In this document: positions 1 to 36,697 of the stretch, piece after piece | Layout of the letters: every line of letters starts with the position of its first letter | Position numbering within the stretch: the first letter of the stretch is position 1 | The notes under the pieces: model-generated | The model's database searches: none | The model's input: only the letters and a program-made list of their open reading frames with translations | Told to the model about the DNA's origin: nothing | Program-made: the position numbers and the translations under genes | DNA from: Thermanaerothrix sp. | Lineage (GTDB): Bacteria; Synergistota; Synergistia; Synergistales; Synergistaceae | NCBI GenBank assembly: GCA_026417795.1 | Contig: JAOACP010000021.1 | Coordinates: 1-36,697, forward strand | Length of the DNA stretch: 36,697 nucleotides | Reading direction: 5' to 3'

Positions 1-19
1 AGATGTGTATAAGAGACAG
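1..19. other. Tn5/Nextera mosaic-end adapter remnant (artifact)
   Basis: Bases 1-19 read AGATGTGTATAAGAGACAG, exactly the 19-bp mosaic end used in transposase-based (Nextera) library preparation. It is almost certainly untrimmed adapter at a contig end. The first five codons of the apparent open reading frame (GTG at base 5 onward) are therefore not biological; genomic sequence begins at about base 20. Confidence 0.95.
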
Positions 20-748
20 TCCCCCAGGGACGCGGTGCGCATGGTGGCGTCGGGCAACGGTGATGTGGCGGTGGTGCCGGTGGAGAACTCCGTGGAGGGG
101 GCGGTCCACTCCACCCTGGACGGGCTCATGGAGTTCAGGGGGATCGTTTGGATAACCCGGGAGGTGCGGGCCAGGGTGGAACACTGCCTGGCCTACCAGG
201 GGGAGGATTTAAGCCGGATAAGGCGGGTGTACTCACACCCCCAGGCCATGAGGCAGTGCGACCTGTGGCTCTCCCAAAACCTGCCCCAGGCGGAGCTGGT
301 TGAGTCGGCTTCCACCAGCGAAGGGGCTCACAGGGCCCTTGAGGAGGGGGAGGCGGCGGTGTGCGGCATCCGGTGCGCCCGGGAGATGGGCTTCAAAGGG
401 ATAATACCTGGCATACAGGACTGCCCCCTCAACACCACCAGGTTCGTGGTGGTATCCCGAAGAGAACCGCGGGAGGAGCTTAAGTGCGGCGACAGGACCA
501 CCGTCCTGTTCAACCTGCCCCACCGGCCCGGCTCCCTCTGGGAAGCCCTGGGGGCCCTTAAGGAACGGGGCGTCAACCTCATGATGATCCAGTCCCGCCC
601 CTTGCCACAGAACCCCTTTGAGTACGCCTTCTTCGCGGACGTTGAAGGCGGCATGGGGGACCCAAAGGTGGAGGCGGCGGTGGACGAGATGGCCCTAAGG
701 ACCGCGGGGCTTACGGTGCTGGGCTCCTACGGCCGCCTGGAGATCTAG
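20..748 (+). CDS. pheA: Prephenate dehydratase, 5'-truncated
   Basis: Converts prephenate to phenylpyruvate in phenylalanine biosynthesis, in the cytoplasm. About 242 residues remain; the family is usually about 270-280, so roughly the first 30-40 residues are off the window. The catalytic domain shows PVENSVEGAVHSTLD and the hallmark NTTRFVVV (Thr-Arg-Phe) motif. A C-terminal ACT domain follows (TTVLFNLPHRPGSLWEAL, then GVNLMMIQSRP, where most relatives have ESRP) and should bind Phe for feedback inhibition. The true start is missing because the sequence begins with library adapter. The chorismate-mutase domain of bifunctional P-proteins cannot be excluded, because it would lie upstream. The next gene starts 55 bp downstream, with no terminator seen. 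Confidence 0.93.
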   Translation, partial: SPRDAVRMVASGNGDVAVVPVENSVEGAVHSTLDGLMEFRGIVWITREVRARVEHCLAYQGEDLSRIRRVYSHPQAMRQCDLWLSQNLPQAELVESASTSEGAHRALEEGEAAVCGIRCAREMGFKGIIPGIQDCPLNTTRFVVVSRREPREELKCGDRTTVLFNLPHRPGSLWEALGALKERGVNLMMIQSRPLPQNPFEYAFFADVEGGMGDPKVEAAVDEMALRTAGLTVLGSYGRLEI

Positions 749-803
749 GGGGCCTTGGCTTATAATTTAACAAATAACAAAACTCCTGGAGGGGGATCAT
801 CAG

Positions 804-971
804 TTGAAGGACCCAAGACACTGCGTGCTGCTCCTTGGAAAGTGCGACAACCGCTCCCGCTGCGGATGGAACTGCATGCTGCTGGCCAACGAGGACGCAC
901 CAGCCTTATCGGAGGGCAAGGGCGAGCGCCAAGGGAAACCGGGAGATTCGAAGGGGGTCAAAGGGAAATGA
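804..971 (+). CDS. Small Cys-rich protein (55 aa), unknown function
   Basis: A 55-residue reading frame starts at a TTG eight bases after a strong Shine-Dalgarno (GGAGGGGG, 788-795). It ends with TGA at 969-971, sharing ATGA with the start of the downstream cupin, so the two are probably translationally coupled. The N-terminal half has four cysteines in 18 residues (C7, C14, C20, C24) around LLLGKCDNRSRCGWNC, with spacing Cx6Cx5Cx3C. The C-terminal half is Gly/Lys/Glu-rich and probably disordered. There is no signal peptide or membrane segment. The cysteines could bind a metal (Zn or Fe-S) or form disulfides; this is inference. I do not recognise the family. The good SD and exact stop/start overlap are the main evidence that it is real. 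Confidence 0.6.
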   Translation: MKDPRHCVLLLGKCDNRSRCGWNCMLLANEDAPALSEGKGERQGKPGDSKGVKGK

Positions 972-1318
972 TAAAGAGATTCCACGACATGACGCCGGTG
1001 AGGCGGGAGAACCTCCAAGGGGGCCAGGGAGGGGCGTGGAACCGGTACGCCATAGCCCCCCACGAGGAACTTCCGGGGAGCCACTTCCGCATGGTGGGCA
1101 CCATAAGGCTCGACCCCGGGGCGGAGGTGGGGGAGCACGAACACCTGACCAACGAGGAGCTCTACGTCATCCTTGAAGGGGAGGGCGTATACGTGGAGGA
1201 CGGGACGGAGTACAAGGTGGGGCCCGGGGACGTGCTGATGCTCCAGCGGACCCACTCCCACGCCATAAGGAACACCGGCAAGGGAGCTCTCACCTTCCTG
1301 GCGGTCATAGTGGACTGA
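968..1318 (+). CDS. Single-domain cupin protein
   Basis: 116 residues forming one cupin_2 beta-barrel. Motif 1 is visible as HEHLTNEELYVILEGEG (His, His, then Glu as likely metal ligands), and motif 2 as PGDVLMLQRTHSHAIRN with the last metal-ligand His. Such stand-alone cupins bind a divalent metal and act as small dioxygenases, isomerases or ligand sensors; the substrate cannot be read from the sequence. I chose ATG 968 rather than an upstream in-frame start because it overlaps the stop of the 55-aa Cys-rich gene (ATGA) and because the conserved fold begins just after it. The gene's last 14 bp overlap the convergent end of the minus-strand regulator. Confidence 0.85.
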   Translation: MIKRFHDMTPVRRENLQGGQGGAWNRYAIAPHEELPGSHFRMVGTIRLDPGAEVGEHEHLTNEELYVILEGEGVYVEDGTEYKVGPGDVLMLQRTHSHAIRNTGKGALTFLAVIVD

Positions 1319-3014
1319 CCCTTAGGGCAAGCCTCTTGACCCTTTCCAGCGCCGGGCCGCAGGACCTAAGGAAGCACCGGGCCCGGCGGATCTCCTCCTC
1401 CGAGGGGAAGCCCCTGCCGCAGGGCCGATCCGCGATCCCCGCCTCCTCAACCGCCATCCTGGCTCGAACCCCCATGGAGGAGCAGTAGCCCTCCACCAGG
1501 GCATCCCCCACAAGGCCTCCGTAGAAAGCCCCCATCTCCCAGGCGGTCACGTCCAGGTGGTTTGAAAGGCACCGTCCAAGCCAGAAGGCCAAGGACCCTT
1601 GGGCACGGCGCCGCCTCTCGCACTCCGGCATTATCCCAAGGGCCTTGCGCCGAAGGGTCTCATCCCTTGGGGCAAGCCACAGGTCGCCCCCCAGGGGGTC
1701 CCTGCAGGACACCACCAACTCACCATGCCCCCCGCCTTGCCCATCTTGGGCCCATATCTCCTCCCACACCGCCCCCAGGGGGGAAAGGCACACCCCCCAA
1801 AGGGAGTCCAGCCTCCAGTCAGTTTGAGATCCCTGGTTGGCGTTTATGATCTCGAAGCCGTCACAGCAGCTAAGCCACAGCGGATCGGCGGCGGCCACCA
1901 GGATGCGTAGACCCCTTCCCTTAGACGCCTTGGCCAACAGGGTCGACAAAAAATCACAGCACTCCCCTTCGGGCCGGTCCCTTAGGTTCACAAGAACCCC
2001 GCCGGCGGCCCGTCTGGCCAGTGCCTCCGAAACGGCTTCCGCCGTTTCCGCCCCCTTAAGGGCGTCTATCCGGTGCGTTAGTTCACCCCGCCAAAGCACC
2101 TCCAGGGCGGACAGCAGCGGGTTCGGCGAAGGGGAGGGCAGGTGGATGAGATCTACCGAGCCACCCTCTTGAGACAGGATCCTGACGGCGAGATCAAAGG
2201 CATTAGGTCCTGCCACGCACGTCACCGCCGCTTCCTCGGTTCCGCCCCGCTGTACCTTAGGGCTTCCCGCCAAGACCGCCGCTGGCATGGGGGGCACTAT
2301 GGCGTGGAAGTCGTTGAAGGCCCGACGGGAGGCGGAGATGCGGTTGAAGAGCTCCACCGTCTCCGGCGAGGGCATTATCCCATAGTCCCTGGCAAGCCGG
2401 TCCTTCAAGGTGTTGAACACCTCCACCGGCCCGGCGGACCAGCCGGACCGGTGGTACAGCTCCATGAGAGATCTGGCCGCCGCCTCGTCCAAGGGGTCCA
2501 TGGAGAAGGCCCGCTCAAACCACCTGGTGGCCCCCGCCTGGTCCCCCCTGCGAAGCAGCTCCGCCGCAAGCTCCTTCGCAAGGGCAGTGAACCGGCGGCG
2601 GTGCTCAAGGCGCCGTTCCGCAAGCCAGCTTCTAAACTCCTCCTCCTCCAGGTCGAAGCCCTCCAGGAACTCCCGCCCCAACCCGTCCCGGTCATCGTCG
2701 GATATTTCAAGGAAGCGGTCCATCATGTGAAGGTCCACGGCGCCCTCCGGAACCTCCAACGCCACAAGATCCCGCTGAAGGGACAGCATCCCGGGCGGCA
2801 GGAGGCGGCGCAGCACGTACACGGCGTTTCGCAGGTTCTTCCTTGCCAACGGCAGGTCCTTATCGCCCCAGAGCAGCCTGCACAGCCGGTCCCTGGATAC
2901 GAAGGACTGGTCGAAGAGGACGTAGGCCATGGCCTCCAGCTTCCTGAAGGGGAAACGCACCCGCTCCCCGTTCAGCTCCACCGAGGCCGGACCCGCAAGG
3001 GTTACCTTGAGCAT
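1305..3014 (-). CDS. SARP/BTAD-type transcriptional regulator with degenerate C-terminal half
   Basis: 569 residues from ATG 3014, with SD GGAGG ten bases upstream; a TTG at 3032 lies just before the SD. Residues 1 to about 95 form an OmpR-like winged helix (FPFRKLEAMAYVLFD, then DRLCRLLWGD and ARKNLRNAVYVLRR). Residues about 95-235 form a bacterial transcriptional activation domain, a TPR-like helical bundle (RWFERAFSMDPLDEAAARSL). The remaining 330 residues occupy the place of the STAND/AAA ATPase of larger relatives but show no Walker A P-loop. It follows tupC by 82 bp on the same strand, so it may be the last gene of the tungstate operon; its target is unknown. Its 3' end overlaps the convergent cupin gene by 14 bp. 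Confidence 0.75.
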   Translation of the reverse strand: MLKVTLAGPASVELNGERVRFPFRKLEAMAYVLFDQSFVSRDRLCRLLWGDKDLPLARKNLRNAVYVLRRLLPPGMLSLQRDLVALEVPEGAVDLHMMDRFLEISDDDRDGLGREFLEGFDLEEEEFRSWLAERRLEHRRRFTALAKELAAELLRRGDQAGATRWFERAFSMDPLDEAAARSLMELYHRSGWSAGPVEVFNTLKDRLARDYGIMPSPETVELFNRISASRRAFNDFHAIVPPMPAAVLAGSPKVQRGGTEEAAVTCVAGPNAFDLAVRILSQEGGSVDLIHLPSPSPNPLLSALEVLWRGELTHRIDALKGAETAEAVSEALARRAAGGVLVNLRDRPEGECCDFLSTLLAKASKGRGLRILVAAADPLWLSCCDGFEIINANQGSQTDWRLDSLWGVCLSPLGAVWEEIWAQDGQGGGHGELVVSCRDPLGGDLWLAPRDETLRRKALGIMPECERRRRAQGSLAFWLGRCLSNHLDVTAWEMGAFYGGLVGDALVEGYCSSMGVRARMAVEEAGIADRPCGRGFPSEEEIRRARCFLRSCGPALERVKRLALRVSPL

Positions 3015-3096
3015 CGCAAACCGCACCTCCAAACCGGGGAACTGGGAAACTCAAAAAATCCCCCGATGTCCTCGGCCTTTAAGCCCCACAGGTCAA

Positions 3097-3771
3097 CTAT
3101 GTTACAACCCTTTGGTCCCTTGAGCCATAGGCGCCGATTAGCCTTCCATCCCTCATCACCAGGAAGCCCTCGCAAAATCCGGACAGCCAGGCGGGCTGAT
3201 GGCTGCTCACCAGCACCGAGGTCCCCCACCGGTCCCGGGCCTGGATGACCGCCCCCCTCACCACCTGGGCGGCCTCCTGGTCCACGTTGGACACCGGCTC
3301 GTCCAAAAGCAGCACCCTAGGCCTTAAGGCCAGCCTCACCGCCAGGGCCACCCTTTGGGCCTCGCCTCCGGACAGGCGGTACCAGGGCCGGTCCAGGTAG
3401 GCCTCTCCAAGCCCCACCATGTACAGGGCCTCCCGAGCCCGCTCCTCCCGGTCCGGTTCCCTCCATATGGGGCCCATCAGGTTGGCCCTCACGGAGCGTT
3501 TGAGAAGGCATGGCCGCTGAAGCAGCATTGTAATCCCCATGCCTCGAAGCAACGCCTCCCGCCCCTCCGAGGGCTCGCCGAAGAAGAGTATGCGTCCTGA
3601 CTGGGGCTTCATGAGCAACGCCAGGAGCTTCATCAAGGTGCTCTTGCCGCTGCCGTTGGGGCCGATGAGCCCCATCACCGCCCCCCGGGGTAGGGACAGT
3701 TCGTCCACCTCCAGGCGGTGCTGCCGGTCGTAGGAGAAGGAAAGGCCCTGGGCTTTGAGGGCGTCCGTCAT
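3097..3771 (-). CDS. tupC: Tungstate ABC transporter ATP-binding protein
   Basis: 224-residue ABC ATPase powering tungstate import with TupB, on the cytoplasmic face. It has Walker A GPNGSGKST (residues 37-45), a Q-loop near residue 85 (MLLQRPCLL), signature LSGGEAQ (133-139), Walker B VLLLDEP (153-159), and the H-loop His in SSHQPAWL. The start at 3771 is chosen because its ATG overlaps the tupB stop (ATGA) and has GGAGGG seven bases upstream; an upstream ATG at 3786 would lie inside tupB. Third gene of the tupABC operon. The family alone could also suggest a molybdate or phosphate transporter, but the adjacent TupA and TupB set the assignment. Confidence 0.9.
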   Translation of the reverse strand: MTDALKAQGLSFSYDRQHRLEVDELSLPRGAVMGLIGPNGSGKSTLMKLLALLMKPQSGRILFFGEPSEGREALLRGMGITMLLQRPCLLKRSVRANLMGPIWREPDREERAREALYMVGLGEAYLDRPWYRLSGGEAQRVALAVRLALRPRVLLLDEPVSNVDQEAAQVVRGAVIQARDRWGTSVLVSSHQPAWLSGFCEGFLVMRDGRLIGAYGSRDQRVVT

Positions 3772-4463
3772 CCCTTGGCCCTCCATCTCATCAGGGACAC
3801 GCAGGCGCTCACAAGGGAGGATATGATCAAAAGCACCAACCCTAACGCCACCGCCATGCCGAAGTCCCCCCGGGAGGCCTCGAAGGCTATGGCGGTGGTG
3901 AGCGTCCTGGTGTGCCAGCGGATGTTTCCCCCTATCATCATGGAGACCCCCACCTCGGAGACCACCCTTCCGTAGGCGGCGAGCAGCGCCATCATGAGGG
4001 CATGCCTCATCTCAAGGACCAGGGCCCAAAGGAGCCGCAGCCCCCTGAAGCCCAACGTCCTTAGGGTCATCACCACCAAAGGGTCCACGGACTCCACCGC
4101 CGAGGCCACCAGGGACACCAGCACCGGAAGGCCCAAAACCGCCTGCCCTATGGCCATCCCCCACAGGGTGAAAAGCAGCTCAAACCTCCCGAAGGGCCCC
4201 TGGTTCGATATGAAGCCATACACCACAAGGCCCACCACCACGGTGGGCACCGACAACAGGCTGTCGAAGAGAAGCCTCAAGGCCCTTCTTCCGGGGAAGC
4301 GCAGGGCCCCAAGGGCGATGCCCACCGGGAGCCCCACCGCGGAAGCCATGCACATGGCAAGAAAGCTGGACTTCACCGTAACGGCAGCCACGTTCAGCAG
4401 TTCCTCGTCCATGGAGAGGATTATCCTCACGGCCTCCAACATCCCCTCCCTAAGGAAGTCCAT
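3768..4463 (-). CDS. tupB: Tungstate ABC transporter permease
   Basis: 231-residue inner-membrane permease of the MetI/BPD type with five to six hydrophobic spans (for example LLFDSLLSVPTVVVGLVVYG and FGMAVALGLVLLIISSLVSA). The EAA-type cytoplasmic loop contacting the ATPase is probably around TLRTLGFRGLRLLWALVLEM. The AAYGRVVSEVGVSMMIGGN segment is typical of the TupB/molybdate permease family. The ATG at 4463 has AGGAG about nine bases upstream. It lies 18 bp after tupA and overlaps tupC by 4 bp (ATGA), consistent with one transcript. Confidence 0.9.
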   Translation of the reverse strand: MDFLREGMLEAVRIILSMDEELLNVAAVTVKSSFLAMCMASAVGLPVGIALGALRFPGRRALRLLFDSLLSVPTVVVGLVVYGFISNQGPFGRFELLFTLWGMAIGQAVLGLPVLVSLVASAVESVDPLVVMTLRTLGFRGLRLLWALVLEMRHALMMALLAAYGRVVSEVGVSMMIGGNIRWHTRTLTTAIAFEASRGDFGMAVALGLVLLIISSLVSACVSLMRWRAKG

Positions 4464-4481
4464 GCCACCGCTTCTCCTAGC

Positions 4482-5324
4482 TCACCACTTATCCCCGTTG
4501 GGGAAGAAAAGCTGCTGCCCTGAGACCTTATAGCTGCCTATGAGCTCCTGCCCCCTCTTGGAGAGGACCCACTGGATGAACCGCACCGCCAGGTGGTGGC
4601 GCACCGAGGGGTGCTTCTTGGGGTTCACCTCTATGAGGCTGTACTGGTTCCTGAGCCTCTCGTCCCCCTGGTAGAGAACCTTGAGGGCCTCGGGGTTCTG
4701 GGAGTTGAACTTCGTGAAGGTGGCCCGGTCGGTAAGGGTGTAGCCTCCCTTTTCCTTGGCCATCAGCAGGGTCTCCATCATGCCCTGGCCGGACTCCACG
4801 TACCAGGGGGAGGACTTGCCCACCAGGACCCCCGCCCCCTGCCATAGTCTAAGCTCCGCCATGTGGGTGCCCGAACGATCCCCGCGGCTTACGAACACCG
4901 ACCCCTTGGAGGCTATCCTCCCCACCGCGTCCAGTATGGATGTAGCGGATCGGATCCCCGCTGGGTCCGCCGCTGGGCCCACCAGCACGAAGTCGTTGTA
5001 CATGGTCCGCCGCCGGTTGACCCCGAAGCCCTGGGCCACGAAATCCTCCTCCATCTTGGGGTCGTGAACCCACACCACGTCCACGTCCCCCCGGCGGCCG
5101 TACTCCAGGGCCTTGCCGGTGCCCACCGCAACCCACTGAAGCTCTATGCCGGTGTCCTTTCTAAGCTCCGCCGACAGGTAGTCCAAAAGGCCCGTGGCCT
5201 CGGTGCTGGTGGTGGTGGCCATCCGGAGCACCCGTTCCTCACCGGCGGCGGGAAGACACAGGGCGATGCAAAGCAAAAACCCCGCCAAGGACCTTAAAAC
5301 ACGCCTGAAACCCACAGAGACCAT
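4482..5324 (-). CDS. tupA: Tungstate-binding periplasmic protein
   Basis: 280 residues. An N-terminal signal peptide (basic RRVLRS, hydrophobic LAGFLLCIALCLPAAG) would export it to the periplasm. The mature start carries RMATTTSTEATGLL, the TTTST oxyanion-binding motif of TupA. Other typical segments are VDVVWVHDPKMEEDF, YNDFVLVGP and SRGDRSGTHMAELRLW. These proteins bind tungstate very tightly for W-dependent oxidoreductases. ATG 5324 is preferred over longer upstream starts because it sits directly before the signal peptide with a purine-rich SD (GGGGG) upstream. The gene follows an intrinsic terminator and a Moco/Tuco-like riboswitch, so expression probably responds to molybdenum or tungsten cofactor. 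Confidence 0.92.
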   Translation of the reverse strand: MVSVGFRRVLRSLAGFLLCIALCLPAAGEERVLRMATTTSTEATGLLDYLSAELRKDTGIELQWVAVGTGKALEYGRRGDVDVVWVHDPKMEEDFVAQGFGVNRRRTMYNDFVLVGPAADPAGIRSATSILDAVGRIASKGSVFVSRGDRSGTHMAELRLWQGAGVLVGKSSPWYVESGQGMMETLLMAKEKGGYTLTDRATFTKFNSQNPEALKVLYQGDERLRNQYSLIEVNPKKHPSVRHHLAVRFIQWVLSKRGQELIGSYKVSGQQLFFPNGDKW

Positions 5325-5403
5325 CTTCCAATACCCCCTTTTGACATAACGAAGACACACCGGGAGGGGCCTTGGGAAATCGACGGGAACTGTCATGAAG
5401 GCC

Positions 5404-5440
5404 AAAAAAACGCCGGTCCCCAATCTCTCCAGGAACCGGC
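5404..5440 (-). terminator. Intrinsic terminator/attenuator upstream of tupA
   Basis: Read on the minus strand: a 9-bp stem GCCGGTTCC / GGGACCGGC (5440-5432 with 5420-5412, one G-U pair) around an 11-base loop, followed by G and seven T. It lies between the riboswitch-like leader and tupA in the same orientation, so it is best read as the regulated expression platform and not a simple gene end. Confidence 0.88.
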
Positions 5441-5461
5441 CCCGTGATCCGCCAAGGTATA

Positions 5462-5567
5462 TCGGATTCCCTCCTTTCCAAACGCGGGAGGCCCAGGGGT
5501 TTCCCCCCGGACCCTTCGGTCCCTCCCCATAGGAATTACCCCTTAGGGAAGAGGACTCGGAGGCCGT
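5462..5567 (-). ncRNA. Moco/Tuco-like riboswitch in the tupA leader
   Basis: On the minus strand the leader begins about 7 bases after a good -10 box. It shows conserved-looking strings that I associate with the molybdenum/tungsten cofactor (Moco/Tuco) RNA: CGGCCTCCGAG at the 5' side, GGGCCTCCCGCG, and GGAAAGGAGG at the 3' side. CCTCC (5563-5559) pairs with GGAGG and CGG pairs with CCG to form P1. Internal hairpins include GGACC/GGTCC closed by a GAAG-like loop, GGGG/CCCC around GGAAA, and a CTCTTCCC/GGGGAGG arm. A terminator follows before tupA. The family assignment is from memory of the consensus and needs a covariance search. The structured leader itself is strongly supported. Confidence 0.6.
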
Positions 5568-5572
5568 TATTC

Positions 5573-5600
5573 AATATACCACATGCCAAAGCCCAGTCAA
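5573..5600 (-). promoter_or_regulatory. Promoter of the tupABC operon
   Basis: Minus-strand -35 TTGACT (5600-5595), 16-bp spacer, -10 TATATT (5578-5573). Transcription should begin near 5566, exactly at the 5' edge of the riboswitch-like structure. It sits in the gap after the GntR gene stop (5613), so tup transcription can be independent of it. Confidence 0.75.
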
Positions 5601-5612
5601 AGCGCCCGAAGT

Positions 5613-6311
5613 TCAGCGGCGCTGTGGCAAGGCGCTCCTGCCGTGCCGCCGCATGCAGGTCTGCAGGTCGTTGGAGGTGTACTCCAGGTGGCGGCGCAAG
5701 GCCTCCACCGCCCCCTCCTGGTCCCCCTCCGCTATGAGTTGAAGGAGCCTGCGGTGCTGGCGCTCCGATTCCTCCCTCATGCTGGCGAGGTGCATCCTTA
5801 TGTTCCTGTCGGTGTTCTGCCGGAAGCGGGCCAGGACGGACATTATGAGGGGCCTCTCGGCGGGTTCGTAGAGCAGGTTGTGGAACCGTTCGTTAAGATC
5901 CCTCCAGGCGATGCAGTCCTCAACCCTTTCCATCCTGTCTAGGACCCCCTCCGCCTCCTCCAGGACGCTGCGGGTTATCCTTGGGAACGCCAAATTCAGA
6001 AGGTGGGTCTCCAGCTGGCACACCATCTCGTAGAGCTCCCTCGCCTCCTCCACCGAAAGGGAGGTAACGTAGGCCCCCTTGTGCCCCCGGAAGGCCACCA
6101 GCCCTTCGCTCTCCAATATGCGAAGGGCTTCCCTTAAGGGTATGGGGCTTACCCCCATCATGAGGGCCAGCTGGGCCTGGTGAAGCTGGTGCCCCTCTGG
6201 GAGCATGCCCCGGTAAATGGCCTCCCTCAGGACCGACGCTATGAGGTACGGGGCCGCCAGGTCCCCCTCCCTTCGCTCCGCCAGCTCCTTGAGCTCTTTA
6301 AGATCGGTCAA
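5613..6311 (-). CDS. GntR-family (FCD) transcriptional regulator
   Basis: 232 residues. The N-terminal winged HTH (about residues 20-85) shows [18 protein letters not shown] and the recognition region [20 protein letters not shown]. The C-terminal FCD all-helical ligand domain (about 95-215) shows [28 protein letters not shown] and H-rich [10 protein letters not shown], consistent with metal and carboxylate effector binding. I chose TTG 6311 because it has SD GGGAGG eight bases upstream; the longer frame to 6350 has no SD. A TATAAT (6377-6372, minus) is a possible -10. It diverges from kbl-tdh, which suggests it controls threonine/glycine catabolism, but the effector is unknown. Confidence 0.85.
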
Positions 6312-6382
6312 CTCGATTCCCTCCCGGAAACTATATTCCAACGGCCACAACTTATCACGCTCAGGAACATGATTATATCCCT

Positions 6383-6411
6383 TTGACGGCGGTTGCTGGT
6401 TTAATCATACT
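6383..6411 (+). promoter_or_regulatory. Promoter of kbl-tdh with flanking inverted repeat
   Basis: -35 TTGACG (6383-6388), 17-bp spacer, -10 CATACT (6406-6411). A 7-bp inverted repeat, ATGATTA (6369-6375) and TAATCAT (6402-6408), brackets the promoter with its second arm overlapping the -10. It is a reasonable operator candidate for the divergent GntR regulator. Confidence 0.6.
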
Positions 6412-6445
6412 CGAAAGGAATAGATCCCAAGGGGAGGGATGTCAA

Positions 6446-7627
6446 GTGGGACCGCTGGATTTCATAACCCAAGAGCTTAAGGAGATGAAGGACGCGGGGC
6501 TTTACGGCACCATAAGGACGTTGGAGAGCCCCCAGGGGCCCTGGGTGACCATCGAGGGGCGTAAGGTTTTGAACCTCTGCTCCAACAACTACCTGGGGCT
6601 TTGCAACCACCCGAGGCTCGTCCAGAAGGTGAAGGAGTACGTGGACGCCTACGGGGTGGGTCCCGGGGCGGTGAGGACCATCGCGGGAACCATGAGCATC
6701 CACCTGGAGTTCGAGCGCCGCATGGCGGCCTTCAAGGGCGCCGAGGACGCCATGCTGCTGCAGTCCGGGTTCTGCGCCAACCTGGCGGTGATACCCACCC
6801 TGGTGCCCTCGGAGGAGGACATAATATACAGCGACGAGCTCAACCACGCCTCCATCATAGATGCCTGCCGGCTGTCCAAGGCCAAGGTGTACCGCTACGC
6901 CCACTCGGACGTGAAGGACCTGGAGCGGGTGCTGGAGGAGACTAAGGGGCGGGGAAGGCGGAAGCTTCTTGTGACCGACGGGGTCTTCTCCATGGACGGC
7001 GACATAGCGCCGCTTCCCGCCATCCGGGAGCTCTGCGACCGCTACGGGGTGATCCTGGTGGTGGACGACGCCCACGGGGAGGGCGTGTTGGGCCGGTCCG
7101 GCCGGGGCATAGTGGACCACTTCCACCTTCACGGCCTGGTGGACGTGGAGGTGGGGACCCTCTCCAAGGCCTTCGGGGTCATGGGAGGCGTCATAGCGGG
7201 CAAGAAGGAGCTCATAGAGTACCTCCGCCAGAAGGCCCGCCCCAACCTCTTCAGCAGCGCCCTCACGGTGCCCGACGTGGCGGCCAACATGGCGGCTCTT
7301 GAGATCCTGGAGGAGAGCGGGGAGCTGGTGGAGAGGCTTTGGAGCAACGGGAACTTCCTCAAGAAGCACCTGAAGGAGGCGGGCTTCGACACGGGCAACA
7401 GCGAGACCCCCATAACGCCGGTGATGCTGGGGGAGGCCCACACCGCCAAGGAGTTCAGCCGCAGGCTCTTCGAGAAGGGTGTCTTCGCCACCGCCATCGT
7501 GTACCCCACGGTCCCCAAGGGGAAGGCCCGGATAAGGGCCATGGTGTCCGCCGCCCATTCGGAGGAGGATCTCATGTTCGCCGTGGACCGGTTCGTAGAG
7601 ACCGCCCGGGAGATGGGGGTGCTCTAG
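6446..7627 (+). CDS. kbl: Glycine C-acetyltransferase (2-amino-3-ketobutyrate CoA ligase)
   Basis: 393-residue PLP enzyme of the alpha-oxoamine synthase family. It cleaves 2-amino-3-oxobutyrate with CoA to glycine and acetyl-CoA, the second step of threonine dehydrogenase-type degradation. Visible: [12 protein letters not shown] near residue 48, [10 protein letters not shown] (81-90), [12 protein letters not shown] (129-140), VVDDAHGEG (205-213, Asp contacting the PLP ring nitrogen), and the Schiff-base Lys in [12 protein letters not shown] (K241). GTG 6446 is chosen for its SD (GGGAGGGAT), which gives the usual family length; the longer frame from 6383 would start inside the promoter. tdh follows after 1 bp. 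AONS and serine palmitoyltransferase are relatives, but the tdh neighbour supports Kbl. Confidence 0.92.
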
Positions 7628-7628
7628 G

Positions 7629-8582
7629 ATGAAGCGCATACTGGTCACCGGAGCGGGAGGACAGATAGGTTCAGAGCTGGTGCCATACCTTTGGGAGATC
7701 TACGGGGCCTCCAACGTGCTGGCCACCGACGTCAGGGCCCCGGAGGGCCCGCTGGCGGAGGGCGGCCCCTTCGACCTTCTGGACGTGCGGGACGGCAGGA
7801 GGGCTTCGGAGCTCATAGGCAGCTTCAAGGCGGACTCGGTGCTGCACCTGGCGGGGATCCTGTCCGCCAAGGGGGAGGAGAACCCCAACTTCGCCTGGGA
7901 CATAAACGTCAACGGCACCGTGGCCATGCTGGAGGCCGCCAGGGAGCACCGCTGCGCCTTCTTCTTCCCAAGCTCCATCGCCGCCTTCGGCCCCTCGACG
8001 CCCAGGAAGAACACCCCCCAGGACACCATACAGCGCCCCACCACGGTCTACGGCATCGCCAAGGCCAGCATGGAGATGCTCTGCGACTACTACCACGCCA
8101 AGTTCGGCCTTGACACCCGGGGGCTTAGGTTCCCGGGGCTCATAAGCTACGTGGCCCCTCCCGGCGGCGGCACCACCGACTACGCGGTGCACATCTACTA
8201 CGACGCCATAACCAAGGGAAGCTACACCAGCTTCATAGCCAAGGGCACCTACATGGACATGATGTACATGCCCGACGCCCTAAAGGCGGTGGTGCAGCTC
8301 ATGGAGGCGGACCCATCAAAACTCAAGCACCGGAACGCCTTCAACATATCCGCCATGAGCTTCGACCCGGAGGAGATCGCGGAGTCCATCCGAAAGTTCA
8401 TCCCCACCTTCAAGCTGGACTACCAGGTGGACCCCTTGAGGCAGTCCATCGCTGAGTCCTGGCCGGACAGCCTTGACTGCTCCGCCGCCAGGGAGGAGTG
8501 GGGATTTGACCCCCAGTACGACCTGGACGCCATGACCCAGGACATGTTGGAGAAGCTCCGGCGGAAGCTTGGATCCCAATAG
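7629..8582 (+). CDS. tdh: L-threonine 3-dehydrogenase, SDR (epimerase-like) type
   Basis: 317 residues, extended SDR family. NAD is bound by GAGGQIG (residues 8-14) and by Asp34 in LATDVR, which indicates NAD over NADP. The catalytic set is Ser115/116 in FFFPSSIAAFGP and YxxxK (Y141, K145 in YGIAKASME). The substrate region is PGLISYVAPPGGGTTDYAVH. It oxidises threonine to 2-amino-3-oxobutyrate, the Kbl substrate, so kbl-tdh encode the whole threonine to glycine plus acetyl-CoA route. The start ATG is 1 bp after the kbl stop. Alone it could pass for a UDP-sugar epimerase. The PPGGGTTDYA segment and the kbl partner argue for Tdh. Confidence 0.9.
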   Translation: MKRILVTGAGGQIGSELVPYLWEIYGASNVLATDVRAPEGPLAEGGPFDLLDVRDGRRASELIGSFKADSVLHLAGILSAKGEENPNFAWDINVNGTVAMLEAAREHRCAFFFPSSIAAFGPSTPRKNTPQDTIQRPTTVYGIAKASMEMLCDYYHAKFGLDTRGLRFPGLISYVAPPGGGTTDYAVHIYYDAITKGSYTSFIAKGTYMDMMYMPDALKAVVQLMEADPSKLKHRNAFNISAMSFDPEEIAESIRKFIPTFKLDYQVDPLRQSIAESWPDSLDCSAAREEWGFDPQYDLDAMTQDMLEKLRRKLGSQ

Positions 8583-8611
8583 GAAGGCCAAAACACCAAC
8601 GGCAACGCTTA

Positions 8612-8646
8612 AAGGGCCCCGGGGGAACCTTCCCGGGGCCCTTCTT
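8612..8646. terminator. Shared terminator between tdh and the convergent ABC operon
   Basis: A perfect 12-bp inverted repeat AAGGGCCCCGGG (8612-8623) / CCCGGGGCCCTT (8632-8643) with an 8-base loop sits between two convergent genes. The plus side ends CTTCTT; the minus side has an A/T-poor tail except the AAG of the stem. It can serve both directions, best for the plus strand. Confidence 0.75.
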
Positions 8647-8654
8647 CACAGGTT

Positions 8655-9617
8655 TTACAGGGGGACGACTATCCTTGAGAGGTTGACCCGCTTCCTCATC
8701 ATGCGGTTTCTTATGAGGAAGTTCTGGGTCTTCTCCAGCTCCTTGAGGTCCTCGGGCCTCAAGGAGGGGTCGAAGTCGTATAGGGACATCATGCTTATAA
8801 CGTCCCCCTGCGAAAGGCCGGTCTCCTGGGCGGTGAGCTCCACCGCCTTGAGGCGGTCCTGCCGCATCAGCTGAAGCGCCTGCCGGTGGGCCCTCATGAA
8901 GGCCCTGGCGGCCTCGGGGCGCTCCTTAAGGAACCGCTCGGACATGGCTATGACGGTTATGCCGTCCACAAGCCCCCTGCCGTCGGCCAGCACCCTGGCC
9001 CCCTTCTGGGATGCCAGCCTCACCGCGGGCCCCGCCGCCAGGGCCGCGTCAACACCACCCGTTGACAGGGCCGCCACCGCCTCCGGTATGCCCATGGAGA
9101 GGAACTGCACGTCCTCAAGCTCCAGCCCCTCCCTCTCCAGGGCGGCGGACAGGAGCTGGTGCAGCACCGTGCCCTTGGGCCCCGCCACCTTACGGCCCTT
9201 GAGGTCCTTCACGTCCTTTATGGGGGAGTCCTTCCGGACCAGTATGGTGAACGCCCTGGGGGCCCTGGAGTATACGCCCACTATCCTCAGGTCCACCCCC
9301 TCGGAGGCCGCGAGCAGCGCGGAAGTGCCTCCAAGGCAGTGGGCCACCTGAACAGACCCCGCCGCCATGGCCCGGGTCTGGTCGGGACCGGCGGTTATCT
9401 CCGGGTATTCCGCCTTCAGGTTGAGCTGCCCCAAGGCCCTGTCGATGATGCCAAGCCTCCTCTCGATTATGGAGGGCACGTTGAGGGGGGCCTTCACGTA
9501 GGTGACCCCTATGGTCCCCGGCTCTCCGAAGGCCCCTTCAGGGCTTGACAAAACGGCCCCCAAAAACCACACCCCCAGCAAAATCCCGCGCAAAAGACCA
9601 CCAATTCCCCTACTCAA
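8655..9617 (-). CDS. ABC transporter substrate-binding protein, SsuA/TauA/NMT1-like
   Basis: 320 residues. A signal peptide (GIGGLLRGILLGVWFLGAVLSS) targets it to the periplasm, followed by a type II periplasmic binding fold: TAGPDQTRAMAAGSVQVAH, GVDLRIVGVYSRAP, VRKDSPIKDVKDLKGRKVAG and ALSTGGVDAALAAGPAV. This pattern is shared by aliphatic sulfonate, taurine, nitrate and pyrimidine-precursor binding proteins; the ligand cannot be decided here. TTG 9617 is preferred because GGAGG (9630-9626) sits eight bases upstream, whereas GTG 9626 overlaps that SD. It is the last gene of a minus-strand unit, separated from the ATPase gene by 108 bp in which I see no clear terminator. Confidence 0.85.
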   Translation of the reverse strand: MSRGIGGLLRGILLGVWFLGAVLSSPEGAFGEPGTIGVTYVKAPLNVPSIIERRLGIIDRALGQLNLKAEYPEITAGPDQTRAMAAGSVQVAHCLGGTSALLAASEGVDLRIVGVYSRAPRAFTILVRKDSPIKDVKDLKGRKVAGPKGTVLHQLLSAALEREGLELEDVQFLSMGIPEAVAALSTGGVDAALAAGPAVRLASQKGARVLADGRGLVDGITVIAMSERFLKERPEAARAFMRAHRQALQLMRQDRLKAVELTAQETGLSQGDVISMMSLYDFDPSLRPEDLKELEKTQNFLIRNRMMRKRVNLSRIVVPL

Positions 9618-9725
9618 AACCACCACCTCCGAAATTTAATCTCCAATATAAGCAATTTACCGCCCGGGCTTAGCGCATAGGGATCCCCATGGGAAGAACC
9701 GGACCCCCAGCGAGGGAACGGCCCA

Positions 9726-10472
9726 TCAGCCCCCGATCATCTCCAAGACCTTGCGCCTTAAGGGTATGACCTCCGGCAGATCCAGGTCTCGGGGCCTTGG
9801 GATGGGTACGTCCAAGGTCCCAACAAGCCTCCCCTCCCTCAAAACCGCCACCTGATCGGCCAGGAAAACCGCCTCGTCCACGTCATGGGTAACCATAACA
9901 AAGGTCCTTTTCATGTTCAACAGTATGTCCTGGAGCTTTAATTGGAGCTCCCGCCGGGTGAAGTAGTCCAAGGCCCCCAGGGGTTCGTCCATGAGCACCA
10001 CTTCCGGTTGGAACGCCAGGGCCCTTGCCAGGGCGGCCCGTTGGGCCATGCCCCCGGAGAGCTCCTTCGGCATGGCGTAGGCGAACCGGGCAAGCCCCAC
10101 CATCTCAAGGCTCTCCATAGCCCTCATGGAGGCCTCCTTGGGGGGCATCAGCCCCTCCAGGGGGAAGGCCACGTTGCGGAGCACCGTAAGCCAGGGGAAA
10201 AGCCGGTGCTCCTGGAAGACCATGCCCACCGGGTGTCTTCGGTCATCCTTAGATGAGCGGCGAAGCAGCACCTGCCCCCGGTCGGGCCTTTCAAGTCCCC
10301 CGATTATCCGCAAGAGGGTGGTCTTCCCGCTCCCGGAGGCTCCGACCACCACGGTAAAAGATCCCCTGGGCACCTCAAGGCTCACCCCCTTAAGGGCCTC
10401 CACCTCCACAACGCCGGCCCTGAAGGTCTTGAAAACCTCCCGGACTTGTACCGCCGCATCGCTATGATTCAT
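9726..10472 (-). CDS. ABC transporter ATP-binding protein, SsuB/TauB-like
   Basis: 248 residues. Walker A GASGSGKTT (44-52), Q-loop Q87 in MVFQEHRLFPWLTV, signature LSGGMAQ (138-144), Walker B VVLMDEP (158-164), H-loop His196 in MVTHDVDEA. The FQEHRLFPWL string and THDVDEAVFLADQV are typical of the nitrate/sulfonate/taurine ATPases. It energises uptake with the permease whose 3' end overlaps its start by 11 bp. ATG 10472 fits the family N-terminus. Confidence 0.9.
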   Translation of the reverse strand: MNHSDAAVQVREVFKTFRAGVVEVEALKGVSLEVPRGSFTVVVGASGSGKTTLLRIIGGLERPDRGQVLLRRSSKDDRRHPVGMVFQEHRLFPWLTVLRNVAFPLEGLMPPKEASMRAMESLEMVGLARFAYAMPKELSGGMAQRAALARALAFQPEVVLMDEPLGALDYFTRRELQLKLQDILLNMKRTFVMVTHDVDEAVFLADQVAVLREGRLVGTLDVPIPRPRDLDLPEVIPLRRKVLEMIGG

Positions 10473-11238
10473 CTCTTCCCTCCCAATACCTGAGCCTTCC
10501 CAAGGCGGACATGAACAGCCTGTCGGTGAGGCTTCCTATGAGGCCCAGCACCACCACCCCCGCCAGTATGACGTCGGTCCTCAGCATCGCCTGGGCGTCG
10601 TTTATCAGGTACCCAAGGCCGGAGGAGGCGGCCACCAGCTCCGCTCCGATCAGGGACCTCCAGCCGTACCCAAGTCCCAGCCTCAGCCCCGACATTATGG
10701 CGGGCATGGCGCAGGGGAGTACTATGCGGGCCACTATCCTGGCCCTTGGCAGTCCGAAGGCCTTCCCCACCTCAAGGAGCCGCTGGTCCGCCCCGGCCAC
10801 CCCGTGGAGGGTGCTTATGAACACCGGGAAGAAGGAGGCGGCCACTATGACCGCCACCTTAGAGGCCTCCCCTATGCCGAACCACAGGACCAACAGGGGC
10901 AGCACCGCAAGGGGCGGTATGTGCCGAAGGAACTCCAACAAGGGGCCAAGGCAAATCCTAAGGCTTCCGGAAAGGCCTATTAGAGTCCCAAGCAGGACCC
11001 CCGAGAGGGATGACAGGAAGAAGCCCTGGAGGACCCGCAAGAGGCTGACCACCACGTGCCTTGCAAGCTCCCCGGATGTCAGGAGCTCAAAAAGGGTTCT
11101 AAATACCCTTAAGGGGGAAGGGAAGAGGACGCTTCCCATGCCCCCTTCGGAGGATGCGGTGTACCAAAGCGCCAGGGGCAGCGCCACGGACGCCAGAAGT
11201 CCTCCCACCCACCCCGGGAGGGCTTCACGCTTAGGCAT
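10462..11238 (-). CDS. ABC transporter permease, SsuC/TauC-like
   Basis: 258-residue inner-membrane permease with about six spans, beginning WVGGLLASVALPLALWYTAS. The conserved EAA-loop region is EVGKAFGLPRARIVARIVLP, followed by AMPAIMSGLRLGLGYGWRSLIGAE, a string typical of SsuC/TauC permeases. It partners the downstream ATPase and binding protein. Its ATG lies inside the last 8 bp of the upstream rarD gene, so the four genes are probably one transcript. The substrate is unassigned. Confidence 0.9.
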   Translation of the reverse strand: MPKREALPGWVGGLLASVALPLALWYTASSEGGMGSVLFPSPLRVFRTLFELLTSGELARHVVVSLLRVLQGFFLSSLSGVLLGTLIGLSGSLRICLGPLLEFLRHIPPLAVLPLLVLWFGIGEASKVAVIVAASFFPVFISTLHGVAGADQRLLEVGKAFGLPRARIVARIVLPCAMPAIMSGLRLGLGYGWRSLIGAELVAASSGLGYLINDAQAMLRTDVILAGVVVLGLIGSLTDRLFMSALGRLRYWEGRDES

Positions 11239-12148
11239 CTTCTTCAGCCCTCCTTGGTACGTAGGGCCAGGAGCTCCTTAAGGAGTCAAGGGTGTAGAGG
11301 GCCACCGCCGCCACGATCATGCCGAAGCTCACGGCCCTTCCGAAGGACACCTTTTCGTGGTAAAGGAGGAGCCCTATGAGGAACGACATGCTGGGAGAGA
11401 GGTACTGCACAAGCCCCATGGTAACGAGGCTTATCCTGGCGGCCCCCATGGCGAAGAGCCACAAGGGCAGGGACGTCACAAGGCCGGAGCCCGCCAGCAG
11501 GGCTGCCCGCCACAGGCCCCCCTGAAGGCCAAGGCCCGGCACTCCGGACAGGTAGATGAGGGCCGGCGCGGACAGGATGGCGGTCTCAAGGAAAAGCCCC
11601 ATCAAGGGGTCCATGGGGCAGAGCTTTTTGGTGAGCCCGTAAACGGCGAAGGACACCGCCAGCCCCAGGGCCGCCAGGGGCAGGGAGCCGTAGCGGAGAA
11701 GCTCGAAAAGCACCCCCAGGGCCGCCAGCCCAAGGGCCATCCCCTTGAGGGGGCTTATGCGGTCCTTGAAGAAGACAAGCCCCATAGATACGTTAAGAAG
11801 GGGCAGTATGAAGTACCCGAGGCTGGTCTCAAGGATCCGTCCGGAGTTGACGGACCATATGTATATGAGCCAGTTGGCCCCCACCGCCGCTCCGCTCAGG
11901 GAGAGCACCGCAAGCAGCCTGGGTGACCTAAGGGCAAAGATGAGGGAGGCTCTACGCCTAAGCAGAACCACGGGCAGCAGCAGCACCGAGGACCAGACTA
12001 TCCGGTGGCACAGTATGACCATGGGGTGCACCTCCGCCAGGGCCTTCCAGTAGACCGGGAGCACCCCCCACAGGAAGTAAGCCCCCAAGGCGTAAGCAAG
12101 GCCCATGCGCCCTTCCGGGCGGGACCCGGAAGTTTCGGTCAGTTTCAT
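11231..12148 (-). CDS. rarD: RarD/EamA-family transporter
   Basis: 305 residues, ten predicted membrane spans. RarD-type hallmarks are GAYFLWGVLPVYWKAL near the N-terminus, LCHRIVWSSVLLL, SGAAVGANWLIYIWSV and LGYFILPLLNVSMGLVFF. RarD proteins are drug/metabolite-superfamily members (named for chloramphenicol sensitivity); the transported substrate is generally unknown. ATG 12148 has AAAGGGGAA upstream, and an in-frame start at 12223 lies inside the divergent SDR gene, so it is rejected. The gene overlaps the downstream permease by 8 bp, an unusual pairing that suggests shared regulation with the ABC transporter. Confidence 0.88.
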   Translation of the reverse strand: MKLTETSGSRPEGRMGLAYALGAYFLWGVLPVYWKALAEVHPMVILCHRIVWSSVLLLPVVLLRRRASLIFALRSPRLLAVLSLSGAAVGANWLIYIWSVNSGRILETSLGYFILPLLNVSMGLVFFKDRISPLKGMALGLAALGVLFELLRYGSLPLAALGLAVSFAVYGLTKKLCPMDPLMGLFLETAILSAPALIYLSGVPGLGLQGGLWRAALLAGSGLVTSLPLWLFAMGAARISLVTMGLVQYLSPSMSFLIGLLLYHEKVSFGRAVSFGMIVAAVALYTLDSLRSSWPYVPRRAEEDA

Positions 12149-12165
12149 ACGCCCATTCCCCTTTC

Positions 12166-12191
12166 GTGTATCATCTTCCGCAATGATACAC
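12166..12191. promoter_or_regulatory. 26-bp palindrome in the rarD/SDR divergent promoter region
   Basis: GTGTATCAT (12166-12174) and its exact reverse complement ATGATACAC (12183-12191) are separated by 8 bp. It lies in the 68-bp gap between divergent starts (12148 minus, 12217 plus). Each arm reads TATCAT, a possible -10, on its own strand. It is a good candidate for a dimeric repressor operator. No dedicated regulator gene is adjacent. Confidence 0.6.
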
Positions 12192-12216
12192 CCACCGCAG
12201 GGAGAGGATGATGAAC

Positions 12217-13038
12217 ATGCCACTGCTGAAAGGTGGACTTGCGCTCATAACCGGCGCCACCAGCGGCATAGGGCTCGCCTACGCAAGGCGCCTTGGGTCC
12301 ATGGGATACGGCTTGATAATGACCGGCCGGAGGATGGACCTTCTGCGCCAAAGGGCCCACGAGATAGAGCGCCAGTTCCGGGTACCGGTGGAGCCTTTGA
12401 TGGCGGAGCTTTCCAAGGAGGAGGACATAGAGGCCCTGGAGGCCGTCATCGGGGAGCGAAGGCCCAACTTCCTGCTCAACAACGCGGGGTTCGGGCTGAG
12501 GGAGGCCTTCGCGGACACCCCAAGGGACCTATGGGAGGCCCTCATATGGGTCCACGTGATGGCCCCCTTAAGGCTCACCCAGGCGGCCCTTAAGGTGATG
12601 GGCGAGGAGCGCGAGGGGGTGGTGGTGAACGTGTCCTCCGAGGCGGCCTTCATACCCGTAAGGCGCAACTCGGTGTACGCCGGGGCCAAGGCGTTCCTGC
12701 TGCGCTGGACCGAGTCGGTGGCGCTGGAGATGATGGACAGCGGCGTAAGGCTCCAGGCCCTGTGCCCCGGCATGACCCGGTCGGACTTCCACCCAAGGAT
12801 GGGGGCCGAGGGGGCGTCGCTGTCGAAGAGCAGGCTCATACCCTGGATGACCCCGGAGGAGGTGGTGGAAGAGTCCATAAGGGACCTGGAAAGGGGCAAG
12901 GTGGTCTGCGTGCCCAAGCTGGCGGGAAAGGCGCGGACCCTTGGCATACCCCTCATACCCCAGCGGATGCGGCTTAGGTGCCTAAACTGGTTCTTCAGGA
13001 CCTCCTCCGGCGCTGATTCTTGCAATAAAGAAAACTAA
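12217..13038 (+). CDS. Short-chain dehydrogenase/reductase
   Basis: 273-residue classical SDR oxidoreductase. Cofactor motif TGATSGIG (residues 12-19), NNAG (88-91), catalytic Ser140/141 in VNVSSEAAF, and YxxxK (Tyr154, Lys158 in YAGAKAF). TGRR at 36-39 places an Arg after beta-2, which usually means NADP(H). A C-terminal extension of about 60 residues (RMRLRCLNWFF) resembles DltE/YqjQ-like SDRs; the substrate is unknown. Three in-frame ATGs (12208, 12211, 12217) follow GGAGAGG (12201-12207), and 12217 gives the best spacing (9 bases). It stands alone, divergent from rarD across a palindrome. Confidence 0.87.
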   Translation: MPLLKGGLALITGATSGIGLAYARRLGSMGYGLIMTGRRMDLLRQRAHEIERQFRVPVEPLMAELSKEEDIEALEAVIGERRPNFLLNNAGFGLREAFADTPRDLWEALIWVHVMAPLRLTQAALKVMGEEREGVVVNVSSEAAFIPVRRNSVYAGAKAFLLRWTESVALEMMDSGVRLQALCPGMTRSDFHPRMGAEGASLSKSRLIPWMTPEEVVEESIRDLERGKVVCVPKLAGKARTLGIPLIPQRMRLRCLNWFFRTSSGADSCNKEN

Positions 13039-13075
13039 AACCATTTGGAAACAGGCGCCAAATCTACAGCCCCTT

Positions 13076-13084
13076 TGATATAAT
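13076..13084 (+). promoter_or_regulatory. Extended -10 promoter element of the chemoreceptor gene
   Basis: TGATATAAT at 13076-13084 is an extended -10 (TGn plus consensus TATAAT) 66 bp upstream of the chemoreceptor ATG. There is no -35 at standard spacing. The A/T-rich leader ends in SD AGGAGGGG nine bases before the ATG. Confidence 0.5.
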
Positions 13085-13149
13085 CTTCCGCGACCTGTGA
13101 CTTTTGTATCAACTAAATTAAAAAATTAATATAGGAGGGGTTTTTCTTA

Positions 13150-15216
13150 ATGTCCATACGGCGGAAGCTGTTTCTGCTGGCCCTGGGCGCCGCTGCGCTC
13201 ATGGCCTTGATGGTGGCGGCGGTGGCGTTCAACAGCTACCGGGTGTTGAACCAGCAGGTGAACACCGTGGGGATGGAGATAATCCACGACCGGGCGGAGG
13301 CGGTGGACCAGTACTTCGACAGGCTCTCCGCCATAGCGGAGGCCGCAAGCCAGGCGGCGGCCCACGAGATCCAGCGGGGGGCCAACACCGACGACGCGCT
13401 GGAGCCCATGATGATGCGCCTCTTCGGCGGGGCCTCTAAAGATGATCCTAACATCTTCGAGGTTTACATAGGCCTTGAGTCCGACGGCAGCCTTGCAAGC
13501 GGCGTGGGCTGGAAGGAACCGGAGGGGTACGACGCCAGGAAGAGGAACTGGTACCTAAGGGCCATTGAGGCTGGGAAGACCACCCTGTCGGACCCCTACG
13601 TGGACGCCGGCACCGGGGACCTTCTCATCACCGTGGCCACGCCGGTCAAGGGCGACGACGGGCGGCTTCTTGGGGTTGCGGCGGTGGACGTGAAGCTCAA
13701 CAGCCTCTCGGACCAAGTGACCCAGTACAAGATCATGGGCAAGGGGCTGGGGCTTCTTACCACCAGGGACGGCGTGTTCCTGGCCAACCCCAAGAAGGAG
13801 ATGATCATGAAGGAGAACATCTCCAAGCCCAGCTCCCTGGTGAGCGAGGAGTACGCCAGGGCGGGGCAGACCATACTGTCCACCCAGCCCGGGGGCTTCG
13901 TGGACTACAAGTTCATGGGGGAGGGGCGAAGGAGCTTCTTCTACCACTCCCGCTGGGGGTTCGTGGTGTGCGTGGTGTTCCCCACCAAGGACTTGGACCA
14001 CATGGTTATGTCCGTGGCGTTAAGGCAGCTGGTCCTTGGGCTTCTGACACTGGTTGGGCTTGTAGGTATGCTGTGGTGGCTGTCCAAGGGGATAATAAGG
14101 CCCATAGACCGGATAAGCGCCGCCATAGGGCGCCTTGGGGAGTTGGACCTGACGGCGGGGCATGAGGAGGAGTGGCTCAGGGCTGAGGCTGGAAGCGCCA
14201 CGGAGATAGGGCACATGGCGGGGTCGGTGGCGCGTCTTCTGGACAACCTAAGGCACGCCATGGGTGAGATAAAGCGGGAGTCCCACCGGGCGGCGTCGTC
14301 GGCGGAGAACCTGGCGGCGTTGTCGGAGGAGCAGGTGGCGTCGGTGGAGGAGATAAAGTCGTCGGTGGACCGGGTGGCGGCGCTGATGGAGGGTAACTCC
14401 GCGTCCTTGCAGGAGACCAACGCGGGGATAGAGGAGGTTTCAAGCGGAGCCCAGCAGGCGGCGAACTCCGCCACGGAGGGAGCGGAGGCCACGAGCCAGA
14501 TGTCGGCGCTGTCGGAGAGGGCCATAGGTCAGGTTGAAGAGGTGGTGTCGGCCATAACGGCCCTTGGGTCCGAGTCGGAGAGGACCTACGAGAGGATAAG
14601 GAAGGTAGCGGAGTCCGTGAGCTCCATATCGGGATTTGTGAGCACCATAAGGTCCATAGCGGACCAGACGAACCTTTTGGCGTTGAACGCCGCCATAGAG
14701 GCGGCCCGGGCCGGAGAGGCTGGGAGGGGCTTCGCGGTTGTGGCGGAGGAGGTGCGTAAGCTGGCGGAGGAGTCCGGCATGGCGGCGAAGGAGGTGGAGG
14801 ACCTCATAGCGCCCTTGCAGGCCAACACGGAGGAGTCGTTGAGGGCCACGGAGCAGTCCAAGAGGTCAATGGAGGAGACGGTGCGTAGGGCCCACGAGTC
14901 GTCGGAGGGTTTAAGGCGTGTGTTGGAGCACATAAAGACGGTGAACGACGTGATGCAGAACATAGCGGCCACGTCGGAGGAGCAGGCGGCGGCGGCGCAG
15001 GAGATAGCCCGTGGCATAGACAGCGCCACCCAGGGGACCTTGGAGACCACGTCTGCGGTGGAGATGATCCGAAGCGCCGGGGAGGAGACGGCGAAGGCCA
15101 GTGAGGCGGTGGCCCGGGAGGCCCAGGAGTTGAGCCGCACCGCGGACAAGCTTGAGAGGCTGGTGGCCAGGTTCAAGTACGACGACCACGGCAATCCCCT
15201 GCAGCTTAAGGGCTAG
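13150..15216 (+). CDS. Methyl-accepting chemotaxis protein (dCache chemoreceptor)
   Basis: 688 residues, inner membrane. TM1 is at about 7-28 and TM2 at about 291-310. Between them is a periplasmic double-Cache sensor ([54 protein letters not shown]), the fold that senses amino acids and carboxylates. HAMP follows at about 311-385, then the long coiled-coil signalling domain, whose conserved tip is [20 protein letters not shown] with [19 protein letters not shown] (about 502-545). Glu/Gln-rich heptads flank it as methylation regions. There is no CheR-binding pentapeptide at the C-terminus (it ends NPLQLKG). SD AGGAGGGG precedes ATG 13150. The ligand is unknown; an amino acid would suit this host. 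Confidence 0.93.
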
Positions 15217-15292
15217 GGAGCTGTAACGCCCAAAGGGTTTCAAGACGCAAAGACGCAAAAAGGACGCGGAATAGGAAGATACGCTGAAGCCC

Positions 15293-15334
15293 GCAAGACC
15301 GCCGGCAGACCACGGAGCCCGGCGGTCTTGCCTT
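15293..15334 (+). terminator. Terminator of the chemoreceptor gene
   Basis: A perfect 13-bp inverted repeat GCAAGACCGCCGG (15293-15305) / CCGGCGGTCTTGC (15319-15331) with a 13-base loop, followed by a short T run (CTTTGT). The stem is strong but the T tract weak. Confidence 0.7.
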
Positions 15335-15471
15335 TGTCCCCTCTTGGCCGTCCATAGGCCAAAATAGTTGCCGCCCTTTGTGAATTTATCCCCTGGCTTC
15401 GAACCTTACCGTGCAAAGGCTCCTTTCGAAGATCTAAGCTATTCTTTTCCCGTTGATTTTTGTCCCCTTTC

Positions 15472-15500
15472 TTCCAATGGGGAGGATGTGACTTTATAAT
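15472..15500 (+). promoter_or_regulatory. Candidate promoter of the phosphoesterase/GGDEF/CheW unit
   Basis: TATAAT at 15495-15500 with TTCCAA (15472-15477) at 17-bp spacing as a weak -35. It lies 41 bp before the first gene of the unit. The -10 is consensus; the -35 is poor. Confidence 0.45.
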
Positions 15501-15540
15501 CTTTGGAAGTTTAAGGGCTTAAGTCCAGCGCTTAGGCGCG

Positions 15541-16122
15541 ATGGGGGGTGTCGGCGTGTCCTTAGGGGCCCCTTGGGGGGATAGGTTCTTTGTGGTGTGC
15601 AGCGACGTTCACGGCGGTGCCGAGGCATGGCGCCGGCTTGAGGCGCATCTTTCCGGGGCGTCGTTTCTCCTTCACTGTGGGGACCTGTTCTACCATGGTC
15701 CCAGGAACCCCTTGCCGGAGGGTTACGATCCCAAGGCCCTGGGGGAGCTTCTCCGTTCCGCTCCTCTTCCGGTCATGTTGGTCCGGGGCAACTGCGATGC
15801 CTCGGTGGACCAGCTGATGGCCTCTCCCCGGGTGATGGTGGATCGTTTTGCCTTCTGGTGGGACCGGTTGACCGGCATAGCGGCCCACGGGGATGACTTC
15901 TCCTCCTTCCGGGAGGAGGCGTTGGGCGGGGGTTTCCGCCTTGCCCTGTCGGGGCATACCCACGTGGCTTCGGTGGTGAGGGAGGGGGACACGGTGTTCG
16001 TCAACCCCGGTTCCTTGAGCCTTCCAAAGGGGAAGGATCCCGCGAGCTTCGGGGTGGTCACCCCGTGCTCCGTATGGATAGTCACCCTCGACGGCGAGGT
16101 TCTTCACAGTGAGCCCATCTAG
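15541..16122 (+). CDS. YfcE/MJ0936-type metallophosphoesterase
   Basis: 193 residues, cytoplasmic calcineurin-like fold for a dimetal centre: CSDVHGG (D, H), HCGDLFYHGP (GD), RGNCD (GN.D), and SGHTHVA with VNPGSLSLPKG near the end. This pattern, including NPGS, is that of the YfcE/YsnB phosphodiesterase family, which hydrolyses small phosphodiesters in vitro; the natural substrate is unclear. ATG 15541 has no good SD. GTG 15556, in frame, follows GGGGGGTG and may be the true start. The 3' end overlaps the GGDEF gene by 14 bp, so they are co-expressed. It is not an EAL or HD-GYP c-di-GMP phosphodiesterase. Confidence 0.88.
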   Translation: MGGVGVSLGAPWGDRFFVVCSDVHGGAEAWRRLEAHLSGASFLLHCGDLFYHGPRNPLPEGYDPKALGELLRSAPLPVMLVRGNCDASVDQLMASPRVMVDRFAFWWDRLTGIAAHGDDFSSFREEALGGGFRLALSGHTHVASVVREGDTVFVNPGSLSLPKGKDPASFGVVTPCSVWIVTLDGEVLHSEPI

Positions 16123-18526
16123 CTGGCGGGGCCTTTTTAAGGGTCGGACCTCCCACCCCCGATGGTCCAACCTGTTCGTCAGGCTCCATCGGATCCTTGA
16201 CTGGTTCACCCTGGCGGTTCTTCTGGCGGGCTTTGGGGTGGCCTTTTGGGTTGGGTGGCCGTCGCTGCTGGGCTTCTTCGGCGTTGCGGTGGTGGTCCTC
16301 CTGTGGGACCGGGGAGGGCTGCCCGGTTGGATCTGGTTTCTCTTGACCCTTGGGGTCGTGTCGTTCCTTTCGGCCATGATGAGGCGTCCCTTGGGGGAAG
16401 TGATGGTTTTGCTGGGCACCGTATCGCTTCCGGTCCTTTGGCGTCTTAAGATGGGAGTCTTCAACGACAGCCTGATCAAGGTGTTGAGCGACTTCTGCCA
16501 TAGGCTCTCTTCCGCCGGGGATCTAGAGGATGCCTGTCGGATGGCGGTCCGCTCCTTGACCGGCATATCCCGTTACCATTACGTATCTGCCTTCCTCTAC
16601 AAGAAGGACCTTGACGTGTTAGTTCAGATCGCGGGATCCGACAACTTCGACATAGGTCTTCAGCTTCCCCGGGGAAGCGGCGTGGTTTGGCGGGCCTTTA
16701 CCGACGGCAAGGGGGTGCTGGTGAAGGACGTAAGGTCCGATCGTGACTACGTGCCGAGCAAGGCGGAGACCCGTTCCGAGGTGGCGGTTCCATTACAGCT
16801 TGGGGGAAAGAGGATGGGGGTCTTGAACGTGGAGTCACCCTTTGCCCTGGAACGCCGGGATCTTTGGTTCATCTGCGTCATAGGCTCGCTTCTTTCCTAC
16901 GTGCTCTCCGGGATGGAGGACAAGCGGGGGTTGGAGGAAGCCCTCCGCCGCGAGCGGGAGGCCTCGGGCTCCGAAGCTAAGCGCGTCAAGGTCCTGGACC
17001 GGGCGGTGCTCCAGAAGGAGAGGGCCCTTAGGGAGGCCAAGCGCAGCGCCCGGGTGGCGGAGGCGCTGCTCTCCATAATCAGGGGGCCTTCGGCGTTCAC
17101 GGACCTTGAGGGGCTCTGCTCCTGCATAGTGGAGGCGGTGTCGTCCCTTGGATACTCCAACGTCTACCTGTTGGTCCGCCACGAGGACCGCCAGGACCCG
17201 GCCTTTGAGCTCAAGGCATTCAAGGGGCTTCCCCAGGACAGCGCCGTGTGGCGGCTTCCCATGTCCAAGCTGGAGGGAATATGGGGATGGGTGGTGGAGA
17301 ACCGAAGGACCTACCTCTGCAATGACGCCCCCAGGGACCCTTTGTACCGTACAGGCCACAGCGCCGTTCGTTCCGAGCTGTCGACCCCCATCCCCTCATC
17401 TTCAGGCCAGGTTTTGGGCATACTGTCCCTCCAAGACGAGAGGCCCCTGCGGTTCAACGCCGAGGACGTGAACATGATGGAGGCCGTGGCCAGGTACCTT
17501 GGGTTCATGCTGGAGCATTCGTACCACATCCGGGACCTGGACCTTCGGATGCGGGGGATCCGGCTGCTTCACGACATAGTCCAGGAGATGGCCTTCTGCG
17601 GCAGCCTGGAGGACATGGTGAGGTCCGTGGTGTACATGGTGGCGGAGCGGCTTGGCTACCGGGCGGTGACGGTTTTCAAGCTGGAGACCCCCGAAGGGGG
17701 GGTGTCGGTGATGGCCTCGTCGAACAGGTATGAAGACATGGAGGAGGTGAACCGGCTCTTAAGCAAGGGATCCTCCCTGGTCTCCCGGGCTGCGAGGAAC
17801 GGGGTCCTTCAGAACACCCCGGACGTGTCGAAGAAGAAGGAATGGGTGCCCCTCATCCCAACGATCAGGAGCCAGTTGGACGTTCCCATATCCATTCATG
17901 GGAAGGTCTACGGCGTTCTGTGCATAGAGGACGAGGCGGAGAGCGCCTTTGGCCCTAAGGAGGAGGAGCTTTTCACCATACTGGCGGGACACATGGCCAC
18001 GGTTTGGCGCCTTTTGGAGCTGGTGGAGCGGGTTAAGGTGGAGTCCATGAGGGACGTGCTCACCGGGGTGCCCAACATAAGGAGCTTCAAGATCCGCCTG
18101 GCGGAGATGCTGTCCCGGGCCAAGTCCAGGGGGGTCAAGTTCGCGGTGGTGATGATGGACCTTGGGGGCTTTAAGGGTGTCAACGACCTTTTCGGCCACT
18201 CCACGGGGGACGAGGTGCTCAAACGGTTCGCCAAGGCGGTGGACCGCAGGACCTGCGACGTGGACTTCTTCGCCCGCTACGGGGGAGACGAGTTCGTGAT
18301 GCTCGTTTGGGACGTGGACGAGGTGAAGTTGAAGAGGCTTTGCGGGATGTTGAAGGAGCTCGTGGATTCCATGGATTTTGGGATAGAATATAATCTTCAT
18401 GTGGATCTTGGTTACGCGGTGTTCCCCGACGATGGTTCCGACGGGGATCAGCTTATTCGCCTTGCGGATGAGAAGATGTACAATGATAAGCGGGAGCGCA
18501 AAGGACAGGACAACAGGGAGGGATGA
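16109..18526 (+). CDS. Membrane diguanylate cyclase with three GAF domains
   Basis: 805 residues. Four membrane spans at the N-terminus (about 31-112) are followed by GAF1 (about 125-275), a basic coiled coil (276-325), GAF2 (about 330-475), GAF3 (about 490-640) and a C-terminal GGDEF domain (about 645-800). The active motif is intact: RYGGDEF with its first Gly at residue 725. It should therefore make cyclic di-GMP from GTP. The allosteric I-site RxxD expected just before it reads CDVD, so product inhibition is probably lost. GAF1 and GAF3 have the RSEVAVPL and RSQLDVPI strings of ligand-sensing GAFs. GTG 16109 overlaps the upstream phosphoesterase by 14 bp; cheW follows after 3 bp. Confidence 0.9.
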   Translation: MSPSSWRGLFKGRTSHPRWSNLFVRLHRILDWFTLAVLLAGFGVAFWVGWPSLLGFFGVAVVVLLWDRGGLPGWIWFLLTLGVVSFLSAMMRRPLGEVMVLLGTVSLPVLWRLKMGVFNDSLIKVLSDFCHRLSSAGDLEDACRMAVRSLTGISRYHYVSAFLYKKDLDVLVQIAGSDNFDIGLQLPRGSGVVWRAFTDGKGVLVKDVRSDRDYVPSKAETRSEVAVPLQLGGKRMGVLNVESPFALERRDLWFICVIGSLLSYVLSGMEDKRGLEEALRREREASGSEAKRVKVLDRAVLQKERALREAKRSARVAEALLSIIRGPSAFTDLEGLCSCIVEAVSSLGYSNVYLLVRHEDRQDPAFELKAFKGLPQDSAVWRLPMSKLEGIWGWVVENRRTYLCNDAPRDPLYRTGHSAVRSELSTPIPSSSGQVLGILSLQDERPLRFNAEDVNMMEAVARYLGFMLEHSYHIRDLDLRMRGIRLLHDIVQEMAFCGSLEDMVRSVVYMVAERLGYRAVTVFKLETPEGGVSVMASSNRYEDMEEVNRLLSKGSSLVSRAARNGVLQNTPDVSKKKEWVPLIPTIRSQLDVPISIHGKVYGVLCIEDEAESAFGPKEEELFTILAGHMATVWRLLELVERVKVESMRDVLTGVPNIRSFKIRLAEMLSRAKSRGVKFAVVMMDLGGFKGVNDLFGHSTGDEVLKRFAKAVDRRTCDVDFFARYGGDEFVMLVWDVDEVKLKRLCGMLKELVDSMDFGIEYNLHVDLGYAVFPDDGSDGDQLIRLADEKMYNDKRERKGQDNREG

Positions 18527-18529
18527 CCC

Positions 18530-19051
18530 ATGGTGGAGGTAGGAACCCTTAACAAGGGGGCCGTCAAGATGGATGCGGAGTCCCAGGGGGCCGAGAGGAT
18601 ACTTTTGGTCTTCGATCTTGTGGGTGAGTACTGCGGCTTGGATGTTAACATGGTAAGGGAAATAGTGCACGTCCCCCCTTCCATAACCAGGGTGCCCAAC
18701 GCTCCTTCCTACGTGCGGGGGGTCATAAACCTCCGTGGTACGGTCATACCGGTGCTGGACATGGCGGTGAAGATGGGCAACGCGCCGTCCCAGAAGACGA
18801 ACGACTCGAGGATAGTGGTGGCGGAGTACCAGGACATCCTTTTCGGGGTTTTGGTGGATGCGGTTCGGGAGGTTCGCACCATCCACGACGGCCAGGTGGA
18901 GTCCGGTGTGGGCACCGATGTTGGCATAGGCAGGGACTACGTCCAGGGGGTGGCCAAGCTGGAGGATGGCCGTCTCATAGTTCTTCTGGACCTGGCGGGC
19001 CTTTTTGACATAGACGACCTGGTCCAGGAGGAGGAGGAAGGGGAGGAGTGA
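18530..19051 (+). CDS. cheW: Chemotaxis coupling protein CheW
   Basis: 173 residues: one CheW SH3-like domain (about 22-160) with the family strings CGLDVNMVREIVHVP, ITRVPNAPSYVRGVINLRG and TVIPVLDM, then GVLVDAVREV. A short N-terminal extension precedes it and an acidic tail (QEEEEGEE) ends it. It links chemoreceptors to the kinase CheA. ATG 18530 follows GGGAGGG. It lies 3 bp after the diguanylate cyclase gene, so c-di-GMP synthesis and chemotaxis coupling are expressed together. No cheA or cheY is in the window, so it may be an accessory CheW. Confidence 0.93.
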   Translation: MVEVGTLNKGAVKMDAESQGAERILLVFDLVGEYCGLDVNMVREIVHVPPSITRVPNAPSYVRGVINLRGTVIPVLDMAVKMGNAPSQKTNDSRIVVAEYQDILFGVLVDAVREVRTIHDGQVESGVGTDVGIGRDYVQGVAKLEDGRLIVLLDLAGLFDIDDLVQEEEEGEE

Positions 19052-19070
19052 GAGCTTCCAAGGCCCCGTC

Positions 19071-19094
19071 GGCCCTCCTTCGGGGGGGCTTTTT
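19071..19094 (+). terminator. Terminator after cheW
   Basis: Stem GCCCTCC / GGGGGGC (one T-G pair) closed by a TTCG loop, followed by five T including the last base before G. It ends the phosphoesterase-GGDEF-cheW transcript 20 bp after the cheW stop. Confidence 0.8.
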
Positions 19095-19115
19095 GATTGC
19101 CCGGTGGAGTTAAAG

Positions 19116-19940
19116 ATGATATGGATTGACATGCACCTTCACAGTACCTGTTCGGACGGGACCCTAAGCCCCGCAGACCTCCCAAGGCTGGGCCGCCGGC
19201 TTGGCATATCCGTCATGGCCCTTACGGACCACGACACCACCGCTGGCAACCAAGAGTTCCTCAAGGCTTGCCGGAGGAACGGCATCAAGGGCATACCCGG
19301 CGTGGAGCTTTCCGTGGAGGCCCCCTACACGTTCCACATGTTGGGGTACCGGATAACCGATCCCGCCCCATTGGAGGAGGCCTTGGACTGGATACGGGAG
19401 GGCCGGGATGAGAGGAACCGCCGGATATGTGAAAGGCTTGAGGAGATGGGGATCCCGGTCAGCCATGAGGAGGCCCGGGAAGAGGCGGGATCGGATCTGG
19501 TGGGAAGGCCCCACATAGCCCGGGTCCTGGTGAAGAAGGGCTATGCTTCGGACCCCATGGACGCCTTCGCGCGGTTCCTGGGTCGAGGGGCCCCAGCATA
19601 CTTTTCCAGGCGCCGTCTGTCCCCCGTAGACTCCATAGAGCTAATAAGAAGCTCCGGAGGGCTTGCCGTAATGGCCCATCCGATGCAGACCGGGCTGGGG
19701 TGGAAGGACCTTTACGATCTCATGGTGGAGATGAAGTCCATGGGACTTTGGGGGGTGGAGTGTTTTCACTCCTCCGCAAGACGCGAGGACGCCGTGCGGC
19801 TTTTCCAGATGTGTTCCGAGCTGTCCCTGGTTCCCACCGGCGGGTCCGACTTTCACGGGGATAACAAGCCCTGGGTGTCCATGGGGGTTTCGGTGGAGCC
19901 CACGTGGATCCCCTGGGCCAGGCTTGGAGTTGATCTCTAG
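19116..19940 (+). CDS. PHP-domain phosphoesterase (RNase AM / nucleoside bisphosphatase-like)
   Basis: 274 residues. Polymerase/histidinol-phosphatase fold with a trinuclear metal site: DMHLHSTCSDG (HxH at 7 and 9), ALTDHDT, PGVELS, GRPHIA, MAHP, and GSDFHG near the C-terminus. Length and motif order match the YciV/TrpH group, which removes 3' phosphates or short 5' ends from nucleotides and rRNA precursors. ATG 19116 is chosen for SD GGTGGAG six bases upstream; the in-frame GTG 19104 lies within that SD. It is first after the cheW terminator. The threonine aldolase gene follows after 13 bp. Confidence 0.88.
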   Translation: MIWIDMHLHSTCSDGTLSPADLPRLGRRLGISVMALTDHDTTAGNQEFLKACRRNGIKGIPGVELSVEAPYTFHMLGYRITDPAPLEEALDWIREGRDERNRRICERLEEMGIPVSHEEAREEAGSDLVGRPHIARVLVKKGYASDPMDAFARFLGRGAPAYFSRRRLSPVDSIELIRSSGGLAVMAHPMQTGLGWKDLYDLMVEMKSMGLWGVECFHSSARREDAVRLFQMCSELSLVPTGGSDFHGDNKPWVSMGVSVEPTWIPWARLGVDL

Positions 19941-19953
19941 GGGGGATTGTTTT

Positions 19954-20985
19954 ATGCCCATGGACTTCAGGAGCGACACGGTCACAAGGCCCACGTTGGA
20001 GATGCGGCGGGCCATGGCGGAGGCGGAGGTGGGGGACGACGTATACCGGGAGGACCCCACGGTTCGGCGGCTGGAGGAGGAGTGTGCCGCCCTGCTTGGG
20101 ACCCAGGACGCCCTTTTCGTCTGTTCCGGCACCATGGGGAACCTCACCGCGGCTCTCACCTGGTGCCCCAGGGGGACCTCTGCCATGGTGGGGCGCATGT
20201 CCCACATGTACAACTACGAGGCGGGGGGCATGTCCGCCCTGGGGGGAGTGTTCCCCGTGGTGCTGGACGATTCGTCGGGGTGTCCGGCCTTTGAGGAGGT
20301 TAAGGGGGCCCTCCGGGGCTCTGAAAACGTGCACTTCTCCCCCACGAGGTTGTTGTGTCTTGAGAACACCCACAACGCCTGCGGCGGGGCGGCGGTGGAG
20401 CTTCAAAGGATGAGGGACGTTGCCCTTAAGGCCCGGGATCAGGGCCTTGCGGTGCATCTGGACGGGGCCAGGCTTTTTAACGCCTGCGTGGCCTTGGGCT
20501 GTTCGCCGCGCCTTTACGGGGAGGCGGTGAGCTCCGTTATGATATGTCTTTCCAAGGGCCTTGGGGCCCCCATGGGGTCCGTGTTGTGCGGCCCTTCGGA
20601 CTTCATAGAGGAGGCCAGGGGCTGGAGGAAGCGCTTGGGCGGCGGGCTAAGGCAGGCGGGGGTGGTGGCCGCCGCTGGGCTTTTGGCGTTGAAGGGCGTG
20701 GAAAGGCTGGCGGAGGACCACGAGAACGCCGCCCTGCTCTCCCAAAGGCTGGAGGAGGGCGGCTTGAAGGTGCATAGGGTGCCGAATCCCACCAACATGG
20801 TCTACTTCTCCCTTCCTTGCGGTGTTTCGCCGGGGGAGTTCGTCAAGGCCCTGGCGGAGAAGGGGGTTCTGGTGGGGGCGTCGTCGGACGGGAGGGTCCG
20901 GATGGTGACCCACCGGGACTTGTCTAGGGAGGACGTGTTGACGGCGGTGCCGATTGTTTTGGAGGAGGCGGGTCTTAGGAGTTGA
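19954..20985 (+). CDS. ltaE: Low-specificity L-threonine aldolase
   Basis: 343-residue PLP enzyme, fold type I, cleaving threonine (and allo-threonine) to glycine and acetaldehyde. N-terminal DFRSDTVTRPTLEMRRAMA and VGDDVYREDPTV are hallmark strings. VHLDGARLFNACVALG holds the Asp contacting PLP, and the Schiff-base Lys is in MICLSKGLGAPMGSV. ATG 19954 follows SD AGGGGGG; the in-frame upstream start at 19924 lies inside the preceding gene. It provides a second threonine-to-glycine route besides tdh-kbl. Its stop shares TTGA with the start of the amidase gene. Confidence 0.93.
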   Translation: MPMDFRSDTVTRPTLEMRRAMAEAEVGDDVYREDPTVRRLEEECAALLGTQDALFVCSGTMGNLTAALTWCPRGTSAMVGRMSHMYNYEAGGMSALGGVFPVVLDDSSGCPAFEEVKGALRGSENVHFSPTRLLCLENTHNACGGAAVELQRMRDVALKARDQGLAVHLDGARLFNACVALGCSPRLYGEAVSSVMICLSKGLGAPMGSVLCGPSDFIEEARGWRKRLGGGLRQAGVVAAAGLLALKGVERLAEDHENAALLSQRLEEGGLKVHRVPNPTNMVYFSLPCGVSPGEFVKALAEKGVLVGASSDGRVRMVTHRDLSREDVLTAVPIVLEEAGLRS

Positions 20986-22682
20986 GTCGCAGGGTTTCGG
21001 TTTCAGTTTTTCTATCGCTCTTTTTAGTGGGCTTCCTATGTCTTGCCCTGCCCCGGGCCGAAGCCCGGGAGGGGGGCTTCATGGTGTTGTGGAACGGGGA
21101 ATCCCGCAAGGGGGATGTGCCGTTTAGGAGGCAGGGGAGCCTCACGTTGGTGGCGGCGGACGTGATGCTGTCCTCCCTTGGGCTTTCGTGGCAGCCCAGG
21201 TCCGACGGTTTGGTGGTCTCCATGGGAGGTCGCAAGCTGGAGTTCTGGGCCAACTCGCCGGTGGCTAGGCTTAACGGCTCGGTGGTGCCCATGGAGCACC
21301 CGGTCATGGGCGATGGGGGGCACTGGTGGGTTGAGCAGAAGGGGGCCCTTGGGATCGTCAACGGATTTCTGAAGTCCGCGGGCATGAATGGGAACCTTGC
21401 CTTCCGGGGGTTTTCGAATGGCCCCGCGGAAGTTTCCGCTGCCCCTGCCCCCAAGGAGTCGGGGAAGGGCCCGGCGTCCAAGGATTCCAAGGGCTTGCGC
21501 CCCGCATCCCAGGGAGGGGAGGAGGTTCCCCAATACGTCAAGAGCTTTCGGTGGGGCGTGCAGAAGGGCTTTGTGAGGGCGGTGCTGGAGCTTGGTTCCT
21601 TGGAAAACGTCACCGTGTCCCAGACCCAGCGGGGAGTGCAGGTGTCCCTCCCCTTTGGGGTGCCCCAGTCGTTGATACCCCCGTCTCCGAGGCAGGATGT
21701 GGTTAGCTGCTCCATCATCTCCTACGGTTCCTCCACCACTTTGACCTTTAAGGCCGCAAACCTGCCGGTGAGGCACTTTTCGTTGGACTCCCCGGTGAGG
21801 CTCGTATTGGACTTCCCGGACGGCAGCGCCGCCTACCAGCCCGCGGGTGACGCGGCCGATGGCGGGGCAAGGGTGGAGTCCTCCGCCTCCTCCGACGACT
21901 GGGGTGTTGAGGGTAAACCATCCAGAGATGCCTCCTCCGGGAATGGCGGCGTGGCCGATCGGCCGTTCATATCGGTGGAGCGGGTTTTCAAGGGTAAGGA
22001 CCGGCCGGTGGTGGCGGTGGATCCCGGCCACGGCGGCAAGGACCCGGGGGCCATGGGGAACGGCCTTAGGGAGAAGGACATAAACCTTCAGGTGGCGTTA
22101 AGGCTCAAGGAGGTGCTCAGCGCCTACGGGGTCGACGTGAGGCTCACCAGACAGGACGATCGGTACCTCAAGCTTTCGGAGCGCACCCAGCTGGCGAACC
22201 AGTGGAAGGCAGATCTGTTCTTGAGCCTTCACTGCAACTCCCTTCCGCCGGGCCGCCACTCCCGTGGGGTGGAGCTGTACCTCATGTCGCTTCCCACCGA
22301 CCGGGACGCCATGAGGCTGGCGCTGTTTGAGAACCGGGAGATAGGGGACGCTTCTTCTACCAATGAGGGCATGGACCGGAAGACCCAGTTGTTGATGCAG
22401 ATACTGGGGGACATGCAGCAGAACCAGAAGATAGACGTGAGCACATCCTTTGCGGAGGCCCTTTTCGGGAGTGGCAAGTCCTCGGGGCTTAACATGAAGC
22501 GTGTGGCCCAGGCGCCCTTTTACGTGCTGAAGGGGGCCGCCATGCCGGCGGTGCTGGTGGAGATGGGGTTCATATCGGAGCCCTCCGACGCGGCGCTTCT
22601 AAGGGATCCCGGTTTCCAGGGGCGGATGGCCTCCGCCCTGGCCAGGGGGGTCGTGGATTACCTGAAGGGAGGCCGCCGTTGA
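20982..22682 (+). CDS. N-acetylmuramoyl-L-alanine amidase (AmiC type) with beta-sheet N-domains
   Basis: 566 residues, exported. A TTG start overlaps the ltaE stop (TTGA). The signal peptide is VSVFLSLFLVGFLCLALPRAEA. About 30-145 resembles a copper-amine-oxidase-N-like domain (LVAADVMLSSLGLSW). About 185-290 resembles an AMIN domain that binds peptidoglycan. After a Ser/Gly-rich linker, the Amidase_3 catalytic domain runs at about 345-560. Zn ligands and catalytic Glu are visible: VAVDPGHGGKDPG (His), REKDINL (Glu), LSLHCNSLP (His), VLVEMGF (Glu). It cleaves the stem peptide from glycan during septation. A GerMN gene follows, a common pairing. Confidence 0.9.
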   Translation: MSRRVSVSVFLSLFLVGFLCLALPRAEAREGGFMVLWNGESRKGDVPFRRQGSLTLVAADVMLSSLGLSWQPRSDGLVVSMGGRKLEFWANSPVARLNGSVVPMEHPVMGDGGHWWVEQKGALGIVNGFLKSAGMNGNLAFRGFSNGPAEVSAAPAPKESGKGPASKDSKGLRPASQGGEEVPQYVKSFRWGVQKGFVRAVLELGSLENVTVSQTQRGVQVSLPFGVPQSLIPPSPRQDVVSCSIISYGSSTTLTFKAANLPVRHFSLDSPVRLVLDFPDGSAAYQPAGDAADGGARVESSASSDDWGVEGKPSRDASSGNGGVADRPFISVERVFKGKDRPVVAVDPGHGGKDPGAMGNGLREKDINLQVALRLKEVLSAYGVDVRLTRQDDRYLKLSERTQLANQWKADLFLSLHCNSLPPGRHSRGVELYLMSLPTDRDAMRLALFENREIGDASSTNEGMDRKTQLLMQILGDMQQNQKIDVSTSFAEALFGSGKSSGLNMKRVAQAPFYVLKGAAMPAVLVEMGFISEPSDAALLRDPGFQGRMASALARGVVDYLKGGRR

Positions 22683-22719
22683 GGGTGGGTTCCGCATACT
22701 AGCAATGGGGGATCGGAAT

Positions 22720-23388
22720 ATGTGGAGGGAAGACAGCCAAAGGGATCAGGATCGCTATGGAAGGGACAGGTACAGGGGCAGGGATGCGGAGGAGGGCGGT
22801 GAGAAGCGTAAGGCCCCGCTGCCCTTCAGGCTCATAGCCTGGGCCTCCCTGGTGGCCATATTCTTCGGGGTGGGTTACGGCGTCACGTCCATTGCCTTCA
22901 AGTACCTGGATTCCGGGGGCAGGAACGTGAGGGGCACCGTAACGTCGCCGGAGGAGGTGTCGGTGGAGGGGGTTTCGGAGGACCTGGCGTCGGAGTCGGA
23001 CAGCTACCGGGTTTACCTTCCGTCCGGCACGTCCCTGGAGGTCAAGGATTTCAAGGCCTCCGGTGTGGTCACCGATGAGGATGCCATGAAGGGGGTTGTG
23101 GAGTTCTTCATGGCGGAGCTTGCCAGCTCCGGTTGGACCAAGGGCTCGGTTCAGGTGCTGCATCTTTTCAGGAGCGGTGATTGGCTTTACCTTGACCTGA
23201 GCGGCACCTTCCTTGAGGGGCTCAAGGGGCTTGGCAAGGAAAGGGCGCAGCTGGTCATGACCGGCTTGGTGAAGACCATGTCGGAGAACTTCTCCCCCGT
23301 AAGGAAGGTCAAGGTTTACGTGGATGGGCAGGAGGTGTCGGACAAGTCCGTGTTGGATCTGTCCAAGCCTTGGGCCCTTAAGCCCTAG
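22720..23388 (+). CDS. GerMN-domain protein, membrane-anchored
   Basis: 222 residues. A charged N-terminus (RDQDRYGRDRYRGRD) is followed by one membrane span (LIAWASLVAIFFGVGYGV) and an exported GerMN (sporulation/germination GerM-like) domain at about 95-222: YRVYLPSG, MKGVVEFFMAEL, GDWLYLDLSGTFLEG and VRKVKVYVDGQEV. In non-sporulating bacteria such proteins accompany amidases and are thought to act in the envelope; the activity is unknown. ATG 22720 follows GGGGGA with seven-base spacing; ATG 22705 is possible but has no SD. It sits between the amidase and rph genes on one strand. Confidence 0.83.
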   Translation: MWREDSQRDQDRYGRDRYRGRDAEEGGEKRKAPLPFRLIAWASLVAIFFGVGYGVTSIAFKYLDSGGRNVRGTVTSPEEVSVEGVSEDLASESDSYRVYLPSGTSLEVKDFKASGVVTDEDAMKGVVEFFMAELASSGWTKGSVQVLHLFRSGDWLYLDLSGTFLEGLKGLGKERAQLVMTGLVKTMSENFSPVRKVKVYVDGQEVSDKSVLDLSKPWALKP

Positions 23389-23399
23389 GGGGTGGCGGT

Positions 23400-24146
23400 T
23401 TGGACAGGATAGACGGAAGGGGCCTTGGGGATTTAAGGCCCGTGGAGATAGACCGGGGCTGCAACCGCTATGCGGAGGGGTCTGCCCTCATAAGGTGGGG
23501 GAACACCCACGTGCTGTGCACCGCCTCGGTGGAGGAGAAGGTGCCCCAGTTCCTAAGGGGGAGCGGGCAGGGGTGGGTGAGCGCCGAGTACGCCATGCTT
23601 CCCCGTTCCACCCACCAGCGCACCCAGCGGGAGATAAGCCGGGGGCGTCCTAACGCACGGGGGCAGGAGATACAGCGTCTCATAGGTAGGTCCTTGAGGG
23701 CCTCGGTGGATCTCAATTTACTTGGGGAGAGGACCATATGGATAGACTGCGACGTGCTGCAGGCCGACGGTGGTACCAGGACCGCGGCCATAACCGCGTC
23801 GTTCGTGGCGCTGGTGGACGCGTGCCGGTGGCTGCAGGATCGGGAGTTGGTGAAGGCCTTGCCGGTGGTGCACCAGGTGGCGGCGGTGAGCGTGGGCCTC
23901 GTGGGGGATGAGGTGCTTGTGGACCTTTGCTACGAGGAGGACTCCACCGCCCAGGTGGACTGCAACGTGGTGATGGCGGAGGACGGGCGTTTCGTGGAGC
24001 TCCAGGCCACCGGGGAGGATTCCCTTTTCTCCCGTGGGTCCTTTGATCGGATGCTTTTGGCTGCCGAGGAGGGCATAAGGCGTCTTCACCGGCTTCAGCT
24101 GGAGGTTTTGGGGGTGGGGAGTTTTGAAGAGCTCTTGGAGGGTTGA
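23400..24146 (+). CDS. rph: Ribonuclease PH
   Basis: 248-residue phosphorolytic 3'-5' exoribonuclease that trims the 3' ends of tRNA precursors; hexameric, cytoplasmic. Typical strings: RPVEIDRGCNRYAEGSALI, TASVEEKVPQFLRG, the active-site region STHQRTQREISRGRP (Arg-rich phosphate-binding), IGRSLRASVDL, DVLQADGGTRTAAITASFVAL, DLCYEEDSTAQVDCN and ATGEDSLFSR. It starts at TTG 23400 after GGGGGTGG. rdgB follows 1 bp after its stop, the common rph-rdgB pair. Confidence 0.95.
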   Translation: MDRIDGRGLGDLRPVEIDRGCNRYAEGSALIRWGNTHVLCTASVEEKVPQFLRGSGQGWVSAEYAMLPRSTHQRTQREISRGRPNARGQEIQRLIGRSLRASVDLNLLGERTIWIDCDVLQADGGTRTAAITASFVALVDACRWLQDRELVKALPVVHQVAAVSVGLVGDEVLVDLCYEEDSTAQVDCNVVMAEDGRFVELQATGEDSLFSRGSFDRMLLAAEEGIRRLHRLQLEVLGVGSFEELLEG

Positions 24147-24147
24147 G

Positions 24148-24738
24148 GTGCTCTTGGCCACCGGGAACCACGGCAAGGTGAGGGAGTGGGAGGGCCTTTT
24201 GGGGGGGCGTGGTATCTCAGTCAGGCTGCCCAATACGAAGGTGGATGTGGAGGAGGACGGGGCCAGCTATTTTGAGAACGCCCTCAAGAAGGCCAGGTCT
24301 TACGTGGGGCTCTCCGGGGGGCTTCCGGTGCTGGCGGAGGACTCCGGTTTGGAGGTGCGGGCCTTGGACATGGGGCCCGGGATATTCTCTGCCCGGGTGG
24401 GGGCTTCCGATGGGGAGCGGATACGGTGGCTTCTTGAGCGTCTTGAGGGGCAGGCGGACCGGTGGGCCCGGTTCGTTTGCGTGGCGGTGCTGCTCATGCC
24501 GGACGGCAGGGTGTTCTCCTTCCGGGGCGAGCTGGAGGGGGTAATAGCGGAGGCCCCGGCGGGGGACTGGGGATTCGGGTACGATCCGGTGTTCCGGCCC
24601 AAGGGGTTGGACGTCACGCTGGCCCAGGCGGGGGGCCTTAAGGACCGCATATCCCACCGGGCCAAGGCGGCGGCAAAGCTGGCCCTGTTTGCCCCTATTG
24701 TGATAGAATCCTTAGTTGGACCGTCCGATGGACGGTAG
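24148..24738 (+). CDS. rdgB: XTP/dITP pyrophosphatase (RdgB/HAM1)
   Basis: 196 residues. It hydrolyses dITP, XTP and ITP to monophosphates, cleansing the nucleotide pool. Motifs: LLATGNHGKVRE at the N-terminus, SYFENALKKA, VLAEDSGLEV (catalytic Asp pair region), ARVGA, and GFGYDPVF with SHRAKA near the end. GTG 24148 has GGAGGG five bases upstream. TTG 24124 would add eight residues and overlap rph, and has poor SD spacing. A 6-bp palindrome (CCGTCC / GGACGG) overlaps the last codons; it is not a terminator, as no T run follows. Confidence 0.93.
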   Translation: MLLATGNHGKVREWEGLLGGRGISVRLPNTKVDVEEDGASYFENALKKARSYVGLSGGLPVLAEDSGLEVRALDMGPGIFSARVGASDGERIRWLLERLEGQADRWARFVCVAVLLMPDGRVFSFRGELEGVIAEAPAGDWGFGYDPVFRPKGLDVTLAQAGGLKDRISHRAKAAAKLALFAPIVIESLVGPSDGR

Positions 24739-24777
24739 CTTGGTGTTTTAGATCGCGGGTTTGCGGGGGTGCTGGCG

Positions 24778-25002
24778 TTGAAGGTCCTATTGGCTTTGTT
24801 GCAGTTGGTGGTGTGTGTGGCCCTTGGGGGCTCCATATTGATGCAGCATCGAAAGAGCGGTGGTTTCTCCGGCATGTTTGGAGGGGCTACCCAGCAGGAC
24901 AATTCCGGGGCTTGGCAGCGGATGAGCGGCCTTACCAAGATATCGGCGGTCCTGATGGGTCTTTTCATGCTGTTGTCGTTGGTTTTGGTGGCCATATCGT
25001 AG
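24778..25002 (+). CDS. secG: Protein translocase subunit SecG
   Basis: 74-residue inner-membrane component of SecYEG. Two membrane spans, VLLALLQLVVCVALGGSILM and ISAVLMGLFMLLSLVLVAI, flank the conserved cytoplasmic Gly-rich loop (QHRKSGGFSGMFGG) and the LTKIS string. TTG 24778 follows GGGGG with eight-base spacing; GTG 24769 is an in-frame alternative that overlaps this SD. The length is normal for bacterial SecG. Confidence 0.9.
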   Translation: MKVLLALLQLVVCVALGGSILMQHRKSGGFSGMFGGATQQDNSGAWQRMSGLTKISAVLMGLFMLLSLVLVAIS

Positions 25003-25059
25003 GACGGCGGTTTTTGTGTCGTGCCTTGTCCCTTGGGGCTTGGCTAGCAGGAGGGGGTC

Positions 25060-26106
25060 TTGGCCTTGTCTTCCGGGGTTGACCGGATGGAGGATGTTTT
25101 TAGGTTCGAGGTTGAGGGGGACCGGCTTTTCTCCGCCGACCACCATGAGATAGTAGGGGGTTGGACGTCGGACGTCTACTTCGTGAAGACCCGGGACGTG
25201 CTGCGGAGCCTTGGCAGGCTGGATGTGGAGGTCTGCGCGGAGGTTTTCGCCCGGGAGGGCGGGGTTTTCTGCGGGGTGGAGGAGGTTCGCCGCCTGTTCC
25301 TCAAGGCAGGTGCTAGGGTTTCCGTGGAGGCCCTTGAGGAGGGGGAGGAGTTCTATCCCCGGGAGGTGGTGATGAGGATCCGGGGCCCCTACGGGGAGTT
25401 TGGGCTTTACGAGACCACCCTTCTTGGGATGTTGTCCAGCGCAAGCGGCTGGGCCACCGCCGCCCGGCGTTGTGTGGAGGCGGCGGGTGGGCTGCCGGTG
25501 CTGTGTTTTGGGGCGAGGCATGTGCACCCCTCATGCGCCCCGGTGATGGAGAGGTCCGCCTTGATAGGGGGCTGTTCCGACGTCAGCTGCATACTTGGGG
25601 CCAAGCTGGGCGGCAGGGAGCCCCGGGGTACGATCCCCCACGCGGCCGTGCTGATAGCCGGCGACACCGTGAAGGTGGCTTTGGCGTACGATAAGGTGCT
25701 TCCGGAGCAGGAGAAGCGCTCCATCCTGGTTGACACCTTCCGGGACGAGGCGGAGGAGGCCCTTTCGGTGGCGGAGGCCTTGAAAGAAAGGCTTTTCGCT
25801 GTTAGACTTGATACTCCCGGGGAGCGAGGGGGAGTTACCCCTGACCTGGTGCGGGAGGTACGTTGCCGGCTTTCCATGGCCGGCTATGGTCATGTAGGGG
25901 TATTCGTGTCCGGTGGGTTGAACCCGGAGCGGATAAGGGTGTTGGCGGAGGCTGGGGCCTCCGGTTTTGGCGTGGGCAGTTACATAGCCCACGGCACGCC
26001 CCGGGACATGACCATGGACATAAAGGAGGTTGATGGGGTCAGCGTGGCCAAGAGGGGCCGGATCCCCGGTGTGACTCCTAATCCCAGGCTTAAGCGCGTG
26101 ATCTAG
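25060..26106 (+). CDS. pncB: Nicotinate phosphoribosyltransferase
   Basis: 348 residues. It converts nicotinate and PRPP to nicotinate mononucleotide in NAD salvage. Recognisable strings are [12 protein letters not shown] near the N-terminus, [52 protein letters not shown] (the conserved R-H pair), [15 protein letters not shown] (GTxPHA, as in the NAPRT family), [11 protein letters not shown], and [13 protein letters not shown] with FGVGSYI (phosphate-binding end). At about 350 residues it is of the shorter archaeal/thermophile type. TTG 25060 has AGGAGG five bases upstream; ATG 25087 is an alternative. No riboswitch or operator is seen before it. Confidence 0.88.
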
Positions 26107-26224
26107 CGGGATTTTCGGTCCCTGTCCGCCACCCCCACGGCGGTTATGGAGGGCCGGTTGCCGGTGGGTTGCGCTTTTGAGTAGATATGAAGAAGCTGTC
26201 TTTCCCAGCGAAGGAGGAGAATCC

Positions 26225-26662
26225 ATGATCGGTACCAGATCGTTCATGGCTAAGAAGGAAGCCGTGGAGCGCAAGTGGTATGTGGTGGACGCCACGGACA
26301 AGCATCTGGGTCGTCTTGCGTCCCGGATAGCGTTGGTTCTGTCCGGCAAGCACAGGCCCACCTACACCCCCCATGTGGACACGGGGGATTTCGTGGTGGT
26401 CATAAACGCGGAGAAGGTGGGGCTTACGGGCAAGAAGCGTGAGCAGTCCATGGTTCACCGGTTCAGCGGTTACTCCGGCGGTCTTAAGTCCGTGTCTTAC
26501 GGCAAGATACTGGACCAGAACCCGGAGAAGCTCATCGAGCGGGTAGTCAAGGGGATGCTTCCCAAGAACCGTCTCGGCAGGGCCATGTTCAAGAAGCTTA
26601 AGGTCTACGCGGGTCCCACCCATCCCCACGGGGCCCAGAAGCCTGAGACCTTGGAACTTTAA
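26225..26662 (+). CDS. rplM: 50S ribosomal protein L13
   Basis: 145 residues, full-length L13: [39 protein letters not shown], the [12 protein letters not shown] region, [21 protein letters not shown] and [12 protein letters not shown]. It is an early-assembly 50S protein. ATG 26225 has the strong SD AGGAGGAG; an upstream in-frame GTG/TTG at 26177 is unlikely. A possible promoter, TTGCCG-N18-TAGATA, lies at about 26157-26186. rpsI follows 20 bp downstream in the conserved rplM-rpsI operon. Confidence 0.97.
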
Positions 26663-26682
26663 GGAAGAGGGGGGAATAGAAG

Positions 26683-27081
26683 GTGCAGGCTTCCAACATG
26701 TACTTCTGGGGCACCGGCAGGCGTAAGAACGCGGTGGCCCGCGTTAGGATCCGTCCCGGCCAGGGTTTGATCAAGGTCAACAACCGCGAGATCGGGGACT
26801 ACCTGCCCCGGTTCACCTGGCAGATCCACGCCCTTGAGGCGTTGAAGGTGGCCGGTGTGGAGGGCAAGGTGGACGTTCTGGTGAGGGCCCACGGCGGCGG
26901 CCTTACCGGTCAGGCGGGGGCCATCCGGCTTGGCATAGCCAGGGCCATATTGAAGATGAACCCCCAGGCCCGTCCGGCGTTGAAGAAGGCAGGCCTTCTC
27001 ACCAGGGATCCCAGGATGGTGGAGAGGAAGAAGTTCGGTCAGGCTGGAGCCCGCGCCCGGTTCCAGTACTCCAAGCGTTAA
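26683..27081 (+). CDS. rpsI: 30S ribosomal protein S9
   Basis: 132 residues, full-length S9: FWGTGRRKNAVARVRIRPG, KVNNREIGDYLPR, AHGGGLTGQAGAIRLGIARA, LLTRDPRMVERKKFGQ, and the invariant C-terminal tail ARARFQYSKR that reaches the ribosomal P site. It starts at GTG 26683 after GAGGGGGGAA. It ends the rplM-rpsI operon, with a terminator 42 bp downstream. Confidence 0.97.
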   Translation: MQASNMYFWGTGRRKNAVARVRIRPGQGLIKVNNREIGDYLPRFTWQIHALEALKVAGVEGKVDVLVRAHGGGLTGQAGAIRLGIARAILKMNPQARPALKKAGLLTRDPRMVERKKFGQAGARARFQYSKR

Positions 27082-27123
27082 CGGAGCGGGACCGCGCCGG
27101 TCTTCTCGGTCTTTCGGGTTTTT

Positions 27124-27147
27124 GGGGCCCTTCGGGGCCCCTTTTCT
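27124..27147 (+). terminator. Terminator of the rplM-rpsI operon
   Basis: A perfect 7-bp stem GGGGCCC / GGGCCCC closed by TTCG, followed by TTTTCTT. A preceding GGTTTTT suggests it may also work partly in reverse. Confidence 0.88.
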
Positions 27148-27157
27148 TGGGGGTTGC

Positions 27158-27186
27158 TTGACAGACCGGTCGGTTTGTGGGAACAT
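27158..27186 (+). promoter_or_regulatory. Promoter and likely autorepressor operator of the TetR gene
   Basis: -35 TTGACA (27158-27163), 17-bp spacer, weak -10 GAACAT (27181-27186). The near-palindrome ACAGACCGGTCGGT (27161-27174, centre GACCGGTC) overlaps the -35. TetR-family operators often sit on the -35 like this, so TetR/TolC autoregulation is likely. Confidence 0.6.
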
Positions 27187-27215
27187 CCTCTCGGATTCGG
27201 AAGGGGGAATGGGTT

Positions 27216-27776
27216 TTGGTTTCCGATGCCAGGGATTCCATATTAGACAGCGCAAGGCGCATATTTGCCCTTAGGGGTTACGAAGGGGCCAGCGTGGACG
27301 CCATAGTGAGGTCCGCCAACGTGAGCAAGGGTGCCTTCTACTGGCACTTTCAAGGCAAGTTCGACCTCTTCCAGCGGGTCATGGAGGACGAGGTGGTGAG
27401 GATAGTCTCCTACCTTGGGGAGGGGGTGTCCGACGGGGAGGAGCTGTTGTCCGTGTCCATCCGGAAGGGCGAGGGGTTCCTCAGGATGCTTTGGGAGCAG
27501 AGGGAGTCCTTGTCCCTGTGGTTTGAGCTTCGCCTTCTGGCCCACCGGGAGGTTGAGGGCATGAGGGATCTCGCGGGGACATTGAAGAACAGGATGCTCC
27601 ACGAGATGCGTTCCGTCCTGGGGGAGATCGGCAAGGTCCCCGATGGGTTGGAGGAGGTGCTCTGCGTCTTCTTCGACGGCATCATGTTCAACCTCATGGT
27701 GTGGCTGGACGTGGACCAGGCGGCGGCCCTTTGGAGGCGGGGCTGTGAGGTCATACTGGGGGGGGCGGCAAGGTGA
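27216..27776 (+). CDS. TetR-family transcriptional regulator
   Basis: 186 residues. An N-terminal TetR HTH (about 6-52) reads ILDSARRIFALRGYEGAS, VDAIVRSANVSKGAFYWHF, then KFDLFQRVM. The C-terminal two-thirds is a helical ligand and dimer domain without a recognisable specific motif. TTG 27216 is preferred, as GGGGGAATGG lies about eight bases upstream; the longer frame from 27177 starts inside the promoter. Its stop overlaps the GTG of the TolC gene (GTGA), so it is co-transcribed with and probably controls that efflux gene. Confidence 0.87.
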   Translation: MVSDARDSILDSARRIFALRGYEGASVDAIVRSANVSKGAFYWHFQGKFDLFQRVMEDEVVRIVSYLGEGVSDGEELLSVSIRKGEGFLRMLWEQRESLSLWFELRLLAHREVEGMRDLAGTLKNRMLHEMRSVLGEIGKVPDGLEEVLCVFFDGIMFNLMVWLDVDQAAALWRRGCEVILGGAAR

Positions 27777-29119
27777 GGTTTCGCCAGATGCGGGGTTGTG
27801 CCCCGTCTTTCCTCTTCTCCGTCCTCCTCGTCCTGCTTACGGGTTCCGCGGCATTAGGGGGCACCCTTCGTTTGGAGGATCTGGAGTCAAGGCTCATGTG
27901 TTCCCACCCGGCGGTTAGGGCCCTTGACATGGGGGTTGAGAGGGCCCGGTGGGCTCTGGAGCAGGCCAGGGCGGGGTTGAGTCCAAAGCTGGACGGGGTG
28001 CTTTACGGTTCCAAGGCCCAGGAGGCCTCCAAGGGCAAGGTGTACGACTTCGAAAACCGCCCAATTGGGATAGCCATAACCGGTTACGAGGAGACCTACA
28101 AGGCCTCGTTGGCCTTGTCCTACGTGCTTTACTCCGGCGGGACCCTGACGGGCAAGGTTAAGGCCGCGGAGGCGGCGCTGAAGGCCGCCGAGGCGGATCG
28201 GGAGCGGGCTGTGGAGGGGCTAATGTACCGCCTGAGGGCCAGCTACCTCGCCCTCATAAGATCCCAGGGCAAATCTCAGGTGGCCAGCAAGGTGGTGGAG
28301 CTGTCGGAGGCGTATCTTAACATGGTTCAGGCCTTCTACCGGGTCGGCATGGTGCCCAAGGCGGAGGTGTTGAGGGCCCAGGTGGCCCTCTCCAACGCCA
28401 GGCTGAACCTCATAAGGGCCCAGGGGGCGGTTCAAAGGGCCTACGGCGCCCTGGACAGGGCGGCGGGTTTTAAGGTCCCAAGGGACGCTATGGTTGAGCA
28501 GCCCGTTTTTTCGGTCCCGGAGGAGCTCCCATCGGACCTTGCGGATCTGGCGGCGGAGAGGAGGGCGGAGATCCGCTCTTTGGAGATGTCCTACAGGCAG
28601 GCCAAGGCCCTGGCGGACGCCGCGGCGGGGCAGGACAGGCCGCAGGTGATTTTGAAGGGGGAGGCCTATCGGGTGGACTCCCACTTCTTCCCCTCCGAGA
28701 AGGACGATTATCTGCTTTCCATGACCCTTCAGTGGAGGATGTGGGACGGCGGGGAGAACCGTTCCAAGGCCCGCCAGTCCCTCGCCCTGGCGGAGTCCCT
28801 GCTCTCTAAGGTGGAGGACATGAAGCTGGCCATACGGCAGGAGGCCGTGGACGCCATGGAGTCCCTCCTGGAGGCTAGGGAGCGGGTCAAGGCCGCGGAG
28901 GCCATGGTGGAGCAGGCCACCGAGGACCACCGGATATCCCTCAAGCGCTACGAGGCCCGGGTTGGCACCAACCTGGACGTGATGGACGCCAGGGTGAGGC
29001 TGGAGCAGGCCATGAACGACCTGGTGGACGCCCGGTGCGACCTATTGTCCGCGGAGGCGGCCTTGAGGTACGCCCTGGGGGAGGACGGGTGGAAGAAGCT
29101 GGCGGCGGGCGGACGGTGA
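27773..29119 (+). CDS. TolC-family outer-membrane efflux protein
   Basis: 448 residues. A signal peptide (SFLFSVLLVLLTGSAALGG) is followed by two repeated outer-membrane-efflux-protein halves: a long coiled-coil tunnel (AEAALKAAEADRERAVEGL, LNMVQAFYRVGMVPKAEVLR) and a second copy near the end (ISLKRYEARVGTNLDVMDAR, VRLEQAMNDLVDARCDLLSA). Each has the YRxG.VPKAEVL / YEARVGTNLDV type repeat. It forms a trimeric channel across the outer membrane for export. GTG 27773 overlaps the TetR stop. No RND, ABC or MFP partner lies next to it here, so the pump partner is elsewhere. Confidence 0.9.
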   Translation: MRFRQMRGCAPSFLFSVLLVLLTGSAALGGTLRLEDLESRLMCSHPAVRALDMGVERARWALEQARAGLSPKLDGVLYGSKAQEASKGKVYDFENRPIGIAITGYEETYKASLALSYVLYSGGTLTGKVKAAEAALKAAEADRERAVEGLMYRLRASYLALIRSQGKSQVASKVVELSEAYLNMVQAFYRVGMVPKAEVLRAQVALSNARLNLIRAQGAVQRAYGALDRAAGFKVPRDAMVEQPVFSVPEELPSDLADLAAERRAEIRSLEMSYRQAKALADAAAGQDRPQVILKGEAYRVDSHFFPSEKDDYLLSMTLQWRMWDGGENRSKARQSLALAESLLSKVEDMKLAIRQEAVDAMESLLEARERVKAAEAMVEQATEDHRISLKRYEARVGTNLDVMDARVRLEQAMNDLVDARCDLLSAEAALRYALGEDGWKKLAAGGR

Positions 29120-29138
29120 TTGGAACAGGCCTCTGCCC

Positions 29139-29172
29139 CAGGGACCCGGCGCACCGGGCCCCTGTTTTGTTT
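29139..29172 (+). terminator. Terminator of the tetR-tolC unit
   Basis: An 11-bp stem with one mismatch, CAGGGACCCGG (29139-29149) / CCGGGCCCCTG (29154-29164), with loop CGCA and tail TTTTGTTT. It lies 20 bp after the tolC stop. Confidence 0.9.
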
Positions 29173-29204
29173 CCTATCCCACTTCCATTGTGCCAGTTAA
29201 AGCT

Positions 29205-29325
29205 ACTTGGGGGCTATCCCCCGTAAGCCCAAGGGGAGCTCCTGCGCTTTGTCTCTCCTGCTGACGAGGCTTCTAGGGCCTGGGACGCCCGACTGGTAGC
29301 CCCGGGACTTATTGGGGGCAGGGAT
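29205..29325 (+). ncRNA. Possible structured RNA of unknown type
   Basis: A long-range stem is visible: CCCCC, TAAG and CCC (29218-29230) can pair in register with GGG, CTTA and GGGGG (29304-29318), enclosing about 73 bases with an internal GGGC/GCCC hairpin (29276-29290) and a GGAGCTCC palindrome. A TTTTT run follows at 29328-29332. It matches no RNA family I know (not SRP, 6S, tmRNA or RNase P by eye). It may be a small RNA or just GC-rich spacer. Confidence 0.3.
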
Positions 29326-29465
29326 GGTTTTTCGGAATAAACTTAATTTTCTATTACGGTTTTTGAGTGTTAACATGAACGAAAGACCCCTTGCCCTCAC
29401 GGCGGCGCCGCTTTGGCCGCCGCAGGCGGGGAGTTGTTTTAGAAGATGTAAAACTTAAAAACTTA

Positions 29466-29566
29466 AAGGCCCGGCTGTTTCAGGAAGTCCGGTGGGAATC
29501 CGGCGCAGCCCCGCTACGGTATGGACGGTTATGGCCGTCTAAGCCCGACACTGGCGCCTGGGCCTT
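29466..29566 (+). ncRNA. Cobalamin riboswitch controlling btuB
   Basis: The conserved B12 core is present: GGAAGTCCGGTGGGAATCC followed by GGCGCAGCCCCGCTACGGT, and a B12-box-like GACACTGG near the 3' end. P1 closes as AAGGCCC (29466-29472) with GGGCCTT (29560-29566). A terminator follows before the TonB-dependent receptor, so binding of adenosyl- or methylcobalamin should shut off btuB. Confidence 0.93.
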
Positions 29567-29615
29567 GAGTTGCGTCCACCCCTCGAGGGCGGGGGAGGGC
29601 GCCGTTTTGCGTTTT

Positions 29616-29639
29616 GAGGCCCTCGGGGCCTCTTTTTTT
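29616..29639 (+). terminator. Attenuator terminator of the btuB riboswitch
   Basis: A perfect 7-bp stem GAGGCCC / GGGCCTC with a three-base TCG loop, followed by seven T. It lies 50 bp after the aptamer and 134 bp before the btuB start. It is the expression platform of the cobalamin riboswitch. Confidence 0.9.
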
Positions 29640-29773
29640 GTGCTTGATTTTTGGAACGCCCCTTGAGGGCGTGGGGGAGGTGGGTGATTCGAAAGCGTGA
29701 TCTTGCCTTTTTCGTCTCTTGCGGTCTTCGGTGGTTTGATGTGTATTTTTTGTTTTCCGAAGGAGTGATCCCG

Positions 29774-31657
29774 TTGATTAAGGTTCCGCGTTTGTGGGGC
29801 CCTTTTGGGCGTTTGGGCCTTTCGGCTATGGTTTTAGTCCTGTGGTTGGCTCCCCCCTCGGCCTTTGGAATGGAGGTTCCCGTGGTAGAGGTCACCGGCT
29901 CCCGGCTGGCGGAGGACATGTCGGACCTGCCGTCCCAGGGGTACGTCATAACCTCCGCCGACATGGCCGCCCGGGGCTTTCAGAACCTTCAGGAGGCCCT
30001 GGACTCCCTGCCCGGCGTCACTGGGCTCGTGAACGGCGCCGCCATGGCCCAGTCCAAGGGCATATCCATAAGGGGCATGACCACCGAGACGCTCCTTCTG
30101 GTGGACGGGGTGCCCTTCATGACCTCCAGTTACGGCACCGGGCCGGTGTTGGGAGCCCCCTTTGACTTAAGATCCATACCCCTGAGCTCCGTGGAGAGGG
30201 TGGAGGTGGTTAAGGGGGCTTCCTCCGCCCTTTACGGCTCCCACGGCGCCGCGGGAGTCATAAACGTCATAACCTCCAAGGGGGCCGAAGCTTCCCAAAG
30301 GCCCCTGGAGGTTCGGTTCACCGCCGGTTCCGGCGGTTACCGGGCTGGATCCTTCACCGCCTCCGCCGCATCCCAATCCCTTTGGGTTAGGGCCTCATAT
30401 TCAAGGGAGGATGAGGGGGAGCGGGAGATGAGGCTCAGGAGCAACGGCCTTAAGGACTTCTCAAGGGATTACAGCTCCAACCACTACGGCCTGTCCGTGG
30501 GATCCGCCGAGGGCCGATGGGAGCTCACAAGCCAGTGGGGGGACTACTCGTCCCGCTGGACCTACAACGGTGATGAGAACCGGCAGGAGAACAGCTATTC
30601 CCGGGTGGTCCTCGGGGTGCCCCTGGGGGGACTGAAGCTGAAGGGCTACTACGGTGAATCCGCCAAGAGGGTGTTCGACAGCAGCGGCAGGAGCGACTAC
30701 CGGGACCGGAACATGGGCCTGTCCCTGGAGGGGCGGGGGCGGCTTTGGGGCAACGCCTCCGCCTTCGGCCTGGAGCTTCGGCGGGACGACTCCGACTACC
30801 TCAACGCCGACAACCCCTGGGGCAACAACGACCCCTACGACCTTAAGAGGGACGCGGTCATGGTATACGGCGAGACAACGGTCCCCTTGGGGGATATCAC
30901 CGCGGACCTGGGGCTGAGGTATGAGAGGTGGCATGTGGAGGGCGGCGATAACCAGTCGGAGCTGTCCCCTAAGCTGTCCCTTTACCGGGAGGATGCTGGG
31001 GGCAGGCTTTGGTACCTTTCCGCCGGGAGGTTCTTCGTGATGCCCAGCTTCTTCCAGATTTACATGCCCATGAGGAGTTTCGGGGAGCCGAACTACGACT
31101 TAAGGCCCGAGAAGGGATGGAGCTACGAAGGGGGAGTCAAGGGCAGGGACCGCTCCTGGAGCTTAGGCGTCTTCTATACCCAGGTGGACGACAAGATAAC
31201 CTACCAGTCCGATCCCGTGACTTGGGTAGGAAAGTACGTGAACCTGGACAGGTACCGGGCCTACGGGGTTGAGGGTGGCTTCTCGCTTAAGCTCTCCGAG
31301 GAGTTTTCGTACCGTCAAGGGGCCTCTTGGACCTATGGTGAGGAGTTAAGCGGCGGCGTCTGGCGTAGGTCCCAGGATCCAAGGTGGGACCTTTCGGGCA
31401 CCTTGAGCTGGGCCAAGGGGCCCTGGAGGGCGGACCTTACCGGCCGGTTCTACGGCGACAGGGCCATCCGCAACAACAGCCGCGGGTACTCCGATGAGGA
31501 CATGTTCCTGCTGGACGGCTCGGTGGCCTTCGCCTCCGGCGACCTTTCGGTGAGGGTCGGGGGCCGCAACCTGTTCGACCGGCGGTACGTGCTGGACAAG
31601 GAGGGGTACCTTACCCCGGAGCGTAGGCTTTACATATCCCTGGATGCCAGGTTTTAG
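29774..31657 (+). CDS. btuB: TonB-dependent cobalamin receptor
   Basis: 627 residues, outer membrane. A signal peptide (LGLSAMVLVLWLAPPSAFG) is followed by a TonB-box-like VPVVEVTGSR and a plug domain (about 45-160: LQEALDSLPGVTGLV, ISIRGMTTETLLLVDGVP, ERVEVVKGASSALYG, GVINVIT). A 22-strand barrel ends in RRLYISLDARF, whose terminal Phe is the assembly signal. TTG 29774 follows AGGAG with eight-base spacing; the longer frame from 29651 has no signal-peptide logic. The upstream cobalamin riboswitch and the convergent btuFDC operon assign it to vitamin B12. It converges with tonB, with 19 bp between the stops. Confidence 0.92.
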   Translation: MIKVPRLWGPFGRLGLSAMVLVLWLAPPSAFGMEVPVVEVTGSRLAEDMSDLPSQGYVITSADMAARGFQNLQEALDSLPGVTGLVNGAAMAQSKGISIRGMTTETLLLVDGVPFMTSSYGTGPVLGAPFDLRSIPLSSVERVEVVKGASSALYGSHGAAGVINVITSKGAEASQRPLEVRFTAGSGGYRAGSFTASAASQSLWVRASYSREDEGEREMRLRSNGLKDFSRDYSSNHYGLSVGSAEGRWELTSQWGDYSSRWTYNGDENRQENSYSRVVLGVPLGGLKLKGYYGESAKRVFDSSGRSDYRDRNMGLSLEGRGRLWGNASAFGLELRRDDSDYLNADNPWGNNDPYDLKRDAVMVYGETTVPLGDITADLGLRYERWHVEGGDNQSELSPKLSLYREDAGGRLWYLSAGRFFVMPSFFQIYMPMRSFGEPNYDLRPEKGWSYEGGVKGRDRSWSLGVFYTQVDDKITYQSDPVTWVGKYVNLDRYRAYGVEGGFSLKLSEEFSYRQGASWTYGEELSGGVWRRSQDPRWDLSGTLSWAKGPWRADLTGRFYGDRAIRNNSRGYSDEDMFLLDGSVAFASGDLSVRVGGRNLFDRRYVLDKEGYLTPERRLYISLDARF

Positions 31658-31676
31658 CTTGAAGGGGGCGGGGGTG

Positions 31677-32417
31677 TCAGTCCTTAAGGCTGAATCGGAA
31701 GGGGATTAGTACGGTGCCGCTCAGGTCCTCCTTAAAGCGCCAATCCATGGCGGCCCTTTTGGCCGCTTCGTCAAGGGCTTTGTGGCCGCTGGAGGACCTT
31801 ATCTCCCCCCGCTCCGGGCGTCCTCGGCTCACCCAAAGGCACACCACCACGGTGCCCTCCTCCCCCCTCCGCCGAGAGGAAAGGGGGTAGGGGGGCACCG
31901 ACCTTCTCACCGCCAGGTCCCTCCCGTCCAGCTCTAGGGCCCCTTCGGGGGGATCCGCCGCGCCGGAGGTGGAAGGCGCCTGTGGCCCCATGGGGCCGGT
32001 CTCATCTAGGACGCCCTTCCCGTCCGATTGCCCCGCTGAGAGGGGGGCTTCCGCCTTGGGGCCCCAGTCTTGCGCGTCTTGTAAATTTTGTAAATTAGGT
32101 TTATGGGCGGTTTCCACCCCGGGGGACCTTCCATCTTCGGCTAAGGCATCCTTAGCTTTGCTGTAAGGGGCCCCTTGGACTCCTTGGGGGTGAGCCGCTT
32201 CCTTTGTCCTATGTCCTAGGTCTTCGCCAGGCCCTGGCGGGATGGTTGGCGGCGATTTTGGTGTGAGGGGGGCTTGGGGCTCCATGGCCACCGTTATGGC
32301 CATCCGGCGGCTACGCGTCTCTTCCTTGTAGATCCCCTCACCCAGGGCCCAGGGCAGGGCCCAAAGGGCCGCCCCGTGGAGCCCGAGGGCCAGCGCCGCC
32401 GCCGTGAGGCGTCTCAC
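31677..32417 (-). CDS. tonB: TonB energy transducer
   Basis: 246 residues. One N-terminal membrane anchor (LTAAALALGLHGAALWALPW) is followed by a Pro/Lys/Gly-rich periplasmic spacer (about 45-150) and a C-terminal TonB domain (about 165-246) with VPPYPLSSRRRGEEGTVVV and SSGHKALDEAAKRAAMDWRF. It passes proton-motive energy from ExbB-ExbD to BtuB. It is the last gene of the btuFDC-exbBD operon; its start overlaps the exbD stop (ATGA). The position suggests a dedicated transducer for B12. Confidence 0.92.
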   Translation of the reverse strand: MRRLTAAALALGLHGAALWALPWALGEGIYKEETRSRRMAITVAMEPQAPLTPKSPPTIPPGPGEDLGHRTKEAAHPQGVQGAPYSKAKDALAEDGRSPGVETAHKPNLQNLQDAQDWGPKAEAPLSAGQSDGKGVLDETGPMGPQAPSTSGAADPPEGALELDGRDLAVRRSVPPYPLSSRRRGEEGTVVVCLWVSRGRPERGEIRSSSGHKALDEAAKRAAMDWRFKEDLSGTVLIPFRFSLKD

Positions 32418-32797
32418 CTTGGTTCCTCCGTCAGAAGCCCCACGGAAGTGACCCCAAGGCTCTGAAGGGCCTCAAGGGCCTGGGCAACCCTTCCGTAGGG
32501 GGCGTCCCGGTGCGCCCCGAGCAGGACCTTGCAGCCCTTGCCATTGCCCTTTACGAGATCTTTGAGTCCTTCAAAGGACATGGGGCGGTTGTCCACCCTG
32601 AGGGACCCATCTTTGAGGACCGCCACGGTGATGGTCTTCGTCATCCCCTCCGTCACCGCCGAGCCCTTTCCGCTGGGGAGCAGCACGTCCTTCAGGTTGA
32701 GGCCCGCGAAGGAGGACGTGAGGACGAAGAAGATGATGAGGATGAAGAGCACGTCCAGCAGGGGCGTCATGTCGATATCAGGTCCGTTCCTCCTCAC
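32414..32797 (-). CDS. exbD: ExbD-type biopolymer transport protein
   Basis: 127 residues. One N-terminal membrane span, DMTPLLDVLFILIIFFVL, contains the essential membrane Asp (D15) that carries protons. A periplasmic domain (LLPSGKGSAV, ITVAVLKDGSLRVDN, VLLGAHRDAPYGRVAQALEAL) follows. It works with ExbB and TonB. Both ends overlap neighbours by 4 bp (ATGA with exbB upstream and tonB downstream). Confidence 0.94.
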   Translation of the reverse strand: MRRNGPDIDMTPLLDVLFILIIFFVLTSSFAGLNLKDVLLPSGKGSAVTEGMTKTITVAVLKDGSLRVDNRPMSFEGLKDLVKGNGKGCKVLLGAHRDAPYGRVAQALEALQSLGVTSVGLLTEEPR

Positions 32798-33471
32798 CCC
32801 AAGGACCCCACCTCCATCTTGCCCCCCCTGGGGCGCTGGGCTTGTGCTGGACCCTTGAACCTTGCAAGCACCACCCGGTCCGCCGCCCTGTTCAAGGCCT
32901 CTTCGTACCAGTCGATCATGTGCTGCAGGGCGATGAGCCCCGCCTGGGCGGGTATGGCGCAGGACAGCCCCGCCACGGTGGTGAAGAGGGCCACCCTGAT
33001 GCCCCTTGCCACCAACGAGGAGGCGGCCCCGGAGGAGCCTATGGCGGCGAACATCTGCACCATCCCTATGACGGTTCCCAAGAGGCCCAGCATGGGGGAG
33101 AGGCGGACGGACATCTCAAGCCACCGTAGCCCCTTCTGCTGTCTGAAGACCTCGCCCCTTATGAATACGCTTCCCCCTTCCCTCATGGCCTGAGCCCCAG
33201 CGTCCCAAAGGCCCACCAGTTCCTTGAGGAGATCCTTCAGCGGGCCGTCCTCTTGAAGGCGGAGGGCCTCCTCGGCGCCCCGAAGATCTCCGGAGGAAAG
33301 GGGGGCCAAAAGGGAGTTCAGTAGCCCCTCCGAGGAGGAGAGCTTGTTCCTTATGGACCTCATGAGGAAGAGCCGCTCTAGAAATATCCACGTGCCGCTG
33401 ACCGACAGGGCCAAGATGAGCCACATGATAGGGCCTCCTTCGTTCAGGAACCAAAGGGCGTGCTGCGCCAA
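32794..33471 (-). CDS. exbB: ExbB/MotA/TolQ proton channel family protein
   Basis: 225 residues. Three membrane spans: PIMWLILALSVSGTWIFLER, LSPMLGLLGTVIGMVQMFAA, and VALFTTVAGLSCAIPAQAGL, with the conserved LGLLGTVIGM. It forms the channel with ExbD. A much longer frame reaches 34317 but is antisense or out of frame to btuC. TTG 33471 is chosen because GAGGAGG (33487-33481) sits nine bases upstream and the protein then has normal ExbB length. It lies 77 bp after btuC, with no terminator between them, so it belongs to the same transcript. Confidence 0.92.
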   Translation of the reverse strand: MAQHALWFLNEGGPIMWLILALSVSGTWIFLERLFLMRSIRNKLSSSEGLLNSLLAPLSSGDLRGAEEALRLQEDGPLKDLLKELVGLWDAGAQAMREGGSVFIRGEVFRQQKGLRWLEMSVRLSPMLGLLGTVIGMVQMFAAIGSSGAASSLVARGIRVALFTTVAGLSCAIPAQAGLIALQHMIDWYEEALNRAADRVVLARFKGPAQAQRPRGGKMEVGSLG

Positions 33472-33548
33472 GCCGTTCAACCTCCTCTTATCGTTTGTCC
33501 TGTGGCCTTGTCCTTTTGTGTTTTTCCAATTTGCCCCCAGGGCGGTCC

Positions 33549-34499
33549 TTATCCTTGTCCTCTGATGAGCAGCCAGAGGAAGAAGAGGGCCCCTACGCCG
33601 GAGGTTATTATGCCCACCGGTATCTCCGATGGGGCCCAAAGGGTCCTGGCCGCCACGTCGCATAGCGTCAGCATGGAGCCCCCTATCATGGCGCTGGCGG
33701 AGAGGATCTCTCCCTGCCCCCTTGCGCCGGTCATCCTGGCCATGTGGGGGCCGAAGAGCCCCACGAAGCCTATGGGGCCGCACAGGGACACGCTGGAGGC
33801 CACCGCCATGGAGATCGTGGAGAACAGTATCAGCCGCACCGATTCCACCGGCACCCCCCGGCTCTTGGCCAGGATTGAGCCGCACCGGATCAGCTTTAGG
33901 TCTTGAAGGAAGAACCGGCACGCCAGCACGGTTATCCCAAGGGTCAGGAGGGCCGGCAGGAGTGGGTCCCAGCCTATCACCTGTATGCCCCCCATGGACC
34001 AGCGCATCATCCTGAAGGAGTCCGAGTAGCCCCCTCCGTACTGGATTATCATGTTGAGGCTTCCGAATAGGAAGCTGGCGGCCACCCCCGCCAGCATGAG
34101 CCCCTCCCCGGAGGGGTTCCGCCTTTGGGTCACCGCCCCTGCCGCCTGTATGAGCCCTATGGCCAGGGCGGAGCCCAGGAAGGCCCCGGCCCCCAATGGG
34201 ATGTTGAGCCCAAACCGTATGGCGCACACCGCCCCCAGCGCGGCGCCGGAGGACACCCCCATCACGTCCGGGGAGGCCAGGCTGTTCCTGAGCAGCACCT
34301 GGAAGACCGCCCCGCAAAGGCTCAAGGTGGCGCCGGTGGCGTAGCCCAGCAGCACCCTGGGAAGCCGCATCTCCATGAATATGGGGCTGTGGAGGGCTTT
34401 TTCAATCTCAAGGGGCACCTCCGCGGGGCCCATGAAGGGGCTTAGGATGATGATAGCCAGGGAGGCCATGGCCAGCCAAAGGTTACGTGGGCCTGTCAT
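33549..34499 (-). CDS. btuC: Cobalamin ABC transporter permease (FecCD family)
   Basis: 316 residues, about ten membrane spans. FecCD/BtuC strings: EMRLPRVLLGYATGATLSLC (RLPR), NSLASPDVMGVSSGAALG, SLNMIIQYGGGYSDSFRMMRWSMGG and CGPIGFVGLFGPHMAR (the typical GxIGFVGLxxPHxxR). It is the inner-membrane pore for cobalamin. ATG 34499 overlaps the btuD stop (ATGA); an upstream start at 34661 would lie within btuD. Iron-siderophore permeases share the family; the riboswitch and partner genes favour B12. Confidence 0.93.
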   Translation of the reverse strand: MTGPRNLWLAMASLAIIILSPFMGPAEVPLEIEKALHSPIFMEMRLPRVLLGYATGATLSLCGAVFQVLLRNSLASPDVMGVSSGAALGAVCAIRFGLNIPLGAGAFLGSALAIGLIQAAGAVTQRRNPSGEGLMLAGVAASFLFGSLNMIIQYGGGYSDSFRMMRWSMGGIQVIGWDPLLPALLTLGITVLACRFFLQDLKLIRCGSILAKSRGVPVESVRLILFSTISMAVASSVSLCGPIGFVGLFGPHMARMTGARGQGEILSASAMIGGSMLTLCDVAARTLWAPSEIPVGIITSGVGALFFLWLLIRGQG

Positions 34500-35293
34500 C
34501 GCAGCATGACCTCCGGCATCAAGCACCCCCTGCCCCGCTGGTCGGTGAGCATGACGAAGGGCACGTTGAAGACCTCCTCTAGCTCCGAGGGGCCTATCTG
34601 GTGCGGTGGAAGGGTGAAAAGCGCCTCCCCGTCCCTCATGGCCACCACCCGGTCCGCCCATGCCAATGCCAGGTTTACGTCGTGGGTCACCATCAGCATC
34701 CCCTTTTCTCCACCCGTCCCGCCGTCCTTAAGCGCCATGAGCAGGTTGAGCACCTCCTGTTGGTGCCGGTGGTCCAGGAACGCGGTGGGCTCGTCCAGCA
34801 GAAGACAAGGGGTCCCCTGTGCAAGGGCCGCGGCCATGAGGGCCCGTTGGCCCTCGCCGCCGCTTAGCTCCTCCATGGGGGTGTCCGCCAATGAGTCAAG
34901 CCCCACCACCCGCAGGGCCCCTTCCACCGCCTTGAGGTCCTCGGCCCCTAGGGGGTCGAAGGGCCCTTGCCAGGGGTACCGGGAGAGCTTGGCCAGCTCC
35001 CTTGGGGTCACCGGGGGGCGTCTTTCGGAGGGCTGGGGCACCATGGCCGCAATGCGGCTGATCTCCCTGGGCCTTAAGGTCCTAATGGGCTTGCCCATGG
35101 CCCATGCCTCTCCCTCGAAGGGCACCAGCCCCATCAGTGCCTTGAGCAGGGTGCTCTTCCCCGCCCCGTTGGGGCCTATGAGCGCCAGGGCCTCCCCCAG
35201 GCGAAGGGACAGGCTTAGGGCCTTCACGGCGGTCTTGGATTTGAAACGGACCGTGAGGTCCCGGGTCTTTAAGAGCTCATCCCCGTGGTTCAT
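34496..35293 (-). CDS. btuD: Cobalamin ABC transporter ATP-binding protein
   Basis: 265-residue ABC ATPase. Walker A GPNGAGKST (40-48), Q-loop in MVPQPSERRP (residue 87), signature LSGGEGQ (143-149), Walker B CLLLDEPT (163-170), H-loop in MVTHDVNLAL. It drives BtuC. ATG 35293 overlaps the btuF stop (ATGA) and has GGGAAG upstream; ATG 35320 is within btuF. A C-terminal extension of about 40 residues follows the NBD (EEVFNVPFVMLTDQRGRG), as in FecE/FhuC-type ATPases. Confidence 0.92.
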   Translation of the reverse strand: MNHGDELLKTRDLTVRFKSKTAVKALSLSLRLGEALALIGPNGAGKSTLLKALMGLVPFEGEAWAMGKPIRTLRPREISRIAAMVPQPSERRPPVTPRELAKLSRYPWQGPFDPLGAEDLKAVEGALRVVGLDSLADTPMEELSGGEGQRALMAAALAQGTPCLLLDEPTAFLDHRHQQEVLNLLMALKDGGTGGEKGMLMVTHDVNLALAWADRVVAMRDGEALFTLPPHQIGPSELEEVFNVPFVMLTDQRGRGCLMPEVMLR

Positions 35294-36330
35294 CGCTTCC
35301 CTGGGACCTCCTCTCCCCATATGGCGGAGGCGAACCCCTTAAGGGTCTTCGGCATCCTGGGGCCTGGACGTAGGTACAAGGTGCCCTCCAGTACCGCCAC
35401 CTTGTGGGACCTGACGGCTCCAAGCCACGGGAACGACCTCTCCCATTGGGCCAGGACGTTGTCCTTTTTGAACGTCTCCTTGCGGTTGAATGTGGAGGAT
35501 CCGTGGTAGAAGCGGCTGTCGCCGATTAGATCGATTATCACGTCGGGGTTCATGGCCATGAGCCCCTCAGGGTAGACCAGCGGGTATTGGGGGGAGCCTT
35601 TGGGAACGGCGTTGGTACCCCCCGCCATGGTTATCAGCTGGTCGTAGAATGTGCCGGGGCCTGCGGCGTAGAAGGACGTTATGCGGCTGCTTTCCATCTC
35701 CCGGGAGACGCACACCAGGACCTTGGGCTTCTTGGAGCTCCTGCGGGATTGGATGGCTTTGGCCGTTCGGTTCATCTGGGCCGTTATGGAGGAGGTGAGG
35801 GATCGTCCCTTATCGTTGACATTGCAGGCGGAGGCCAGTTCCCGTATCGATCTCAGCACGTCCTCCACGCTGTTCTGTCTTAGCATCACCCATGGTATCT
35901 TGGCCCTTAAGAGCTGCCTTGCCAGCGGGGAGTGGATGTCCTGGAGCACCACCAGGTCCGCCTTCATGGCCAAAAGCGACTCGATGCTCACGTCCGCGAA
36001 GCCCCCGATCTTAGGTTTGGAGAGGGCCTCCTTGGGGTGGTCGCAGAAGGTGGTGACCGCCGCCACGTTCGCTCCAAGTCCCAGGGCGAACAGGATCTCC
36101 GTGCCCGACGGCGATAGGGACACTATCCGCCTTGGGGCTCCGGCGGCTGGGCCGGCGGGGACCGCGAGGAGATGGAGAAGAAGAAGGACCGCCAGCCCGA
36201 AGGCCTTCGGAGTAGTTCCCCAAGGCTTTGGCCCGCCGGCGACGGACGAACGGGAAAAAACACAAAGGGGACCCCCGGCCCCCTTTTCACGATTCAAAAG
36301 ACCCGGATGATACATGCCCTCGCACAACAT
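35290..36330 (-). CDS. btuF: Cobalamin-binding periplasmic protein; start uncertain
   Basis: About 346 residues as drawn. A hydrophobic export signal (FGLAVLLLLHLLAVPAGPAAG) precedes a class III binding fold: RRIVSLSPSGTEILFALGLG, CDHPKEALSKPKIGGFADVS, ADLVVLQDIHSPL, a helical linker, and LVYPEGLMAMNPDVIIDLIG. It captures cobalamin in the periplasm for BtuCD. The start is unsettled. No ATG, GTG or TTG exists in frame between the upstream terminator and the signal. In-frame candidates are ATG 36330 (SD GGGGGGAG nine bases upstream, but that string is also the riboswitch P1 strand), ATG 36315 and TTG 36297. All would put the terminator inside the coding region. First gene of the B12 operon. Confidence 0.85.
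   Translation of the reverse strand: MLCEGMYHPGLLNREKGAGGPLCVFSRSSVAGGPKPWGTTPKAFGLAVLLLLHLLAVPAGPAAGAPRRIVSLSPSGTEILFALGLGANVAAVTTFCDHPKEALSKPKIGGFADVSIESLLAMKADLVVLQDIHSPLARQLLRAKIPWVMLRQNSVEDVLRSIRELASACNVNDKGRSLTSSITAQMNRTAKAIQSRRSSKKPKVLVCVSREMESSRITSFYAAGPGTFYDQLITMAGGTNAVPKGSPQYPLVYPEGLMAMNPDVIIDLIGDSRFYHGSSTFNRKETFKKDNVLAQWERSFPWLGAVRSHKVAVLEGTLYLRPGPRMPKTLKGFASAIWGEEVPGKR
36255..36287 (-). terminator. Attenuator terminator of the btuF riboswitch
   Basis: Minus-strand stem AAAGGGG (36286-36280) / CCCCTTT (36270-36264) with a GC-rich loop, followed by GTG and six T (36260-36255). It lies downstream of the cobalamin aptamer and before the BtuF signal sequence. Confidence 0.75.
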
Positions 36331-36334
36331 CCTT

Positions 36335-36535
36335 CCAGGCTCCCCCCGGGTTTTCTGGCTTGCGGGCCGCGGGGTCTTGTCCGGAGCTGCGGCACGGGGC
36401 CGCCGCTTTTGACCCGTCGGCTTGCTTACAGTAGCGGGGCTGCCCCGGATTCTCACCGGGTTGCCCCGAGGGGCCGTCGTATTTTTTGTATGTCCTTTTG
36501 TCTTTGCGACGTTGATCCGCCTCGGGGGGCTTGGG
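36335..36535 (-). ncRNA. Cobalamin riboswitch controlling the btuFDC-exbBD-tonB operon
   Basis: On the minus strand: GGTGAGAATCC followed by GGGGCAGCCCCGCTACTGT, a P6-region arm, and a 3' B12 box AAGCCAGAAAACCC. P1 closes as CCCAAGCCCCCCG (near 36534) with CGGGGGGAGCCTGG (near 36340). It is preceded by a consensus promoter and followed by an intrinsic terminator, so high cobalamin should switch the operon off. Confidence 0.93.
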
Positions 36536-36560
36536 TTTGGCAGCTCCCCGGGGCGGGAAG

Positions 36561-36589
36561 ATTATATTGCCTTAAATGGGCGGGGTCAA
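36561..36589 (-). promoter_or_regulatory. Promoter of the B12 uptake operon
   Basis: -35 TTGACC (36589-36584), 17-bp spacer, -10 TATAAT (36566-36561) on the minus strand. The start would be near 36554, just 5' of the cobalamin aptamer. This is the best sigma-70 promoter in the window. Confidence 0.88.
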
Positions 36590-36623
36590 CGAACTTATCG
36601 GATAAAGTGGGGTTTGGCTGCAT

Positions 36624-36685
36624 GTTGCCTCTCTTAAGAATCTAAACGAACGAGACGGGTTGCCTCATGTAAAAATCTAAACGAA
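36624..36685. repeat. Two imperfect 27-bp direct repeats, 35-bp period
   Basis: Read on the minus strand, both copies (36685-36659 and 36650-36624) share TTCGTTTAGATT at one end and GAGGCAAC at the other, 23 of 27 bases identical, separated by 8 bp. They lie 35-96 bp upstream of the btuF operon -35. The window ends 12 bp later, so further copies may be cut off. Confidence 0.75.
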
Positions 36686-36697
36686 GGCAGGGATCTT

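Follow-up and report, generated by a model that had tools for sequence, protein, structure and literature searches.

The window analysed here, 36,697 bases long, is the entire contig C21 of a draft genome of 1,920,509 bases in 139 contigs. At its left end, a pheA reading frame stays open as far as base 2. We conclude that window bases 1-19 are an artefact, a sequencing adapter rather than bacterial DNA, and consider it virtually certain that they are a mosaic end left from a Nextera-type library.

A mosaic end at the contig start

Window bases 1-19 (forward strand) read AGATGTGTATAAGAGACAG, which has 0 mismatches to the Tn5/Nextera mosaic end (ME), as the initial annotation had claimed, and this is the sole ME site in the window in a search allowing up to 3 mismatches. 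A passage of PMC8269240 prints this 19-base string as the Tn5 mosaic end. Base composition predicts 4e-8 exact sites in the window and 2e-6 in the 1,920,509 bases of the genome, which rules out a chance occurrence at 1-19.

Comparison with a related genome, one of the checks proposed in the initial annotation, separates these 19 bases from what follows. When 20 relatives were searched with window bases 20-760, four matched, the best being G002 and G001, two congeneric genomes of one contig each. The G002 match begins exactly at window base 20 (79% identity over 732 of 741 bases) and does not continue through 1-19, beneath which 4/19 bases are identical; each of the nine next 19-base blocks has 13-19/19 identities. 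An exact ME is found neither in G002 nor in G001.

As judged from translation and from the G002 comparison, bases 2-19 (forward strand) supply false codons in frame with pheA. The open frame from base 2 reads DVYKRQ-SPRDAV..., and the frame from the GTG at base 5 reads MYKRQ-SPRDAV... The MYKRQ N-terminus is therefore artificial, as had been suspected, since it is encoded by the adapter where G002 homology is lacking. DVYKRQ is known as a translation of the Tn5 end from insertion mutagenesis, in a passage of PMC11075570. Bases 1-19 are to be masked, and the significance of the finding is one of quality control only.

Mosaic ends are confined to contig ends

We screened the parent assembly for the adapter, as had also been proposed, with two queries: the ME 19-mer, allowing 2 mismatches at most, and the core, which is the last 12 bases of the ME without mismatch. 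The 19-mer screen found 26 perfect copies of the ME and a single copy with one mismatch; the core screen returned 30 sites, all at contig ends, including four MEs cut to 16-18 bases. In total, 31 contig ends carry an ME (17 left ends on the forward strand and 14 right ends on the reverse strand), so that the genome has 30 such ends besides the start of C21. All 31 MEs point outward, and the exact 12-base core is absent from the contig interiors of the whole 139-contig assembly.

These ends differ in how far the adapter extends. The contig stops flush after the 19 ME bases at 20/31 ends, one of them the mismatched copy; the ME is shortened at 4/31, and 7/31 extend 2-18 bases beyond it. Six ends with 10-18 outer bases contain a piece of TCGTCGGCAGCGTC in three cases and of GTCTCGTGGGCTCGG in three, which we take to be the Nextera read-1 and read-2 arms (three ends per kind: C1 and the left ends of C39 and C48; C28, C15 and the right end of C48). 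The seventh extended end, that of C36, has two outer bases only, too few for an arm to be assigned. Exact MEs, outward placement at contig ends and outer arm pieces, together with the Tn5 target preference described below, are the features of a Nextera/Tn5 adapter.

The target preference was assessed by scoring the 9 genomic bases inside the ME at all 31 ends against the Tn5 target consensus, which we assumed to be GNTYWRANC, at the junction and at 199 other offsets. The mean score at the junction was 3.81, a value reached by 0/199 of the other offsets (mean 2.36, maximum 3.06). G occupies position 1 at 16/31 ends (p = 0.012) and C position 9 at 18/31 (p = 0.0006); a passage of PMC8557372 reports G and C as the edge bases of the Tn5 9-base core. 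The ME junctions look like Tn5 cuts because their inner bases fit the Tn5 consensus better than the bases at 199 other offsets do, a signal of the 31 ends taken together.

pheA is split between two contigs

Behind the adapter, window bases 20-748 (forward strand) hold the 3' part of pheA, 242 real codons and a stop, assigned by Pfam PDT and ACT matches and by identity to G002; the PDT domain is present only from profile position 29 on and is followed by ACT. The 5' part is found in the same genome at C13:50303-50650, with a CM_2 domain and 72% identity to the G002 protein. Directly after it, a reverse ME at 50653-50671 terminates C13, and the frame there closes with the false tail CLLYTS. Placed on G002, the ends of C13 and C21 point towards each other across a gap of 1 base, an estimate obtained by ungapped extension of the C13-G002 match, which ends 21 bases before the ME.

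In both relatives the gene runs unbroken across this junction in one frame, of 374 codons in G002 and 356 in G001. The full-length G002 copy of the gene, which the initial annotation named pheA, has the Pfam domains CM_2, PDT and ACT, the domain set of a bifunctional chorismate mutase/prephenate dehydratase. Since the missing 5' part lies on C13 and ends in a reverse ME, pheA is a single gene for such a bifunctional enzyme that is split by an assembly break, and the 19 bases are not the beginning of the gene. The truncation also affects family assignment: against the NCBIfam prephenate dehydratase cut-off of 219, the truncated PheA frame scores 208.7 bits (below) and the full-length G002 protein 219.8 (just above). 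The gene should be annotated as partial at its 5' end; to call it a short prephenate dehydratase that begins with the GTG at base 5 would be wrong.

Origin of the adapter and of the break

The simplest reading of the ME-bearing ends is that they would be coverage edges, where the last reads run into the adapter. At C21, Tn5 transposase severed the chromosome immediately ahead of window base 20 and joined the ME there. A sequencing read would then have passed the end of a short fragment, entered the adapter and been incompletely trimmed, read-through and failed trimming both being inferred, and the assembler closed C21 inside the adapter without joining it to C13. This simple account leaves two observations unexplained, namely the flush stops after 19 ME bases at 20/31 ends and the gap of 1 base between C13 and C21 in G002 coordinates, where a single Tn5 event would leave a 9-base overlap. 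We found no evidence opposing an adapter origin.

A variant of this account places a Tn5 hot spot at the break, so that the adapter branch would outweigh the true path of the assembly graph and leave two contigs where one could have been assembled. We regard the variant as possible, if rather doubtful. Mapping of the first 100 genomic bases of each of the 31 ends on G002 (40 of 93 candidates scored) gave places for 30/31 ends, with none for the C62 end and two for the C25 end. Six facing pairs (12 ends) lie 1, 6, 29, 48, 493 and 1010 bases apart after ungapped extension to the ME, which, as a bare count, would speak for the variant; among the places listed, the remaining 18 ends that could be mapped face no other ME-bearing end closer than about 1 kb. 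The clear Tn5 consensus signal also fits a hot spot, as does a passage of PMC11536531 in which adapter-bearing contigs could be merged after trimming. Against it, no two of the 31 ends have a facing overlap of 7-59 bases, so none share the 9 bases, and low coverage alone would yield the same picture.

Far less credible is that bases 1-19 belong to the chromosome itself, or that they are one end of a Tn5/IS50 element resident in pheA, a reading to which we assign next to no weight. The natural Tn5 outer end, in the sequence that we assumed for it, is only 3 positions off the ME, but the window matches the ME with 0 mismatches and the outer end with 3. A resident element also fails to account for MEs at 31 contig ends with the exact core at no internal site, for the presumed kit arms outside the ME at six ends, and for the lack of an exact ME in the same-genus relatives; nor is there a 9-base target duplication, since a search for overlaps of 7-59 bases between the end of C13 and the start of C21 found none. 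Sequence and placement thus rule out a resident Tn5/IS50 in pheA. A search for the Tn5 transposase dimer domain (PF02281) gave no match in the genome, nor in any of 14 control genomes.

Even less probable is that the strain is a mutant whose pheA carries a laboratory transposon of the EZ-Tn5 type, from which the ME would come. Although engineered Tn5 can yield an in-frame DVYKRQ, as in a passage of PMC11075570, a mutant would be expected to carry one or few insertions and not 31 ME-bearing ends, six with library arms outside, and no 9-base duplication is common to C13 and C21.

Effect on predicted proteins

At the 31 ends we counted open frames of at least 100 codons, which are not gene predictions. 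At 20/31 ends, one or more inward frames of at least 100 genomic codons are open from within the ME. In 15 of these 20 the frame spans the whole ME and begins with (D)VYKRQ or MCIRDR/S; in the other 5 the ME contains a stop, and the frame that starts past it includes no more than the last two ME codons. Outward frames of at least 100 codons enter the ME at 22/31 ends and acquire the tails LSLIHI, CLLYTS or VSYTH, some of them shortened. A full-text literature search for six adapter peptides matched 4 papers, each with VYKRQ and none with another of the six; a passage of one of them concerns an insertion mutagenesis method (PMC11075570). The concern that adapter peptides may seed false protein families is a reasonable warning.

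Other features of the contig

The right end of C21 breaks in a different sequence. Window bases 36621-36697 form a repeat, of which up to 77 bases recur at 96-100% identity at 11 other places in the genome and about 60 bases at 75-79% identity at 11 further places; at least 15/22 copies are no more than 57 bases away from a contig end. In G002, the two forms of the repeat flank a 414-codon frame in facing orientation, at a distance of 1.4 kb from one another. This frame contains an integrase core (rve), and its best NCBIfam match, below the cut-off, is of the IS481 type. The right-end repeat is probably a multi-copy insertion sequence at which C21 breaks. In G002, the insertion sequence directly follows frames whose translations resemble an interrupted methyltransferase subunit of a type I restriction-modification system.

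Rfam matches identify three riboswitches in the window: a molybdenum/tungsten (Moco) riboswitch at 5455-5574 (reverse strand), an AdoCbl riboswitch at 29455-29606 (forward strand) and a cobalamin riboswitch at 36348-36466 (reverse strand). The Moco riboswitch lies upstream of frames at 4463-3097 on the same strand, which by their translations would encode ABC-transporter-like proteins.

Mosaic ends in genome collections

Within the phylum, 3 of the 185 genomes searched contain an exact ME, including the source genome; another has 26 sites and the third a single site. Nor is the ME rare in two wider collections, in which the ends of the scanned stretches were taken as contig ends. In viral contigs, at least 120 stretches carry at least 127 ME sites. 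Among the matches listed, 125 of 127 sites point outward within 100 bases of the stretch end, 1 lies at 101 bases with a primer, an index and an arm outside it, and 1 is internal, beside two Ns and with an arm. In species genomes, at least 119 stretches carry at least 133 sites, and among the matches listed 123 of 133 point outward within 200 bases of the stretch end (121 within 100); of the other 10 sites listed, 8 adjoin runs of at least 9 N, 1 (L270) adjoins a primer, index and arm, and 1 (L264) neither.

The L264 site, at 3073-3091 (reverse strand), is an exact ME at an internal position of an uncultured Myxococcales contig, with neither Ns nor a Nextera arm adjoining. The flank beside it looks palindromic, and this internal ME is perhaps a chimeric join.

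Adapter contamination of microbial genome databases, concentrated at contig ends, has been described by Moeller et al. 2024 (PMC11536531), a passage of which gives the TruSeq adapter in 1110 of 15,657 assemblies at p < 0.01, with about 157 expected. Among the matches listed, our search of the literature on adapter contamination found that paper on microbial databases and none on assemblies that carry the Nextera ME; its main text contains neither 'Nextera' nor 'transposase'. Contamination of contig ends by adapters is already known as a kind, and counts of its Nextera variant may be less complete. On balance, we favour the view that Nextera ME contamination is common in collections of species genomes and viral contigs and uncounted in PMC11536531, that it adds DVYKRQ, MCIRDR/S, CLLYTS, LSLIHI and VSYTH to the termini of predicted proteins at a frequency that justifies a routine screen, and that trimming followed by rejoining could close some of the breaks.

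The start of C21 has the same 19 bases as the ME of tagmentation in PMC8269240, with no difference seen in the passage that prints it. The genome differs from the case in PMC11536531 in the adapter itself, as the passages in question count a 12-base TruSeq adapter whereas the C21 genome carries the Nextera ME. The two are alike, as far as those passages describe, in the position of the adapter at contig extremities, in its opposite orientations at contig starts and ends, in the arm pieces that adjoin it and in the merging of contigs after trimming.

Follow-up and report, generated by a model that had tools for sequence, protein, structure and literature searches.

What controls expression of the tungstate importer genes tupABC is the question raised by the leader that precedes them in the window, by which we mean the whole 36,697-nucleotide stretch analyzed, contig C21 of a 1.92-Mb draft genome of Thermanaerothrix sp. 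An earlier note, made from the sequence, had described a promoter, a multi-hairpin leader with characteristic strings, a terminator and tupA as a Moco/Tuco-like riboswitch with an attenuator; all of these elements are present on the minus strand, in the claimed order (Table 1). We put the probability at roughly 80% that the tup leader works as an OFF riboswitch, belonging to the Moco RNA family in its P3-less Tuco/WCo form and acting by transcription attenuation. It is a clean further example of a known riboswitch type and no new system.

P3-less elements of this family have been proposed, from gene context, as sensors of the tungsten cofactor (Regulski et al. 2008, PMC2408646), and the phylum of the window is absent from the list in the abstract of that study. 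The tungsten-cofactor riboswitch rests on gene context, and discrimination between molybdenum and tungsten by P3-less forms has so far only been proposed. The Synergistales are a natural experiment in this respect, with both types in single genomes, P3-less at a tungstate importer and P3-bearing at a molybdopterin enzyme. The window, from a genus that includes thermophiles, offers a compact case for testing, with one element, one promoter, one terminator and one operon.

An Rfam covariance search of the leader returned a single strong match, to the Moco/Tuco RNA family RF01055, at positions 5574-5455 of the minus strand. The match spans the full model (1-135 of 135) and scores 80.5 bits (E 3.7e-18) against a curated gathering score of 36 bits; it is the only RF01055 element found in this genome, and the aptamer is identical to that of one same-genus genome. 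The leader carries the strings CCTCCGAG (5563-5556), GGCCTCCCG and GGAAAGGAGG (5479-5470) on the minus strand, and the alignment showed the GNRA (GAAA) P4 tetraloop of the family as a GGAAAC loop, together with the junction strings CUCCGAG, CUAAG, AGGG, CCUCCC and GGAAAGGAGG. The P3 positions of the model are gaps in the alignment and the other helices are present; the aptamer thus has no P3 hairpin of the kind that marks the P3-bearing Moco type. Folding energy alone left the leader unremarkable (z about -1.5), so its identification rests on the covariance match together with comparative covariation. The same energy value would suit a chance resemblance, that is, hairpins and a terminator without a riboswitch, but the strength of the covariance match already refutes that reading, conserved covarying homologs precede tup genes elsewhere, and we give it practically no weight.

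Comparative evidence came from 61 searched genomes, 47 of which contain RF01055 elements, most carriers having more than one. In an alignment of 43 P3-less Synergistales elements, the window included, paired cells amounted to 94.6% versus 77.9% in shuffles, changes on both sides were seen at 20 of 29 pairs, and the covariation score was 0.51 versus 0.18 in shuffles; the signal collapsed when pairing partners were slid by 1-3 columns. This covariation indicates that P1, P2 and P4 are RNA helices under selection. The assignment to Moco RNA made in the earlier note was therefore borne out twice, by a strongly positive covariance-model search and by covarying pairs in related leaders.

Table 1. 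Coordinates of the tup leader elements and tup genes in the window.
Feature	Positions	Strand	Evidence
tupA, tungstate-binding protein, 280 aa	4482-5324	-	NF041772, 250 bits, E 2.5e-74; below the equivalog cut-off of 400
tupB, permease	3768-4463	-	NF041773, 231 bits (cut-off 320); ModB model only 75.7 bits
tupC-like ATPase	3097-3786	-	NF041774 best family, 146.7 bits, E 7.5e-43 (cut-off 400); ABC_tran
Promoter-like site, sigma-70-like: -35 TTGACT (5600-5595), 16-nt spacer, -10 TATATT (5578-5573)	5573-5600	-	motif match
RF01055 Moco/Tuco aptamer, P3-less (putative tungsten-cofactor type), full model length	5455-5574	-	80.5 bits vs gathering score 36
P1 5' strand CCUCC	5559-5563	-	homologous P1 covaries (helix 1)
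P1 3' strand GGAGG	5470-5474	-	homologous P1 covaries (helix 1)
Short CGAA junction between P2 and P4, in place of the missing P3	5515-5518	-	alignment gaps at P3 model positions
P4 hairpin, GAAA tetraloop	5489-5514	-	alignment; helix 5, two-sided changes at 6 of 11 pairs
Candidate antiterminator A: P1 3' side GGGAAUC (5471-5465) with terminator 5' arm GGUUCCU (5437-5431)	5431-5471	-	general type in relatives
Candidate antiterminator B: P1 5' side CGGCCUC (5566-5560) with GGGGCCG (5443-5437)	5437-5566	-	minimum-energy pairing while terminator half transcribed
Intrinsic terminator: 12-bp hairpin 5440-5412 and T7 5410-5404	5404-5440	-	sequence; terminators at same position in relatives

TupA, TupB and TupC each scored best against their own tungstate-importer models, all below the strict equivalog cut-offs. 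The TupA cut-off was passed in only 1 of the 61 genomes, indicating that it is tight for this group. The start codon of tupA is probably the ATG at 5324-5322. Family searches of the window's own genome identified three W-type enzymes, AOR-type oxidoreductases encoded by AFOR_C genes, and further four XDH-family (Mo-type) subunits, two MoeA, one ModA and one weak PF00384 match. The occurrence of Mo-type enzymes and ModA beside AOR-type enzymes indicates that the genome probably makes both cofactors, Moco included. As far as sequence can tell, the best-matching families of TupABC, though below strict cut-offs, and the three AFOR_C genes are the gene context of the Tuco/WCo variant. A single-protein query with TupA against the genome contigs found no relative, and a DNA similarity search against plasmids gave no match. 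A large gene for a BTAD-domain regulator (1305-3032, minus strand) follows tupC after about 65 nt; it is kept in that place in three genomes of the genus (cluster c19) and was not seen behind tup genes in the other genera of the set.

The promoter-like site matches at 10/12, and three such sites were found in 6 kb where 0.6 were expected. From it transcription would start at about 5567-5566, which would put the P1 5' strand at the very start of the RNA. An automatic scan found a terminator-like hairpin starting within 60 nt of the aptamer at 54 of 121 RF01055 elements, many of them 0-12 nt after it. Across these 54 leaders, pairing of the P1 3' strand with the terminator 5' arm averaged -11.3 kcal/mol versus -8.0 for shuffled arms and fell in the best 5% in 22 (about 3 expected); the P1 5' strand did so in only 6, and in general pairs no better with the terminator arm than with shuffled arms. 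Within the window, pairing with the terminator 5' arm reached -15.9 kcal/mol for the P1 5' strand (1 of 100 shuffles did as well) and -10.7 kcal/mol for the P1 3' strand (7 of 100). Folds of the growing transcript, which as minimum-energy folds model neither ligand nor kinetics, gave the P1-5' antiterminated form as the minimum at lengths of 139-159 nt and, from 163 nt onward, P1 together with the terminator, and the same P1-5' pairing appeared at 143-158 nt in another species of the genus (G001). The P1 5' strand as sole antiterminator, which wins in the window's own folds, was dropped, the P1 3' strand being the general partner in relatives. Antiterminators A and B would compete with each other, and both are kept as candidates.

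Judged by sequence and folding, the terminator 5' arm and P1 would be mutually exclusive via the antiterminator, and the arrangement would be an OFF attenuator because closed P1 means terminator. When the tungsten cofactor is plentiful, it would bind the nascent aptamer and hold P1 closed, a role of the ligand suggested by the family; the terminator 5' arm would then be free, the terminator hairpin would form, and tupABC would not be transcribed. When the cofactor is scarce, a P1 strand would pair with the terminator 5' arm, the terminator would fail, and the importer would be made. The RNA would in this way exert end-product feedback on tungstate uptake. Relatives, where P1 also appears to compete with the terminator arm in a conserved way, support the attenuator of the earlier note.

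Control might instead be mainly translational, with the ribosome site masked by a CCCCTCCC / GGGGG pair and the hairpin acting as a minor or constitutive stop. Such ribosome-site hiding has been proposed for E. coli moaA, and inspection suggests that CCCCTCCC downstream of the window terminator could pair with AAAAGGGGG before tupA; the leader hairpin of G001, in addition, has a poor U-tract. The window itself, however, contains a 12-bp hairpin with T7 of canonical form, many relatives are likewise terminator-like at this position, the terminator arm is complementary to P1 strands, and more than 130 nt separate P1 from the ribosome site downstream, which together make mainly translational control improbable. 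More improbable still is a protein that senses tungstate or the cofactor and recognizes the RNA or the promoter, the RNA itself not being the sensor. That the discoverers of the family showed no direct binding of Moco or Tuco, which are unstable ligands (PMC2408646), would leave room for such a protein, but the size, conservation and covariation of the element are those of metabolite aptamers.

With transcription attenuation by the RNA preferred, the identity of the ligand bears on the presence or absence of P3, which we scored by inspection of all elements of at least 128 nt. Five elements (E037, E039, E041, E076 and E099) taken as P3-bearing by that length proved on inspection to be long in P2, not P3, and were counted as P3-less. 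In the Synergistales set, P3 was present in 0 of 45 elements directly upstream of tupA-type genes, in 11 of 24 directly upstream of a molybdopterin aldehyde oxidoreductase (NF045668) and in 2 of 2 before true modABC; the TupA and oxidoreductase counts differ at Fisher p 1.4e-6, a value that ignores the kinship of the genomes. Nine genomes, which are related and not independent samples, hold both P3 types, and there P3 is missing from all tupA elements and present in all oxidoreductase elements. An exception is provided by 11 other Synergistales genomes, in which P3-less elements precede the same oxidoreductase. On this comparative basis, a split between molybdenum and tungsten by P3 is supported, though not as an absolute rule. 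The Tuco-type reading of the earlier note is likewise favored by the missing P3, the downstream tupABC, the three AOR-type oxidoreductases and the P3 pattern across Synergistales.

The exception would be expected if one and the same riboswitch sensed the molybdenum and tungsten cofactors, or a shared intermediate, indiscriminately and P3 had been lost by lineage drift. The window's own genome, with Mo-type and W-type enzymes and only one RF01055 element, would also fit such a sensor. Deletion of P3 from the E. coli RNA, moreover, destroyed regulation and did not switch specificity (PMC2408646), and a missing P3 therefore does not prove that an element is specific for tungsten. Yet the E. coli Moco RNA ignores tungstate supply (PMC2408646), and the full sorting by gene in the nine genomes with both types is at odds with drift, which would not sort within a genome. 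We therefore consider indiscriminate sensing unlikely, though well short of negligible, and infer that the ligand of the window aptamer is the tungsten cofactor.

At two loci (L048 and L076), P3-bearing elements precede moeA and, farther along, an AOR-type gene, whose frame in L076 runs on into a MobA-like domain; a Mo-type element before an AOR-family gene either breaks the P3 rule or points to an AOR that uses molybdenum. Seven others (L041, L050, L054, L061, L067, L071 and L074) share a conserved pair of elements, a P3-less one before a gene for a DpiA-like response regulator and then, in the same region, a P3-bearing element with a long P5 before the molybdopterin aldehyde oxidoreductase; tupA in these genomes has P3-less elements.

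Compared with the Moco RNA described by Regulski et al. (2008; RF01055, PMC2408646), the window aptamer shares P1, P2 with its internal region, P4 with the GAAA loop, P5 and the core strings CUCCGAG, AGGG, CCUCCC and GGAAAGG, and differs in lacking P3, like about a third of the 2008 set (58/176; PMC2408646). Terminator platforms have been described for the family (PMC2408646). With the Tuco/WCo variant (PMC2408646; named WCo in PMC9971707) it has in common the missing P3, a tungstate transporter downstream and a host with AOR-type enzymes; there is no difference of substance, the platform in the window being a terminator with a candidate P1-strand antiterminator. WCo elements near tungstate transporters have already been reported as frequent (PMC9971707).

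Tandem Moco/WCo riboswitches are also known, from S. wolfei (PMC2408646) and from a tandem survey (PMC9481103), and relatives of the window likewise have two serial elements before tupA, whereas the window has one. Tandem RF01055 elements about 310-390 nt apart precede tupABC in 11 fetched Synergistaceae relatives (L040, L042, L045, L049, L053, L060, L062, L066, L068, L072 and L073), and further pairs were also seen. In these 11, the first element is standard, and in most a terminator comes after it. The second, for which no terminator was found, sits close to tupA, at most about 100 nt from its start codon. Unlike in known tandems, it is a divergent subtype rather than a near copy of the first: its conserved core has UCCCUGAA replacing CUCCGAG, together with CGUUAGGGCGG and CGUCUCCC, and it keeps the fold, with covariation. 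With a model of the divergent subtype, scores were 75-122 bits in 18 genomes of the Synergistaceae; in the rest of the phylum, where the model matched ordinary elements, they did not exceed 72. In two genomes (L035 and L065) only the divergent subtype is present at tupA, and the genus of the window has a single element there and no second divergent aptamer. The literature searched yielded no description of the UCCCUGAA subtype, which we regard as a somewhat novel by-product of the analysis.

A more speculative proposal, which we would not expect to hold in full, is that the family in Synergistales has been split by gene into separately tuned sensors, P3-less forms serving tungstate import and P3-bearing forms molybdenum enzymes, with the UCCCUGAA-core elements of Synergistaceae as a third subtype that stands behind the first at tupA, uses a different platform and may read a different form or concentration of the cofactor. 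The window would then be the single-element version of this arrangement.

Two further riboswitches were noted in the window. An AdoCbl riboswitch (RF01482, 70.8 bits, 29455-29606, plus strand) precedes a TonB-dependent-receptor-like gene (29651-31657) that looks BtuB-like by eye, and a cobalamin riboswitch (RF00174, 34.1 bits, partial model, 36348-36466, minus strand) precedes genes at 31677-36456 that by eye are BtuF/BtuD/BtuC-like and ExbB/TonB-like.
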